NCBI GenBank assembly: GCA_025963635.1
Contig: JAOQAK010000075.1
Location: 1-64,000, forward strand
DNA length: 64,000 nucleotides
Direction of reading: 5' to 3'
Origin: Ferruginibacter sp.
GTDB lineage: Bacteria > Bacteroidota > Bacteroidia > Chitinophagales > Chitinophagaceae
The notes under the pieces are model-generated. The model saw only the letters and a list, made by a program, of their open reading frames with translations. It did no database searches and was not told the origin of the DNA. Of this stretch, positions 1 to 64,000 are shown piece by piece (within the stretch, counting starts at the first letter, position 1; each line of letters begins with the position of its first letter). Position numbers and translations under genes: made by a program.

Positions 1-1259
1 CGGATATCAAGCTTGGGCCAGGTGTAAAAGAAGCGGGTGGTTTGGCGATCGTAGGTACAGAAAGACATGAAAGCCGTAGGGTAGACAGGCAGTTACGCGG
101 TCGTGCCGGAAGACAGGGAGATCCCGGTAGTACACAATTTTTTGTTAGTCTTGAAGATGACCTGATGCGTATGTTTGGCAGTGAACGCATTGCCTCACTG
201 ATGGACAGGATGGGTTACAAGGAAGGAGAAGTGATTCAGCACGGCATGATCTCCAAATCGATTGAAAGAGCACAGAAAAAAGTTGAAGAAAATAATTTTG
301 GCATTCGTAAGCGCCTGCTGGAATATGATGATGTGATGAACAAACAGCGCAACGTGGTATACAGCAAACGCAATCATGCTTTGTTTGGAGAAAGGCTTGC
401 GCTTGACCTGGACAATGCATTTTATTCAGTTGCGGAAGGCCTGGTGAATTCATTTAAAGAAAGTAATGATCACGAAGGATTTCAGTTGGCGGTGATCCTC
501 AACTTTGGTATTGATACTGCCATTACGCCGGAAGAACTCGAAAAAGGCGTGGTAAATGTAGTAGCCGAAAAGTTATATGAAGAAGGCAAGTCCAATTACA
601 ACCGTAAGGTGCTTGCCATAGCCGAACAAACATTCCCGATCATTAAAAACATTCGCAAGGAGCAGGGCAATCATATTGAAAATGTGGCGGTGCCTTTTAC
701 CGATGGGCGAAAGATCATACAGGCTCTTGCCAATCTCGATAAGACCCTCGCCACTGAAGGTACCGAATTGGCAAATGCTTTAGAGCGCAGCATTACTTTG
801 GCATTGATTGATGATGCGTGGAAAGAACACCTAAGAGCAATGGACGACCTGCGACATAGTGTACAAACTGCAGGATATGAACAAAAGGATCCGCTGGTGA
901 TTTATAAGATAGAAGCCTTTGGTGCATTCAAACAAATGGACGACCAGGTGAACAAGGATATCGTAAGTTTCCTTTGCCATTGTGCCATCCCGATGGAAGA
1001 AACCAGTGCTGCGAAAATTAAAGAAGGCCGTGAACAAAAAACAGATATGAGTAAAATGCGCCAGCGCAAAGAAGAATTTGCGGGGGCGGCATCGGGCAAC
1101 GGCGGACCGGAATACATCAGCAATGAAAATGATTACAACGATCCTTCACCAGCTATTAAACAGGAGCCCATCCGTGTACAGCCAAAGATCGGCAGAAATG
1201 ATGCCTGTCCTTGTGGTAGCGGCAAGAAGTTTAAGAATTGCCACGGGAAAGATGCATAG
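1..1259 (+). CDS. secA: Preprotein translocase subunit SecA, C-terminal part (5' truncated by window edge)
   Basis: Open frame from window start ([42 protein letters not shown]...), SecA helicase/scaffold motifs and C-terminal zinc-binding [14 protein letters not shown]. Confidence 0.98.
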
Positions 1260-1278
1260 ATAATAATTCAACATCATG

Positions 1279-1310
1279 AGGCTAACTTTTAGAAGGGTTA
1301 GCCTTTTTTT
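1279..1310 (+). terminator. Rho-independent terminator after secA
   Basis: Inverted repeat aggctaac...gttagcct followed by T7. Confidence 0.85.
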
Positions 1311-1431
1311 ATTGATTTTATTTGAAAAGCCTTGTACTCCTCCCGATGACGATAGTAATAAATATTGATTTCGAATTGGAATTTGTATTACCTCATTAAA
1401 AAGTTCAAAAGCAAAGTTTCAAATAAGGGCA

Positions 1432-2835
1432 TTAAAACGAAGTTGTTAATTTAGCTCCGAATCGTGGACGAGATAACAGGTAATGTGTGGGATAACTGAT
1501 GTCAAGGTTCATTGACCGGTTGGTCAACAGGAAACTAGTTTCAACTTCCCTGATTATCTTATAACTTATGCTTGCTGTAAAAAAAGGATATAGATAGGTC
1601 GATGACGCGTTGGCTTCAGCTGGACCAGCAGGGAAATTGTCGCTGCTCCGAATGTAATTTAAGTCATACAATATCTTTAAAGAGGTTTTTTGCCCCAAAT
1701 CCCTGTTTAAACTCCCCCGGAGATTTATCGAAAACACATTTTGAAAAATGTACTCCGTATAAACAGCCCACTGGCTGAAAGGAGTATCAAATTTCCGCAG
1801 GGGATACAAATATTCGCCAACTGTATTTCCATACATTTCATACATATCTTTTGCCGGCTTTCGATAGCGTAAATGAAAGTCAAAGTACCTTTCATTAAAA
1901 ATTGATCCGTAATACCTGGCTTCCAGAGTATTCATAAATTTGAAACCGCCTGCAACATACCGATACTCAAAACCCAACACCGATGCGACCTTTTCAGATA
2001 GCGCACTCGACGCCCTGAAAATGGAAAGCTGGTCATCAACAGGCCTGTAGCCAAGCTGGGCGTATATTTTAGCATTAGAAAATTTCTTGTACCCAAATAC
2101 ATTCAAGGTGAAATTATTTTTTAATGTCCACCATGGCTGCTTATTATCATTGAACGAAAAGCCTATTTCAGCACTGTCAGTTCTTCCCAGTTTTCTTTTA
2201 ACCGCTACAGCATAAATGTCATCGATATTTAGTCCAATACCACCATAAAAATCCCCGTAAATACTGTATTCCATCGACCATTTCTTTTTTTCAAAGCTTA
2301 ACTTTAGGCCTTGTGCGTCTACATTATAAATGGTTAATCCTTCGTCCATTTTTTCATTTAAAAACATACCAATTTTAGCCCTATAAACAATATTTCGATT
2401 TGAAATTTTGAAACTGTCCCTTCCTTCAATACTCATTACCGGGTAAAGCAATAAATTATTTTTACTAAAGAGCCCATAGGATGCTCCGCGTTGTTCGGCG
2501 TACAAATCAAGGTTTAATGTTAGTTTGTTGTGATAAGTTGCCGAAGAATTGATTACAATGTAAGTTGCCCCGTGTTTTAATGGATTGTCTGTGAGCGAAT
2601 CAAAATTTAATGCTAAAACCGAAGGGGATCTTAGGTCTTTAATGAATGCAGGCATGGAAACCCGGGAATTATGTTCAAAATTTTGCTGCATCCACATATT
2701 TGCGGACAGCCGGAATTTTATTGGTTTATATAATGAATCCTGGGAAAAAGCGAAAACCTGCGACGAGACAAACAGCGTTAACAAGACGAATGGCCTTATT
2801 CCGGGCATGTACCAGTTATTTAAAATTTTAAGCAT
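1432..2835 (-). CDS. Putative outer-membrane beta-barrel protein
   Basis: 467-aa ORF with signal-peptide-like N-terminus, alternating aromatic/polar strands and a C-terminal Phe (KLTTSF) typical of OMPs; no family recognised. Confidence 0.6.
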   Translation of the reverse strand: MLKILNNWYMPGIRPFVLLTLFVSSQVFAFSQDSLYKPIKFRLSANMWMQQNFEHNSRVSMPAFIKDLRSPSVLALNFDSLTDNPLKHGATYIVINSSATYHNKLTLNLDLYAEQRGASYGLFSKNNLLLYPVMSIEGRDSFKISNRNIVYRAKIGMFLNEKMDEGLTIYNVDAQGLKLSFEKKKWSMEYSIYGDFYGGIGLNIDDIYAVAVKRKLGRTDSAEIGFSFNDNKQPWWTLKNNFTLNVFGYKKFSNAKIYAQLGYRPVDDQLSIFRASSALSEKVASVLGFEYRYVAGGFKFMNTLEARYYGSIFNERYFDFHLRYRKPAKDMYEMYGNTVGEYLYPLRKFDTPFSQWAVYTEYIFQNVFSINLRGSLNRDLGQKTSLKILYDLNYIRSSDNFPAGPAEANASSTYLYPFFTASISYKIIREVETSFLLTNRSMNLDISYPTHYLLSRPRFGAKLTTSF

Positions 2836-3263
2836 ATCGATAAAACGATTGGTTGGAAAATGCGGGTCGTTACAGGATATTCGGGCCTTCAGGCTGTTGT
2901 GATGTAATTAAATAAAATGGAAATGTGACAAGTGAATGTTTGGGTAGTTTCATAGGAGAAATATTTATCTTTTGCGTGAGTTGAATACTTTGAATCCGGG
3001 TAAGAGTTGTTTTGCTAAAGTAGCGAATACGCTCCAATAAGCTCAATAACAATTTATCAGTCCGGCAGGTTTTCCGGCAGCAGCGCTTTTATACTCTTTA
3101 CAAGCCGATCATTAAAAACACACAATTTCTTTTTTCCGGACTAATCAAACGGTTTTCAATATTTAATAAACTGCAGCCCCTTTGAAGCAAAGGCAAGAAC
3201 ACCAGTGATTAGCATGGCGGCTGCTAAAAATGAAGATTTGCTGAAAAGTTTTCTGTGTATCCG

Positions 3264-3316
3264 ACCTGTGCTATGGTATCCAGTCTTTAAAGGTTGGATA
3301 CTACCATAGCACAGGT
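3264..3316. repeat. Long inverted repeat abutting the stop codon of the downstream minus-strand gene
   Basis: acctgtgctatggtatcca ... tggatactaccatagcacaggt; arms pair over about 19 bp with a 3-nt bulge. Confidence 0.8.
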
Positions 3317-4620
3317 TATTTTATCGAATATTTATACTTGTATTTTTCGAATAACTGGCTTTGCTTATTATCAAGGTTTAGTTCACGGCCCTGTATAAAC
3401 GCTTTAATTACTTTACTGGTTTTCATATCCAGCAGGTCGCCTTCGCTAATGATGATATTGGCGTCCTTGCCTTTTTCGAGCGAACCCGTTAAACTATCTA
3501 TTCCTAAAATTTTAGCGGCATTCAATGTAATTGCCGTTAGTGCTTCTTCTTTGGTTAAACCGTAGGCAGCCATGGTGCCGGCTTCGAAGGGAAGATTGCG
3601 CTGCTGCCAGTAACCGCTGCCATTGTCCTGGCAAATTGTAAATAAGATACCAGCATTTTGGAGCGCCGCTCCCGTTTTATAAGGCTGGTCCACATCATCA
3701 TCATCTGTGGCAGGCATGCTGTGAGGTTCCGATAGAATCACCGCTACATTATTTTGTTTCAGGATATCAGCAATGATCCAACCTTCGCTTCCGCCAACGA
3801 TCACCAATTTAAAGCCAAACTCTTTGGCAAAATCCATCGCCACCATGATCTCTTTCACAAGGTCGCAATGCACAAAAAAAGATTGGCTCTTATCGAACAG
3901 GCCTCTTACTGCTTCAAATTTCAGGTTTGTCGCGGCATGATTGGTTTCGCTGTTATACGCCTTTGCTTCCCTGAAAAATTTTCTGACCGCTTCAATTTTA
4001 TTTAATCCCTGTTTTACCAGGTCAACCTGTTCAGCACCGGGCCTGCGAAGCGGGTTTGGCCGGTTGATGAGTACCGGCATATTGAAATGAATGCCGTTAT
4101 CGGATTTATATACGGCGTCCTCCCAGTTCCATGCATCCAATTGTACCACCGATGAAGTGCCGCTGATGGTTCCACCTGAAGGCACTATATGGGCCAGTAA
4201 AATCCCATTCGAACGCAGGGTATTAATGACCTTGCTATCCGTATTATAGGCCACCAGTGAACGAATGCTTGGATTGATATCGCCGACCTCCAGGTAATCT
4301 GAGGAAGCACGCACGGAGCTTACCTCAACCAAACCCAAATTGGTACTGGCTGCTATCACACCGGGGTAAACATGTTTGCCCCTGCCATCAATGATAACTG
4401 TGGGTGCAAAAGCATCATAATCACCCACGCCCACAGATGTGATCTTCCCCTTTTCAAATAGGATGTATCCACCTTCAATAACATTACCATTGCCAACATG
4501 AATGGTTGTGTTTCGAATAATCACCGGGTTCGCCTGCGGCGGAGATGGATGCATGTTCTCCTGGGCATTGGCCATCATTGAAACCAGGATCGATAGATAT
4601 ATAAATATTTTTCTCATCAT
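3316..4620 (-). CDS. Amidohydrolase family protein, predicted secreted
   Basis: 434 aa, signal peptide (MMRKIFIYLSILVSMMANAQ), urease/dihydroorotase-like composite domain ending ITLNAAKILGIDSLTGSLEKGKDANIIISEGDLLD. Confidence 0.85.
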   Translation of the reverse strand: MMRKIFIYLSILVSMMANAQENMHPSPPQANPVIIRNTTIHVGNGNVIEGGYILFEKGKITSVGVGDYDAFAPTVIIDGRGKHVYPGVIAASTNLGLVEVSSVRASSDYLEVGDINPSIRSLVAYNTDSKVINTLRSNGILLAHIVPSGGTISGTSSVVQLDAWNWEDAVYKSDNGIHFNMPVLINRPNPLRRPGAEQVDLVKQGLNKIEAVRKFFREAKAYNSETNHAATNLKFEAVRGLFDKSQSFFVHCDLVKEIMVAMDFAKEFGFKLVIVGGSEGWIIADILKQNNVAVILSEPHSMPATDDDDVDQPYKTGAALQNAGILFTICQDNGSGYWQQRNLPFEAGTMAAYGLTKEEALTAITLNAAKILGIDSLTGSLEKGKDANIIISEGDLLDMKTSKVIKAFIQGRELNLDNKQSQLFEKYKYKYSIK

Positions 4621-4660
4621 TTTTTAATTAAAATTATTACCCCCCGAATTTGTGATTTTT

Positions 4661-4751
4661 GCCTGCCGCCAATTGCTTATTGCCTTTTGTCTTTTGCATT
4701 ACCTTTCGCCTTTCGACTTCTACCCTTTACCTTCTGCCTACTGCCTATTGC
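4661..4751. repeat. Pyrimidine-rich degenerate tandem repeat (TTGCC/CTTTYGCC-like units)
   Basis: attgccttttgtcttttgcattacctttcgcctttcgacttctaccctttaccttctgcctactgcctattgcc between two amidohydrolase genes. Confidence 0.6.
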
Positions 4752-7700
4752 CCCAACTTATCCACCGAAACAAACCGCTCCTGTATCCGGTCCCATAAAC
4801 TATTGCCTTCCTGGTGATCTTCTTCACAGTAATTTCTTTGACGGAAAGATGGAGCGGCAGGTGTTGTTTTATCACCACCTTTTTTAGCGCTGATCATTTT
4901 TTGTATCAGTCTTGATCTTTCCCTGCTAATCTCTTCACGAAGTATTTTGTCTTTGTCCCTGTCGAAATAAACAATACCGTCTACGATTGTTTTCTCCGCT
5001 TTCGCATAAATACTCAAAGGATGATCGCTCCACAATACAAGGTCGGCATCCTTACCTACCTTGATACTTCCTGTACGATCTGCTACATGCAGCATTATTG
5101 CGGGGTTCAGGGTTACCATCTTCAATGCATCCTGCTCATCCATATTTGCATACTTAATACTTTTTGCAGCTTCCTGGTTTAGTCTTCTTGCCATTTCAGC
5201 ATCATCGCTGTTGATGGCAACGGTTAAGCCAACTTTCTGCATGATGTAAGCATTCTGCGGAATGGCATCAATCACTTCCATCTTATAACTCCACCAATCA
5301 CCAAATGTAGAGGCGGCCGATCCATGCACCTTCATTTTATCTGCAACTTTATAGCCTTCCAGGATATGCGTAAATGTATTTACTTTGAATTTGAACTTAT
5401 CAGCCACCCTTAGCAATGATGTAATTTCGCTTTGTACATACGAGTGACAGGTAATAAAACGTTTCTTGTTTAAGATTTCAACCAGGGCATCCAGTTCTAG
5501 GTCCCTCCTTTTCCCAGCACCCATTTTTTCATAATCTTTTGCCCTTGTAAATGCATCCATTAACACTTCTTCTACACCCATTCTTGTGTCAGGGAATCTC
5601 GAATTTGCGGGGTTATAGGACCGCTTTACATTTTCTCCTAAGGCGAATTTTATAAAGGGGTCCCAGTTGGCAAACTTCAGCTGCTCTGCATTGGCTCCCC
5701 AGCGCAGCTTTAACAATTGCGTTTGCCCGCCGATGGTATTACAACTTCCATGAAGAATATGGCTGCTGGTAACGCCTCCACTCAGCTGGCGATAAATATC
5801 TACGTCTTCCGGATCAATGACATCCCCGATCCTGGTTTCCGATGTTACACTTTGCGAGCATTCATTGATACTTCCGGTTGCAGCAATATGAGAATGTTCA
5901 TCGATGATACCTGCCGATAAATGTTTGCCGGTGCCATCGATTATTTTTGCAGCCGGGTCGTTGATATTCTTTCCAATGGAAGCGATTTTGCCATTCTTCA
6001 GTAACACATCCGTGTTGGCTAATATCCCATCCTTTTCATTCGTCCATACTGTGGCATTTTTTATTAAAATATTTTCCTGTTTTGGCATTCCCCTGTATCC
6101 ATAACCGTTAAAAGGAAACGTGACAGCACTCTCTATCTTTATTGAGTCATTTCTTTTTCTTCCTGTAGTATCCGGCAATATTTTAAACTCACCTGATTTT
6201 ACCGCCGTCCAGGATACCCATTGTCCGTTGGCAAGCTGCCCGGTGCCGCTCCAAATATCTGCACTCATCACGCCCGTTAACCTGGTGATGGCGCTGCTGT
6301 CCTTCTTATTGCTAAAGTTTAATTTTACCAACAGTTCGTTCATCACCAGGTCTGTTTTAAGAGTGTCCTTCCCAAGTAGTGTGGCAGTAGGTTTTGCAGC
6401 CTCGCCCTTTACCTCCAGCTGGTAAATTTCATTATTGATAACCAGTTTATAAATCCCCCGATTGTCTTTCCATCCATCGTCTTTCACAACATATTGATTC
6501 CCTTGTACCCAGTTTTGCAGAATCACCGTTTTTTCGGCGAAAACGGCGCCGGAGGTGATTAAAAAATTGGCGATCTTTCCCGCATCCAGGCTGCCTATCT
6601 TATCAAACATATTCAACAACACAGCGGGCGTTTTGGTCAGTGCCTCTAAAGCCTTTTGTTCCGTTAAGCCCGCCTGGATGGATTTGCGAAGATTGGTAAA
6701 GAATGCACTGTTTTCCTTCAGCCCATTGGTGGTAAGCGCAAAGTTGATATTGGCCTTTTCGAATGCTGCGGGATTAATCACCGCCATTTCCCAATGTTTC
6801 AGATCGGCGAGTGATACAAACCTCGCATCGGTCGGGTCTTCCACATCCATTGCCTGCGGAAAATTTAAAGGAAGGATAAAAGATGCACCGGTCCCTTTTA
6901 TTTCATTGATCCGCTGGTACTCGTTTCCGCCGCCTTTAATGATAAACTGAACACCAAATTCATCACCGATTTTATCTGCCCGCAGATCACTCCATTTATC
7001 ATTGCTTTCAAATATTTGCGGCAAGCCCTGGTTATTGGTAAATGCCTCCAGTGAAAGATTCACTCCTTCTGTAACAGGCCTCGATTTGTACCATTGTGCA
7101 TCAAGATAATTCTGGCGAAGCAAAGCAATCGCCCCCATTAATGAAGTCGGGTAATCCTGTGTGCTAGTCCCCTTGTCAAATGAATAATTAGCGGAAGCCC
7201 TTTCCTTCAATATCACCTTATTTTCTTTCTCATTGGCCAATGTTACTATAGCCCCCGTGCCTCTTGATATTCCATCCATTTGATGGGTAAGAACGGTTCC
7301 AAAACCAATATTGCGTAAGTCTTTCGCTTTAGACTCATTAACAGCAAAAGATGTAGATATATCCGTTTCAGACCGGATGGCCTGGTTCCAGCTGTAAGCG
7401 CCTTTTGTATTGGAGAGCATTTGGGCAGACCGGCCACCTCCACCTTCATTTTTCAGAGGCTGGGTACCATAATCTGAATACATATCGATGAAAGATGGAT
7501 AAATGTACTTGCCTTTACAATCTATCACCACCGCATCCGTGGGAATTACAATACCAACGCCGGTGCCTTCAATTTTCCCCTTGCGGATCACCATAGATGC
7601 ATTTGGGAGTAGCGTATGTGCATCCTTAATAATGGTAGCATTGATAAATGCATAACAACCTTCCCTCGGATTGGCAATATCATTGACCGGATAAGTAGTT

Positions 7701-7768
7701 TGAGCAGTTAAGGATAGTGAGGTAAAAAGGATTGCAAAAAACACAATCAGCAGCGTGGCTTTTCTCAT
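4745..7768 (-). CDS. Tandem-domain amidohydrolase family protein, predicted secreted
   Basis: 1007 aa; signal peptide; second half has GKHLSAGIIDEHSHIAATG and NPAIMLHVADRTGSIKVGKDADLVLWSDHPL; first half has a second degenerate amidohydrolase domain. Confidence 0.85.
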   Translation of the reverse strand: MRKATLLIVFFAILFTSLSLTAQTTYPVNDIANPREGCYAFINATIIKDAHTLLPNASMVIRKGKIEGTGVGIVIPTDAVVIDCKGKYIYPSFIDMYSDYGTQPLKNEGGGGRSAQMLSNTKGAYSWNQAIRSETDISTSFAVNESKAKDLRNIGFGTVLTHQMDGISRGTGAIVTLANEKENKVILKERASANYSFDKGTSTQDYPTSLMGAIALLRQNYLDAQWYKSRPVTEGVNLSLEAFTNNQGLPQIFESNDKWSDLRADKIGDEFGVQFIIKGGGNEYQRINEIKGTGASFILPLNFPQAMDVEDPTDARFVSLADLKHWEMAVINPAAFEKANINFALTTNGLKENSAFFTNLRKSIQAGLTEQKALEALTKTPAVLLNMFDKIGSLDAGKIANFLITSGAVFAEKTVILQNWVQGNQYVVKDDGWKDNRGIYKLVINNEIYQLEVKGEAAKPTATLLGKDTLKTDLVMNELLVKLNFSNKKDSSAITRLTGVMSADIWSGTGQLANGQWVSWTAVKSGEFKILPDTTGRKRNDSIKIESAVTFPFNGYGYRGMPKQENILIKNATVWTNEKDGILANTDVLLKNGKIASIGKNINDPAAKIIDGTGKHLSAGIIDEHSHIAATGSINECSQSVTSETRIGDVIDPEDVDIYRQLSGGVTSSHILHGSCNTIGGQTQLLKLRWGANAEQLKFANWDPFIKFALGENVKRSYNPANSRFPDTRMGVEEVLMDAFTRAKDYEKMGAGKRRDLELDALVEILNKKRFITCHSYVQSEITSLLRVADKFKFKVNTFTHILEGYKVADKMKVHGSAASTFGDWWSYKMEVIDAIPQNAYIMQKVGLTVAINSDDAEMARRLNQEAAKSIKYANMDEQDALKMVTLNPAIMLHVADRTGSIKVGKDADLVLWSDHPLSIYAKAEKTIVDGIVYFDRDKDKILREEISRERSRLIQKMISAKKGGDKTTPAAPSFRQRNYCEEDHQEGNSLWDRIQERFVSVDKLGQ

Positions 7769-7861
7769 CAGATATTGATTTTGAGGTATTATTTACGAAG
7801 GATAAATATAGCATCATTCAATGAATCACACAATCCGAACTATTTTACGGTTAGTATACAG

Positions 7862-7869
7862 TAATTTTG
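7862..7869 (+). promoter_or_regulatory. Bacteroidota -7 element upstream of deoC
   Basis: TAATTTTG matches TAnnTTTG 17 nt upstream of the ATG; no perfect -33 TTTG seen. Confidence 0.5.
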
Positions 7870-7886
7870 CGGCATAAAAAACTAAG

Positions 7887-8549
7887 ATGAATATCGCGGA
7901 ATATATCGACCATACGGTTCTAAAACCCACCACAACCATTGCAGATGTTGAGAAACTATCTGCAGAAGCCATTCACTATCAATTTGCGGCCGTGTGTGTA
8001 CCGCCGCTCTTCGTTAAAAAGGCAAAGGAAATGGTGGAAGGCACGCCGGTAAAGGTTGCTACAGTTATTGGATTCCCGTTTGGTTATTCAGCCATCGAGG
8101 CTAAAGTGGCCGAAGTGATACTGGCCATTATTGACGGTGCTGATGAATTGGATGTTGTAATCAACATTAGCGCCATTAAAAACCACGACTGGCAATTTTT
8201 AGCAAACGAGATCAACACGATTTTACCGATCATCCGGGGTAAGAACAAAATAATCAAAATCATTATCGAGTCGGGTATCTTAACAGACGCGGAGATCATC
8301 AAATGTTGCGACCTGTATGGTGCGGCCGGTATTGATTTTATGAAAACCTCTACAGGTTATGCAGAAAAGGGCGCAACCGTGGAAGCTGTACTTTTAATGC
8401 GCAAACATCTTGCAGATACGATCCGGATTAAAGCAAGTGGCGGAATAAAAACTTTTGCTTTTGCCAAACAATTAATTGATGCGGGTGCCGACAGGCTGGG
8501 CTGCAGCAGCAGTATCGCTATCGTAAACGAAGCAACCAGCCAGCATTAA
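7887..8549 (+). CDS. deoC: Deoxyribose-phosphate aldolase
   Basis: IDHTVLKPTTT, VCVPPLFV, VIGFPFGY, DELDVVINI, IIESGIL, FMKTSTGY, IKASGGIKT motifs. Confidence 0.96.
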   Translation: MNIAEYIDHTVLKPTTTIADVEKLSAEAIHYQFAAVCVPPLFVKKAKEMVEGTPVKVATVIGFPFGYSAIEAKVAEVILAIIDGADELDVVINISAIKNHDWQFLANEINTILPIIRGKNKIIKIIIESGILTDAEIIKCCDLYGAAGIDFMKTSTGYAEKGATVEAVLLMRKHLADTIRIKASGGIKTFAFAKQLIDAGADRLGCSSSIAIVNEATSQH

Positions 8550-8577
8550 TGGAACAATTTTTGTCAAATAGTTACCT

Positions 8578-9042
8578 ATGAAAAAAGTATTTTTTGTTGC
8601 AATTCTTTCTTTGTGTACCCGGTCAATACATGCACAAGCCATTACCACCAATGATTCAACCGTTTATTTGGGAAAAGTAACTGTGTTTAAAGATAACCGC
8701 CTGGACATTTTAGCTAAAAAAGAAGCTGAATTCAACGAAGCCATTGCATTGGGGCCCAAATCGGCACGAGGTTACCGCCTGATGGTGTTGAGCACCAGCG
8801 ACCGTGCGCAGGCGATGAATCTTAGAGCCAGACTTTTACAAAAGTTTCCCGAGCAAAAAGTATATATGAGTTTTCAGCCCCCATACATCAAATTGAAATT
8901 CGGTAACTTTTTGGAGCGGGCCGAAGCAGATGAATATAAAAAAGAGATTACTAATAACAGATTAGTTACTACCAATATTTACCTGGTGCCAGAGATCATC
9001 GAAATAAAACCTGATAAGAATAAAGAAAAGGATACCCTATAA
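8578..9042 (+). CDS. SPOR-domain (peptidoglycan-binding) protein
   Basis: Signal peptide; GYRLMVLSTSDRAQAMNLRARLLQKFPEQKVYMSFQPPYIKLKFGNFLERAEADEYKKEI resembles a SPOR fold. Confidence 0.75.
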   Translation: MKKVFFVAILSLCTRSIHAQAITTNDSTVYLGKVTVFKDNRLDILAKKEAEFNEAIALGPKSARGYRLMVLSTSDRAQAMNLRARLLQKFPEQKVYMSFQPPYIKLKFGNFLERAEADEYKKEITNNRLVTTNIYLVPEIIEIKPDKNKEKDTL

Positions 9043-9179
9043 TGGTGGATCGTGAATGGTCAATGGGCAATTGGCAATGTAGAGCCCATATCACTGAAAT
9101 TATTTTGAACTTAAGCAGGCAATATTGAATGTCCATTCGTTAATTTCACCATTCACCATTCACCATTGACGATCCGCCA
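9043..9179. repeat. MITE-like intergenic element with imperfect terminal inverted repeats
   Basis: Left tggtggatcgtgaatggtcaatgg; right end reverse complement tggcggatcgtcaatggtgaatgg; about 137 bp. Confidence 0.6.
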
Positions 9180-9203
9180 TTTACAAAATATAAAACTTAA
9201 CCA

Positions 9204-10394
9204 GTGAATGATTCATTACCGCATCAAATAAAAAAACTTGCTGCACAATATGCCGGCGAATACGTTTCAATAAGGCGTCACCTGCATGCTCATCCCGAGC
9301 TAAGTTACCAGGAGTTTGAGACCTCCAAATTCGTGCAGCAAAAATTGACAGCGCTCAATATCCCTTTCGAAATAAAAGCTACCACCGGCGTTATTGGTCT
9401 GCTGCATGGCAAAAACCCCGGCAAAAGAGTAGTGGCGTTAAGGGCAGATATGGATGCGCTCCCCATATTGGAAGAAAATGAAGTGCCTTATAAATCAACC
9501 GTTCCGGGCGTAATGCATGCCTGTGGGCACGATGTACATACAAGTTGTTTGCTGGGTGCTGCAAAAATACTTACTGAATTAAAAGATGAATGGGAAGGTA
9601 CCGTAAAACTGATTTTTCAACCCGGTGAAGAAAAAAATCCCGGCGGCGCCAGTATCCTGATCAGGGAAGGCGTACTCGAAAATCCCGCTCCTCAAAACAT
9701 TTTTGGAATGCACGTTCATACCACGCTCGAAGCAGGCAAACTCAGTTTCAGGGGTGGGATGGTAATGGCGAGTGCAGATGAAATTTATATTACCATTAAG
9801 GGAAAAGGCGGTCATGCCGCAGCTCCACAATTCGCCGCAGATATTATTTTAATTGCATCTCATTTGATCGTAAGCCTGCAGCAGATCATCAGCAGGAACA
9901 ACAGTCCATTTAATCCATCAGTATTGAGCATTACTTCCTTCCAGGGCGGCAATACCACTAATGTGATTCCTTCCGAAGTAAAGCTGATGGGAACTTTCAG
10001 GGCAATGAATGAAGAGTGGCGTTTTAAAGCGCACGACCTGATTAAAAAACTTTCAAGGGAACTGGTACACAGTATGGGTGCCGAAATCGATATCCGGATT
10101 GATGTAGGATATCCTTTTGTTTTGAACAATGAGCAACTTACAGCTGCTGCGAAATCAAAAGCTGAATTGTATCTTGGTAAAGAAAATGTAGAAGAAACTG
10201 AATTAAGAATGGGTGCGGAAGACTTTGCCTTCTATTCTCACAAAATACCCGGCTGTTTTTTCAGGCTGGGCACCGGCAATGTGGAAAAAGGAATTACAAT
10301 CGGCGGCCATACCCCCACTTTTGATGTGGATGAAGATGCGATTGAAATCGGGATGGGGATGATGGCTTTGTTAGGTGCTACCAATGGTGAATAA
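9204..10394 (+). CDS. M20-family amidohydrolase/peptidase
   Basis: RRHLHAHPELSYQEFET, ALRADMDALPI, MHACGHDVHTSCLLGAA, FQPGEE, GMHVHTTLEAG, GGHAAAPQ, MGAEDFAFYS. Confidence 0.93.
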   Translation: MNDSLPHQIKKLAAQYAGEYVSIRRHLHAHPELSYQEFETSKFVQQKLTALNIPFEIKATTGVIGLLHGKNPGKRVVALRADMDALPILEENEVPYKSTVPGVMHACGHDVHTSCLLGAAKILTELKDEWEGTVKLIFQPGEEKNPGGASILIREGVLENPAPQNIFGMHVHTTLEAGKLSFRGGMVMASADEIYITIKGKGGHAAAPQFAADIILIASHLIVSLQQIISRNNSPFNPSVLSITSFQGGNTTNVIPSEVKLMGTFRAMNEEWRFKAHDLIKKLSRELVHSMGAEIDIRIDVGYPFVLNNEQLTAAAKSKAELYLGKENVEETELRMGAEDFAFYSHKIPGCFFRLGTGNVEKGITIGGHTPTFDVDEDAIEIGMGMMALLGATNGE

Positions 10395-10409
10395 ATTATT
10401 TAATGTAAG

Positions 10410-10447
10410 AAGACTTTCCGAAATAATATATCCGGGAAGTCTTTTTT
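10410..10447 (+). terminator. Rho-independent terminator after the M20 peptidase
   Basis: aagactttccg...cgggaagtctttttt. Confidence 0.75.
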
Positions 10448-10800
10448 ATATCCATAAGTCATTTAAATCAACTGCACGCTTCAACTTCTGTTTACCGCAA
10501 GTAAAATCAACCCGAATTCACTCCAATTAAAAGCTTTATTGTTTAAACCTCATTGTAAATGATTTAGTACCTTGCACAAACTTTTTTGAACGGATGTATC
10601 CGGACACAAACGATTACAGCAGCGGATACATGGATTAAATATTCATTATCTTAAAATGCCAGCTACTTTTTTTCTACAAATCGCCATTAAGCTTACCAGC
10701 AACGCCTCAGCTGATGTGATGCCCGCCACTCCGGGAGCAATGTTTGAAAGAAATTTAACAGCCGGTACAAAAAGCTCTCCAGGGAGTCTAAAAAACCACT

Positions 10801-13149
10801 ATGTCTAAAGAACTAAGCAAACAACAAGCCCTTGAATACCACTCCAAAGGCAAACCAGGAAAAATTGAAGTAATCCCTACCAAGGAATCCAAAACACAAA
10901 GAGATCTCTCCTTAGCATATTCGCCCGGCGTGGCAGTTCCCTGTCTCGAAATTGCCGCTAACCCGGAAGATGTTTATAAGTATACCGCCAAAGGAAACCT
11001 GGTGGGCGTTATTAGCAATGGCACTGCGGTATTAGGACTAGGAAATATTGGCCCTGAGGCCGGAAAACCGGTAATGGAAGGGAAAGCGGTCTTATTCAAA
11101 ATCTTTGCTGATATTGATGTATTCGATATTGAGATCAATGAAACCGATCCTGAAAAGTTTGTGCAGATTGTAAAATCACTGGAACCTACTTTCGGCGGCA
11201 TCAACCTTGAAGACATCAAAGCCCCGGAATGTTTTTATATCGAACAGCAATTAAAGCAACTGCTGAAAATTCCGGTAATGCACGATGATCAGCATGGAAC
11301 TGCTATTATTTCTGCCGCGGGTTTGCTGAACGCATTGGCTTTACAGAAAAAGAAAATTGAAAATGTGCGTATCGTTGTGAATGGCGCAGGTGCGGCAGCA
11401 ATGGCCTGTATGAAACTATACATATCATTGGGCGCACAGCGCTCTAACTTTATGGTATTTGACAGGAAAGGAATAATATATGAAGGGAGGGCTGGTGTAG
11501 AAGATCAGAAAAAAGATTTTTGTGTGCCGCAGAAATACAAAGATTATGATCTCGCCCAGGCGTTCGTGGATGCCGATGTATTTATTGGGCTTAGCTCAGG
11601 CAATGTAGTTAGTCCGGAGATGATAAAGACCATGGCGAAGAACCCGATCGTGTTTGCCCTGGCGAATCCTGATCCCGAGATTACCTATGATGTTGCCATT
11701 GGCGCCCGTAAAGATTTGATCATGGCTACCGGTAGAAGCGACTATCCCAACCAGGTGAATAATGTGCTTGGGTTCCCTTATATCTTCCGTGGTGCCCTGG
11801 ACGTTAGGGCCACCACTATCAACGAAGCAATGAAACTTGCCGCTGTAAAAGCATTGGCAGCTTTAACCAGGGAAGCGGTACCTGATATCGTTAATCTTGC
11901 TTATAACGAAAAAACCATTTCCTTCGGTCCGGATTATATTATTCCAAAGGCATTGGATCCCCGTTTACTTGCAACCGTTGCACCGGCTGTGGCAAAAGCA
12001 GCTATGGAAAGCGGTGTGGCAAAGTACCCTATCACTGATTGGGATGCATATGAACTGGAATTAAACAGGCGACTTGGATTAGACAACCAGTTAAGCCGTG
12101 TAATTGGGAACAAGGCCAGGAAGGACCCTAAGCGGGTGGTATTTGCAGACGCAGAAAACATCAAGGTGTTGAAAGTGGCACAACTGGTAGTAGAAGAAGG
12201 TGTAGGCTATCCGATTTTACTGGGCGATACAAAGCGGATTTTGAAATTAGCGCTTGAAAACGGTATCGACCTGGAGGATATCCCCATCATGGATCCCAAA
12301 GCAGACAATACAGAGGAACTAAGAAAACAATTTGCCGATTTGTTTTATTCCCGCCGGCAACGTAAAGGTGCCAACAGGCATGAGGCAACTAAAATGATGA
12401 AGGACCGGAATTATTTTGGTTGTATGCTGGTGGAAAGCGGTGAGGCGGATTGCATGATCAGCGGATTAACCAGGAACTATGCAGATACCATCAGGCCTGC
12501 TATACAATCGATCGGTACTGAAGAAGGATTGAAAAAAATTGCGGGCATGTATATCCTGTTAACCAAACGTGGACCGTTGTTTTTGGCAGATACCACCGTC
12601 AATTTTAATCCTACTGCCGAAGAACTGGCCGAAATAACATTGCTTACCGCGAGGGAAGTAAAGCAATTTAATATCGTACCAAGGATAGCCATGCTCTCTT
12701 ATTCTAACTTTGGAAGCAGCGATTCACCCGAAGCAAATCTTGTCAGAAGAGCGAGGGAGATCGTAAAAGAAAAAGAACCTACACTGATATGCGATGGTGA
12801 GGTACAGGGCATCCTGGCTTTTAATAAAGAAATTCTAAAAGACAATTATCCCTTTACAGAATTATTGGACGGCGATGTAAATACATTGATCTTCCCCAAC
12901 CTTGCAGCGGGCAATATTGCTTATAATTTATTGCAAGAGATAGGCGGTGCAGATTCGATAGGGCCGATACTAATGGGCTTAAAAAAGCCGGTGCATGTAT
13001 TACAATTGGGTAGTTCTATCCGCTCGATTTTTAATATGGTCCTGATAGCCGTGGTAGATGCCCAGATGAAATGCGAGACAGACACGCAAGCTGCAATCAG
13101 TAAAAGTAAGTGGTGGAAACAATTCAAGAGAACATCCCACGAGTTGTAG
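10801..13149 (+). CDS. maeB: NADP-dependent malic enzyme with C-terminal phosphotransacetylase-like domain
   Basis: [58 protein letters not shown]-terminal PTA-like domain with [14 protein letters not shown] and [15 protein letters not shown]-like motif. Confidence 0.95.
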
Positions 13150-13223
13150 GGATGTGTAATCGCAAACTGGTCAATTAATTTGTGAATGGTCAATACTGTT
13201 GACTTAAGAAATTTATTTGGTTG

Positions 13224-13301
13224 CAAACATTTGTTTTTCAATTAAACATCCTTGTGTCTCTCACTTGTACATTTTCAGCAATAAGGAGCGAAGATCCGTC
13301 G
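13224..13301. repeat. Dispersed 78-bp repeat, copy A
   Basis: Aligns ungapped with 23807-23884, 64/78 identical by manual count; core CATTTGTTTTTCAAT...TTGTGTC.CTC.CTTGTACATTT.CAGCAA.. Confidence 0.8.
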
Positions 13302-13469
13302 ATCCTAAGTAAACAACATTGAATGGTCAATGGTGAAATATGCACGATCACAGCAGTCACTTCAAGCGGGTAAGATCGGATTCGTAAATGGTAAATACAC
13401 GTTTGCATTAATTTCAAATTCGTTTCTTACAATTCGTGTAATTCTTTTTTTATAATTTGTGAAATAAAA

Positions 13470-14513
13470 ATGGATAATAAAGATCACCATGTCGCCAAAA
13501 AAATCTCCTTTACTGTAAGCAAAACTTTCAGGAAATACCTGAAGAGATACGGCAGGGAAATGACGCTGCCGGTTTCCTACGATACCCTGAAACATTTCAA
13601 TTTTAGTATACCCGTTTTGGATAGCCATGGAAAAAATACTTTATGGGAATCCGTTTTTTACAATCCTTCCGTAACGGATGAGATACATGCTTCGCTTAAA
13701 AGGATGTATTCCATTCTAAAATCGAGCGGGCATACGCAGGCGGAAGAACACTTATACATAGAACGGATAGATTACTGCCTCTTTGGCAATTCGAAACCCT
13801 TCAGGATTAAGATCGTGAATGTGTACAATGAAGTGTACGATTATTTCTATATCAAGGTGGCAGATTCTTCCCGCATTTTTGGAATGGAGCTGGAACACTT
13901 GCTGTCGCCCAATTTCATGAATTTTTTGATTGATGGTAATACACTGGTAGAGGAACATATATCGGGTGTTCCGGGGGATATGTTTATTGAGCATTATCTT
14001 CAAAGGCCCGAATTTAATCCGAAAAGAATCGCCAAGGAATTTGTGAAGTTCAACGAAAGATGCTTTATCCGCTTGCTGGGTGATATGCGCAGTTACAATT
14101 TTATTTTTGACATCACACAGGATTTTGATGATGTGCAGTTTAAGATCCGCTCCATAGATTTTGACCAGCAATCTTACGAAGGCAGTAAGAACAATTATCT
14201 TCCCCAGTTTTTTAAAGAAAACCTTGTCTTTGTTGAACTCGTAAAAAAACTGCTCAATATTGAAGTAATCAGGCAATACCAGCAAGAAGAACGGTCGCAG
14301 ATCATTCTGCGTATTAAATCCGAAAGGCAACGACTGAGAGATCTCAGGGTAGCAGCAGGTGATGATCCGCTTTCTACCGAACCAAAAATAAAACAACTGG
14401 CAACGGAATTATCAGCGCACTACAACAACAACCCGGTCTTTTTAAAATGCACCACCATGCCGCAGTTGATGTACCTTCACCTCAAAGAACTCCTCATTTC
14501 TAACCGCAGATAA
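13470..14513 (+). CDS. Conserved-looking hypothetical protein
   Basis: 347 aa ORF without recognised domain; codon usage and length support coding; the antisense 214-aa ORF is less plausible. Confidence 0.75.
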   Translation: MDNKDHHVAKKISFTVSKTFRKYLKRYGREMTLPVSYDTLKHFNFSIPVLDSHGKNTLWESVFYNPSVTDEIHASLKRMYSILKSSGHTQAEEHLYIERIDYCLFGNSKPFRIKIVNVYNEVYDYFYIKVADSSRIFGMELEHLLSPNFMNFLIDGNTLVEEHISGVPGDMFIEHYLQRPEFNPKRIAKEFVKFNERCFIRLLGDMRSYNFIFDITQDFDDVQFKIRSIDFDQQSYEGSKNNYLPQFFKENLVFVELVKKLLNIEVIRQYQQEERSQIILRIKSERQRLRDLRVAAGDDPLSTEPKIKQLATELSAHYNNNPVFLKCTTMPQLMYLHLKELLISNRR

Positions 14514-14520
14514 ATAAAAT

Positions 14521-14580
14521 GTACCTTCTAAAAATAGGTTACACTTTTTTAGAAAGGTGTAACCTATTTTTAAAGGGTAC
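14521..14580. terminator. 60-nt near-perfect hairpin between the hypothetical gene and the MlaE-like gene
   Basis: gtaccttctaaaaataggttacac / gtgtaacctatttttaaagggtac; 24-nt arms with 2 mismatches. Confidence 0.7.
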
Positions 14581-14614
14581 CAAATAACCAACCTCATTTA
14601 CTACCTTTTTTCAA

Positions 14615-14622
14615 TAAATTTG
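14615..14622 (+). promoter_or_regulatory. Bacteroidota -7 element immediately upstream of MlaE-like start codon
   Basis: TAAATTTG ends 4 nt before the ATG at 14627. Confidence 0.5.
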
Positions 14623-14626
14623 TCAT

Positions 14627-15376
14627 ATGGAGTTTTTTACGCACTTTGGCCGTTACCTTATTATGCTTAGGGGAATGTTTACAAAACCCGAAAATACCAG
14701 GATGTATTGGAAAGAATTCATGCACCAGTGTAACGATATTGGTATTGGTTCTTTGGGCATTGTTTCAATTATTTCAGTCTTCATCGGGGCAGTTAGTGCT
14801 GTGCAAACAGCTTACCAGCTGGTGAGCCCGCTCATTCCGCAAACTACTATTGCACAAATTGTAAGGGATACCGTTATCCTAGAATTTGCGCCCACGCTTG
14901 TTTGTATCGTGTTGGCGGGGGTTATTGGTAGTAAAATTGCAAGTGAGCTGGGTAATATGAGAGTGAGTGAACAGATTGACGCCCTGGAAATTATGGGCAT
15001 CAACACTAAAGCGTATTTGATTATGCCAAAAATTGCAGCCGCCTTACTTACCATTCCCTTATTGGTGATTATATCAATGGTACTAGGCATATGGGGGGGC
15101 CGCCTTGCAGGTACTGCTTCCAATATATTATCCACAGATACTTTCGACAGGGGCCTTCTTCAGAATTTTATTCCGTACAACGTAACCTTCGCACTTATCA
15201 AATCATACACTTTCGCCTTTATTATCAGCAGCATCCCTGCTTATTATGGTTATTATGTAAAAGGAGGCGCTCTGGAAATTGGCCGAAGCAGCACCAAAAG
15301 TGTTGTAGTAAGCTGTATTATGCTTTTGTTTGCCGATTATGTATTAACACAAATACTATTAAATCCCGCTGCCTGA
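14627..15376 (+). CDS. mlaE: MlaE-family ABC transporter permease
   Basis: GIGSLGIVSIISVFIGAVSAVQTAYQL, EFAPTLVCIVLAGVIGSKIASELGNMRVSEQIDALEIMGIN: MlaE signature. Confidence 0.93.
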   Translation: MEFFTHFGRYLIMLRGMFTKPENTRMYWKEFMHQCNDIGIGSLGIVSIISVFIGAVSAVQTAYQLVSPLIPQTTIAQIVRDTVILEFAPTLVCIVLAGVIGSKIASELGNMRVSEQIDALEIMGINTKAYLIMPKIAAALLTIPLLVIISMVLGIWGGRLAGTASNILSTDTFDRGLLQNFIPYNVTFALIKSYTFAFIISSIPAYYGYYVKGGALEIGRSSTKSVVVSCIMLLFADYVLTQILLNPAA

Positions 15377-15380
15377 TAAT

Positions 15381-16208
15381 ATGATTGAATTTAAGAACAT
15401 AAACAAAAGTTTTGGTGATAATGTAGTGCTGACTGATGTAAGTCACGTTGTGCAGACCGGTATGTGCAACCTCATTATTGGTACAAGCGGTAGTGGTAAA
15501 ACAGTTTTGCAAAAATGCCTCGTAGGCTTATTTGAGCCGGATAGTGGTGAGATCATTTATGATGGCGTAAGCTTTACAGAAATGACGGATGATAACAGGA
15601 AAGAATTGCGGCAGCAAATCGGTATGCTGTTCCAGGGCTCCGCTTTATTTGACAGCATGACGGTGGAACAAAATGTGATGTTTCCATTGGATATGTTTTC
15701 AAAAATGAACAGCAGTGAAAAGCAGAAACGTGTAAACGAAGTATTGGCAAGGGTTAACCTGGAAGATGCCAATAAAAAATTTCCTGCAGAAATAAGCGGT
15801 GGAATGAAGAAAAGAGTGGGTATTGCCAGGGCAATTGTATTAAATCCAAAATTTCTATTTTGTGATGAACCCAACTCTGGACTCGATCCTCAAACGAGCA
15901 TGGTAATCGATAAGCTCATTTACGACATTACCAAAGAGTTCAACATGACTACTGTAATCAATACCCACGATATGAACAGTGTAATGGAAATTGGGGAAAA
16001 TATATTGTACATGTTTGAAGGTAAAAAAGAATGGACCGGGAATAATGAGGAAATTATCTTCTCCAAAAATGAACGCCTGAACGCATTTATTTTTGCATCC
16101 AAATTTTTACAGGACGCTAAAGACATGCGTATGCTGGAAGCAAAAGGAATTATTTCGGATGACAGGGATATGGAGGAAATGCTAAACAGTGGCGAGGAAA
16201 TAAAATGA
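15381..16208 (+). CDS. mlaF: ABC transporter ATP-binding protein, MlaF-like
   Basis: Walker A GTSGSGKT, ISGGMKKRVGIARAI, FCDEPNSGLDPQTS; 4 bp after the MlaE-like gene. Confidence 0.92.
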   Translation: MIEFKNINKSFGDNVVLTDVSHVVQTGMCNLIIGTSGSGKTVLQKCLVGLFEPDSGEIIYDGVSFTEMTDDNRKELRQQIGMLFQGSALFDSMTVEQNVMFPLDMFSKMNSSEKQKRVNEVLARVNLEDANKKFPAEISGGMKKRVGIARAIVLNPKFLFCDEPNSGLDPQTSMVIDKLIYDITKEFNMTTVINTHDMNSVMEIGENILYMFEGKKEWTGNNEEIIFSKNERLNAFIFASKFLQDAKDMRMLEAKGIISDDRDMEEMLNSGEEIK

Positions 16209-16368
16209 TACAGTGGGGAAGCCAGTGAGCCATTACAAGCAAACGAGGATGCACACTCCTTTATATACGTTCACATTCGAATTTTTCTATTTTCAAATTT
16301 GCCTTATCCTCATCTATCCTATCTTTGATAAAATTTAATTCTTCACTCCTAATTTATACTTGATACGA

Positions 16369-17244
16369 ATGTCAGTTCTAGTAAATAAAAACTCCAAAAT
16401 CATTGTACAGGGTTTTACCGGTACAGAAGGAACTTTTCATGCCACCCAGATGATAGAATATGGGACCGATTTGGTGGGTGGCGTTACGCCGGGCAAAGGT
16501 GGCAGCACCCATTTGGACAAACCCGTTTTTAATACCGTGGCTGATGCAGTAAAAGCAACGGGCGCTGATGTTAGTATAATATTTGTTCCGCCGGCCTTTG
16601 CCGCCGATGCCATCATGGAAGCTGCTGATGCAGGAATTGATTTGGTAGTATGCATCACAGAAGGCATACCGGTACAGGATATGGTGAAAGTAAAAAATTA
16701 CCTGCTGGATAAACAGACCCGCCTTATCGGGCCCAATTGCCCCGGTGTAATTACTGCTGATGAATGTAAAGTAGGTATCATGCCGGGCTTTATTTTTATC
16801 AAGGGAAGAGTTGGCATCGTTTCCAAGAGCGGTACCCTTACTTACGAAGCTGCAGACCAGGTGGCCAAAGCCGGTTTAGGCATTTCTACTGCAATTGGTA
16901 TTGGCGGAGACCCTATCATTGGCACTACTACCAAAGAAGCAATTGAGTTGTTTATGAATGATCCGGAAACAGATGCCATTGTAATGATTGGTGAAATTGG
17001 TGGCGGCATGGAAGCAGAGGCTGCGCATTATATTCAATCCACTGGCAACAAAAAACCGGTAGTTGGTTTTATCGCGGGTCAAACTGCACCACCCGGCCGT
17101 CGTATGGGACATGCGGGTGCAATTGTAGGAGGTGAAGATGATACCGCGGCAGCCAAAATGAAAATAATGGCAGAATGTGGTATTCACGTGGTTGACAGCC
17201 CGGCAGACATTGGTAAAACAATTGCTGAAGTTTTAAAAAAATAA
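16369..17244 (+). CDS. sucD: Succinate--CoA ligase, alpha subunit
   Basis: [63 protein letters not shown]. Confidence 0.96.
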
Positions 17245-17268
17245 CATTCTTCATCGTTAATAAATTTC

Positions 17269-17300
17269 ACCCCGGCTTCCACCGGGGTTTTGTTTTTTTT
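17269..17300 (+). terminator. Rho-independent terminator after sucD
   Basis: accccgg..ccggggt followed by a T-rich tract. Confidence 0.85.
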
Positions 17301-17575
17301 AAATTAAACGAATTGTCGACTTCTATGATAGCTTGTAATCTATTTACATATGAATGGTCTTTGCAATCGCCGTAGCCTTATCTCCCGTGTAAATAATGAT
17401 ATGTTAAACAGCACTTGAACACTTAAAAAAAAACGGCGCAATTTATGTAATGCTTGCAGATAAATCATCTTTGTACCTGCATCTGTTCTTTTTCACAAGA
17501 CTAATGACATCAGATGGATCAGTAGCAGTATTGTACCCTGGAAAAAATTATACAACCCATTTAAATCGGATTACT

Positions 17576-20500
17576 ATGTTTTTAAAAAAATTACCGCTGT
17601 TGTTACTGGTAATAACTACCCTTTTTACTACCCTGTCGGCCCAAACTAAAACCGATTACTCCGTCAACTGGAAAAAGGTGGAAGCCTTTGAACAAAAGGG
17701 CCTCACCAAATCTGCCCTTGCAGAGGTAATGACAATATATGCGTTAGCTATTAAGGATAACAATGATGCGCAGCAGATTAAAAGCAGCATGTATCAAATC
17801 AGGTACCGGACAATGATAGAAGAAGGCAGCCGGGAAAGCAACGTGTTTTTTATTGATACATTGATTGAGAAAGCTAAAACCCCCGCCAAAAACATCTTGC
17901 AAAGTATGCAGGCTGAGCTGCTTTGGCAATACATGAAAAACAATCGTTATAAATTCTACAATCGTACAAAGGTTGTGGAAGAAAATAGTAAAGACATCAG
18001 TACCTGGAGTTTGGATAAATTGCACGCCACCATCTCCCATCTCTACAAAGCATCCCTTAGTAATGAAAATAAATTAAAGGAAACGAAGTTGGAGGGCTTT
18101 GATCCCATCATTGTTAAAGGACAAAATACAAGGCAACTCCGCCCTACCCTGTATGATTTTTTGGCGCACAGGGCGTTGGCTTATTTTATAAATGATGAAA
18201 GGCTGCTTACTAATCCTTCTTATTATTTTACAATCAATGATCCTAAAGCTTTTGCACCAGTTGCAGAATTTATTCATGCATCTTTTTCAACAAAAGACAC
18301 TGCATCACTGCATTACAAAGCAATACTTTTATTGCAGCAAATTTTACAATTTCATTTAAACGATAACGACCGCGATGCATTGCTGGACGCAGACCTGGTG
18401 AGATTAAATTTCATTTATCAATATGCCATCAATGAAAATAAAACAAAGCTGTTTGAAGCGGCATTGCAAAATGTAGAAGATAAATACGCAGGTAACCCTG
18501 GTATCGCCCAGGCAATCTATTTAAGGGCGATGATCTATTTCAATAAGGGCCAAAATTACCAGGCCAATATCAATCCCGCTGATCAATATGAAACTAAAAG
18601 GGCCAAAGAGCTCTGCGAAGCAGTTATTAAAAAATATCCTAAAACAGAGGGCGCTGTGAATTGCCAGAATTTGTTGAACCAAATTTTTCAGCCATCACTC
18701 AATCTCCAAACGGAAAAGGTGAATGTGCCCAACCAGCCATTCAGAACACTCGTTAATTTCAAAAATGCAAAGTCTATTTATTTCCGCGTGATTAAGACCT
18801 CTAAAGAAGATATAAAAAAATTAGACCAAAGCAATTACGACAAACTATGGTCTGCAATTACAGCATTAAAATCTATCAAAAATTGGGAGCTGTCAATGCC
18901 TGATCTGCAGGATTACCAGCCGCATGCCACAGAAATAAAGATAGATGCGCTGCCCAATGGCATGTATTATATCCTCGCAAGTATTGATAAAGATTTTTCG
19001 CTTCAAAAAAATATCATTGCCAAACAATTAACCTACATCAGCAATATCAGTTATGTACACAATAACAACAATGAATACAATGTGCTACACCGCGAAAGCG
19101 GGCAGCCGTTAGCAAATACGCAAGTGCAGGTGTGGGAAACAAAGTACAATTACAACACCAACCGCAACGAAGCGGTAAAAGCTGAAGCGTATACCACTGA
19201 TAAAAACGGGTATTTCAAACTAAGGCAGGCAGCCCAATACCGAAATATCGATTTGCAGCTAACCACTAAGAATGATGAACTCTTCATGGATGAAAATAAT
19301 TACAGCTACAATTACAACACTTACACTGAACCAGGAAAGCCAGTCACCTTTTTATTCACCGATCGGTCTATCTACCGGCCTGGCCAAACGATTTATTTTA
19401 AAGGTATCGTGATCAAAAAAAGCGATCAGGCAGCAGCAACTTCCATCATACCCGGATTTAAAACGGTACTGATTTTAAAAGATGCAAACGGGCAAAAAAT
19501 AAAAGAGCTTAGTCTGCAAACAAATAATTTCGGTTCCTATCATGGTTCGTTCACATTGCCTGAAAATGGCATGAATGGGCAGTTTTCGCTATTTGATACA
19601 ATTACCCTTGCCAATTATTTTTTTAATGTGGAAGAATACAAGCGGCCAAAGTTCTTTGTAGAAGTATCAAAGCCAACCGGAACTTATCGCTTATTCGATA
19701 GCATTAAGGTAACCGGTTTTGCAAAGGGGTATGCTGGGAATGCTTTAGATGGTGCAACCGTTAAATACCGCGTTACCCGCAAAGTGCGCTACCAGCCATG
19801 GTGGTACGCTGTTAATTATGGTTATGGTCGAAGAATAATGCCGCCGGGAAGATCTTCTGATGAAATGGAAATTACCAATGGCGAAATAATGACCGGTAGT
19901 GACGGCAAGTTTCATATCACATTTAAAGCCCTTCCGGATGAAAGCATCAATAAAAAAGACCAGCCAACATTTTATTATGAAGTAAGTGCAGATATTACTG
20001 ATCTCAACGGTGAAACCCGCAGCGGCACAACGTCCGTCGCTGTTGCTTACCAATCTATTCAACTGAACATTGATATTGCGGATAAACTTACTACAGATAG
20101 CATTAAAAATCTAAAGATCCGTTCTTCCAACATCAATGATATTTTTGAAAAGGCGAAAGTGAATGTGACGATCCATAAACTGAAATCCCCCAATAAAATT
20201 TTTAGGGAAAGATTTTGGGAGATGCCGGACCTGTTTGTAATGAGCAAAGATGAATATGAAGGATATTTCCCTTATGACATATATAAAGATGAGGACCAAC
20301 CCAGTAAATGGCTGACCGGTGAAAAAGTACTAGATACCACCGACTCTACAAACATCAATGGCAATTGGCCGTTGGGCAAAAATACATTGAGTGCAGGCTG
20401 GTATAAAATTACCGCGACCACCAGGGATAAATATGGCGAAGAAGTAATATCAACAAAGTTCATTTTGCTGCAGGATGAACGGGCGGCAACTTCCGAAACG

Positions 20501-23500
20501 CCTCTTGATATAATTGCACAGCAAAACGAGGTTGAACCAGGACAAAAAATAAAATACCTGATTAAAACAGGTTTCAACAATATCTGGCTGATCCATACAC
20601 TCAATAAAATGGATGATTCTCACAGCACCACTTATCAAACCATTCAGCCAAACAAACCTTTCGAAAATGAAATTGATGTAAATGAAAAAGATCGGGGAGG
20701 TATGGCGCTGAGTTATGTTTTTGTACAACACAACCGGGTTTATAAAGGAGAAGAAAGTTTTTCCATTCCATGGGACAATAAGGAACTGTCAATTAATTAT
20801 CAAACGTTCAGGGATAAGATATTGCCGGGAGCCGAAGAAAAATGGACTGCCAAAATAAGCGGTAACAAGGGTGAAAAAGTATCAGCGGAAATGTTGGTAA
20901 GTATGTACGATGCAAGCCTTGATCAATTTAAACCGCAAAACTGGACTGCCTTGAATATCTGGCCGGGGCTGCAAAACAGAATACAATGGACGGAGAATGG
21001 TTTTAGTGTAATTAATTCAGACGAATACAACAGGATGAACTTCCAATACTTAAGTCCTGTTCCTAAATTATACGACAGGTTGCTACCGGTTTACCTCGAA
21101 AACGCGTTGGGAGATGTGGTGGTAGTTGGATATGGAAGTACAAAACGAAAGAGTGTAACGGGCAGTGTTGCTGAGATTAGTAATGACGCGATGGCTGCCC
21201 CGCAGGCAAATCAAATGCTGGCTGGAAGAGTTGCGGGAGTCGTAACAGATGAAAAAGAACAAATAGTTGCAGACTCTACGGGCATAGCAAACAACATTTC
21301 ACCGGAATTAAACAACAGCAATGTACAGGTGCGAAAAAATTTCAATGAAACAGCCTTCTTCTTTCCTGATCTTACAACAGATGCAGATGGAAATGTATCA
21401 TTTACTTTCACGATACCTGAAGCATTAACAGAATGGAAACTGATGACCTTAGCTCATACCAAAAACCTGGCAAGTGGCTATTCAGAAAAAAAAGTAGTTA
21501 CTCAAAAACCATTAATGATACAGCCGAATGCGCCACGGTTTATAAGGGAAGGCGATCGGATGGAATTTAGTGCGAAAATTGTAAACCTGAGTGAAACTGA
21601 AATTACCGGAACCGCTCAACTCGAATTATTAGACGCAGCATCGGGCAAGTCGATCGATGGATGGTTTAAGAATGTTTTTCCAAACCAATATTTCACGGTG
21701 GCAGCAGGCCAGAGCGTAGCAGTTAAGTTTCCCATGGAAGTGCCTTTTAATTTTAATTCAGCCATCACTTACCGGGTACTCGCCAAATCATCGGCTAACG
21801 CCGCTTTAAAAGAGCTGAGTAATTTTTCTGATGGCGAAGAAGCGCCCCTACCCGTATTAACTAACCGGATGCTTGTTACCGAAAGCATGCCCATCAACTT
21901 ACGCAATACCAGTAATAAAGATTTCACATTTGAGAAGCTACTTAACAGCGGCAAAAGCAATACCATCAGCAATCATTCAGTAACGGTTGAGTACACATCT
22001 AATCCTGCCTGGTACGCAGTTCAGGCACTTCCTTATTTGATGGAGTATCCATTCGATTGTGCAGAACAAACATTTAACCGATATTATGCCAATACCCTGG
22101 CGACTCATATTAGCAATTCGATGCCCAAAATAAAGGAGGTTTTTGAAAAATGGAAAAATGCGGATACCAGTGCACTGTTAAGTAACCTGCAAAAAAATGA
22201 AGAATTAAAGGCAGTCCTGTTACAGGAAACTCCGTGGGTGTTGAATGCGCAAAATGAAACCCAGCAAAAGAAAAATGTCGCCCTACTGTTCGACATGGTA
22301 AAAATGGGAGCCGAAACAGGTAAAGCGCTCGCCAAGTTAAAAGAATTACAAAGTCCGAATGGCGGTTTCGTTTGGTTCAAAGGCGGTCCTGACGACAGGT
22401 ACATGACACAATACATCCTGACAGGCATTGGTCACCTTCGGAAATTAAATGCACTTTCAGCAAGTGATTATGATAAACTCAAGGGAGTGGTAGATAAGGC
22501 GATCCCCTATCTCGACCGGAAAATCCAGGGAGATTATGAGAATTTGCTAAGAAGCAAGACAAATCTAAAAAATAATAATCTTGGTACGTTGGCAATTCAA
22601 TATTTGTACATGAGGAGTTTTTTTAAAGAATATGCTATCTCGGCTTTTGAACAAACAGCTTATACCTATTATCATGAGCAGGCAAAAAAATATTGGCTGA
22701 ACAATGAAAAATACCTGCAGGCGATGATTGCCCTTGCCCTGTATCGTACCAATGATCCTGCAACTTCCAAAGCGATCATTCAATCGTTAAAAGAAAACTC
22801 CATCAATAAGGAAGAAATGGGAATGTATTGGAAAGAATGGACTGCGGGTAACAACTATTACTGGCACCAGGCACCTATTGAAAGCCAGGCATTAATGATA
22901 GAAGCATTTACCGATATTGATAAAAATACCAATACGATAAACGATCTAAAAACCTGGTTGCTGAAACAAAAGCAAACTCAAAACTGGAGAACCACCAGGG
23001 CCACTGCCGAAGCTTGCTATGCTTTATTGTTATCCGGAAGCAATTGGTTAAATGAAGAAACATCGGTAGAAATCAAATTGGGTAACACGCTTATTAAAAG
23101 CACCGACAATACAACCGAAGCAGGAACCGGATACTTCAAAAAAACAATTCAAGGCGAAAATGTAAAACCAGCAATGGGCAATATCTCAGTAACGATCAAT
23201 TTAACACGAACTAAGACCCCCCCGCTAGCTAGCGGGGGCAGGGGGGCATGGGGCGCCGTTTACTGGCAATATTTTGAAGACCTTGAGAAGATATCTACTG
23301 CAGCCACGCCATTGCAATTGAATAAAAAACTCTTTATCGAAAAGAACACCGACAAAGGACCCGTATTGGAGGCAATCAGCGATGGAGCTGGCCTAAAAGT
23401 AGGCGACAAGGTGAAAGTTCGGATTGAATTGCGGGTCGACCGTGACATGGAATATGTACACATGAAGGATATGCGGGCAGCTTGTATGGAACCGGTAAAT

Positions 23501-23743
23501 GTGATCAGCGATTATAAATACCAGGGTGGATTAGGTTATTACGAAAGCACAAAGGATGCCAGTACCAACTTTTTCTTCGGTTGGTTGCCGAGAGGCACTT
23601 ACGTATTTGAATATGCCATGTTTGTGACACATTCAGGAAATTTCAGTAACGGCATAACAACCATCCAGTGTATGTATGCTCCCGAATTTACAAGCCATAG
23701 TGAAGGAATCAGGGTGAGTGTGGAAAACCGGCCCGCTCCTTAA
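17576..23743 (+). CDS. Alpha-2-macroglobulin family protein with internal SusC/RagA plug-like signature
   Basis: Signal peptide MFLKKLPLLLLVITTLFTTLSAQ; MG2 motif FLFTDRSIYRPGQTIYFKGI; thioester-type CAEQ; about 2055 aa from this start. The ORF track begins upstream at 17450. Confidence 0.9.
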   Translation: MFLKKLPLLLLVITTLFTTLSAQTKTDYSVNWKKVEAFEQKGLTKSALAEVMTIYALAIKDNNDAQQIKSSMYQIRYRTMIEEGSRESNVFFIDTLIEKAKTPAKNILQSMQAELLWQYMKNNRYKFYNRTKVVEENSKDISTWSLDKLHATISHLYKASLSNENKLKETKLEGFDPIIVKGQNTRQLRPTLYDFLAHRALAYFINDERLLTNPSYYFTINDPKAFAPVAEFIHASFSTKDTASLHYKAILLLQQILQFHLNDNDRDALLDADLVRLNFIYQYAINENKTKLFEAALQNVEDKYAGNPGIAQAIYLRAMIYFNKGQNYQANINPADQYETKRAKELCEAVIKKYPKTEGAVNCQNLLNQIFQPSLNLQTEKVNVPNQPFRTLVNFKNAKSIYFRVIKTSKEDIKKLDQSNYDKLWSAITALKSIKNWELSMPDLQDYQPHATEIKIDALPNGMYYILASIDKDFSLQKNIIAKQLTYISNISYVHNNNNEYNVLHRESGQPLANTQVQVWETKYNYNTNRNEAVKAEAYTTDKNGYFKLRQAAQYRNIDLQLTTKNDELFMDENNYSYNYNTYTEPGKPVTFLFTDRSIYRPGQTIYFKGIVIKKSDQAAATSIIPGFKTVLILKDANGQKIKELSLQTNNFGSYHGSFTLPENGMNGQFSLFDTITLANYFFNVEEYKRPKFFVEVSKPTGTYRLFDSIKVTGFAKGYAGNALDGATVKYRVTRKVRYQPWWYAVNYGYGRRIMPPGRSSDEMEITNGEIMTGSDGKFHITFKALPDESINKKDQPTFYYEVSADITDLNGETRSGTTSVAVAYQSIQLNIDIADKLTTDSIKNLKIRSSNINDIFEKAKVNVTIHKLKSPNKIFRERFWEMPDLFVMSKDEYEGYFPYDIYKDEDQPSKWLTGEKVLDTTDSTNINGNWPLGKNTLSAGWYKITATTRDKYGEEVISTKFILLQDERAATSETPLDIIAQQNEVEPGQKIKYLIKTGFNNIWLIHTLNKMDDSHSTTYQTIQPNKPFENEIDVNEKDRGGMALSYVFVQHNRVYKGEESFSIPWDNKELSINYQTFRDKILPGAEEKWTAKISGNKGEKVSAEMLVSMYDASLDQFKPQNWTALNIWPGLQNRIQWTENGFSVINSDEYNRMNFQYLSPVPKLYDRLLPVYLENALGDVVVVGYGSTKRKSVTGSVAEISNDAMAAPQANQMLAGRVAGVVTDEKEQIVADSTGIANNISPELNNSNVQVRKNFNETAFFFPDLTTDADGNVSFTFTIPEALTEWKLMTLAHTKNLASGYSEKKVVTQKPLMIQPNAPRFIREGDRMEFSAKIVNLSETEITGTAQLELLDAASGKSIDGWFKNVFPNQYFTVAAGQSVAVKFPMEVPFNFNSAITYRVLAKSSANAALKELSNFSDGEEAPLPVLTNRMLVTESMPINLRNTSNKDFTFEKLLNSGKSNTISNHSVTVEYTSNPAWYAVQALPYLMEYPFDCAEQTFNRYYANTLATHISNSMPKIKEVFEKWKNADTSALLSNLQKNEELKAVLLQETPWVLNAQNETQQKKNVALLFDMVKMGAETGKALAKLKELQSPNGGFVWFKGGPDDRYMTQYILTGIGHLRKLNALSASDYDKLKGVVDKAIPYLDRKIQGDYENLLRSKTNLKNNNLGTLAIQYLYMRSFFKEYAISAFEQTAYTYYHEQAKKYWLNNEKYLQAMIALALYRTNDPATSKAIIQSLKENSINKEEMGMYWKEWTAGNNYYWHQAPIESQALMIEAFTDIDKNTNTINDLKTWLLKQKQTQNWRTTRATAEACYALLLSGSNWLNEETSVEIKLGNTLIKSTDNTTEAGTGYFKKTIQGENVKPAMGNISVTINLTRTKTPPLASGGRGAWGAVYWQYFEDLEKISTAATPLQLNKKLFIEKNTDKGPVLEAISDGAGLKVGDKVKVRIELRVDRDMEYVHMKDMRAACMEPVNVISDYKYQGGLGYYESTKDASTNFFFGWLPRGTYVFEYAMFVTHSGNFSNGITTIQCMYAPEFTSHSEGIRVSVENRPAP
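21111..21250 (+). other. SusC/RagA TonB-dependent receptor plug-like segment within the A2M protein
   Basis: Encodes GDVVVVGYGSTKRKSVTGSVAEISNDAMAAPQANQMLAGRVAGVVT, closely resembling the SusC/RagA signature EVVVVGYGxQKK..TGSV...LxGRxAGVxV. Confidence 0.85.
22058..22069 (+). other. Thioester motif codons (Cys-Ala-Glu-Gln) of A2M
   Basis: tgt gca gaa caa in YPFDCAEQTFNRYY. Confidence 0.75.
23217..23255. repeat. C/G-rich palindromic insert within the A2M coding sequence
   Basis: ccCCCCCGCTAGCTAGCGGGGGcaggggggcatggggc; 23219-23238 is a perfect 20-bp palindrome; encodes TPPLASGGRGAWG in frame. Confidence 0.8.
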
Positions 23744-23806
23744 TCAGTGATCACTTTCACATGATAAATTACTAACAAGCAAGAAGTAAAGATCAACTTT
23801 TGTTCA

Positions 23807-23884
23807 CAAGCATTTGTTTTTCAATGGATCATCGTTGTGTCACTCCCTTGTACATTTCCAGCAACGGGGAGCAAGGAACCGTCG
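23807..23884. repeat. Dispersed 78-bp repeat, copy B
   Basis: Same family as 13224-13301; lies between A2M and rpsF. Confidence 0.8.
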
Positions 23885-23941
23885 CGGGGAAGCAGGCGTC
23901 AAATTATCCATTATCAAATAACGAATTATCCATTAATTCCT

Positions 23942-23949
23942 TACCTTTG
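23942..23949 (+). promoter_or_regulatory. Bacteroidota -7 element upstream of rpsF operon
   Basis: TACCTTTG matches TAnnTTTG about 60 nt upstream of rpsF. Confidence 0.5.
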
Positions 23950-24008
23950 CAGCCCCTTAGTCAAAATGTTAAGGGAATTAATTAATTTTTAAACTAAAAA
24001 TCAGGGAA

Positions 24009-24365
24009 ATGAACAACTACGAATTGATGGTGATTTTTACCCCTGTGCTGTCTGAAGAGGAATATAAAGCCGCTCAGAACAAATTTGCCGCGATTGTCAC
24101 AGACAACGATGGCGAAATAGTGCACACCAATCCCTGGGGACTAAAATCACTGGCCTACCCTATTGCCAAAAAGACCACTGGTCTGTATTGGGTGATGGAG
24201 TACAAAGCGCCAACCAGCTTCAATGAAAAGTTGAAAACTCAACTTTTACGTGACGAATCAGTAATGCGTCACATGTATACTGTACTCGATAAATACGCCG
24301 TCGATTACAACAACAAAAAGAGAAGTGGCGGAAAATTTTCACCTAACGAAAAAGCGGAGGCATAA
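24009..24365 (+). CDS. rpsF: 30S ribosomal protein S6
   Basis: [20 protein letters not shown]...[30 protein letters not shown]. Confidence 0.96.
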
Positions 24366-24367
24366 TC

Positions 24368-24634
24368 ATGGCAAAACCAAACGAGATCAAATATCTCACA
24401 GCGATTAAAGCTGAAAAGCGTCCAAAGAAATATTGCCGATTTAAAAAAATGGGTATCCATTATATTGATTATAAAGATGCCGATTTTTTGAAAAAATTCC
24501 TGAACGAACAAGGTAAATTATTGCCACGTCGCCTTACCGGGAACTCTTTGAAGTTTCAGCGTAAAGTGGGTGAAGCAGTAAAAAAAGCCCGTCAAATGGC
24601 CATCCTGCCTTACGTTACAGATCTTTTGAAATAA
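24368..24634 (+). CDS. rpsR: 30S ribosomal protein S18
   Basis: [66 protein letters not shown]. Confidence 0.97.
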
Positions 24635-24711
24635 AATTTTTCACCACCCTAATTCCATCTTTGGTATGAAAGTCCCGGAAGTATTCGGGATTGGGTAAAA
24701 ATGCAAACATC

Positions 24712-25158
24712 ATGCAGGTAATATTAATACAAGACGTTAACAATCTCGGCGGCATCAATGAGTTGGTAACTGTAAAAAATGGTTACGGACGTAACTATTT
24801 GATTCCTTCTAAACTTGCTATTGAGGCTAGTCCCAGTAACCTGAAACAAAGGGAAGAAAAAGTAAAGCAACAAGCTAAAAAAGAAGCCAAATTATTGGCT
24901 GAAATCAATAGCGTGATTGCAACTTTAACCAGTTCTCCGCTAAAAATTGGTGCGAAGACCGGTACAAGTGGTAAAATATTTGGTAGTGTAACTTCCGTAC
25001 AAATTGCACGTGCAATCAGGGAGCAAAAGGGCTACGAAATTGATCGCCGCAGAATCACTATTCTTGATGACGTTAAAGAATTAGGTAGCTACAAAGCGAA
25101 AATTGATTTCGGCAATGGTAATGATTGCGAGGTTGAATTTGAAGTAGTCGCTGAATAA
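24712..25158 (+). CDS. rplI: 50S ribosomal protein L9
   Basis: MQVILIQDVNNLGGINELVTVKNGYGRNYLIPSKLA; true start at 24712 rather than the TTG at 24691. Confidence 0.97.
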   Translation: MQVILIQDVNNLGGINELVTVKNGYGRNYLIPSKLAIEASPSNLKQREEKVKQQAKKEAKLLAEINSVIATLTSSPLKIGAKTGTSGKIFGSVTSVQIARAIREQKGYEIDRRRITILDDVKELGSYKAKIDFGNGNDCEVEFEVVAE

Positions 25159-25182
25159 TATCAACAAACAAAAATAATTTTA

Positions 25183-25211
25183 GTCCGCTCAGTTTCTGGG
25201 CGGATTTTTTA
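25183..25211 (+). terminator. Rho-independent terminator after rplI
   Basis: tccgctcagtttctgggcggattttttatt. Confidence 0.7.
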
Positions 25212-25381
25212 TTGCGTTAATCAGTCAAAACTGTTCAGGAAATTATATCAACAGGTGGTTAAACTTGCTCGCCTGAAGAGAATTTCTCCGGCAACTCTAC
25301 AGCCAATTGGATGAACATTATTGTTTTTCTTTGTAATTCAGTTTGGCATCTAATTATCGGATATTTTAATACATACAGTGT

Positions 25382-25699
25382 ATGATTAAGAAGTCATTTG
25401 CCTCATTTTTATTAATCGTTTTTCTATCAGGTATCCTGTTTACTGATTGCAATAACGCTACAAAATCGATCCCTCCAAATACTGATACTATTCCAAAGAT
25501 TGCTCCGAAAAAGATGGGTATTCCTGGAAACTTCATTACTCAGACAAAAATCAGGTTTGACAGTACTATCATAAAAAAAAATTTGGATAGTTTCCAGAGG
25601 TTCAAAATATACAAAAAAGGCAAACTGGACTTCAGGAAAGATATCGATGACAGGAACAGCCGGCTGGCTAAAATGATATTTGAAAAGCCTGTTATATGA
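25382..25699 (+). CDS. Small putative lipoprotein/exported protein
   Basis: 105 aa with hydrophobic N-terminus and LFTDCNN (possible lipobox Cys); no family recognised. Confidence 0.5.
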   Translation: MIKKSFASFLLIVFLSGILFTDCNNATKSIPPNTDTIPKIAPKKMGIPGNFITQTKIRFDSTIIKKNLDSFQRFKIYKKGKLDFRKDIDDRNSRLAKMIFEKPVI

Positions 25700-25714
25700 A
25701 TTTTTGCGAAAAGC

Positions 25715-25744
25715 TTTGTTTTTTTAAATAAATTGCTACATTTG
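25715..25744 (+). promoter_or_regulatory. Bacteroidota-type promoter of the RRM protein gene
   Basis: TTTG (25715-25718), 18-nt spacer, TACATTTG (25737-25744); matches TTTG-N17-23-TAnnTTTG. Confidence 0.7.
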
Positions 25745-25866
25745 TAATGCTTTAATGGTTTTAGTCTTTCGTCGTTAGCTGATAGTACTCTTTTTAGATG
25801 TCCGTTTTCAGTTCATTGTACTAACTAAGTCATTACTGTTTTTATTAATTTTTAAACGTTTTTACA

Positions 25867-26313
25867 ATGAACATTTATGTAGGTAATCTTAGTTGGACAA
25901 TGACCGACGACGATCTCAGCAACTTATTTACTCAATATGGCAGCGTAACCAGTGCTAAAATATTGAAAGACAAAATGAACGGCCGTAGCAAGGGCTTTGG
26001 TTTCGTTGAAATGGAAGATGACGAAGCAGCGAAAACTGCCATCGCCAATTTAAACGAGAGCGAAGTACAGGGCCGCAAGTTAATCGTTAATGAATCTCAG
26101 CCACGTCAGGAAGGTGGTGCCGGTGCCGGTGGATTTAAAAAACGCAGTTTCGGTGGTAGCAGCAGCGGCGGAAGTGGCGGCGGCTATAAAAAAAGTGGCG
26201 GTAGCGGCGGCTATGGCGGTGGCGGTGGAAGAAGCGGCGGTAGCGGTGGTTATGGCGGCAGCGGTGGTGGAAGAAGCGGCGGTAGCGGCGGTGGTTACAA
26301 TAGGGATTATTGA
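25867..26313 (+). CDS. RNA-binding protein with RRM domain and Gly-rich tail
   Basis: MNIYVGNLSWTMTDDDLSNLFTQYGSVTSAKILKDKMNGRSKGFGFVEM (RNP1/RNP2), then GGSGGGYKKSGGSGGYGGGGG. Confidence 0.95.
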   Translation: MNIYVGNLSWTMTDDDLSNLFTQYGSVTSAKILKDKMNGRSKGFGFVEMEDDEAAKTAIANLNESEVQGRKLIVNESQPRQEGGAGAGGFKKRSFGGSSSGGSGGGYKKSGGSGGYGGGGGRSGGSGGYGGSGGGRSGGSGGGYNRDY

Positions 26314-26337
26314 TCAATCAACCCTTGCAATAAAATT

Positions 26338-26370
26338 AATCCCCCGTTTAATACGGGGGATTTTGTGTTT
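26338..26370 (+). terminator. Rho-independent terminator after the RRM gene
   Basis: aatcccccgtttaatacgggggattttgtgttt. Confidence 0.8.
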
Positions 26371-26609
26371 CAGAGATAAGCCGCCTTTTGAGAGGCTTGT
26401 AAAAAATCGTGCACCAAAGAGGTAGATAATTTATAGTTTATTATATATGATTTGGCTGATTACATTTTTTATAAAAGGCGATAGTTGTCACCTTTCTTTT
26501 GAAAATTACAAAAATCCATATTGAAATTAAATACCAATTCTTCTTTTTCAAACCCTTTTTATGCCGGTTAAACTTCGCTACATGAACAAAGGAAGCCGGC
26601 CACGACAAC

Positions 26610-27884
26610 CTATTGCTGAACTACCGCTTTTTGTACACGTGTTGTATTATCGGGCGCTTTAATTTCCAATTGGTAAATTCCCCCGCTTAACCTATTTGTA
26701 AACAAGGTTTGGGAGACGTTACTCACGTTTACAGCAAATTTGCCCGTGTACACCACCTGCCCGTTATTATTCATCAATCTTACCTGGTAAACACCGGTGG
26801 GCTGATTGGTGAACTGCAAATTAATTGTATTCCCCCGGATAGGATTTGGATATATGGTTATAGATCCGTCGGATTTTGCTGAAGCGACCTTTATTATAAT
26901 GCTGAATTTTTGTGAACCATCGCGATCCACACTTTTTATGCGGTAGAAATTATTTCCCCCGGCCGGCTTATCATCTACCCAGGAGTAGCTGTTATATGCG
27001 TTGTTCGTCTTAGAAACATCTATTGAATTCACCTTAGTGAAATCAATACCGGTTGTTGAATGCTCCACTTCGTATTTCAGAACATTAATTTCATTCTCAG
27101 CTTTCCAGCCTATTGATATTTTATTATTCTGCTGGAATCCTTCTAACGATGTAAAGGTTACCGGTAAGGTTGTAGGCACAAGGTTGGCCCGGAAAATGAT
27201 CCTGAATCTGTTTACATCAGCTGAAGCTGCATCGGTATTCACTGAAAAATTAATTTTTGTATTTCCGCTGAGGGTAAGCAGCGTGCTCGTGCCCAGGTAA
27301 GCGTCTTCCAAAGCAGCCTGCATTCCGGGATGATTCAAACTGATCGTTATAAATTCCAGTTGATAGGCCCGCCGGGTCGTTTTCCAAAGTTTAAAATATA
27401 ATGTGTCGCTTATGTAAATCAACGGCCTTCTCTCAATAGCCAGAATAGTTCCGTAACGGGATAAGCCGAGGTTTTCATTGGGATTAGTGAACTTGTAAGC
27501 GTCTTCTAAAGTAACGATATCATGAAATAAATTATTGTACTCTGTCAGAACCCCGTCGGCCAGACGGGTGGTATTGTCGGCATTTAAAAGATAAAGATTG
27601 GTTCTGATACTTTCCGATGTTAAAGGAGAATAGGTGTTCCTCAATGCGGACGAGTGATGAATATTTAGCGAAAAAGGAGCTGTATAATTTTTAGTTTCGA
27701 CGGAAAAAGATGCGAGCGAGATAACGCTAAATAATCCCATCCAAAAGCAAGTATAAAAAGAATAATAAGATCTGTTGCAAGATGGTAAAACAAAGCCAAA
27801 TAGTTGATGGGTAGATTTTTGGGGTTCCATAGGCTTTAATTGATTTATTAGGATATCTAAAGTAAGTGTGCTACACTTAACCAT
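26610..27884 (-). CDS. Secreted protein with T9SS-type C-terminal sorting domain
   Basis: C-terminus SDGSITIYPNPIRGNTINLQFTNQPTGVYQVRLMNNNGQVVYTGKF...GGIYQLEIKAPDNTTRVQKAVVQQ; the true start may lie further in (e.g. MEPQKST). Confidence 0.8.
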   Translation of the reverse strand: MVKCSTLTLDILINQLKPMEPQKSTHQLFGFVLPSCNRSYYSFYTCFWMGLFSVISLASFSVETKNYTAPFSLNIHHSSALRNTYSPLTSESIRTNLYLLNADNTTRLADGVLTEYNNLFHDIVTLEDAYKFTNPNENLGLSRYGTILAIERRPLIYISDTLYFKLWKTTRRAYQLEFITISLNHPGMQAALEDAYLGTSTLLTLSGNTKINFSVNTDAASADVNRFRIIFRANLVPTTLPVTFTSLEGFQQNNKISIGWKAENEINVLKYEVEHSTTGIDFTKVNSIDVSKTNNAYNSYSWVDDKPAGGNNFYRIKSVDRDGSQKFSIIIKVASAKSDGSITIYPNPIRGNTINLQFTNQPTGVYQVRLMNNNGQVVYTGKFAVNVSNVSQTLFTNRLSGGIYQLEIKAPDNTTRVQKAVVQQ

Positions 27885-28420
27885 AGTATAACGCTACTTG
27901 TATAAATATATTTTGCAATCCGGAGGGATTGTAAGATAAAGTCCGAAATCTTTTAATGAGAGGTGTTCATGAAGCACCAGGATGGCTGCTTAAAACGTGG
28001 AAGGGTACTTACAACGTGAAACGGCGGGGAACTGATACTTGACAGTTTGCACATGTGCAGATTTGGTTACTGCTTACTTCATAACATAGCTGTCGTCTCA
28101 GGATAATTATGTCCAGGCGTTTCAACAGCGCCTTATTCACTTGTATCCTGTACCACTATTGAATGGGACATCACAGAGAACTAATAACCGGTACGTTTTG
28201 AATGGGGAGGGAAAGAGGTACGAGATGAAGCCTTTGAATGGGAGAGACTATAAAACTGGACAGAGGAGTTCTTTAACAAGGGTATCCATTGCAGTTTATC
28301 CCTGCTTAAAAAGCATTTGGCTAAGCTAAGCTATTACAAAAACAAAGGAGTTGTAATTTTAAAGTTTGAAAACAAGTTAACTCAACTGGTATCCCTATCG
28401 TTAGCAGAACCCCTCGGGGC

Positions 28421-30394
28421 TTAGCTTACGCTGATGGGCAATTGTCCTATTTGGTGATCGACTGTAGGAGCTTTTTTCAGCTTATTCGGAGCATGATTAA
28501 ACTCAGGAAGCATTTTGGATAAAATAGGGGTGATTAACTCGTTGCTGTGCGAAATTGCAGCGGCTTCAAGCTTATTTAACAGGGAATAAAAATTTGGATT
28601 GGCTTCTGAACTTTTCTTAGCTCTTAAAATTTTGGGGTGATCAGTAGGTGCAAATTCTTCCGACGATTTAAACAACTCTTCGTACATTTTTTCACCAGGC
28701 CGTAGTTGAGTATACTTGATTGCAATATCCTTTCCTGGTACCAATCCAGCCAATTGAATCATACGGGACGCCAAGTCAATTATTTTGACAGGTTTACCCA
28801 TGTCAAAGAGAAGTATATCGCTCGATTTACCAATCTTCCCAGCTTCTAAAACCAATTTGGCTGCTTCCGGGATTGTCATGAAATAGCGGGTAATTTCCGG
28901 GTGTGTTAACGTCACAGGCCCGCCTTCAGCTATTTGCTTTTTAAAAGTTGCCACCACAGAACCTGCTGATCCAAGTACATTTCCAAAGCGGGTAGTAATA
29001 AATTCAGTGTTTGATTCAATTCGGTCATTTAAGCACTGGATATATATCTCTGATACCCTTTTTGTAGCACCCATCACGTTCGTTGGATTGACTGCCTTAT
29101 CAGTAGAAACCAATACAAACTTCTTTGCATTGTGCAACATCGATAAATCTGCGATCACCTTGGTTCCGAAAATGTTGGTGAGCACGGCCTCACTCGAGAA
29201 AAATTCCATTAAGGGAACATGTTTATACGCTGCTACATGAAAAACTATATCAGGCTGATAGGCTATAAATATTTTTTTGATGCGCATATAATCTCTCACG
29301 GACGCAACTTCCACCTGCAAGCCATCATAGTGCATTCCTTTCTGTTTCAGTTCATATTCAAGGTCAAACAGCCCCGATTCTGATTGGTCTAATATCACCA
29401 GCTTTTTTACATTGTGCCGGATCAACTGCCGGCAAATTTCACTTCCGATAGATCCTGCCGCACCTGTAACGAGAATGGTTGCATTTTTATAATTCGCTTT
29501 CGAAAGATCATTGGGCAGAATTATTTCATCCCTTTCCAAAAGATCTTCGATATTCATCTCCTTAACCTGGTTTTTTTGAAAGACTCCGCCCGACCACTGA
29601 TTTGCATGAGGCACCACATTGACCTTTATTTTGAAGGGTGCACACAAGTCTGTAATAGCAATTTTCCTCTCCACCGTTAATCGATCGATGGCAATGTACA
29701 GTTGCGTTATTTTTTTATCTCTTAATAATGCCGTGAATTGATCCCCATGAGCACTGTAAATCGGAACACCTTCTAATTTTTTGCCAATTAAATAGTGACT
29801 ATCATCAATGAACCCCACCAGCGTAGTATTTAATTTCGCATCCTGCTCCAATACTTTTTTTGTAATCTGCCCCATCATACCCGCTCCAAAAATGAGTGTT
29901 CTATGTGCACGGTTAGGTTTAGACAGCGCCATAAAGTATACCTCCTTTACCAGCAACCTGAAAGCCACCAGTATAAATATTACTGCAAATAAATTGATTA
30001 CCAGTAACGGAAGGGTTACTTCGCCCGAAAGTACGTTTTTCGTATCTGCAGTACTGATCACCGCCCAGATTGCAAACTGAAGAAAAGCAAATTTGATAAT
30101 TCTCACTATATCCTTAATTTCAGAATAGCGGATAATTCCTTTATAAATACCAAAAGTTACGATGCAGATGATACTGATCACAAGATTGGTGATCAAACCA
30201 GGCCAAAAAACTGCCAAATGGGGAAAATCCACAGATAAATGGCGTACAAGAAAAAATGAGGAAACGAACGAAATTGAAATTAAACTTATATCAAAACAAA
30301 AAATAATCCAGCGTGGAGCAAAATTCTTTAACAAAGGGTTGGGCATGGTAGTCAATTTAATTCTGGCAAATCGATAAGGTATGTAGAAATCCAA
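28421..30394 (-). CDS. Polysaccharide biosynthesis nucleoside-diphosphate-sugar epimerase/dehydratase (CapD/WbpM-like, membrane-anchored)
   Basis: Four N-terminal TM segments, LIFGAGMMGQ, ILVTGAAGSIGSEICRQL, STDKAVNPTNVMGATKR, RFGNVLGSAGSVV, LRPGEKMYEEL. Confidence 0.93.
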   Translation of the reverse strand: MDFYIPYRFARIKLTTMPNPLLKNFAPRWIIFCFDISLISISFVSSFFLVRHLSVDFPHLAVFWPGLITNLVISIICIVTFGIYKGIIRYSEIKDIVRIIKFAFLQFAIWAVISTADTKNVLSGEVTLPLLVINLFAVIFILVAFRLLVKEVYFMALSKPNRAHRTLIFGAGMMGQITKKVLEQDAKLNTTLVGFIDDSHYLIGKKLEGVPIYSAHGDQFTALLRDKKITQLYIAIDRLTVERKIAITDLCAPFKIKVNVVPHANQWSGGVFQKNQVKEMNIEDLLERDEIILPNDLSKANYKNATILVTGAAGSIGSEICRQLIRHNVKKLVILDQSESGLFDLEYELKQKGMHYDGLQVEVASVRDYMRIKKIFIAYQPDIVFHVAAYKHVPLMEFFSSEAVLTNIFGTKVIADLSMLHNAKKFVLVSTDKAVNPTNVMGATKRVSEIYIQCLNDRIESNTEFITTRFGNVLGSAGSVVATFKKQIAEGGPVTLTHPEITRYFMTIPEAAKLVLEAGKIGKSSDILLFDMGKPVKIIDLASRMIQLAGLVPGKDIAIKYTQLRPGEKMYEELFKSSEEFAPTDHPKILRAKKSSEANPNFYSLLNKLEAAAISHSNELITPILSKMLPEFNHAPNKLKKAPTVDHQIGQLPISVS

Positions 30395-30759
30395 TTTCAG
30401 GTATATTAACCAGGCTTTTCTCCAAAAAATGAAAAATAAATGGCATGTCTAACAAGTTTTATCTCGCAACCTTATAACGGTTAACAAAAATACGTCCAAA
30501 CTAAAGAAATAAATCATTTTCATGCAATTTTTCTATTATGTATGCAGTTATTATTCTTTTCTATCTGAAGATTAGGTAAAAAGATGGTTCTACACGTCGC
30601 AATTCTTGGAACAGTAGCCTCACCATACTTCCTCCTGAGTATTATTATTCAAATTTTCCCACACAGCATGAAATTATATTACCTGGTAAAGAAACGAAAA
30701 CAGCCAAAATTCTGGCCTCGTTCTGCATAGGTGACACCAGGCCAAAATATTACAGGCCA

Positions 30760-31524
30760 TTACCTGGAAATGGCAGCTTTCAAATTTCCAAGGTATTCAT
30801 GTATAAGATAGTTCATTAACCAGATATTGCCGAAAGATGGCCACCATTTCATACTATTATCTTCGGAAGCTTCCTTTATTTTATAATTTGTTGGGGCTGC
30901 TATGGGGTGAAATCCTTCGGTCTTAAATATTTTCATAGCCCGCGACATATGAAGGGCATCCGTAACAACGATTAATTTTGAGCTTTTATCATATCGTTTG
31001 CCTAATTCTTTGGCTTCCTCCAGGGTAGTACGGGGTTTATTAAGTGTTTCAAGTTCATTGGCGCCAACACCAAGATTAATGGCAGCCCGTTTGGTAACCT
31101 GGGCCTGCGTCTCCAACCCTACAGGCGAAAAACCCGAACAAATGATCACACTATTTTTAATGGCGCGGTGAATCCTGATTCCTTCGGCCAGCCTCCCCAG
31201 CGCAACCATTCCTATCTGCGCATTTGCAGGCAGCCGCTTGTCGAGCGTATAGCCGCTCCCTAATACATGAATCAGCGTTTTGACTGTGTCTGTGTTATCA
31301 ACGGGTAAAAGGAATGGTGGGTACTCCCGTTCAATTTTATCAGCAAGGTAGTTGGGCAAATAAGAAGTGGAGCACAATAAAAATATACTTAAGGAGATGG
31401 AAACTAACGCTATAGCCACTCTTCTCTTATGGTAGCGGTTGAAAAAATATGCGGTCAGCAGCAGTAATACTAATGCATTGAAGATGGTGGCCTGGCCTTT
31501 AAGATCGTATAAAAATGAAGTCAT
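30760..31524 (-). CDS. YdcF-like (DUF218) membrane protein
   Basis: HVLGSGYTLD, IICSGFSPVG, TTLEEAKELG, LIVVTDALHMSRAMKIFKTEGF. Confidence 0.85.
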   Translation of the reverse strand: MTSFLYDLKGQATIFNALVLLLLTAYFFNRYHKRRVAIALVSISLSIFLLCSTSYLPNYLADKIEREYPPFLLPVDNTDTVKTLIHVLGSGYTLDKRLPANAQIGMVALGRLAEGIRIHRAIKNSVIICSGFSPVGLETQAQVTKRAAINLGVGANELETLNKPRTTLEEAKELGKRYDKSSKLIVVTDALHMSRAMKIFKTEGFHPIAAPTNYKIKEASEDNSMKWWPSFGNIWLMNYLIHEYLGNLKAAISR

Positions 31525-31756
31525 AGACTGCTATGGGTAAATAATAAGGGCGCAATGTACTAAATGTAGCCGGAGCGGTTTAATCTGAATTCATTCAGGA
31601 TTATTCACAAACCACGGTTTGGCTCCAAAAAAAGGGTGAATTAAGCGTAAATCTAAAAAAGCTGACTAAGAAAGCGATTAGATTTGTGATACTGCAAATA
31701 CCAGATCACCCACAACAGCAATATTCCTGACCCCTCTAACCTAGTTCCCTTCTCTT

Positions 31757-32287
31757 TTACAATGACTGTTTTAACTGTACGGCCTGCTGGTGCAGGTACT
31801 GTATACTACTTATTTTTAACTGTAACATACGCTGGATATGAAGGCCATTATCATCTATTGCTTTCAGTGACAAAACTTCTATTTCATTCATCCAATCGGT
31901 ATAACGCTGCCCGGCGGAAGCGTTGTCGTCTCTTGTTCTGAAATAATCGAGCAAGTCGAGCATTAACAATTTTTGTGCATACACTTCTTTAATCGCCACT
32001 AATTTACGTTTAGCCAAGGCTGCCTGGTATCGTTGCTCAATCAAGAGATATTCAAGCAATTCCGTTGTTTTCTCTTCATGTAATTTTACGTGTGGGGAAA
32101 TGCTCTTCCGTTGGGAGGAATTGTGTAAAAACACTTCCATTTCTGAAAGCTTCACAAGCGCATGAACGGGAAGATCACGCTTACCGATTTCATACAAAGA
32201 CAAGCGGCTGCGAGTGGTTGACAGGTATTCCGCCATTTGTGCCTGCGACAGGGCAAATTTTTCACGTAGCGATTTAGTTGTTTTCAT
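31757..32287 (-). CDS. XRE-family HTH transcriptional regulator
   Basis: LREKFALSQAQMAEYLSTTRSRLSLYEIGKRDLPVHALVKLSEM HTH; C-terminal coiled region. Confidence 0.8.
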   Translation of the reverse strand: MKTTKSLREKFALSQAQMAEYLSTTRSRLSLYEIGKRDLPVHALVKLSEMEVFLHNSSQRKSISPHVKLHEEKTTELLEYLLIEQRYQAALAKRKLVAIKEVYAQKLLMLDLLDYFRTRDDNASAGQRYTDWMNEIEVLSLKAIDDNGLHIQRMLQLKISSIQYLHQQAVQLKQSL

Positions 32288-32326
32288 AAATGGGCTTTAT
32301 TACAAAATATAACTTATCCCATTCAT

Positions 32327-32443
32327 TGGTAGCATTTTTTTGAAAAAATTAAAAATTGCTACACAATTGTAGCATTATTATTTTCAAAATAATAAATGCT
32401 ACAAGTATGGTGCATTTATTTTTAAGGGAAAAAAATTGCTACT
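32327..32443. promoter_or_regulatory. 40-bp-phased operator-like array upstream of the XRE regulator
   Basis: TGCTACA-caat-TGTAGCA at 32357-32374 (perfect 7-bp arms); TGCTACA-agta-TGGTGCA at 32397-32414; half-sites tggtagca ending 32334 and TGCTACT starting 32437; left arms at 32357/32397/32437, right arms end 32334/32374/32414. Confidence 0.75.
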
Positions 32444-32561
32444 TGCTTTGGAAATTTGATAATAAACGATGTTTGGGAAAAGAGTTGTACCATTTTCGTA
32501 AAGAACATAATGTCGTAGTTGCTAAAGGGGGGAATTTAACACAACCTGGAGAAGGTGTTTG

Positions 32562-33512
32562 CTAATGGGTGGCAACCCGGATAAGTGGCACTTTTAATGC
32601 CCAGTAACCAATGCTGAGAATGATTAATAAGATAAGAAGACTTGGAAAATTTACATATCCATACACAATTGTAAGATTTATCAATAACTGGATAAAAGCA
32701 TATACCACACTAACAAGCAAGTGTGGTATTCCTTTTTCATTACTGAAGTACTGATACAGATGTTTTCTGTGAGGTTTAAAGATATTTTCCTTTTGATAAA
32801 TGCGTTGAGCAATGGTATACACTGAGTCTATCCCATAAATGAGGAGCAGCCCGATGTATATAAAGTTATTTGTGTGTTGTATGCGCAGGATCAATAGAAA
32901 CACGATCAGTATTGCCAGGCTGATACCGCCCACATCACCTGCAAAGCATCTTGCTTTTTTCCGTGCATTAAAGAAATTAAATGCGAGTAAAGCTGCAATG
33001 GAAACCAGTTCCAGCGAATGTAGCTTTCCATTGGTTTCAGTTAATAATAATGGCACTATTACGGCAAGTGAATATAAGCCAGTTATCCCATTGATGCCAT
33101 CCATGAAATTATAGGCATTGATAATACCGATAATAACTATTCCGATCGCAATTAAGTACAATGGCGAAAGAGTGGTTAATAAGCCACATTGCCAGAATAT
33201 TAATAGCACCGACATTAAATGCACACTGAATTTCAGTCCGTTGTTAAGCGTTCGAACATCATCAACAAAACTGATGATACCAGATGCGAGCATCGCCGTC
33301 AAAAAAAATGGATAAGAATAGCCATTTAATAAAAAGAAGAGAATTGCCGCCAATAAAAAAATAATTCCACCACCACGTATGGTCGGCACACTATGCGAAC
33401 TTCTTTCATTAGGCTTATCAATAATATTGAAATGAACAGCAATCTTGAAATATACAAGCTCTGCAATCATCAGGATAACCAATGCCAATATAAATTCCAC
33501 TAACAATTGCAT
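32562..33512 (-). CDS. MraY/WecA-family polyprenyl-phosphate sugar-1-phosphate transferase
   Basis: DKPNERSSHSVPTIRGGG, FVDDVRTL, NAYNFMDGINGITG, CFAGDVGGISLA, multiple TMs. Confidence 0.92.
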   Translation of the reverse strand: MQLLVEFILALVILMIAELVYFKIAVHFNIIDKPNERSSHSVPTIRGGGIIFLLAAILFFLLNGYSYPFFLTAMLASGIISFVDDVRTLNNGLKFSVHLMSVLLIFWQCGLLTTLSPLYLIAIGIVIIGIINAYNFMDGINGITGLYSLAVIVPLLLTETNGKLHSLELVSIAALLAFNFFNARKKARCFAGDVGGISLAILIVFLLILRIQHTNNFIYIGLLLIYGIDSVYTIAQRIYQKENIFKPHRKHLYQYFSNEKGIPHLLVSVVYAFIQLLINLTIVYGYVNFPSLLILLIILSIGYWALKVPLIRVATH

Positions 33513-33518
33513 GGTAGT

Positions 33519-34412
33519 TTATTCAACTTCCCAGTGTTTCAATACCTCATGAGATTGCCATCCAAGAAGGTTTCGGGCCTTGCTATCATTGAAAGTGAGC
33601 GTGCTGGTTATTTTTTTTAGTTTGTTGGAATTTAGGGGAAATTTGGAACCAATTAGGTCACCTGCAAAGCCGAGTAATTTTGCCACGATCAACGGCAAAG
33701 CAACAGGTTCGTTCTTTTTATAAAAAGTTGCAATGGTGTGTTCCAGCTCTTTAAAGGAAGGATGATAGCCATCTGTAAGGTTGTACACGCCAGATAGTCC
33801 TTGTATGTTTGTTATAAAGTTTGCCAGGTCGTTGGCCAATATCATTGACTTTTTAGAATCAGCTTTTCCAATGCTCAAATACCTGCCGGAACGAATCCCA
33901 CTTACCATTGCACCTAAATTTCCTGGTGCCCGTTTGCCGGCTATCAATGGCAACCTCAAAATATAATATTCGATGTTTTTCTTTGTACACCAGCCTGCAA
34001 TCATTTTTTCTGCTTCTATCTTACTATTTCCATAAGGATCAGTAGCCAGTAGCAGTGCATCTTCAGCAATGTCAATTCCTTCTATCAAACCATATACGGC
34101 CACACTGCTTATAAAAACAAACTTTTTAAGAGAATCGTTATTTTCCAGTGCTTCCAGCAAATGCCGGGTGCCTTGCACATTTACAGCATAAAAATCTGCT
34201 TTGTCTTCAGCATTCTTAGGAATCATATGAGCTTTACCAGCAGCATGAACCACGGTATCACCAGCAAGAACTGAAGTACATTTAGTTCCCAAATCCCACT
34301 TAACGGTATTCATAGTGGACCGTCCCACAGTAATGTAATCTAAATGCAGATTATCCAGCCTCTCTGTCATTGCCTTACCTAAAAAACCACTGGCACCCGT
34401 AAGAAGAATCAT
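33519..34412 (-). CDS. NAD-dependent epimerase/dehydratase (SDR)
   Basis: MILLTGASGFLGKAMTERL, FVFISSVAVYG, DPYGNSKIEAE. Confidence 0.9.
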   Translation of the reverse strand: MILLTGASGFLGKAMTERLDNLHLDYITVGRSTMNTVKWDLGTKCTSVLAGDTVVHAAGKAHMIPKNAEDKADFYAVNVQGTRHLLEALENNDSLKKFVFISSVAVYGLIEGIDIAEDALLLATDPYGNSKIEAEKMIAGWCTKKNIEYYILRLPLIAGKRAPGNLGAMVSGIRSGRYLSIGKADSKKSMILANDLANFITNIQGLSGVYNLTDGYHPSFKELEHTIATFYKKNEPVALPLIVAKLLGFAGDLIGSKFPLNSNKLKKITSTLTFNDSKARNLLGWQSHEVLKHWEVE

Positions 34413-34467
34413 CGTAAATTGCTTATTTGCAAATAGTAAATAAAGAAGAAATTAAATCAACGGGTTG

Positions 34468-35661
34468 TTAGTCGGAAATGCTAGTCAATTCATTCAAATA
34501 TTTTTCGGCAAGTATCTTTCTACTAAACTCCGTTTCAGCCAATCGCCTTGCAGCTTCAGCCATCCTGTTTCTCTCACCAGAATCGTTTGCCAGTCTTTTT
34601 ATTGCTAGAGACATTTGATTTGGACAAGTCGGGTTAACCGTTATACCAGCGTTTTCATACTCCAATAAATCTTTGATCCACCCTGCAGTAGATTGAATTA
34701 TTGGAACGCCCGCCGCAAAAGCATCAAACATTTTATTGGGAGAACTTGTTTGCAAAACAGGAATATCTTTAAAAGTGACAAAAGCAGCATGCGAACTTTG
34801 CAGCCAGCGCCTTACTTCAGTCTTGGGAATTAATCCAATGAACCAGGTATTCGCAATTTTTTTTTCTTTCACATACTGTTCCAATTCAATTTTTTCTTTG
34901 CCGTCACCAATAAATACAAAAATAGCTTCGGGAATATTCGTCAATTCAATGGCCTTTATTATTTGCATACAATCGTCCATCAAACCCAAAGACCCTGTAT
35001 AAACAAATATTTTTTTATTATTCGCCCATAAAGGAAGTTCAAACCCGGGATCTTTCTCCTGGAAAAGTTCGTTGTCGCAGGCATTGGGTATTGTCAACAG
35101 CTTTGTACTGCTGAATCTCGCTTGTATGGAATCAGTCATTCCTTTCGAACAAGTCACAACCAGGTCAGCTTTGCTGTAACAAAGTTTTTCAAAATAATAG
35201 GCAAATCTCATAAGGGTTTTGTTCTTTATTAACCCAAGTTGTATTGCGCCTTCTGGCCAGAGATCACGGACTTCGAAGACAAATTTTTTCTTCCTTTTGA
35301 AAGTTTTTGCGAATAAGCCGGGTAGGCCGATTGTAATAGGTCCGGAACTGCAAATAACTACATCGAACGGTATTACTAAAGCATAATAAATTGAGATGAT
35401 AGAAAATAATCCAAATTTGAAAGCTCTGTGTACAATAGAATGTTTATTGGATTGATTGATATTTACAATTACCACCTCAATCCCATCGATCACCTGCTTA
35501 TCAATAAACTTTGTTGCCCGGATATCCGATTTGTCGTATGGACTGGTAACTACGGTAACCCTATGCCCTGCTTCAATCCATCGTTTTGGCAATTCATACA
35601 TCCGGGTACTCCAGCCACCGTTTGGTGTACCGAAGTATTGGTAAAAAATTAAAATTTGCAT
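34468..35661 (-). CDS. Glycosyltransferase family 4 (WbuB-like)
   Basis: YFGTPNGGWSTRMYELPKRWIEAGHRVTVVTSPY, VFEVRDLWPEGAIQLG, VYTGSLGLMDDC, ASSPNKMFDAFAAGVPII. Confidence 0.9.
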   Translation of the reverse strand: MQILIFYQYFGTPNGGWSTRMYELPKRWIEAGHRVTVVTSPYDKSDIRATKFIDKQVIDGIEVVIVNINQSNKHSIVHRAFKFGLFSIISIYYALVIPFDVVICSSGPITIGLPGLFAKTFKRKKKFVFEVRDLWPEGAIQLGLIKNKTLMRFAYYFEKLCYSKADLVVTCSKGMTDSIQARFSSTKLLTIPNACDNELFQEKDPGFELPLWANNKKIFVYTGSLGLMDDCMQIIKAIELTNIPEAIFVFIGDGKEKIELEQYVKEKKIANTWFIGLIPKTEVRRWLQSSHAAFVTFKDIPVLQTSSPNKMFDAFAAGVPIIQSTAGWIKDLLEYENAGITVNPTCPNQMSLAIKRLANDSGERNRMAEAARRLAETEFSRKILAEKYLNELTSISD

Positions 35662-36989
35662 TAATTGCGGCCTATATTCAGCTCTGAAAAGAAATGCTTC
35701 AACTTTCCGGCTTTTGTTCTTTCAATTTGTTCCTTTCTTTCAAAACTTGCAATTAATCCCGGCTCCAGGTAAGTATTCATCGCCTCCAAAACTCTACGTT
35801 TTTCCTCGTTATTAATTTCTCTAACTGCTACATACTCAAAATGAAAATGATCAATGCCAGTTTGTTTAATAACGAATTCTTTCATAAAATCGCCGCCTTC
35901 CAGCAAACTTTTAGATATATAATAAAAAGTTAATCCAGGCGATTTTTTCCCACTTGGAAGTATGGCTATATCGTTGGTACGGCCTGCAACTGTTTGTAGT
36001 ACCTGATATGGGCCCTTTTTCCTGTCACTGAGTATTGCCCTGTCGCCTAATTCATAACGGATAAACGGCATCGCTTTGTTATATAAGGAAGTGATCACAA
36101 CTTTTCCTTCCTCTCCCATTTTTGTTGGCTTATTATCATCATCAAGCAACTCAACAAAAAGCGTTTCATAATTAACCAGCCAATCGAAATCCTTATCTTC
36201 GAAAGCTATCAGGTCCAATTCGGCAGCCCCGTATTCGTTCACCACTTTTACTCCGAAACCATCCTCCATTATCTCCCTGTCTATATCATCACAAACTTCG
36301 GATGTTGAAAAAACCGCCTTCAAACCGGGACAAACCTCCTTTAGAACAGTATTGTTTTCTTTTAAATATTTAGCAAACAAAACCAGGGAACTAGTATAAC
36401 CATTTAAGTATTTAATTTCCTTCCCGGTAAATATTTTCAAGTATTTTGCCAAAATCGGATCCGATAAATCAAAAACCGGGAACCTAATACGACGAGCCAA
36501 AAAGTCTTTAATTTTTTCTTTGTAATATTTTGTTTTAGAAAGTGGTATGCCATAAAACCTGCCCTGCAAATCACTTCCCATATTTATTCCATGCCAGCCA
36601 AAACGATTATAATTGATTGCCCAACTTAAAGCATGACAAAATTTATCTTTCGCAAAATAAAAAGGTGTTCCCGATGAACCGGATGTATTATGCAAATGAA
36701 TTTTGTTAACGCTATAGCCTTCCGATAACCTTTCTTTCAATGGCAACTGTATATCTTTTTTGGTAAGTACGGGTATTTTTTCCCAGTCTTTTATTTTTTG
36801 GTCACCAATAAAATTCCGGTACACTTTATTATTAGCAATATGGTGATTGAAAATCTCCCACTTTTTTCTCTCCTGGTAACCGGTCGCCCCAGTTGCAAAA
36901 TTTTTCTGAATAGAAAGTAATTCCTTCTTTGCGTGCTGAATAGGATAGCGCTGTAATAAAAAACTAATATCAAAAAGATTGATTCCCAT
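35661..36989 (-). CDS. CapK/PaaK-like adenylate-forming enzyme of polysaccharide locus
   Basis: HNTSGSSGTPFYFAKDK, VVNEYGAAELDLIAFE, VITSLYNKAMPFIRYELGDRA, QTVAGRTNDIAILPSGK. Confidence 0.85.
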   Translation of the reverse strand: MGINLFDISFLLQRYPIQHAKKELLSIQKNFATGATGYQERKKWEIFNHHIANNKVYRNFIGDQKIKDWEKIPVLTKKDIQLPLKERLSEGYSVNKIHLHNTSGSSGTPFYFAKDKFCHALSWAINYNRFGWHGINMGSDLQGRFYGIPLSKTKYYKEKIKDFLARRIRFPVFDLSDPILAKYLKIFTGKEIKYLNGYTSSLVLFAKYLKENNTVLKEVCPGLKAVFSTSEVCDDIDREIMEDGFGVKVVNEYGAAELDLIAFEDKDFDWLVNYETLFVELLDDDNKPTKMGEEGKVVITSLYNKAMPFIRYELGDRAILSDRKKGPYQVLQTVAGRTNDIAILPSGKKSPGLTFYYISKSLLEGGDFMKEFVIKQTGIDHFHFEYVAVREINNEEKRRVLEAMNTYLEPGLIASFERKEQIERTKAGKLKHFFSELNIGRN

Positions 36990-36991
36990 AA

Positions 36992-38848
36992 TTACGAATT
37001 CGATATTCTTGAAAAATAGGTGCTATACCATATATAAATAAAAACGAGTTGAATGATAAGCGTTGTATGTTGGCCATTTACAATAAACTCCTTTTTCAAT
37101 TGAGAGACATTCAGTTTGCTTAAAATACCCTGCTTAAATATGTCACTTTTTTCTAAATCTTCCAAAGCCGTTCTGAAATATTCATCGTTTAATATATAAT
37201 CACGCCAGGGAACACTGAAACCGATTTTTCTTAATTTTTGTATATAATCCGGCAAAGTTTTAGCGATCGTATTTGCCAATAGAAACTTATTTTTTTTTCC
37301 TTTGAAAAGCAAATTATCATTTAATGTGCCGATACCTTCCATTAACCTGTAATCCATAAAAGGCTCTCTGCATTCAATAGAGGCGCCCATGGTAGCCCGG
37401 TCATTCCTGTCATTTAACGATTGCAAATAGGTATGCTGATCAAGGTATAATAGTTGACGTAACGAATTACCAGGATAAATAGTTTTAGCTTCTGCCAAAG
37501 TTTTTAACCGGTACTCGGGAAGAAAATTCATACCGTATAATTTGTAAGTATCTATCCATTCATTCGTGAAAATGTTACTTCCATTCATCAGCATCATTAT
37601 GTCTGTATTATTGACACTTAAATATGCAGCCAGTTTATTCAACCTGGAATTGGAGTTTACCTTCTTAATCATGTTCAATCCCGTGTTGATCACTGGCCAA
37701 AAATGTTGGTACTGAAATGTTTTATAGCGCACATAGCCGCCCATAAATTCATCTGCTCCTTCGCCCGACAGCAATACGCTAACCTTACTCTTTGCAAGTT
37801 TGGAAATCGCCAGGATATGCGGGTCGTTTAAATGGATCAATGGCTCATCACTAAAATAACTGGCATCTTCTACATAGCTGGCAAGTGCCCCATTTTCTAC
37901 ATATATTTTATTGAACTTGTAATCTAGTTCATTACAAAATTTTTCTGCAAGTGAAGATTCATCATGCCCCTTGTGTTTAAATCCGACATTAAAAGTTTCA
38001 ATATTATCGTAATCGTTATTCTTGAGCACCCTTGTCACTGAAGTGCTATCCAGGCCAGCGCTTAATAATACACCCACCTTTACATCACTTATCATCCGGT
38101 ATTTTATTGAACTATTAAAAGTATCCACAAACCATTCAAAAGGTTTTTTTATTTCAGCATGGCTCCTGATCTTTTCACCAAGATGCCACCATCTGGTAAT
38201 TTTCATTCCTCTATCCGGGGTAATCGTGGCATAATGGCCTGGCAATAATCTTTTGATATGTTTGAAAATCGTGTTTTCGCCTGCAATAAAACGAAATGCC
38301 AGCAATTCATCAAAGCAAGATTCATTTAAAGATGGATCAATGCCATATTTGATTAAAGCCTTTGGTTCTGAGGCAAAATAAAATCCATTGTCATTAATCG
38401 TGTAATACAATGGCTTTACCCCTACCCTATCCCGAGCCACAAATAATTCCTGCCTTTGTTTATCCCAAATGGCAAGAGCAAACATTCCATTAAATCTTTC
38501 AAATGCAAGCGGGCCTATATGGCGGTAATAGGCTAGTAAAATTTCAGTATCGGAGTGTGTTGTAAACTGGAACCCTGCCCATTCCAGTTCTTTTCTAAGT
38601 TCTGCATAATTGTAGAGTTCTCCGTTATAAACCATCACAAGATTCCCATCTGCTGAAAAAAATGGCTGATGTCCACCAGAACTCAGATCGATAATGGATA
38701 AACGACGATGAGCCAGCCCAATATAGTTGTCAATCCATAATCCTACATCATCTGGCCCTCGGTGCTGCAGGATATCTCGCATCTGGATCAGTCTTATTTT
38801 TTCTACTGGTTTTGCATCAAAATGCAAAACCCCCGCTATACCACACAT
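36992..38848 (-). CDS. asnB: Asparagine synthase (glutamine-hydrolysing)-like
   Basis: MCGIAGVLHF N-terminus, GPDDVGLW, SIIDLSSGGHQP, VMVYNGELYN, LLSAGLDSTSVTRV, LLSGEGADEFMGGY. The ORF track start is 13 codons upstream. Confidence 0.93.
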   Translation of the reverse strand: MCGIAGVLHFDAKPVEKIRLIQMRDILQHRGPDDVGLWIDNYIGLAHRRLSIIDLSSGGHQPFFSADGNLVMVYNGELYNYAELRKELEWAGFQFTTHSDTEILLAYYRHIGPLAFERFNGMFALAIWDKQRQELFVARDRVGVKPLYYTINDNGFYFASEPKALIKYGIDPSLNESCFDELLAFRFIAGENTIFKHIKRLLPGHYATITPDRGMKITRWWHLGEKIRSHAEIKKPFEWFVDTFNSSIKYRMISDVKVGVLLSAGLDSTSVTRVLKNNDYDNIETFNVGFKHKGHDESSLAEKFCNELDYKFNKIYVENGALASYVEDASYFSDEPLIHLNDPHILAISKLAKSKVSVLLSGEGADEFMGGYVRYKTFQYQHFWPVINTGLNMIKKVNSNSRLNKLAAYLSVNNTDIMMLMNGSNIFTNEWIDTYKLYGMNFLPEYRLKTLAEAKTIYPGNSLRQLLYLDQHTYLQSLNDRNDRATMGASIECREPFMDYRLMEGIGTLNDNLLFKGKKNKFLLANTIAKTLPDYIQKLRKIGFSVPWRDYILNDEYFRTALEDLEKSDIFKQGILSKLNVSQLKKEFIVNGQHTTLIIQLVFIYIWYSTYFSRISNS

Positions 38849-39930
38849 GAGTTGAAATTTTTTATGATTTCGATGTACTTGCTGCAAATAACCTTCATAT
38901 TTTTTTCGTAAGATACTTTTTGTTCAACTATTTCTCTGTTCTTTTTAAGTATATGTCCTAATCCGCCTCTGTTAACGGCATACCATCTTATTGCAGTTGC
39001 CAAATCATGTACATCATCTACTTTTATCAATCTTCCATTCATTGCATCTGTTATCCATGCCCGGTTCCCAGGAAGATCGGTTACAATTGGATAGCAACCC
39101 GAAGACATTGCTTCAAATAAGGAGGACGAAACACCCTCAGTACAAGGCATAGAAAGATAAAGATCACTATCAGATAAATATTTTGGTAAATCTGCATTAG
39201 GAATCCGACCAACAAAATCAACTTCATCATGTATGTTCTTATCAATAGCAGATTGTATCAATTGTTCCTTTAAGTGGCCTCCTCCTATAACTGTCAATTT
39301 AAATGGTATTTCTTGTTGCTTAATGATTTCAAACGCACCTAACAAAGTTTCGTGGCGATAATCTTCCGTGAGACTACGTGTAACTACGGCTCTTATTTTG
39401 CCATCTTTTAAATCAGGAGAATACATAAAATTTCTTAAGTCAATTCCCTTGGCCAAAACCATTATTTTATTAGGATCCGCACCTTTCCTTAGCATACTAT
39501 AGGTCATTATTTCTCCCCAGGCATGTATAAGGCTTGCATATTTGAATGCATAGCTTTGCATTCTTTCTTTTAGAATTGCGGTAAAAGAATCGGGCGGAAA
39601 GATATCAGTAATACCTTGTTGGGCGATGATTACCGGCGAATATTTATGAAACAAGCTTCCAATAAAACCATAACTAGTTACTCTTTCTGCTATGATTAAA
39701 TCGGGTTGCAAACGCAAAATTTCCCGTCTTAATTCTTTCAGCCTTGATACGGTTTCGATAGCACGCTTTATTTTATCAAGACCAGTTCCACCTTTAGTTA
39801 GTTCCCAGGTATGTATTTCAAAAAGGCCGAATTCTTTTAATCCATTCATCCATGTAATAGCATCTGCCCGATAGGTTTCGCCCAGGAAAAGTATTTTTTT
39901 CTTCATGCTAATCAATAAGGAGCTTTTCAA
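38836..39930 (-). CDS. Glycosyltransferase family 4
   Basis: VVTRSLTEDYRHETLLGAFEII, TVIGGGHLKEQL, LYLSMPCTEGVSSSLFEAMSSGCYPIVTDLPGNRAWI. Confidence 0.88.
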   Translation of the reverse strand: MKSSLLISMKKKILFLGETYRADAITWMNGLKEFGLFEIHTWELTKGGTGLDKIKRAIETVSRLKELRREILRLQPDLIIAERVTSYGFIGSLFHKYSPVIIAQQGITDIFPPDSFTAILKERMQSYAFKYASLIHAWGEIMTYSMLRKGADPNKIMVLAKGIDLRNFMYSPDLKDGKIRAVVTRSLTEDYRHETLLGAFEIIKQQEIPFKLTVIGGGHLKEQLIQSAIDKNIHDEVDFVGRIPNADLPKYLSDSDLYLSMPCTEGVSSSLFEAMSSGCYPIVTDLPGNRAWITDAMNGRLIKVDDVHDLATAIRWYAVNRGGLGHILKKNREIVEQKVSYEKNMKVICSKYIEIIKNFNSCVV

Positions 39931-41080
39931 TCACATTTATCATGCTATTTGTCTGAATCTCTATTGTATTCTGTTTTGCCAGCAAATACCCATTTTTAAT
40001 TAATTTGGTTCTTAAATCTCTATTATCGATAATAAGAATAATCTTCTTAACCAGTGCAGTGATATTTTTTGGTTCAACGAGTATTGCATTTTCGTTATTC
40101 GTAAGATAATCAGGGATGCCCCCGACACAAGTTGTAATTACTGGTAAACTATTCGCCATGGCTTCCCAAATGGTCCTTGGAAAACCTTCGTGGTAGGATG
40201 GAATTAAGTAAATATCAGCTTTCCGATACATATCATTTAATGCTTGGCCAATTTTTTTTCTACCATGGAAAATAATATACTTTTCAACCCTTAATTCGAT
40301 CGCTTTATTCAATAATGCCTTTTCAATTGTTTTCTTACTATCAGCCTCCCATCCTACGATATTTAACCTAACATCTAAATGAAGGCTCCTTAATTGAGCC
40401 AATGAGGCTAATAATTCAAATAAGCCTTTTGCGGCCTCAATTCTGCCAGTATAAAGTAACTCAATAGTATTGTTTTCACAAGTATCATTTCTCTCAAAGA
40501 AATCATGCTGTGTCAATGTTGTAGTTCTTATTAAATGAATGGTTTTACCAAGATGTTTATACTTATTCAATAACGATGGTGAGTTTACTAATACATCTGC
40601 ACTACGCATTACTTTTCGAAATAAAAAATCATTTCGTTTTAAGTATTGAATCATAACCCAATCTCTTAAATTTTTTATTTTAAAGTGGTTTGCACTTTCC
40701 AAATAATCCCCGACAATCATAAATATTAGGCGGGGTTTACCAAGATCATTTTTAAAAAAAGGGGCCAATGGAGTAGGAGCTCTGATGATAATGGCATCAC
40801 AAATTTCTGCAACAGGCGAGGCTTTACTTAAAATTTTTTTATGAAATAAATGTCTGTGCCAAGCAGGAGATATATTTCCAAGACTAATAAATATTATATT
40901 ACTCTGTTGTAATTCATAATCGGCTTCTGCTATTTGCTGTTGATTGCCCTCATGCATAAAAAGATATAATACTTGTACTTCAGAAGCTAATGCATCTAAG
41001 AAAATGCCTAAATATCCCGGAACATACAATCGGCCATTATTCTGGCAAATTGGGATGTGATAATAATATCCAAGGATCAT
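39908..41080 (-). CDS. Glycosyltransferase family 4
   Basis: LLYTGRIEAAKGLFELLASLA, YLIPSYHEGFPRTIWEAMANSLPVITTCVGGIPDYL. Confidence 0.9.
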   Translation of the reverse strand: MILGYYYHIPICQNNGRLYVPGYLGIFLDALASEVQVLYLFMHEGNQQQIAEADYELQQSNIIFISLGNISPAWHRHLFHKKILSKASPVAEICDAIIIRAPTPLAPFFKNDLGKPRLIFMIVGDYLESANHFKIKNLRDWVMIQYLKRNDFLFRKVMRSADVLVNSPSLLNKYKHLGKTIHLIRTTTLTQHDFFERNDTCENNTIELLYTGRIEAAKGLFELLASLAQLRSLHLDVRLNIVGWEADSKKTIEKALLNKAIELRVEKYIIFHGRKKIGQALNDMYRKADIYLIPSYHEGFPRTIWEAMANSLPVITTCVGGIPDYLTNNENAILVEPKNITALVKKIILIIDNRDLRTKLIKNGYLLAKQNTIEIQTNSMINVIEKLLID

Positions 41081-41083
41081 CTT

Positions 41084-42424
41084 TTATCTTTTGCTAGAAT
41101 TTAAGACACCCCATGATAAGCCGATAATCATCCACGAATTCGCACCAGTTAAAGCTGTAATTGCATATAAATGCATGGAAATCCCTAATAAACTTACAAA
41201 AGGCAAAAATTGAAGATCCATTTTTCCTGAAAAGAATTTCCTGAAGAAAAAGAAAAGTGGAACTATTATTAAACCAATCAATATCGAAAGACCCAGGATA
41301 CCCATTTCAGATAAAACCTGGATATAAGAATTATGAGCCGAACGGGAATTGTAATATTCGATTGTATCGCCCCCAAGCCGGTCAAATTCATAAAATGAAG
41401 ACAATTTGCTATCGAAATAATAAAAATTATTTGGACCAATACCACGTATAGGATATTCCTTGAAAATTTCCAGACCTTTTTCAACCATTAGCTTCCGTTC
41501 CAGCCAAGATTTATCAAAACTTAAATCTCCTTCGTCAACTCCCCGCAATAAATTTGCAAACCGTGGATTGAGCGATTCTACCTCATCGGCGAGGGAATTT
41601 AAATATACCTGAGATAGATCAGTTTGTGATAAAATAAATAACAAACCACAAACCGGTGTCACAATTCTTGCCAGTTTTTGTAGTGCGGGATAAATAATGG
41701 TTAAGACTAGTATTAACTCTAATATAATGAGTACAGCGCCCGAGCGTCCACCTGTTAAAAGCATGACCACTAAGAAAAAAGGAACGAGCAATACCCCTTT
41801 TTTTCTATTCCATGCTTGCAAAATGTAATAAAACGAAATTGGAATTGTACAAAGCAAATTAAAAACAAAATCATTTCGACTTGGAGCAAGCCGAATGCTG
41901 ATTATGGGAGTGCTAAATTTAATAGCATAGAAATAGAAACCTACAATAGCGGTAATGGCACCAAAAAAAATCCATTTGCTTAACTGTAAGAAATCGATTC
42001 TTTTTCGTTGGTTTATAAAGAAGAAAGAAACAAAAATCCAATAAACGTACTGGACTAAAATTTTAACATTGTCAAAAAAGCCAGGGTTACGTCGCATATA
42101 AGGCGCCGAAATGGTAGAAACAAATGCTAATATCAAAAATAACCCCAACAGGGTTTTCCCCCTGAACACCCCTGTCCAAAATGAACCGATCCTTAAACCA
42201 ATCGCAATGAACAAATAAAAGGTTATAGAGTTACCGAATAGCTCAACTGATGGAAAAGCCAGAAAAAAGACAAACCAGTTTAATATTTTTTGTGTAATTT
42301 TTGAAAAAGGCTTGATAGCTAAGCCTTCATTATGGTCTATAATTTTGAGAGTATCGATCATTTTAACGTTGTATAGATTCCAAAAATCATGTCCATTTGT
42401 TATTGCCCCTGGCAATCCTGTCAA
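41084..42424 (-). CDS. O-antigen ligase/polymerase (Wzy-type) family membrane protein
   Basis: Multiple TMs; GGRSGAVLIILEL; YPIRGIGPNNFYYF; SAHNSYIQVLSEMGILGLS. Confidence 0.88.
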   Translation of the reverse strand: MTGLPGAITNGHDFWNLYNVKMIDTLKIIDHNEGLAIKPFSKITQKILNWFVFFLAFPSVELFGNSITFYLFIAIGLRIGSFWTGVFRGKTLLGLFLILAFVSTISAPYMRRNPGFFDNVKILVQYVYWIFVSFFFINQRKRIDFLQLSKWIFFGAITAIVGFYFYAIKFSTPIISIRLAPSRNDFVFNLLCTIPISFYYILQAWNRKKGVLLVPFFLVVMLLTGGRSGAVLIILELILVLTIIYPALQKLARIVTPVCGLLFILSQTDLSQVYLNSLADEVESLNPRFANLLRGVDEGDLSFDKSWLERKLMVEKGLEIFKEYPIRGIGPNNFYYFDSKLSSFYEFDRLGGDTIEYYNSRSAHNSYIQVLSEMGILGLSILIGLIIVPLFFFFRKFFSGKMDLQFLPFVSLLGISMHLYAITALTGANSWMIIGLSWGVLNSSKR

Positions 42425-43370
42425 ACTTAAACCTGACAGCTAATTTCCATCCTTCATAAGCACCTATTAACAACTTGTGTTTCCCTTCGTTTTTTTTTAT
42501 CAGGTAATTGAGCCATAGGCCGGTAATTCTCCATAGAACATACCAATGATAATGCAAATATGCGATTGTATAATTACCCTTATTTAATCTTGTTCTTTCC
42601 AATGAAAGATAAAGCCGGGAAAAAATCACTCGTCTTGCGTAAGCAAAATGATCAGCTGAATATAAACTATCTTTTTGGTCATTGTGGTAGAATAATAACT
42701 CAGGGTAGTATAATAAAATCCCCCGTTTACTTAAACCATACCCTATAATTGCATCTTCTCCCATACCCAATTTTTCTTCAAATAAATCAAATAACTGAAA
42801 ATTGAAATTTTGAAATAACGCTGACCTTCTGGCTGCAAAAGCGCCTCCACTTAGCCATTCTGTTATTCCTCCAGCAAGCGGTTGCTTGCCCCTTAACCCA
42901 CAACACCCCAATTTCCCATCCCTTAAAACAGGATATCCACTCATCCAACCAACCATTCTTTTCAATATCGGGACTCCGGTCAATAATGCTGACCTTGGTA
43001 TTGCGGCAAGTGCCGTGTCCGGATGTTTATCTTCAAAATTGATCGCCACACCGACAACAGTAGCGTCATGAAAAGTATTTTGAATAATTTTTATAAATTC
43101 AGGATTGGCCACTTCCATATCATCATCCAAAAAAAGAAGGATATCTGCTTTCGAATAGGTATAACCCAAATACCTTTGATATGGTTGATTTTTTTTAGGA
43201 GATCGTAAATAAACTATTTCATCATCAGTATGAAAAGTTGAAAGGATATCATCTGAAGAATCCACTACAATAATTGAATTGAATTGTTTTGAGAAAGCAC
43301 CCAACTGATACACTAATTCAATTACCTTTTCGGGTCTGTTGTATGTACAAATGATAACATCAATCTTCAA
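42387..43370 (-). CDS. Glycosyltransferase family 2
   Basis: LKIDVIICTYNRPEKVIELVYQL, LFLDDDMEVANPEFI; probable TTG start near 43370 (the ORF track extends to 43457). Confidence 0.82.
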   Translation of the reverse strand: MKIDVIICTYNRPEKVIELVYQLGAFSKQFNSIIVVDSSDDILSTFHTDDEIVYLRSPKKNQPYQRYLGYTYSKADILLFLDDDMEVANPEFIKIIQNTFHDATVVGVAINFEDKHPDTALAAIPRSALLTGVPILKRMVGWMSGYPVLRDGKLGCCGLRGKQPLAGGITEWLSGGAFAARRSALFQNFNFQLFDLFEEKLGMGEDAIIGYGLSKRGILLYYPELLFYHNDQKDSLYSADHFAYARRVIFSRLYLSLERTRLNKGNYTIAYLHYHWYVLWRITGLWLNYLIKKNEGKHKLLIGAYEGWKLAVRFKFDRIARGNNKWT

Positions 43371-44511
43371 TTGACAATATTTTTCTGTAGTACGAAATAT
43401 TATTAGGTACAAATACATTTTTAAGATCAAAAAATTTTTCAACTCTTTGCTCTGCATTTACACCTAAATAACCAGCGTCCATCTTTCCTTCAAATAATGT
43501 TATAATTTTACTTGCGATATCGCAACTATTAGCACAATTTGCTAAAATCCCAGAAATACCATCTTCGATAACTTCCGGCCCCGGTCCATTTTTCATAAAT
43601 AAAACAGCCTTACCGAGGGCCATCGCCTCAACCGGGGCGATGCCAAAACCCTCCATGTGGGAGGGATAGCAACAGATATGTGCACCGGCTAATTGATGAA
43701 ATACATCATCCGCATTTTCCAGCCATCCGGTTATGGTCACATTCGGCAAACCCTGAGGATCTATTTTTTTCTTTATAAGATCTTCTATATTTATCCCGTT
43801 CTCCTGATAACCCAATTTCCCAATAATTGTTAATGTTGCCGCTGGAAATTTCGCTTTTACCAAGTTAAATGCTTTCGCTAATTCCAAAACTCCTTTTTTA
43901 GGAAGTACGCTATTTGCAAAGACTATTGAATAGCGGACGTAATTGGCTTCTTTAAAGCGATTAAGTTTTGTTTTATTCACTCCATTATAAATAACGGTGT
44001 ATTTCTTATGTGTTTTTACAAGGCTCAATGTAATCTTGCCGCAATAATCAGAAACCGCTACAATATTGTTAGCATTTTTGATGGTTCGTTTTTCAAGCCA
44101 ATGCATCAACCGGTTGCCCGGCCTGTTTAATAATTTATCAAAAAAGACCGCAGCTCCGTGAAGCCGGATGACAAAGCCAGGATGGTTAATCCCGACTGGT
44201 AAAAGCCCCTGCCATTCCTGGCATTCGATGATATCAAAAGTATGTTCTTTTAAAAATTTTCTTAGTTTCAGGTTTAAAATGAAAATAAAAAACAGGTGTT
44301 TAAACCTTGATTTAACCAGCGGAAAGGGAACCCTGGTGACCTTTACATCGTTTATTTTTTCATTCACTTCGGTTGGTATGGTGTCATACAACCCCCAAAC
44401 AGTAACGTCCTGGTTGCCTGATGCCAGGCCTTCGGCAATATCCCTGGTGAAGGAACCTATACCCCCATGCTTATGAGGAGGATATTCGTTGCAGATGTAA
44501 AGAATTTTCAT
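43360..44511 (-). CDS. Glycosyltransferase family 4
   Basis: MKILYICNEYPPHKHGGIGSFTRDIAEGLA, SVLPKKGVLELAKAF, HMEGFGIAPVEAMALGKAVLF. Confidence 0.9.
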   Translation of the reverse strand: MKILYICNEYPPHKHGGIGSFTRDIAEGLASGNQDVTVWGLYDTIPTEVNEKINDVKVTRVPFPLVKSRFKHLFFIFILNLKLRKFLKEHTFDIIECQEWQGLLPVGINHPGFVIRLHGAAVFFDKLLNRPGNRLMHWLEKRTIKNANNIVAVSDYCGKITLSLVKTHKKYTVIYNGVNKTKLNRFKEANYVRYSIVFANSVLPKKGVLELAKAFNLVKAKFPAATLTIIGKLGYQENGINIEDLIKKKIDPQGLPNVTITGWLENADDVFHQLAGAHICCYPSHMEGFGIAPVEAMALGKAVLFMKNGPGPEVIEDGISGILANCANSCDIASKIITLFEGKMDAGYLGVNAEQRVEKFFDLKNVFVPNNISYYRKILSIED

Positions 44512-45392
44512 TTATGAAAGGAGACAGAATTACCCAATAGGTGATTTCTTCTATGACCGAGTTGTTTTTCCAGAAAATACATTGGCTTTTCATAATGATT
44601 TTCAGCCGTGAAGGGGGATGCGAATAATGATTCTGTAACCAAATCATTTCTTACAAAAAAAGCATTGGCTCCGGTTAAATTACAGCCAACCAAAGTGTAA
44701 CCTAATTTTTTACCAAGTAATTCAAACGATTTTAAACTTGCCCCAAAATAATGGCCCATCTTTGTTCCATTCCAAAAATGGTTTTCATTGTAAGGCATTA
44801 CCCACTCAATATGAGGCCCAAGCGATGCATTGTATTCAATAGCTACCACACGTGGTGTATATTTTGCCAATTCCTCCCATACCCAATAGTCATTGCCATC
44901 AATATCAATGGATAAAAAATCAAGATCGGCTGGCACTTTCAACGCTTCAAATAATTTACAGATATTGGCTTTGGTTATAAAAGACTCCTTTACCTGCAGT
45001 TGCTCATTTTTGATGATGTCATTGTAAGCAGCTGTCATGGTATTGCAATGTTCGGCACTTCCTTCTATCCAGGCTCCTCTCCAGTGTTGTAATAACAAAT
45101 AAGCAGAGTTATTTTCAGTACCATTGCCTACACCAAACTCTACAAAATATTTTGAATGCGTTCCTACCCTTTTAAAGATTTCATAAATAATCCCATCTTC
45201 CCCATTTTGTGATAATACCTGGTATTCAAACCTGTTTAAATTGAGGGGATTACTATATTTGGGATGTTGTAATTTTTGTTCCAGGTAGGTTTCAATCGCA
45301 ATTTTCTTTAACACATTTAGATGCATTTCCAATGGATTGAATCCAAGTATCTGTGCAGCTTTTGAAAGTTTCTGAAGGATGTATTTTTTCAT
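44508..45392 (-). CDS. FkbM-like methyltransferase domain protein
   Basis: YFVEFGVGNGTENNSAYLLLQHWRGAWIEGS, DFLSIDIDGNDYWVWEELAKYTPRVVAIEYN. Confidence 0.7.
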   Translation of the reverse strand: MKKYILQKLSKAAQILGFNPLEMHLNVLKKIAIETYLEQKLQHPKYSNPLNLNRFEYQVLSQNGEDGIIYEIFKRVGTHSKYFVEFGVGNGTENNSAYLLLQHWRGAWIEGSAEHCNTMTAAYNDIIKNEQLQVKESFITKANICKLFEALKVPADLDFLSIDIDGNDYWVWEELAKYTPRVVAIEYNASLGPHIEWVMPYNENHFWNGTKMGHYFGASLKSFELLGKKLGYTLVGCNLTGANAFFVRNDLVTESLFASPFTAENHYEKPMYFLEKQLGHRRNHLLGNSVSFHK

Positions 45393-45397
45393 TTCAA

Positions 45398-46729
45398 TTA
45401 CTTAAGAGGCAAAATTGAATAGATTGATTTGTTTCCCGATTTAAAATACTCATTTAATTGAAATCGCTTATCAAAGATATAATCAGTGCTAAAATTGATT
45501 AAGATCTTATTAAATTGTTCAATTGTATTGCAAATAAAAACATTGGGCTCTTTGCATAGATTTCTATAAAATGGGGCTTCTGAAAACCTTTTTAAATTTT
45601 CATCCTCATTACCTGTTCCGTTGAATCCTATATTAATAACAGGTTTTTGTGCAATCAAAAATTCCATACTTACTGTAGAAGCTACACTAATATTACAGGC
45701 AGAGTAGTATATCATATCGTACCATTCATCTTCACCTGCTTTTTCCTGAACTGCTAAATCTTTTAAAGCATCCCATTCCCAGTAATGCTCCATAAAAGAA
45801 AGGTTCTCCAGTTCTTCTAATTCCGTATATTTTGCATCATGGTGCAAAGGATTTTTTCTTACCAACAAATGCCAGTCATTCCCTAAATGTGCCTTTAAAG
45901 ATTGGTAGATTAATCGTATCGTAAAATGTTCCCCGTTAGTTACCAATGGATTGATCATGGTATAAACAAAAATTTTCGCACCTGGCTTAATCCCATATTT
46001 TAGTTCATAAAAAGATTTTTCCCTGATGGGCTTAAACCCAAAAAACACATCAAAAGCCGGATTACCGATTGCTTTTACTTTCCCTTTAAGATGTGGGTTA
46101 TGACTAACAAAGTTTTTAGCCATATTATCCGACCAGGTAAACAACCCGTCAGGCGTGAATGACACAAAATCGTTGGTGTACATATCCTTCCAACTATTTA
46201 CCAAGCTCCACACTTTAATATTTGATTCCTTTGCTGAAAAAGCAATTACCTGGTTATTAATATCGTAATAACCTGCCATTAAGATATCAGTTAAACCCTC
46301 CTCTTTAAAATATTGAATAAGGTCTTCATTTTGATACTTAACAGCAAGTGTTTTGCGTGTTAAGAATGAAGATACATTCCAAACTAATTTGTTCCCTTTA
46401 AGGAAATCTATTGAAGATAAATCTTTTGGCCTTTCGTAGTTCCTAAAATTTCCTACCCCATTAATACGCATGTATGCTTTTCTTATGGATTGGTTAACCG
46501 CATCAATCCTGCTGGGTAAAACCTTAAATAAAGATTTATCCAAATATTTATAAGCGCATCCAGCCTCTTCTAAATATGATTGATATAGTATACTATTCTT
46601 ATCAAAAGTGTAAATGACTGCTTCGTATTTTGAATTAAGTTCCTTGGCTAACCCGCTTAAAAGAATGGAACGAAGTTCATGAAAACCCCATTGAATAAAT
46701 ATGCCCACTTTTCTTTGTTGATTCATCAC
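45398..46729 (-). CDS. Surface carbohydrate biosynthesis/capsule-type glycosyltransferase-like protein
   Basis: GT-B-like architecture: VGIFIQWGFHELRSILLSGLAKELN; IFVYTMINPLVTNGEHFTIRLIYQSLK; ISVASTVSMEFLIAQKPVINIGF. Confidence 0.55.
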   Translation of the reverse strand: MMNQQRKVGIFIQWGFHELRSILLSGLAKELNSKYEAVIYTFDKNSILYQSYLEEAGCAYKYLDKSLFKVLPSRIDAVNQSIRKAYMRINGVGNFRNYERPKDLSSIDFLKGNKLVWNVSSFLTRKTLAVKYQNEDLIQYFKEEGLTDILMAGYYDINNQVIAFSAKESNIKVWSLVNSWKDMYTNDFVSFTPDGLFTWSDNMAKNFVSHNPHLKGKVKAIGNPAFDVFFGFKPIREKSFYELKYGIKPGAKIFVYTMINPLVTNGEHFTIRLIYQSLKAHLGNDWHLLVRKNPLHHDAKYTELEELENLSFMEHYWEWDALKDLAVQEKAGEDEWYDMIYYSACNISVASTVSMEFLIAQKPVINIGFNGTGNEDENLKRFSEAPFYRNLCKEPNVFICNTIEQFNKILINFSTDYIFDKRFQLNEYFKSGNKSIYSILPLK

Positions 46730-46731
46730 GG

Positions 46732-47664
46732 CTATTTTACTCCTAGTGCATTTTTACAGAAGAGCCTGACGCCTCTTTCAATATGTTCTAAAGGCGCTGT
46801 ATAAAGATTATTCAACTTATGAATATCTGCATAAATGCCAAACTGATCACCAGGCGTTCCTGCATAATATTCAACTGGCTTTTCTATTCCTGTATGTTGC
46901 TTTAATAGAGCAAGCAGTTCAGACACCGTTGTTTTCTTCCCTGTTCCAATATTTATGATTTCGTTAAAGCTGGCCTGTTGGTTAATAAATCCGGTAGTAA
47001 TTGACACCACATCATCTATGTAAATAAAATCTCTAAACCGATCCGAAGAACCTTTTACAGTGATTTTATCAAATGAAGGGTCAATCAATTGTTTTAAATA
47101 AATACTGATCATTCCTTGCTTTAAATTTACAAGGTTTTGTCCGGGGCCGTAAATATTAAAATACCTTAATGCAGTATAGTTAATTCCATAAATGGCCGAA
47201 TAAATCTTAAGGTAGGCTTCGCTTGCCAATTTACCCACAGCATAGAATGACAACGGGTTCGTCAGGTCTTTTTCTGAAAAACAAAGTTGATCTCCCTGCT
47301 GTCCGTACACCGACATTGTACTGGCATAAATAAATCTTTTGCATCCCTTTTTAACTGCATATTGCAAGAGCAATAATGTAGAAACCGTATTGCTGTTGAT
47401 ATCATATACGGGGTCTTCAAAACTTACCTCACCGGACGATTGCCCTGCAATATGAAGTATAGCATCAAATGCAAATTCATTCAATTTTGATATGGTATTG
47501 ATATCGCTACAATCTCCTTTAATAAAAGTTGCATTGGTATTTATGTTCGATAAATAGCCCGTTGAAAGGTTATCTATAATTACTACCTGGTGCCCTTGAC
47601 AGATCAGTTTATCTGCTATCTTACTACCTACAAAACCAGCGCCTCCTGTTACTAAGTAATTCAT
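46732..47664 (-). CDS. NAD-dependent nucleotide-sugar epimerase
   Basis: MNYLVTGGAGFVGSKIADKLICQGHQVVIIDNLSTG, YASTMSVYG, SFYAVGKLASEAY, ALRYFNIYGPGQN. Confidence 0.92.
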   Translation of the reverse strand: MNYLVTGGAGFVGSKIADKLICQGHQVVIIDNLSTGYLSNINTNATFIKGDCSDINTISKLNEFAFDAILHIAGQSSGEVSFEDPVYDINSNTVSTLLLLQYAVKKGCKRFIYASTMSVYGQQGDQLCFSEKDLTNPLSFYAVGKLASEAYLKIYSAIYGINYTALRYFNIYGPGQNLVNLKQGMISIYLKQLIDPSFDKITVKGSSDRFRDFIYIDDVVSITTGFINQQASFNEIINIGTGKKTTVSELLALLKQHTGIEKPVEYYAGTPGDQFGIYADIHKLNNLYTAPLEHIERGVRLFCKNALGVK

Positions 47665-48602
47665 TATTTTCTAAACTTTTTAAGGATACTATTTCCAATA
47701 CCAATTTTCCCTAAAGATGCTAAAATTGTATCTGAAATTTTTTTGTTGTATGAATTGGCCAACTGTAAATCTTCTATCCAGGTTTTTTCATCCAATTCCA
47801 TCTTTTTCAGGGCCACTTTCCTTAATCGCTTTGCCAGCAAAAAATCGGTTTCTTTCGAAGCTCCAAAATTCCTGATAATAATTTTTGATAAACTTACCAA
47901 GCCCTTATTTGAATAAACCTGGGTCCCAAGAGAGCCTTTTACAATTCTATATTCGGTGTCTAAAACATCTAAAAAGTCAATTTGAAATATTCGGGAAGCT
48001 TTCAAAAAAAAATCAATGTCCTCAAATAATAAGGAATCGTCGTATTTTCCAACCACATCATACACTGATCTTTTTACCATTGCAGTAAATGGTTTACAAA
48101 AAGAACCATCTAAACCACATATTTTTTCAAATATATATCCAGTGGGCCAAAAATGTCTTTCTTCCATTCCTATTCTTTTTGAATCATGTTCATTAATCAA
48201 AAAGGATTTTGAATAACAAATACCAACATCATTTGGCGTAGCTAGTAAATAATTTACCCTGTTCATTACAAAATCAGGCAGGTATTTATCATCAGATGCA
48301 ATCAGGCTTAAATAATCACCTTTATAAATCGAAAGCATATTGTTAATTGACTTGCATAACCCCCGGTTCTGATCATTTTTCAACAAAACGATTTCGAGAT
48401 TTCTATGCTCGTTAATCCAATTTTCAATAACTTCTATGGAATTGTCAGTGGAACAATCATCATTAATAATTATCTCGATATTTTGATATGTTTGGGCAGC
48501 AATACTGTCTAAGGTTTCGCGGATAAACCGGGCATTATTGTAAGAACCAACACCAATGCTTACCAAAGGTAATCTTGCTAAATTGTTTTTATCTGTCGTC
48601 AC
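47664..48602 (-). CDS. Glycosyltransferase family 2
   Basis: PLVSIGVGSYNNARFIRETLDSIAAQTYQNIEIIINDDCSTDNS. Confidence 0.92.
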   Translation of the reverse strand: MTTDKNNLARLPLVSIGVGSYNNARFIRETLDSIAAQTYQNIEIIINDDCSTDNSIEVIENWINEHRNLEIVLLKNDQNRGLCKSINNMLSIYKGDYLSLIASDDKYLPDFVMNRVNYLLATPNDVGICYSKSFLINEHDSKRIGMEERHFWPTGYIFEKICGLDGSFCKPFTAMVKRSVYDVVGKYDDSLLFEDIDFFLKASRIFQIDFLDVLDTEYRIVKGSLGTQVYSNKGLVSLSKIIIRNFGASKETDFLLAKRLRKVALKKMELDEKTWIEDLQLANSYNKKISDTILASLGKIGIGNSILKKFRK

Positions 48603-50077
48603 TTATTTATACCGATTTTTTTTATTAAAAGCGTGAACAAGTTTGCCCCAAGTATAGTTTCCAACTTTCGGTATGCATACCAGCATACAAAACCGAGGAT
48701 AATTCCGTTAAATGCATATTGCCACGGGGTTGACAATATCCTTGAAATAATAAATACTGATAAAATCGCCAGTACCATCCAACTTATTTGTTTCTTATTG
48801 GTACTATTCCACCCGAAGGCAGTGAGTTTCCTCGCAGCGAACCAAACAAAAAGCCAGTTGATTAGATAAGTGGCCAGGAATGCAATACCTGCCCCCTCAA
48901 GCCCCATCCATCGCGTAAAAAAATATAGTAATGCGATATAAATGAAACCCCATGACATTTCCAGCAAAACAAATAATTTTGCTTTGCCTTTTGAAACAAC
49001 AATAAATCCCAATGGCCAGCTAATTACCTTTATAGCCATTCCGGCAGTCATCCATTGGAGTAACTTCCATGCGTCTGAAAACTGTACTGAATAAAAAGCA
49101 CGAAGAATGAGAGCTGAAAATGAAACCACGCCAACTATTCCTGCAACGGCCATAACAATGCCTATTTCCGTTTGCTCATTTACAATTTTATTGGCCTTCT
49201 CATGATCATTTATAATTCCCGACAACCGGGGATAAAAATCTGCACCCATCGCACTCAGTATAAAATTTACATACATCGCCGATAAAGTCCAGGATGCGGT
49301 ATAAAGACCAAGATCATGTAATGAAAAAGATGTTGAAATCAGAATTCTTGAATAATAGGCACTTATACTTATCGATAAGCCACTCACCAGGAATGCAATT
49401 CCCATCGAAAGCAGTTCAAATGATCTTTTTTTAAATTCAGTAAAATCAACTTTGAGTGAAGTGATTTTTTCTTTTTGTGCAAAAAACCATGACAACAAAA
49501 CAGTGGTTGCCGCTCCGGCAATCAGGAATGGAACAATACCCTCCTTTCTAAAAAAAAAAATCAACGTAATGCAAATAATACTACCGGCTAAAGCACCCAA
49601 TACCCTTGCTATCGCCAAATCCCTGATTCGCCTGAGCCCCTGTAATAATGCGAACTGGCCATTGGAAATACCAGTAAAAAACACCACCAATGACATCCAT
49701 TGAATTCCTCGTTTGTTATCTGCAGATCCAAATGTGTGCAGACTAATATACCCGGCAAAAATAAACATACCCATCGCTGCGGTAATGGTGGTCAACCTGG
49801 TTAACCAACGAAATACAAAAAGTGTTTTCTGAATAGATGACTTATCAGCTTCTGAATTTGCGGTAGCAATTTGTTTAACCGCACTACTTGTGAGACCTAA
49901 ACCAGCCACTGTATTAATTAAATCGGTGGTGCTGGAGTATAAGCCAATAACGCCTGTTCCAGACGGGCCCAAAAATACTGCTAATGCTTTGGCCCTTACC
50001 ATATTCATCATCATCACCATTACCTGGCTCCCTCCGGTAATAAGACTGGTTTTGAAAATGGATTTATGACTACTCAT
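48599..50077 (-). CDS. Oligosaccharide flippase (Wzx/MATE-like)
   Basis: SLITGGSQVMVMMMNMVRAKALAVFLGPSGTGVIGLYSS; about 12 TM pattern. Confidence 0.9.
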   Translation of the reverse strand: MSSHKSIFKTSLITGGSQVMVMMMNMVRAKALAVFLGPSGTGVIGLYSSTTDLINTVAGLGLTSSAVKQIATANSEADKSSIQKTLFVFRWLTRLTTITAAMGMFIFAGYISLHTFGSADNKRGIQWMSLVVFFTGISNGQFALLQGLRRIRDLAIARVLGALAGSIICITLIFFFRKEGIVPFLIAGAATTVLLSWFFAQKEKITSLKVDFTEFKKRSFELLSMGIAFLVSGLSISISAYYSRILISTSFSLHDLGLYTASWTLSAMYVNFILSAMGADFYPRLSGIINDHEKANKIVNEQTEIGIVMAVAGIVGVVSFSALILRAFYSVQFSDAWKLLQWMTAGMAIKVISWPLGFIVVSKGKAKLFVLLEMSWGFIYIALLYFFTRWMGLEGAGIAFLATYLINWLFVWFAARKLTAFGWNSTNKKQISWMVLAILSVFIISRILSTPWQYAFNGIILGFVCWYAYRKLETILGANLFTLLIKKIGINK

Positions 50078-50089
50078 TAAAAATTATTC

Positions 50090-50731
50090 CTACTCATTAA
50101 TATCCAGCTGCTTAATTATTTTAGCTGGAATCCCCCCGATAATTACATCAGAAGGGAACTTTCCACTTACTACAGCACCGGTAGCCACAATCGTATTATT
50201 ACCGATTTCAGTATTTTTCAATATAGTAACGTTATTACCTACCCATACATTTTTGCCAATTTGAACTTTACCAATTTCTCCGATTTTTCTTCTTTCATTT
50301 GGTAAAACCCCATGTGCCTCATGATCCATGATTGTGACATTTTCACCGATAAGTGTATCGCTACCTATTGATATGAAATTTGCTGCACAAACAAATAGGT
50401 TATTATTTGTTAAAACATTATCGCCGATAATTATACGGGCATCATTGTATCTTGGTTGCAACTCAATATATCCACCCCGATGATGTCCCCCAGGCTTATA
50501 TCCAAAGACACAATTGTTTCCAATTTCTAATTTCCCTGATCCGGTTATTTTTGTGAATTGATTACATTTTGGAGCATGCTTAATTAAGAGAACCCTTTTA
50601 TTTCTTATTGCCGTACAATTAGCACAGTAATAATTGTAGAACAAAATAATTTTCTGAAAATATTTTTTTTTAAACTGAATGAGGGAGTATAAAAATCTTT
50701 TTACAGAAACCATTTTAAATCTTAAAAGCAA
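50090..50731 (-). CDS. Left-handed beta-helix acyltransferase
   Basis: Hexapeptide repeats: IGENVTIMDHEAHG, IGKNVWVGNNVTILKNTEIGNNTIVATGAVVSGKFPSDVIIGGIPAKII. Confidence 0.88.
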   Translation of the reverse strand: MLLRFKMVSVKRFLYSLIQFKKKYFQKIILFYNYYCANCTAIRNKRVLLIKHAPKCNQFTKITGSGKLEIGNNCVFGYKPGGHHRGGYIELQPRYNDARIIIGDNVLTNNNLFVCAANFISIGSDTLIGENVTIMDHEAHGVLPNERRKIGEIGKVQIGKNVWVGNNVTILKNTEIGNNTIVATGAVVSGKFPSDVIIGGIPAKIIKQLDINE

Positions 50732-51832
50732 TTAAAAAAAATTACCAATCATTTGGGATACTGCCTCTACATCGATTTGGGTCATTCCCGGCCATAAAGG
50801 TAAACTAAGACTGGTATCTGCAATTTCCTCGGTAATTGGAAAATCTCCAGCACTGTAACCGAGATGTTTATAGGCGTTCTGCAAATGAGGGGGTATAGGA
50901 TAATGTATAAGTGTACCGATCCCATTTTTCGCCAAGTGTTTTTGTAAGGCATCTCTTTGCTGGGTTCTAATTACATATAAATGGTAAACATGGGTGGCTT
51001 TTTCTGCCAGTTTAGGCAATATAATTTGTGAATATTCTTTAAGGGTTTCGTCATACCAGCAAGCAATCTGTTGTCGCTCTTTAGTCCATTGATCTAAATA
51101 TTTAAGTTTAACCGATAAAAGAGCGGCCTGACACTCATCCAGCCGCATATTATGGCCGATAACCTCGTTATAATATTTTTTATATGAACCATAATTTCGA
51201 AGTACCATCGCTTTTTGCGCAAGGATCTCATTACTGGTTGTAACAGCACCCGCATCTCCTAATGCTCCAAGATTCTTTCCTGGATAAAAGCTGGTACCAT
51301 TAATATCACCCCAAGAACCAGTAAGGTTTCCGTTATAGCTTGCACCTTGAGCCTGGGCGTTGTCTTCAATTACATACAGCCCATGCCTTTCAGCTATTGT
51401 TTTAATGGCCTCCATTTCGCAGGCCTGCCCATATAAATGCACCGGCATAATAACTCTCGTTTTGGGAGTAATTGCCGCTTCTATCAATTCGGGATTTATA
51501 TTGAAGCTATCAATACGTGGCTCAACAAACACGGGTGTGGCTCCAACAAATGAGACTGCTAACACTGATGCGATATAAGTATTAGCAGGAACAATCACTT
51601 CGTCATCTACACCGATACTCAATGCTAACAGGGATATGTGTAACGCATCTAATCCATTACTAACACCAACAACATGATTGACCCCGTTAAATAACGCATA
51701 TTCAGCTTCAAATTGCTTTACTCTCTCACCCAAAACATACCAGTTACTATCATAAAAGGACTCAAAAGCCTGCATTATTTCCCCTTTTATGGGTTGATGC
51801 ATATAATTAAAATTCAAAAATGGAATGCTCAT
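50732..51832 (-). CDS. DegT/DnrJ/EryC1/StrS aminotransferase (FdtB/QdtB-like)
   Basis: PFLNFNYMHQPIKGEI, GVSNGLDALHISLLALSIGVDDEVIVPANTYIAS, SFYPGKNLGALGDAGAV, HNMRLDECQAALL. Confidence 0.95.
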   Translation of the reverse strand: MSIPFLNFNYMHQPIKGEIMQAFESFYDSNWYVLGERVKQFEAEYALFNGVNHVVGVSNGLDALHISLLALSIGVDDEVIVPANTYIASVLAVSFVGATPVFVEPRIDSFNINPELIEAAITPKTRVIMPVHLYGQACEMEAIKTIAERHGLYVIEDNAQAQGASYNGNLTGSWGDINGTSFYPGKNLGALGDAGAVTTSNEILAQKAMVLRNYGSYKKYYNEVIGHNMRLDECQAALLSVKLKYLDQWTKERQQIACWYDETLKEYSQIILPKLAEKATHVYHLYVIRTQQRDALQKHLAKNGIGTLIHYPIPPHLQNAYKHLGYSAGDFPITEEIADTSLSLPLWPGMTQIDVEAVSQMIGNFF

Positions 51833-52372
51833 TTAAATTTTTTTAAAATAATATTTTTTCCCTTCCTCAGAAATATAACAATCACCATCCCATCTTAGCT
51901 TGTTTCCGGATTCATCAATATAAGCGTTAATACGTCCAGGATTTCCAATGACCACTGAATTTGGGGGGACATCTTTTGTAACAAGGGTACCCGCACCGAT
52001 TAAAGAATATTTCCCGATTCTCACTCCCCCCAGAATAGTTGAACCGGCACCTATTGAAACAAATGATTCTAAAATTGTAATTTGAAATTCCTTGGGAAAG
52101 ACTTTCGACCTTGGATATTTATCATTTGTAAAAGATACGTTCGGTCCAATAAAAACATTACTCTCTATTCTAATTCCATCCCACAAATAAACTCCTGATT
52201 TAATAGTTACATTATCTCCAATTATAACATCGTTTTCAATGAAAGTATGACAATTAATATTACAATTTTCGCCAATAACTGCATTTTTTAATACAATTGA
52301 AAACTGCCATATTTGAGTTCCGGCACCTATGTTTGTTGATTGTACTTCGGCATTTTTATGTATTACAGGCAT
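51833..52372 (-). CDS. Hexapeptide-repeat N-acetyltransferase (FdtC/QdtC-like)
   Basis: IGAGTQIWQFSIVLKNAVIGENCNINCHTFIENDVIIGDNVTIKSGVYLWDGIRIESNVFIGPNVSFTNDKYPRSK. Confidence 0.9.
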   Translation of the reverse strand: MPVIHKNAEVQSTNIGAGTQIWQFSIVLKNAVIGENCNINCHTFIENDVIIGDNVTIKSGVYLWDGIRIESNVFIGPNVSFTNDKYPRSKVFPKEFQITILESFVSIGAGSTILGGVRIGKYSLIGAGTLVTKDVPPNSVVIGNPGRINAYIDESGNKLRWDGDCYISEEGKKYYFKKI

Positions 52373-52377
52373 AAAAA

Positions 52378-52818
52378 CTATTGATAATTTTCTAAATAAT
52401 CTTCATAACTTCTTATATAGTCATTTTCATTGTAACGATGCGAAACTAAAACCAAACAAATTGAACCCGACGAGAAATTAAGCTCAGAGGCCCAAATACC
52501 TGGTGGAATATGCATTCCCATATAAGGTCTGTTCAACTGAATTAAACGCTTTGTTTTTCCATCATCTAATAAAATCTCGAACGACCCACTTGCAGCAATT
52601 AAAAACTGGTGACATTCCTTGTGTGCATGAGCCCCCCTGGACTCGCCACCGGGTATGTCATAAAGATAGAAAACCCTTTTTACCCCAAATGGAATCTCAA
52701 CATTATTGTTTACAGGAGTAATATTTCCAGATCTGTTTTCTATCCTAGGTAGATATATTAGATTACAATCAAAAACAGTCTGTTTACTTTTCATTTCCAA
52801 ATGATCTAAAATCTTCAA
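52378..52818 (-). CDS. Sugar 3,4-ketoisomerase, FdtA/QdtA-like cupin (copy 1)
   Basis: IPFGVKRVFYLYDIPGGESRGAHAHKECHQFLIAASGSFEILLDDG. Confidence 0.9.
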   Translation of the reverse strand: MKILDHLEMKSKQTVFDCNLIYLPRIENRSGNITPVNNNVEIPFGVKRVFYLYDIPGGESRGAHAHKECHQFLIAASGSFEILLDDGKTKRLIQLNRPYMGMHIPPGIWASELNFSSGSICLVLVSHRYNENDYIRSYEDYLENYQ

Positions 52819-53209
52819 AACTTCTTATGTAATCATTTTCATCATAGGACTTATCGGCCATCACAAGGGCTAAAGAATTAGTGGAAAAGTTTTCCATGCT
52901 ACGCCAATACATTTTGGGAACATATAACCCGTAATAAGAACGGTTAAGATGGAACCGCTGTTCTTTATTTCCATCGTGCAATACCACATCAAAACTTCCG
53001 CTAAGGGCTACAATAAATTCCTGCAAGGTTTTATATGCATGCGCTCCCCTTACTTCCCCCCCCGGTACATCGTATATCCAATAGGTACGGGCTATTTTAA
53101 AAGGAATTTGATTCTCCTCTTCTATGAATGACAAATTTCCTCTTGGATCAAGAAATTTAGGCAGGTCAATAATAGTTGGCTTACTAATGCTATTGATAAA
53201 ACTGCTCAA
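52784..53209 (-). CDS. Sugar 3,4-ketoisomerase, FdtA/QdtA-like cupin (copy 2)
   Basis: IPFKIARTYWIYDVPGGEVRGAHAYKTLQEFIVALSGSFDVVLHDG; overlaps copy 1 by 35 nt. Confidence 0.9.
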   Translation of the reverse strand: MSSFINSISKPTIIDLPKFLDPRGNLSFIEEENQIPFKIARTYWIYDVPGGEVRGAHAYKTLQEFIVALSGSFDVVLHDGNKEQRFHLNRSYYGLYVPKMYWRSMENFSTNSLALVMADKSYDENDYIRSFEDFRSFGNEK

Positions 53210-53816
53210 TATTAATTATATCTGGTGAAAACAAGGTGGGATTATTATACGCAGCAAATGATATATTATTGATTTTGGCAGCCTCAAGGTCGTTTATGGA
53301 ATCGCCGATTAAAACACATTGTTCTAGAGGATATTTATTATTTGTTAACAGTTGCTCAACCAATTGATTCTTGGGAGTAGGTGACCCCTGTATGGTATAA
53401 AAATATTGACTGATTTCAAGAAAAGCACATAAGGCGTTTAATTCGGTGCCGTCTGAGCCCGAAACAATGTGCATCCTAAATTTCCCTGCGTTTTGCTTTA
53501 CAAATTTTATTGAATCATCGATAAGTAAGGCAGAGTTAAACAATAATTTTTTCATTATAACAGAAAATCTTTCCGCCAATTCCACTACTTGTTCGTCGGT
53601 TATTTTTTCCTTCCTTATCTCCTCAAAAAAATAACGGAATTTGACATACCTTGATAAACCTCCATTCAATTCGTGGAAATTCATCAGTGCTGCTACCTGT
53701 TCAACCGGGTAATCAGCCAATACCTTTTCAAAACCCATTCCCCGTATGGCATTTGAATTCATCAAAACCCCATCAAAATCCCATAGGATAACTTTGAAAT
53801 TATTCAGCATCAGCAA
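53190..53816 (-). CDS. HAD-family hydrolase (phosphatase)
   Basis: VILWDFDGVLMNSNAIRGMGFEKVL, HIVSGSDGTELNAL, CVLIGDSINDLEAAK. Confidence 0.9.
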   Translation of the reverse strand: MLMLNNFKVILWDFDGVLMNSNAIRGMGFEKVLADYPVEQVAALMNFHELNGGLSRYVKFRYFFEEIRKEKITDEQVVELAERFSVIMKKLLFNSALLIDDSIKFVKQNAGKFRMHIVSGSDGTELNALCAFLEISQYFYTIQGSPTPKNQLVEQLLTNNKYPLEQCVLIGDSINDLEAAKINNISFAAYNNPTLFSPDIINIEQFYQ

Positions 53817-54528
53817 TTCGTTTTAACACTTTTTCTATGTCTTCGGGATTATCAATAGGAATGGAATCCTTTGACATTTTAATCATTTGAACATCGTACC
53901 CCATTTCTAAAAAACGGAGTATCTCAATATCTTCCTGTTCTTCAAAAGGTGTTTTAACTGAATAATTTTTAAATGCTAAAAGCGCATCCTTAGGAAACGC
54001 ATAAACACAAACCTGCCTGTATCCAAAATTAAAAATGTTTCTTTTATTTCCCGGAATAGCAGATCGGGACATATATAGGAGCCTTTCATCCCTTCTAAAA
54101 ACCACTTTGGGTACAGATACACTTCTATAATCGGCGTCATTATCAATTTCGCAATACCCATTCAAAATACTTCCACAGGATCTCGGCAAAACATTAAGCA
54201 GTACCGTTATGTCATTCGGGTTGAAAACAGGTTCGTCCCCCTGTACATTAATGTAATACTCTGCATCAATTTGAAGGGCAACCTCAGCTACCCTGTCTGT
54301 TCCGGTCAGGCAGTTATCGGAAGTTAATATGGCCTGAATTCCCAGGCTTTCGCAATGCGACAGAATCCTCACATCTTCTGTTGCCACATAAATTTGTTCT
54401 GCGGGATAAGCTTTGGCACATTGTTCATACACTCTTTGTGTCATAGATTTTCCAGCCAGTTCTAATAAGGGCTTTCCGGGAAAACGGGTGGATTGATACC
54501 TGGCAGGAATAATCAGTACAGTTTTCAT
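53800..54528 (-). CDS. CMP-Kdo-synthetase-like (KdsB family) cytidylyltransferase
   Basis: IIPARYQSTRFPGKPLLELAGKSMTQRVYEQC, GTDRVAEVALQIDAEYYINVQGDEP. Confidence 0.9.
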   Translation of the reverse strand: MKTVLIIPARYQSTRFPGKPLLELAGKSMTQRVYEQCAKAYPAEQIYVATEDVRILSHCESLGIQAILTSDNCLTGTDRVAEVALQIDAEYYINVQGDEPVFNPNDITVLLNVLPRSCGSILNGYCEIDNDADYRSVSVPKVVFRRDERLLYMSRSAIPGNKRNIFNFGYRQVCVYAFPKDALLAFKNYSVKTPFEEQEDIEILRFLEMGYDVQMIKMSKDSIPIDNPEDIEKVLKRIADAE

Positions 54529-54531
54529 ATA

Positions 54532-56118
54532 CTAATTAAGTTTGTCATAGACAGATTCTGCAACCAGGTTTTTATACCTGGTTGGGGTTAATGATGAGAT
54601 GATTAATCCATATATTTTGGCATCATGAAAAAGTAAGTCGTTTTCGATGAATAGCTCCTGCTCTTTCGTACCAACGTTACTTTCCCCATAACCGTCATAA
54701 CCGGTAACAAAAATCTCTTCTACTCCAAGTTCAATAGCGGTTTGTATTGCCAAACTGGTATGAGTGTCTTTTACTATAGTCGTATAGTGTACATCAGTTA
54801 ACTCATAGGTTGATTGAATAACCTTATCCGGTACATATGTACCCATTTTCCGTGGATAAGGAGGGAGTATACAAATTCCGTTAAATGAATCAAACTCATT
54901 AAACACGGTCGATAGTCTTTGTCCTTCATTGCCGGCTAAACAATAATATTGTGGTACAGAAAGTGTGGAATAAGGAAAAGCATTTTTGGCACTAGCATGA
55001 ATCAGGCAAATATCGTTTTGAGCCTCGATAAACAATTTTATTGCCATTGCGTGATCAACAGCAGTTGGTCCTCCTCCCAAAATAATCGCTTTTTTAATCT
55101 TGGTTTTTGAATTAAAAATGGGGAAACGTAGATTATCTTCTACGCCAGCTTTTTGATTATGTAATGCCCGGATTATACTATTAAAAGAATAGTATCTTTT
55201 GGACACCCAGTCCATCACTTCTTTTTGTGGTAATGAATTTGCACCGGATACCATATAAGGTAGATTCGTACCCCATTCGTAGGTAGTTTGAAGTTTTGAA
55301 AATCCATCCACTACATTTGCCAGCGCATTAAAATCAAGCTCTATCTGGCCTTTAGCATGCAGCGCTGTCAATAACAATTCGGTTTTTAAATTACCAGCTC
55401 CCCTGCCCATGCCAGTAACAGTTGCATCAACAATATTTGCCCCACACTCAATAGCTGTTAAAGTGTTGATTAATGCCAGCTCTAAATTATTATGCCCGTG
55501 AAAACCGATCTTTACATTCGTCTGTTCTTTTACCAATTCATAGGTATATTTTACATCGTTGGGATATATCCCACCATACGAATCCACCATGTAAAAATAA
55601 TCCGCGATTCCGTTCACTTCTTTTATCAGCGTAAGAAATTCCTTTTGCTCAGGCCATTTGGACATATACATCACATTGAACCCCACTTCAAACCCCAATT
55701 TTTTTATTGCCACAGCTAGTAATAGCGCCCTTTTAAAATTTTTTGGATCAATCGCTATGCGAACCATATCAATCAGGCCCACACACGGTTTTAGCAACGT
55801 ATCCACGTTTTCTAACCGGACATCTTTTTCATCAAGAATGACTACCAATTTCCTATTCGAAATATTTTTTAGCCCCTCCATCAAATACACCGGGCAATAA
55901 AAATATTGACCCAAATATCCGTTCATCTTGTTAGAACGATAACCTATTTCCAAATATTCCACTGGCAATTCATTGAAAGCCTGAATGTAAGAGTTTACCA
56001 ATTCCTTACTGAAATCCCAGTTGGTATAATACCCTCCGTCCCTTAATGTGCAGTCCAGTATTTTTATCGGCGATGTCATCATAATTGTATTTAAAAATTT
56101 ATCGTAACCGGAAATCAA
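54532..56118 (-). CDS. DRE-TIM (HMGL-like) aldolase-domain protein with C-terminal Rossmann/DUF115-like domain
   Basis: IKILDCTLRDGGYYTNWDFS, VGFHGHNNLELALINTLTAIECGANIVDATVTGMGRGAGNLKTE; C-terminal AIILGGGPTAVDHAMAIKLFIEAQNDICLIHAS...EIFVTGYDGYGESN; start may be 56082. Confidence 0.85.
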   Translation of the reverse strand: MISGYDKFLNTIMMTSPIKILDCTLRDGGYYTNWDFSKELVNSYIQAFNELPVEYLEIGYRSNKMNGYLGQYFYCPVYLMEGLKNISNRKLVVILDEKDVRLENVDTLLKPCVGLIDMVRIAIDPKNFKRALLLAVAIKKLGFEVGFNVMYMSKWPEQKEFLTLIKEVNGIADYFYMVDSYGGIYPNDVKYTYELVKEQTNVKIGFHGHNNLELALINTLTAIECGANIVDATVTGMGRGAGNLKTELLLTALHAKGQIELDFNALANVVDGFSKLQTTYEWGTNLPYMVSGANSLPQKEVMDWVSKRYYSFNSIIRALHNQKAGVEDNLRFPIFNSKTKIKKAIILGGGPTAVDHAMAIKLFIEAQNDICLIHASAKNAFPYSTLSVPQYYCLAGNEGQRLSTVFNEFDSFNGICILPPYPRKMGTYVPDKVIQSTYELTDVHYTTIVKDTHTSLAIQTAIELGVEEIFVTGYDGYGESNVGTKEQELFIENDLLFHDAKIYGLIISSLTPTRYKNLVAESVYDKLN

Positions 56119-56123
56119 TAAAA

Positions 56124-58520
56124 CTAATTCGATCTTTTCGCCCTTTTAAATAACCTCTGCCACCATTTATCCTTGCTCTCATTTTCACTATATCCATAGC
56201 CCGCACCATAACTGTAACCACCATAACCATAACCCTTCCCATAGCCATACCCAAGTATTTTTTTTGTAATAATACCATTAAAAACCAAGTTAATATTCGG
56301 CAAGGTTTTTCTCTGATGGTTGTCTTTTATTAATTTTAGAAATGAACGATGGGTATAATTATGGCGAATGATATACATAGTACTATGTGCAATTCCTGCA
56401 AGAATCTTAGCATCAGTTACCGCTGCTATAGGTGGCGAATCGATTAGAATATAATCAAAATGCAGTTTTAAATATTGAAACAAATCCAACAATCTTTGTC
56501 CGGCAATCAATTCAGCAGGATTAGGCGGTATCGGCCCTGAGGGTATAATACTAAAATTTGCAATAGTTGCATGAGGTTTGATGATATCTGTTTCCGTAGC
56601 CATATTAATCAAGTAATTACTGAGGCCCGGGTCACGACTTATGCCAAGGGGTTTACTTATTTTAGGTTTACGCAGATCGAATTCCAGTAATACTAATTTG
56701 GCACCAGTGAGCGTTAGGCTGATTGCCGTATTGATTGCTACAAAACTCTTTCCTTCACCTGGAATAGAAGACGTGACTAATATAATCTTACACTTATCAG
56801 TTACATTAGCATTGACATAACTTAAATTTGTTCTTAATTCTCTGAATTGCTCTGCAACAAGACTGCGATTGCCCTCCCCCACTACTATCGGAGAATCAGT
56901 TTTTGTTGGCTGAAAGATCAACTCTCCAATTATTGGTACTTCGGGTAACCCTGTTTCAAGCTGGGCCCTGAATAATAGGCGGCTATTTGCAAATTCCCGC
57001 AGATAGATATAAATCGCAGCTAATATAAGTGCTACTAAAATCGCATTCCCATAAATTTTTGTTGGGATTGGAGAAATGAGGCCTGAAGATTCTGGTTTTT
57101 CAATTAACCTATAATTTGGTAAAATAGCAGCGGCGGCAATTGCAGATTCTTCCCTTTTTTGTAAAAGAAAGGTATAAATCGCATTTTTAATGCTTTGTTG
57201 TCTGCTAATATCCAATAGCAGTTTTTCCTTTTGAGGTATTCTTCCCAAAGTTGACACTACTCTGTCATTGTCAGATATAAGACGATGGCGACCAGCCAGC
57301 ATGCTCATCTTTAGATTATTGATACTAGCAATAATGCTGGGCTTTAGTTTTGAAATTGCTTCTTCATATACTTCAATCTGTGGATTTTTACTTCCTGAAA
57401 TTTGCTTAGTTTTTTCCAATTCAAATTCTGATTGGTAAAGTTGATTTAACAATGCTATTAATACAGGATCATCAATACCTAGCGTAGCAGGTACTGGGTT
57501 ATTAGAATTAATTCTGCTGGTTACATATTGTTCAATTTGTTTTATTACCTCTAGTTTTACATCCAGTTCACCAATTTTCGTATCTGCATCCTTTAACTGA
57601 TCTAAATATAGCTTACCTTCTGCACCAAGGTCGACAATGCCCTGTGTTGTCTTAAACGATTGCAAATTTTTTTCCACCCCATTTAATTCCTCTGATACCA
57701 AATTTAATCTTTCATCTAAAAAACGTAAGGTATTGGCAGAAATCCGACTCTTATAATCTACAGTAGAAGTACCATAAAGATTAATGAGGTTATTTAGAAT
57801 TGTTACTCCCCGATCAGGCAATGACTCTTCATAGGACAGTTCCAAAATTGAAGACTGCTTGCTAATTGGTTTTATTGTAAGTGATTTTTGAATAATATCT
57901 ACAGACTTGGATATCGGCAGAATGGTGATATACCATTTGGCGTTTTCTGATAAAGGCTTATAGCCTCTATTGATGTGCCAGCGAATTCTTCCAAACTTAC
58001 TTCCCACAAGCGAGTCTATGGGATAGGATACACCTTTAAACCTAACGAAATCTCTTATAATTTCCACTTCCCCGAAAATGTTACTCTTTATCGAGTCGGG
58101 GTTTTCAAGTACTAGCTTGAAGGGAGTATCATTAAAATGCTGGCCTGATTTTAAATACCCTTTCTGACTATACTGTACATTCAATTGTAAATTTGATGCC
58201 AGTTTGCCTAACAAATCCCTGGATCTTAAAATCTCCATTTCTCTCTCAGCCTCTGTGGAAAGATTCCTAGTATCTAATTTGATGATCTCCTGCAAATTGG
58301 CACTTTTTTGTTGGCTGTCATCATTTACCACCAATTTGGCCTCCACTAGATACAAGGACACCTGATACCGTAAATATATGTAACCGCTTAAAATCCCTAG
58401 GCCAAAAGCCAATACTGCTAAAGGCCAAAAAGGAAGAACCCTGAATAGTAGACGTTGTATTCTCTGGCTCTCGTCTAAAGATTCCTCCAGATTATTAAAT
58501 TCTTGCTTATGTATTGACAT
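56124..58520 (-). CDS. Wzc-like polysaccharide co-polymerase/BY-kinase
   Basis: Wzz-type N-terminus, coiled coils, Walker A SSIPGEGKSFVAINTA, LLEFDLRKPKISK, DYILIDSPPIAAVTDA, Tyr-rich C-tail. Confidence 0.95.
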   Translation of the reverse strand: MSIHKQEFNNLEESLDESQRIQRLLFRVLPFWPLAVLAFGLGILSGYIYLRYQVSLYLVEAKLVVNDDSQQKSANLQEIIKLDTRNLSTEAEREMEILRSRDLLGKLASNLQLNVQYSQKGYLKSGQHFNDTPFKLVLENPDSIKSNIFGEVEIIRDFVRFKGVSYPIDSLVGSKFGRIRWHINRGYKPLSENAKWYITILPISKSVDIIQKSLTIKPISKQSSILELSYEESLPDRGVTILNNLINLYGTSTVDYKSRISANTLRFLDERLNLVSEELNGVEKNLQSFKTTQGIVDLGAEGKLYLDQLKDADTKIGELDVKLEVIKQIEQYVTSRINSNNPVPATLGIDDPVLIALLNQLYQSEFELEKTKQISGSKNPQIEVYEEAISKLKPSIIASINNLKMSMLAGRHRLISDNDRVVSTLGRIPQKEKLLLDISRQQSIKNAIYTFLLQKREESAIAAAAILPNYRLIEKPESSGLISPIPTKIYGNAILVALILAAIYIYLREFANSRLLFRAQLETGLPEVPIIGELIFQPTKTDSPIVVGEGNRSLVAEQFRELRTNLSYVNANVTDKCKIILVTSSIPGEGKSFVAINTAISLTLTGAKLVLLEFDLRKPKISKPLGISRDPGLSNYLINMATETDIIKPHATIANFSIIPSGPIPPNPAELIAGQRLLDLFQYLKLHFDYILIDSPPIAAVTDAKILAGIAHSTMYIIRHNYTHRSFLKLIKDNHQRKTLPNINLVFNGIITKKILGYGYGKGYGYGGYSYGAGYGYSENESKDKWWQRLFKRAKRSN

Positions 58521-58542
58521 AATAATTTAAAAAATTAATTGG

Positions 58543-59340
58543 CTATTTACTAAGATTTATGATGGTGATAAGTAGAGACAAGCCAACCGCAACAATACCT
58601 AAGTATTGCGGAACACCCGTGCGGTTGATAAATTTCGCTTTAACTGGCTCCACATAAACGATGTCGTTTGTTTTAAGGTAATAATAGGGCGATTGAAAAA
58701 GGTCCTTCGATAGTAAATTCACTCTAGCAAAATTCCTCTCACCGTTCACTTCACGCACAACCAACACATTTTCACGTTTACCAAGATCTGTAAGGTCACC
58801 TGCCATACTGATAGCTTCTAGAATAGTAGTTCGTTCATTCGGCATATTAAATCTTCCCCTATTATTAACCTCGCCCATTACTGAAAAATTATAATTTAAA
58901 AAACGAACATTTACAACAGGATTTTTAGTGTAATCCTTGAACAATTTTGTGAGTGTGTTTTGTAACTGTAGCCTTGTTAATCCTTCTGCCTGAACTTTGC
59001 CGATATAAGGGATCTGAATTTTCCCATCTGCTTCTACAAGGTAACCAATAGAAACACCACCAGTGAGAGAAGATGTTGCGCCGGACCCAGTTCCTGTTCC
59101 ATTACCAGAGTTAAGTGCAATTAAATCAAGTGGATTACTGCCGCCCACTGTGATCCAAAGCTGGTCATTCTTCTGAATTGGATTCTCAAAACTTGTTGGG
59201 GCATTCCGTAAACTTCCTGCAATGGTATCCTTTAGGTCGTTAAAATATATCACCTGTTTAGTAGAAGTACAGGACTGCATATTAAACACAAATATGACGA
59301 TTGTTGCACAACTCAGGAAGCACTTAAATTTTTGTACCAT
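58543..59340 (-). CDS. Wza-like polysaccharide export lipoprotein
   Basis: Lipobox-like NMQSCTSTKQ; SLBB/poly_export features: IGYLVEADGKIQIPYIGKVQAEGLTRLQLQNTL, GEVNNRGRFNMPNERTTILEAISMAGDLTDLGKRENVLVVRE. Confidence 0.94.
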   Translation of the reverse strand: MVQKFKCFLSCATIVIFVFNMQSCTSTKQVIYFNDLKDTIAGSLRNAPTSFENPIQKNDQLWITVGGSNPLDLIALNSGNGTGTGSGATSSLTGGVSIGYLVEADGKIQIPYIGKVQAEGLTRLQLQNTLTKLFKDYTKNPVVNVRFLNYNFSVMGEVNNRGRFNMPNERTTILEAISMAGDLTDLGKRENVLVVREVNGERNFARVNLLSKDLFQSPYYYLKTNDIVYVEPVKAKFINRTGVPQYLGIVAVGLSLLITIINLSK

Positions 59341-60435
59341 AGATAAATGAAATGATTTTGATGTTGGCTATAGTTAAGATGAAGGTATTAGAATACTGAA
59401 TACCAGCTTTCAACCTGTCTAATCCAGTGTTGAACTAGCTATTTGAAAAATTTCCATGGCTTCGCCCCTCTCAATCACAATGAGATGAGTTAAAACAATA
59501 ATAGCAACTTAAAAAAGTTAAGCAGATAGGTCAATTATAATAATGTAATGCTGTTTTTTTGCCAATAAACCTGCTTAAACAAGACGATTTACGAATATAA
59601 GTTTTCGCGCAACAAAAAATTATGCGGGCTGAACACCAGGTAAACAACTTTTATAAGAGCTATTTTGGCGCAAAAGTACTAGTTTCTTATTTATATCAAT
59701 GATATAATTTGCCACTGTACGGACGGGCGTTTCCTTTTCGCCCGACATAAATGCTCGCAATATTCCTTACATCTTGGAGCTGAGCATAATCACACCAAAA
59801 TATTTGGTCATGACTCTTTTTGCGAGGTAACACTCGCCTTTTGGCATTTGGCTGTCAGTTATTTCAAGGCATATTATTTAAGTTCACTTTCATTGATCGT
59901 AATACACCAGTATGAAGATCGCCGGAAATGCATATCTGATATTGTGAATTCTGTTGTGCAGTAAAACGCATGTCTAGAAGAAAAAAGATACTTCCATTAC
60001 CAAGGTTGATACGTCAAATAAGAATTTGCTTCATAGACAATGTAAGGTGAAGTTCTCCCTGGCATAGGATATATAGTTATCGCTACAAGTTTGATTGTCC
60101 AATTTATCTAAGAATGCTTTCTTGCCTTTCAAGTTAGAAATTAACGTGACTAATATCCTATGTGTTGACGTTCTTCCCCAACCTAATCATTTAAACATGA
60201 AACTTATTTGAATGCATTCACCTGAAAAGGATGCCTGGGAAAAAGGCTGCTATCACAATATCGATTTAACTAAAAACGATATTGGGCGGCTAATATCAAT
60301 AATCTGGGAAAGGTCTAATAACTGGCACAGAAATAGCTCTCCCCCATTTACAGTCAATATTTTAGGAACTTAATTAACTTTTTTTTTTCTATTTATTTTT
60401 GTAGAATCAAAACTAATTATTTAACAGTTTTATAC

Positions 60436-60443
60436 TATATTTG
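60436..60443 (+). promoter_or_regulatory. Bacteroidota -7 element upstream of the OmpA-like gene
   Basis: TATATTTG matches TAnnTTTG; 49 nt before the ATG; no TTTG at the expected -33 spacing. Confidence 0.4.
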
Positions 60444-60492
60444 CCCGTATTATTAAATCACCTTACTTCTTAAGTAATAAAATTAATGCCTT

Positions 60493-61887
60493 ATGCAGCG
60501 TTCTTATTGGAAACAAACAGCCCTTAGTATTTTATTTTTTGCATTTACCGTTGCGGTTTTTGCTCAAACAAATGAAAGTACTTACAACACAGTCAAACCT
60601 TTTACAGGTAGTAAAGAATTCAGGAAATTTTCCGTGGGTATCAATGCGGGAGTTCTGTCGCCGTCAGTTGTTACGGGAGGTTCTAATGACTTCCTAAATC
60701 CTCAATTAAGTTTGGGATACGGAGCCAACCTAAGATACCAGTTCAACCATTATTTTGCTTTGCAGGCGGATTTTCTGCGTGGTAAATTGAAAGGAAACCA
60801 GGATGCTAATGTAGGAAACAGAACACCTCCCGGCGTTTCCAACAGTCCAATCAAATCATTCCAAACAGATATGCAGTGGGCGGGAAGCCTGAATGGTCAA
60901 TTAACATTTGGAAACATAAATTGGCTGCGTGAAAAAAATGTGATAGTACCTTATATCTCCGTTGGAGGTGGTTTGGTAAGCTATACCGCGAAAATTAGTA
61001 AGACTTCGCTTACAGACCCCAACACTGACTACGACCCGGTACACCCAAAAAAGGAATTCTTTGTTCCCGTGGGTGTTGGATTTAAAATCAATGTAGCACG
61101 CATGGTGAATCTAGACCTAGGTTATCGTGCACAATTTGTAGATGGCGATAATTTTGATGGTTCTTCTTACTGGACTACAAGAGGCAATTCTCTTCATAAA
61201 GATAAATTCTCTTATGGTTTCTTAGGTTTGGAGTTTGCACTTGGTAGCAAAGCTAAGCAGCAGTTACTGTTTGATAATCCGGCTGCAAGAACTAACAGCA
61301 ATTTGCAAGTTCAAATAGATACCATCAAAACAACTCTGGATGCGTTAAAGAACGATACTGATGGAGATGGTGTTGCAGATATTTTTGATAAAGAACCAAA
61401 TACACCAGCAGGATCTCCGGTAGATACTCATGGTGTTACAAGGGATACAGATGGAGATGGCGTTCCAGATTGGAAAGACAAACAATTGATCACTCCTACA
61501 GAATGTCAGCCAGTTGACGCAGACGGTGTTGGCAAATGCCCAGAACCAGCATGTTGCTCTACCTTGGATTCATTGATGAAAGCAGGTACTTTTACAACCG
61601 GTAATTGCCCAACTGATTATCCAAGTCTTTCAATGAAAGGAACAACTTTAAGCAAGGATGTTAAAGCAATGTTAGCTACAGTGGCTTCTAAATTAAAAGA
61701 TATGCCAACTTGTACCATTACAATGACAGCTTATCCAGGCGCTTCAAAAGCACAACAATCATTGGCTGATAAAAAATTAGCCGCTGTACAAACTTACCTG
61801 GTGGAAACTTTGGGTGTGAGTGCAGACAGAATAGCAACAGATAAACAGATTGGTGGTGGAGATGCGAATGTGATTGACATTAAATAA
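60493..61887 (+). CDS. OmpA-like outer membrane protein with TSP3 calcium-binding repeats
   Basis: Signal peptide, barrel N-domain (FSVGINAGVLSPS...), DTDGDGVADIFDKEPNTPAGSPVDTHGVTRDTDGDGVPDWKD, C-terminal OmpA-like segment LADKKLAAVQTYLVETLGVSADRI. Confidence 0.88.
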   Translation: MQRSYWKQTALSILFFAFTVAVFAQTNESTYNTVKPFTGSKEFRKFSVGINAGVLSPSVVTGGSNDFLNPQLSLGYGANLRYQFNHYFALQADFLRGKLKGNQDANVGNRTPPGVSNSPIKSFQTDMQWAGSLNGQLTFGNINWLREKNVIVPYISVGGGLVSYTAKISKTSLTDPNTDYDPVHPKKEFFVPVGVGFKINVARMVNLDLGYRAQFVDGDNFDGSSYWTTRGNSLHKDKFSYGFLGLEFALGSKAKQQLLFDNPAARTNSNLQVQIDTIKTTLDALKNDTDGDGVADIFDKEPNTPAGSPVDTHGVTRDTDGDGVPDWKDKQLITPTECQPVDADGVGKCPEPACCSTLDSLMKAGTFTTGNCPTDYPSLSMKGTTLSKDVKAMLATVASKLKDMPTCTITMTAYPGASKAQQSLADKKLAAVQTYLVETLGVSADRIATDKQIGGGDANVIDIK

Positions 61888-61891
61888 TATC

Positions 61892-61956
61892 ATTCTCAAT
61901 AATAAAAAAGCCTTTCGGAAATCCGGAAGGCTTTTTTATTTTTTATTATTGAGAAT
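61892..61956. terminator. Extended palindromic terminator after the OmpA-like gene
   Basis: attctcaataataaaaaagcctttcgg...ccggaaggcttttttattttttattattgagaat. Confidence 0.85.
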
Positions 61957-62241
61957 CTCTCATGTCGGCCATACCGACTTTTTTGAATGCTCCGGTATAT
62001 TACTGAGAGGTAATTACAGATGTTTTCAATTAGGCACTCTTGTAAGATATGGAAAGATGCCCGGTCAGATTAAAGACACTGACTGTGAGAAATTGAGGAT
62101 TTATTGGAAAGTAGTGCTAATTACAGTGACGTAAAAAGGGCAGAGCCGAAGTCTCTTTCAAGCTAAGAAGCATTAATCTGGATAAGATTATTTGTACTAT
62201 AAAATGTTGCTTAAACACGCGAATAGTAACTCCACTTTTAA

Positions 62242-62283
62242 ATAAAAACAACTTTTCACTTTAAACATCTAAGTGAAAAGTTG
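62242..62283 (-). terminator. Terminator for the small minus-strand gene
   Basis: 13-bp perfect stem caacttttcactt/aagtgaaaagttg; on the minus strand followed by gtttttattt. Confidence 0.7.
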
Positions 62284-62304
62284 CTTATTCATCACCGCAA
62301 ATTG

Positions 62305-62466
62305 TCAGTCCATCTTGCTATCTGCATTACCGGACTTACTTCCATTAGAACCCTTCTTTGTGGAATTCTTACTTTCCATCTTGCTGCCCCCTTTTGTAGA
62401 GCCAGCACTTTTTCCTTTGGAACCTTTCATCCCGGAAGATGAATTTTGGTTTTTTGTGTTTGGCAT
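62305..62466 (-). CDS. Small low-complexity Ser/Gly/Lys-rich protein
   Basis: MPNTKNQNSSSGMKGSKGKSAGSTKGGSKMESKNSTKKGSNGSKSGNADSKMD (53 aa); followed by a minus-strand terminator-like hairpin. Confidence 0.5.
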   Translation of the reverse strand: MPNTKNQNSSSGMKGSKGKSAGSTKGGSKMESKNSTKKGSNGSKSGNADSKMD

Positions 62467-62828
62467 AAAATAGCTTTTGTTTATAAAATATGATAACATT
62501 TTAAACTACAGAAATTTTGTGCCACTGTAGGATCATGCCAAAATCCCCAATGTTGTAGCATTTCTTCCACAGTATCTTAGAGTAGACGCAAAGTTGAGAA
62601 AATATTTTACCATGGTGGTGAGATTAAAAGAGTGTATCTTTTTGACAATGAAATATTTACAGAAGTAAGATGCTGAAGCACATGCCTTATAAGCACGGAC
62701 ACTTTCTAAACTATAAAAAGTGCCAAAGGAATAGATGTGAGAGTTGGGAAAACCGGTTAAATCCTAATTGCAAAATAGTAAATTGGGGATATAAAATATC
62801 CCAATTTACTAGCTATCGCAGCTAACTG

Positions 62829-62915
62829 CGGAGACTAAGGGATTCGAACCCTTGATAGAGTTACCCCTATACACACTTTCCAGGCGTGCTCCTTCAACCA
62901 CTCGGACAAGTCTCC
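62829..62915 (-). tRNA. tRNA-Ser (GGA anticodon)
   Basis: GGAGACTTGTCCGAGTGGTTGAAGGAGCACGCCTGGAAAGTGTGTATAGGGGTAACTCTATCAAGGGTTCGAATCCCTTAGTCTCCG: acceptor stem pairs, long variable arm, GGTTCGAATCC T-arm. Confidence 0.95.
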
Positions 62916-63012
62916 AATTAACCGGTTGTATTCTGCCTTCTTATAATGTGCCGCCATATCGAACGGAAAAGGAAGATGTGTTTTTCGGACGGCAAAAATA
63001 CAGTATCGGTTT

Positions 63013-63780
63013 TTATAAGAAGAATATATTTTCAGCATTCGCTGTGGTTACTGCGGCAATCTCCTGCAAAGAACAGGCTTTTACCTCAGCCAATTTTGCA
63101 AGGATGTATTTCAGGTAACTGCTTTCATTTCTTTTACCGCGAAATGGAGCAGGAGTTAAATATGGAGCATCTGTTTCCAATACAAGATGTTTAAGTTCAA
63201 TTTTCTTAAGTATTTCAGCCAAGCCTGCATTTTTATAAGTGAGTACGCCGCCAATACCAAGATAAAAGCCAGCATTAATAATCTCCACCGCCTGTTCATA
63301 GCTACCACTAAAACAATGAAAAATGCCCCTTACACCCTTTGAAACATATCGCTTAACTATTTGGATTGTTTCCGCCATTGCATTTCGGGTATGAATCGAT
63401 ATTGGAAGGCCATATTGGATTGACCATTCAATTTGGGTTGAGAAAGCCTTTGCCTGTTCTGTTATATAAGTTTTATCCCAATAATAATCGAGTCCAATTT
63501 CCCCCACAGCTGCAAAGCTCCTCTTTGCAAGCCACTGTTCAACTATTTCCAATTCTTCCTTATAATTCTCTTTAACAGAACATGGATGCAGTCCCATCAT
63601 GGCAAAGCATTTGCCAGGAAACCGCTGTTCCAGGCTCATCATAGAATCAATTGCTGTGCTGTCAATACCCGGCAAATAGAACTTCTGCACACCTTCTGCC
63701 TCTGCCCTTTGCAATACGTCATCAATGTCCCCTGCAAATTCTTCTGAATATAAATGGCAATGAGTATCTGTTATTATCAT
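63013..63780 (-). CDS. TatD-family hydrolase (DNase)
   Basis: MIITDTHCHLYSEEF, MMGLHPCSVKENY, AVGEIGLDYYWD, QIEWSIQYGLPISIHTRNA, GIFHCFSGS, LVLETDAPYLTPAPFRGKRNESSY. The ORF track start at 63879 is too far upstream. Confidence 0.95.
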   Translation of the reverse strand: MIITDTHCHLYSEEFAGDIDDVLQRAEAEGVQKFYLPGIDSTAIDSMMSLEQRFPGKCFAMMGLHPCSVKENYKEELEIVEQWLAKRSFAAVGEIGLDYYWDKTYITEQAKAFSTQIEWSIQYGLPISIHTRNAMAETIQIVKRYVSKGVRGIFHCFSGSYEQAVEIINAGFYLGIGGVLTYKNAGLAEILKKIELKHLVLETDAPYLTPAPFRGKRNESSYLKYILAKLAEVKACSLQEIAAVTTANAENIFFL

Positions 63781-64000
63781 AAATAAAGTAAAGTCAAAAG
63801 TGATTAAAAAGATGGAAATATAGAAATCTATCTTCAAAATTAAGCTATAGTCAGCCAAGCAGAATCTATTAACAATCATTATAGTATGACAACACTGACT
63901 TCGTCGACAACGTTTTTTTTATTACTCTACAGCTGGGGATAAATATGTGAAAAAAAATATTGCTATTTCAAAAACAACTTTGTACCTTTCGGTCAGTTTT

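Follow-up and report, generated by a model that had tools for sequence, protein, structure and literature searches.

Alpha-2-macroglobulins (A2Ms) are traps that are triggered by cleavage of a bait (PMC4498604). A cut in this disordered region activates the protein; bacterial A2Ms have been proposed to act as periplasmic defences, and their type I representatives carry a CXEQ thioester motif (PMC4498604, PMC5764988). In the type I proteins ECAM (YfhM) of Escherichia coli and SaA2M of Salmonella, an MG2 domain, the bait, PF00207 and bMG10 follow each other in this order. The human bait, which serves as a broad-spectrum protease target, is likewise disordered and variable and lies directly ahead of the VRKYFPETW / VQVRKNFNETA strand. 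We know of no indication that it is derived from the genes of self proteins. Two further systems are of relevance here. In plants, NLR proteins with integrated decoys are defence proteins that carry a copy of an attacker's target, which turns the attack into the trigger of the response. SusC/RagA transporters (TIGR04056) possess a TonB box, which reads VDEVVV in Bt1763 (PMC7782687). Here, we describe an A2M gene in a stretch of 64,000 nucleotides of Ferruginibacter sp. (contig JAOQAK010000075.1, "the window"), the product of which we compare with these systems, and relate it to 184 baits from Bacteroidota. The findings bear on what bacterial A2Ms guard against and on what sets the specificity of their baits. 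A literature search, the scope of which did not extend to preprints and many subscription journals, returned no report of self-derived A2M baits.

A putative type I A2M

The features of the window A2M are collected in Table 1. No stop codon interrupts its reading frame across the SusC-like region. The likely true start is the ATG at about position 17576, MFLKKLPLLLLVITTLFTTLSAQ, which provides a Sec signal peptide without a lipobox cysteine; orthologous A2Ms were seen by eye to carry similar signal peptides. Pfam searches also located MG2 (aa 633-714, E=2.6e-17). By its sequence, the protein classifies as a type I (thioester) bacterial A2M: it has MG2, PF00207 and bMG10 in the same order as ECAM and SaA2M, a CXEQ motif and a bait that is predicted to be disordered. 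It differs from both in the absence of a lipobox and in its gene neighbourhood, in which we found, by eye, sucD upstream and a run of ribosomal protein genes downstream instead of pbpC. The E. coli-type combination of an inner-membrane lipoprotein with an adjacent pbpC is thus not present in the window, and this trait is variable and not essential to the family. As the protein has a Sec signal and no lipobox, and as the donors of bait segments described below are represented largely by periplasmic parts, it is exported and probably resides in the periplasm.

Table 1. Position of the A2M gene and of the elements encoded by it in the window
Feature	Position	Strand	Basis and remarks
A2M open reading frame	17450..23743	+	2097 aa from first ATG; translation, Pfam domains
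Bait region, hypervariable loop from MYDASLD strand/helix to RKNFNETAFFFPDL	20924..21331	+	Loop extraction; A2ML1 alignment; AlphaFold2
SusC/RagA-like segment (TonB box and plug start) inside bait	21098..21250	+	TIGR04056; own-genome SusC profile
TonB-box-like LGDVVVVGYG	21107..21136	+	Motif; 30 nt 90% identical to same-genome SusC gene (L230)
KSVTGSV (SusC KKDLTGAV)	21149..21178	+	Motif scan
LAGRVAGV (SusC LQGRVAGV)	21215..21241	+	Motif scan
A2M domain PF00207	21350..21613	+	Pfam, aa 1301-1388, E=3.1e-20; directly after bait
Thioester motif CAEQ (CXEQ)	22058..22069	+	Invariant in 14-sequence alignment
bMG10, C-terminal macroglobulin domain of bacterial A2Ms	23315..23686	+	Pfam, aa 1956-2079, E=1e-31

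Not far from the A2M gene, a type IX secretion sorting domain (Por_Secre_tail) is present in the protein encoded at 26613-27884, from which we conclude that the organism probably uses a type IX secretion system (T9SS). A long run of genes on the minus strand (28421-59340) includes enzymes of polysaccharide biosynthesis (Polysacc_synt_2, DegT aminotransferase, asparagine synthase, HMGL-like).

A SusC-like segment in the bait region

The first-pass annotation had pointed to a SusC/RagA TonB-receptor plug signature inside the A2M. The respective sequence, LGDVVVVGYGSTKRKSVTGSVAEISNDAMAAPQANQMLAGRVAGVVTD, is present in the reading frame at about 21107-21250, and profile searches agreed with its assignment. 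The complete 136-aa loop gave a single match among 18,950 NCBIfam models, namely TIGR04056 (positions 76-129 of the 981 in the model, E=1.6e-10), and a profile for which 20 SusC proteins encoded in this genome were used matched at model positions 125-178 (E=1.4e-14). The segment shares the TonB box, KKDLTGAV and LxGRVAGV elements with SusC/RagA transporters and is 50-54% identical to the best same-genome SusC proteins. In contrast to a transporter, it covers just 54 of the 1037 profile positions and is situated in a loop predicted to be disordered. Neither the Pfam Plug domain (PF07715) nor TIGR04057, the signature of the plug C-half, was matched in the window copy. An N-terminal extension (NTE), a complete plug and the 22-strand barrel are all absent from the window A2M; as had been stated in the annotation, no barrel follows, and the sequence continues directly with PF00207, CAEQ and bMG10. 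When a 92-aa query was compared with its own genome, 37 other places were found at E<=0.01, nearly all of them in frames of about 1000-1175 aa. Those that were read are SusC proteins, and the A2M was the only other carrier seen there.

The position of the segment proved informative. It lies immediately ahead of the conserved RKNFNETAFFFPDL strand, just as the human bait does, and VQVRKNFNETAFFFPDL, downstream of it, marks the start of PF00207, with the alignment to human A2ML1 spanning the junction. The bait of human A2M sits just before this junction as well. In orthologous proteins both flanks are conserved and enclose a hypervariable stretch. An AlphaFold2 prediction run on a 62-sequence alignment yielded confident flanking macroglobulin domains, and model residues 218-301, including the SusC-like peptide, had pLDDT values below 50 and no regular structure. 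Position, predicted disorder and hypervariability identify the SusC-like segment as the bait, and the protein to which it belongs as a type I A2M has its thioester CAEQ further downstream. The signature is truly embedded in the A2M, as originally described, not as an insertion into a standard domain but at the place of the bait region. A chimeric join in the assembly is ruled out, because orthologues in unrelated assemblies share the architecture and have comparable loops. These findings explain why some A2Ms may carry a TonB-receptor plug annotation and caution against reading such proteins as transporter fusions.

Baits of orthologous A2Ms

Among 150 genomes from the family, 94 had an A2M orthologue. 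Surveys of the family, the class and named genomes together provided 184 non-redundant Bacteroidota baits, 97 of them Chitinophagaceae-centred and 87 from elsewhere. A donor match or motif was recognized in 68 of the 97 and in 11 of the 87, respectively. In an unbiased scan with the 18,950 NCBIfam models, TIGR04056 was the commonest match (19/96 Chitinophagaceae-centred baits, 6/81 others), and most other models that matched repeatedly were TonB-receptor models as well. At E<0.01, the SusC profile detected 26 of the 184 baits as compared to 1 of 3680 shuffled baits and none of 744 non-bait segments from the same A2Ms; profiles for other donors detected five (TonB), five (OmpA) and four (GldK) baits at the same threshold. 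Strict motif thresholds were passed by 29 baits for the TonB box, 33 for LxGRVAGV, 15 for IRIRG and 11 for TGAV, with 0.18 expected for each. The segment in the window is one case of a family-wide pattern that involves several envelope machines. About 30% of the baits in the Chitinophagaceae set and most of those from elsewhere had no recognizable donor, and when two motif-poor loops, L028 and L044, were picked arbitrarily and compared with their own genomes, no donor emerged.

The survey also bears on the idea, raised in the first-pass annotation, that the segment serves for docking to a SusD/TonB partner. The TonB box of the bait could recruit TonB-ExbBD or place the A2M near TonB-dependent receptors, or the pull of TonB could trigger the bait. 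The segment does cover the region of the functional SusC TonB box known from Bt1763 (PMC7782687), and it does so in a loop predicted to be disordered and exposed. However, the motif occurs in only 29 of the 184 baits and is absent from the relatives examined in the same genus (L016, L041), and many baits have LxGRVAGV or IRIRG alone or contain pieces of TonB, OmpA, GldK, GldJ or SprA instead. We therefore consider docking very improbable.

Donor genes in the same genomes

Short in-frame stretches that stem from envelope machines of the cell itself were found in the baits again and again. Their sources are the N-termini of SusC/TonB receptors, the periplasmic linker of TonB, the linker of an OmpA-family protein, the T9SS/gliding lipoproteins GldK and GldJ, and, in one case, SprA. 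Here, the names TonB, OmpA, GldK, GldJ and SprA stand for our reading of sequences and gene neighbours rather than for family scans of the donors. Six donor families were tested, and all except SusC had been noticed before they were tested. The bait of L021 matched the linker of a TonB encoded next to ExbD in its own genome (63% identity over 35 aa, E=4e-7), and in the bait of L102 a stretch of 34 aa was 65% identical to the linker of a same-genome OmpA-family protein (E=4e-9). L029 combines a GldK piece (E=3e-5) with an OmpA-linker piece (E=0.027), both from its own genome. Of the two baits from the window's genus, L041 holds GldK and SprA pieces from its own genome and L016 holds the SusC motif LAGKVAGV together with a GldJ piece, likewise from its own genome.

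Similarity to the same-genome donor extended to the DNA in five of the six loci tested for donors, with 70-90% identity over short blocks. These comprised 28-70 nt at 77-90% identity in the window, L029, L041 and L102, and 80 nt at 70% identity in L021; no significant DNA block was obtained for the pair of L016 and GldJ. Similarity to the cell's own donors over 28-80 nt of DNA indicates capture of real DNA pieces, and it rules out convergence at the peptide level without homology. Fragment capture is thus well supported, and so is the suggestion made in the first-pass annotation that the bait is derived from a plug, for which position, predicted disorder and hypervariability speak in addition. 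Pieces of the cell's own envelope genes occur in these baits, though not in all of them. Chance as an explanation is ruled out by the shuffled baits and by control proteins: at E<0.01, the 43 other proteins of the window matched a single bait, weakly, and 29 envelope donors matched 43 baits. The one control match (to L174, E=0.007) stems from an outer-membrane beta-barrel protein (PF13505, 60493-61887), which is perhaps another envelope donor.

Donor regions, reading frame and history

The baits have sampled their donors unevenly. All 40 SusC matches fall into the NTE, TonB box and plug (profile positions 43-263 of 1037); none of the 184 baits matched beyond position 263, and none in the barrel, even though leave-one-out tests put the detection rate for barrel fragments at 36-73%. 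The 11 TonB matches are confined to the linker, despite fragments of the C-terminal domain being easier to detect, and the same part of the OmpA-family protein accounts for 7 of 8 matches; all six GldK matches lie in its C-terminal part. The SusC barrel, the TonB C-terminal domain and the OmpA domain were thus never sampled, though their fragments are detectable. Such a bias could also arise if the loop tolerates certain pieces and not others. With regard to reading frame, all 64 matches between baits and donors used the coding frame, and the remaining five frames gave no match. Since out-of-frame pieces would decay quickly, this result shows retention at the peptide level rather than capture in frame. 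Mismatches between captured pieces and their own donors numbered 14, 7 and 43 at codon positions 1, 2 and 3, an excess at the third position over an expectation of 50% (p=0.004), and in two GldK blocks the differing codons were all synonymous (5/5 in each). The pattern fits peptide retention, and part of it is explained by the constraint on the donor itself.

A tree of the flanking domain of 97 baits was calculated by a quick method, with one TonB and one OmpA match that looked spurious being left out. Presence of SusC pieces required 31 changes among the 97 baits, compared to a mean of 31.9 for shuffled labels. TonB pieces occurred 10 times, OmpA pieces 7 times and GldK pieces 6 times, each time separately. 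In addition, 15 baits have both GRVAGV and the TonB box, and in 10 of these GRVAGV comes first, which is the reverse of the order in SusC. The reversed order and the separate events for TonB, OmpA and GldK disfavour a single ancestral plug insertion followed by decay.

An explanation without any function for the self origin would be that a tolerant loop gains in-frame pieces from abundant genes for exported proteins by illegitimate recombination, and that these act as neutral filler, a role that any flexible and exportable sequence could play. The scattered distribution of fragments on the tree and the frequency of baits without a donor agree with this notion, as does the size of the SusC family, which with dozens of copies in the window genome is a likely source. 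It sits less well with the recurrence of single- or low-copy genes (TonB, GldK, GldJ, OmpA) as donors, with the complete lack of the most conserved and easily detected donor parts, and with mismatches that are mostly in the third codon position and, in the two GldK blocks, wholly synonymous. We consider neutral filling unlikely on balance, but a serious contender.

A possible decoy function

The reading that we regard as best, at slightly better than even chances, is that the bait acts as a self-derived decoy. While the capture of fragments is well supported, the decoy function is inferred. In this lineage, the bait is rebuilt time and again out of short in-frame stretches of DNA copied from envelope genes of the same cell, drawn from the N-termini of TonB-dependent receptors (NTE, TonB box, plug), the periplasmic TonB linker, the OmpA-family linker, GldK, GldJ and SprA. 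According to our proposal, a protease entering the envelope with the ability to cut the machines for uptake, TonB, OmpA or the T9SS would encounter the same peptides in the bait. Cleavage of the bait would spring the trap and expose the thioester, and this would bond to the attacking protease in a suicide trap. Selection would then have favoured mimicry over mere tolerance of the captured pieces.

The same donors could also point to the cell's own proteases. The bait might mimic the natural targets of those housekeeping proteases by which misfolded SusC or TonB is degraded, and the A2M might buffer self-proteolysis; own envelope proteins are indeed probable substrates of quality-control proteases. 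Irreversible suicide trapping, however, is better suited to foreign proteases, and with a fixed target among self proteases one would hardly expect the pieces to turn over so rapidly. This makes regulation of own proteases a highly doubtful explanation.

If baits are copied from self, each of them would be a record of the envelope segments attacked by proteases in its lineage, and A2Ms would be a clear example of bacterial defence by self-mimicry in which the mechanism of diversification can be seen. For ECAM and SaA2M we found no report of such self-envelope fragments, of which the bait in the window is made in part. The proposed decoy resembles the integrated decoys of plant NLR proteins in that a defence protein would carry the copied target of an attack. 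It differs from them, as an A2M is a protease trap and not a receptor and as the copies are short, shuffled peptides rather than whole domains. We tentatively suggest, at somewhat less than even chances, that Bacteroidota possess a cell-autonomous decoy defence as a counterpart of integrated-decoy immunity, in which peptides copied from vital envelope machines (SusC receptors, TonB, OmpA, T9SS lipoproteins) would continually renew the bait of a periplasmic A2M, an attack on any of these machines would set off a covalent trap, and fragment capture would be the diversifying mechanism.

Baits of unusual form

In three loci (L077, L078 and L111) the upstream open frame ends in or near the bait, in an area near position 5000, and the open stretch ahead of the RKNF strand used as the anchor comprises 52, 22 or no residues. 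This may be due to a frameshift, an assembly error or real breakage. Several baits from other families (L139, L141, L144, L148 and similar ones) contain (L/Q)SIVVT or LESVVVT, which are reminiscent of a TonB box and remained below our thresholds.

Other baits contain longer pieces. The plug C-half was found in L060, L068, L108, L212 and L216, and as the piece in L068 is predicted to fold within the bait, some baits appear to be more than flexible peptides. The NTE domain together with the TonB box is present in L184, L173 and L183. In the pairs L184/L173 and L183/L177 the bait comprises a whole carboxypeptidase-regulatory-like NTE domain, which is followed by a TonB-box-like motif in three of the four. 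For these two families with NTE-like domains an ancestral plug insertion is possible. Baits with NTE domains come from two further families of the class and represent an enlarged version of the phenomenon.
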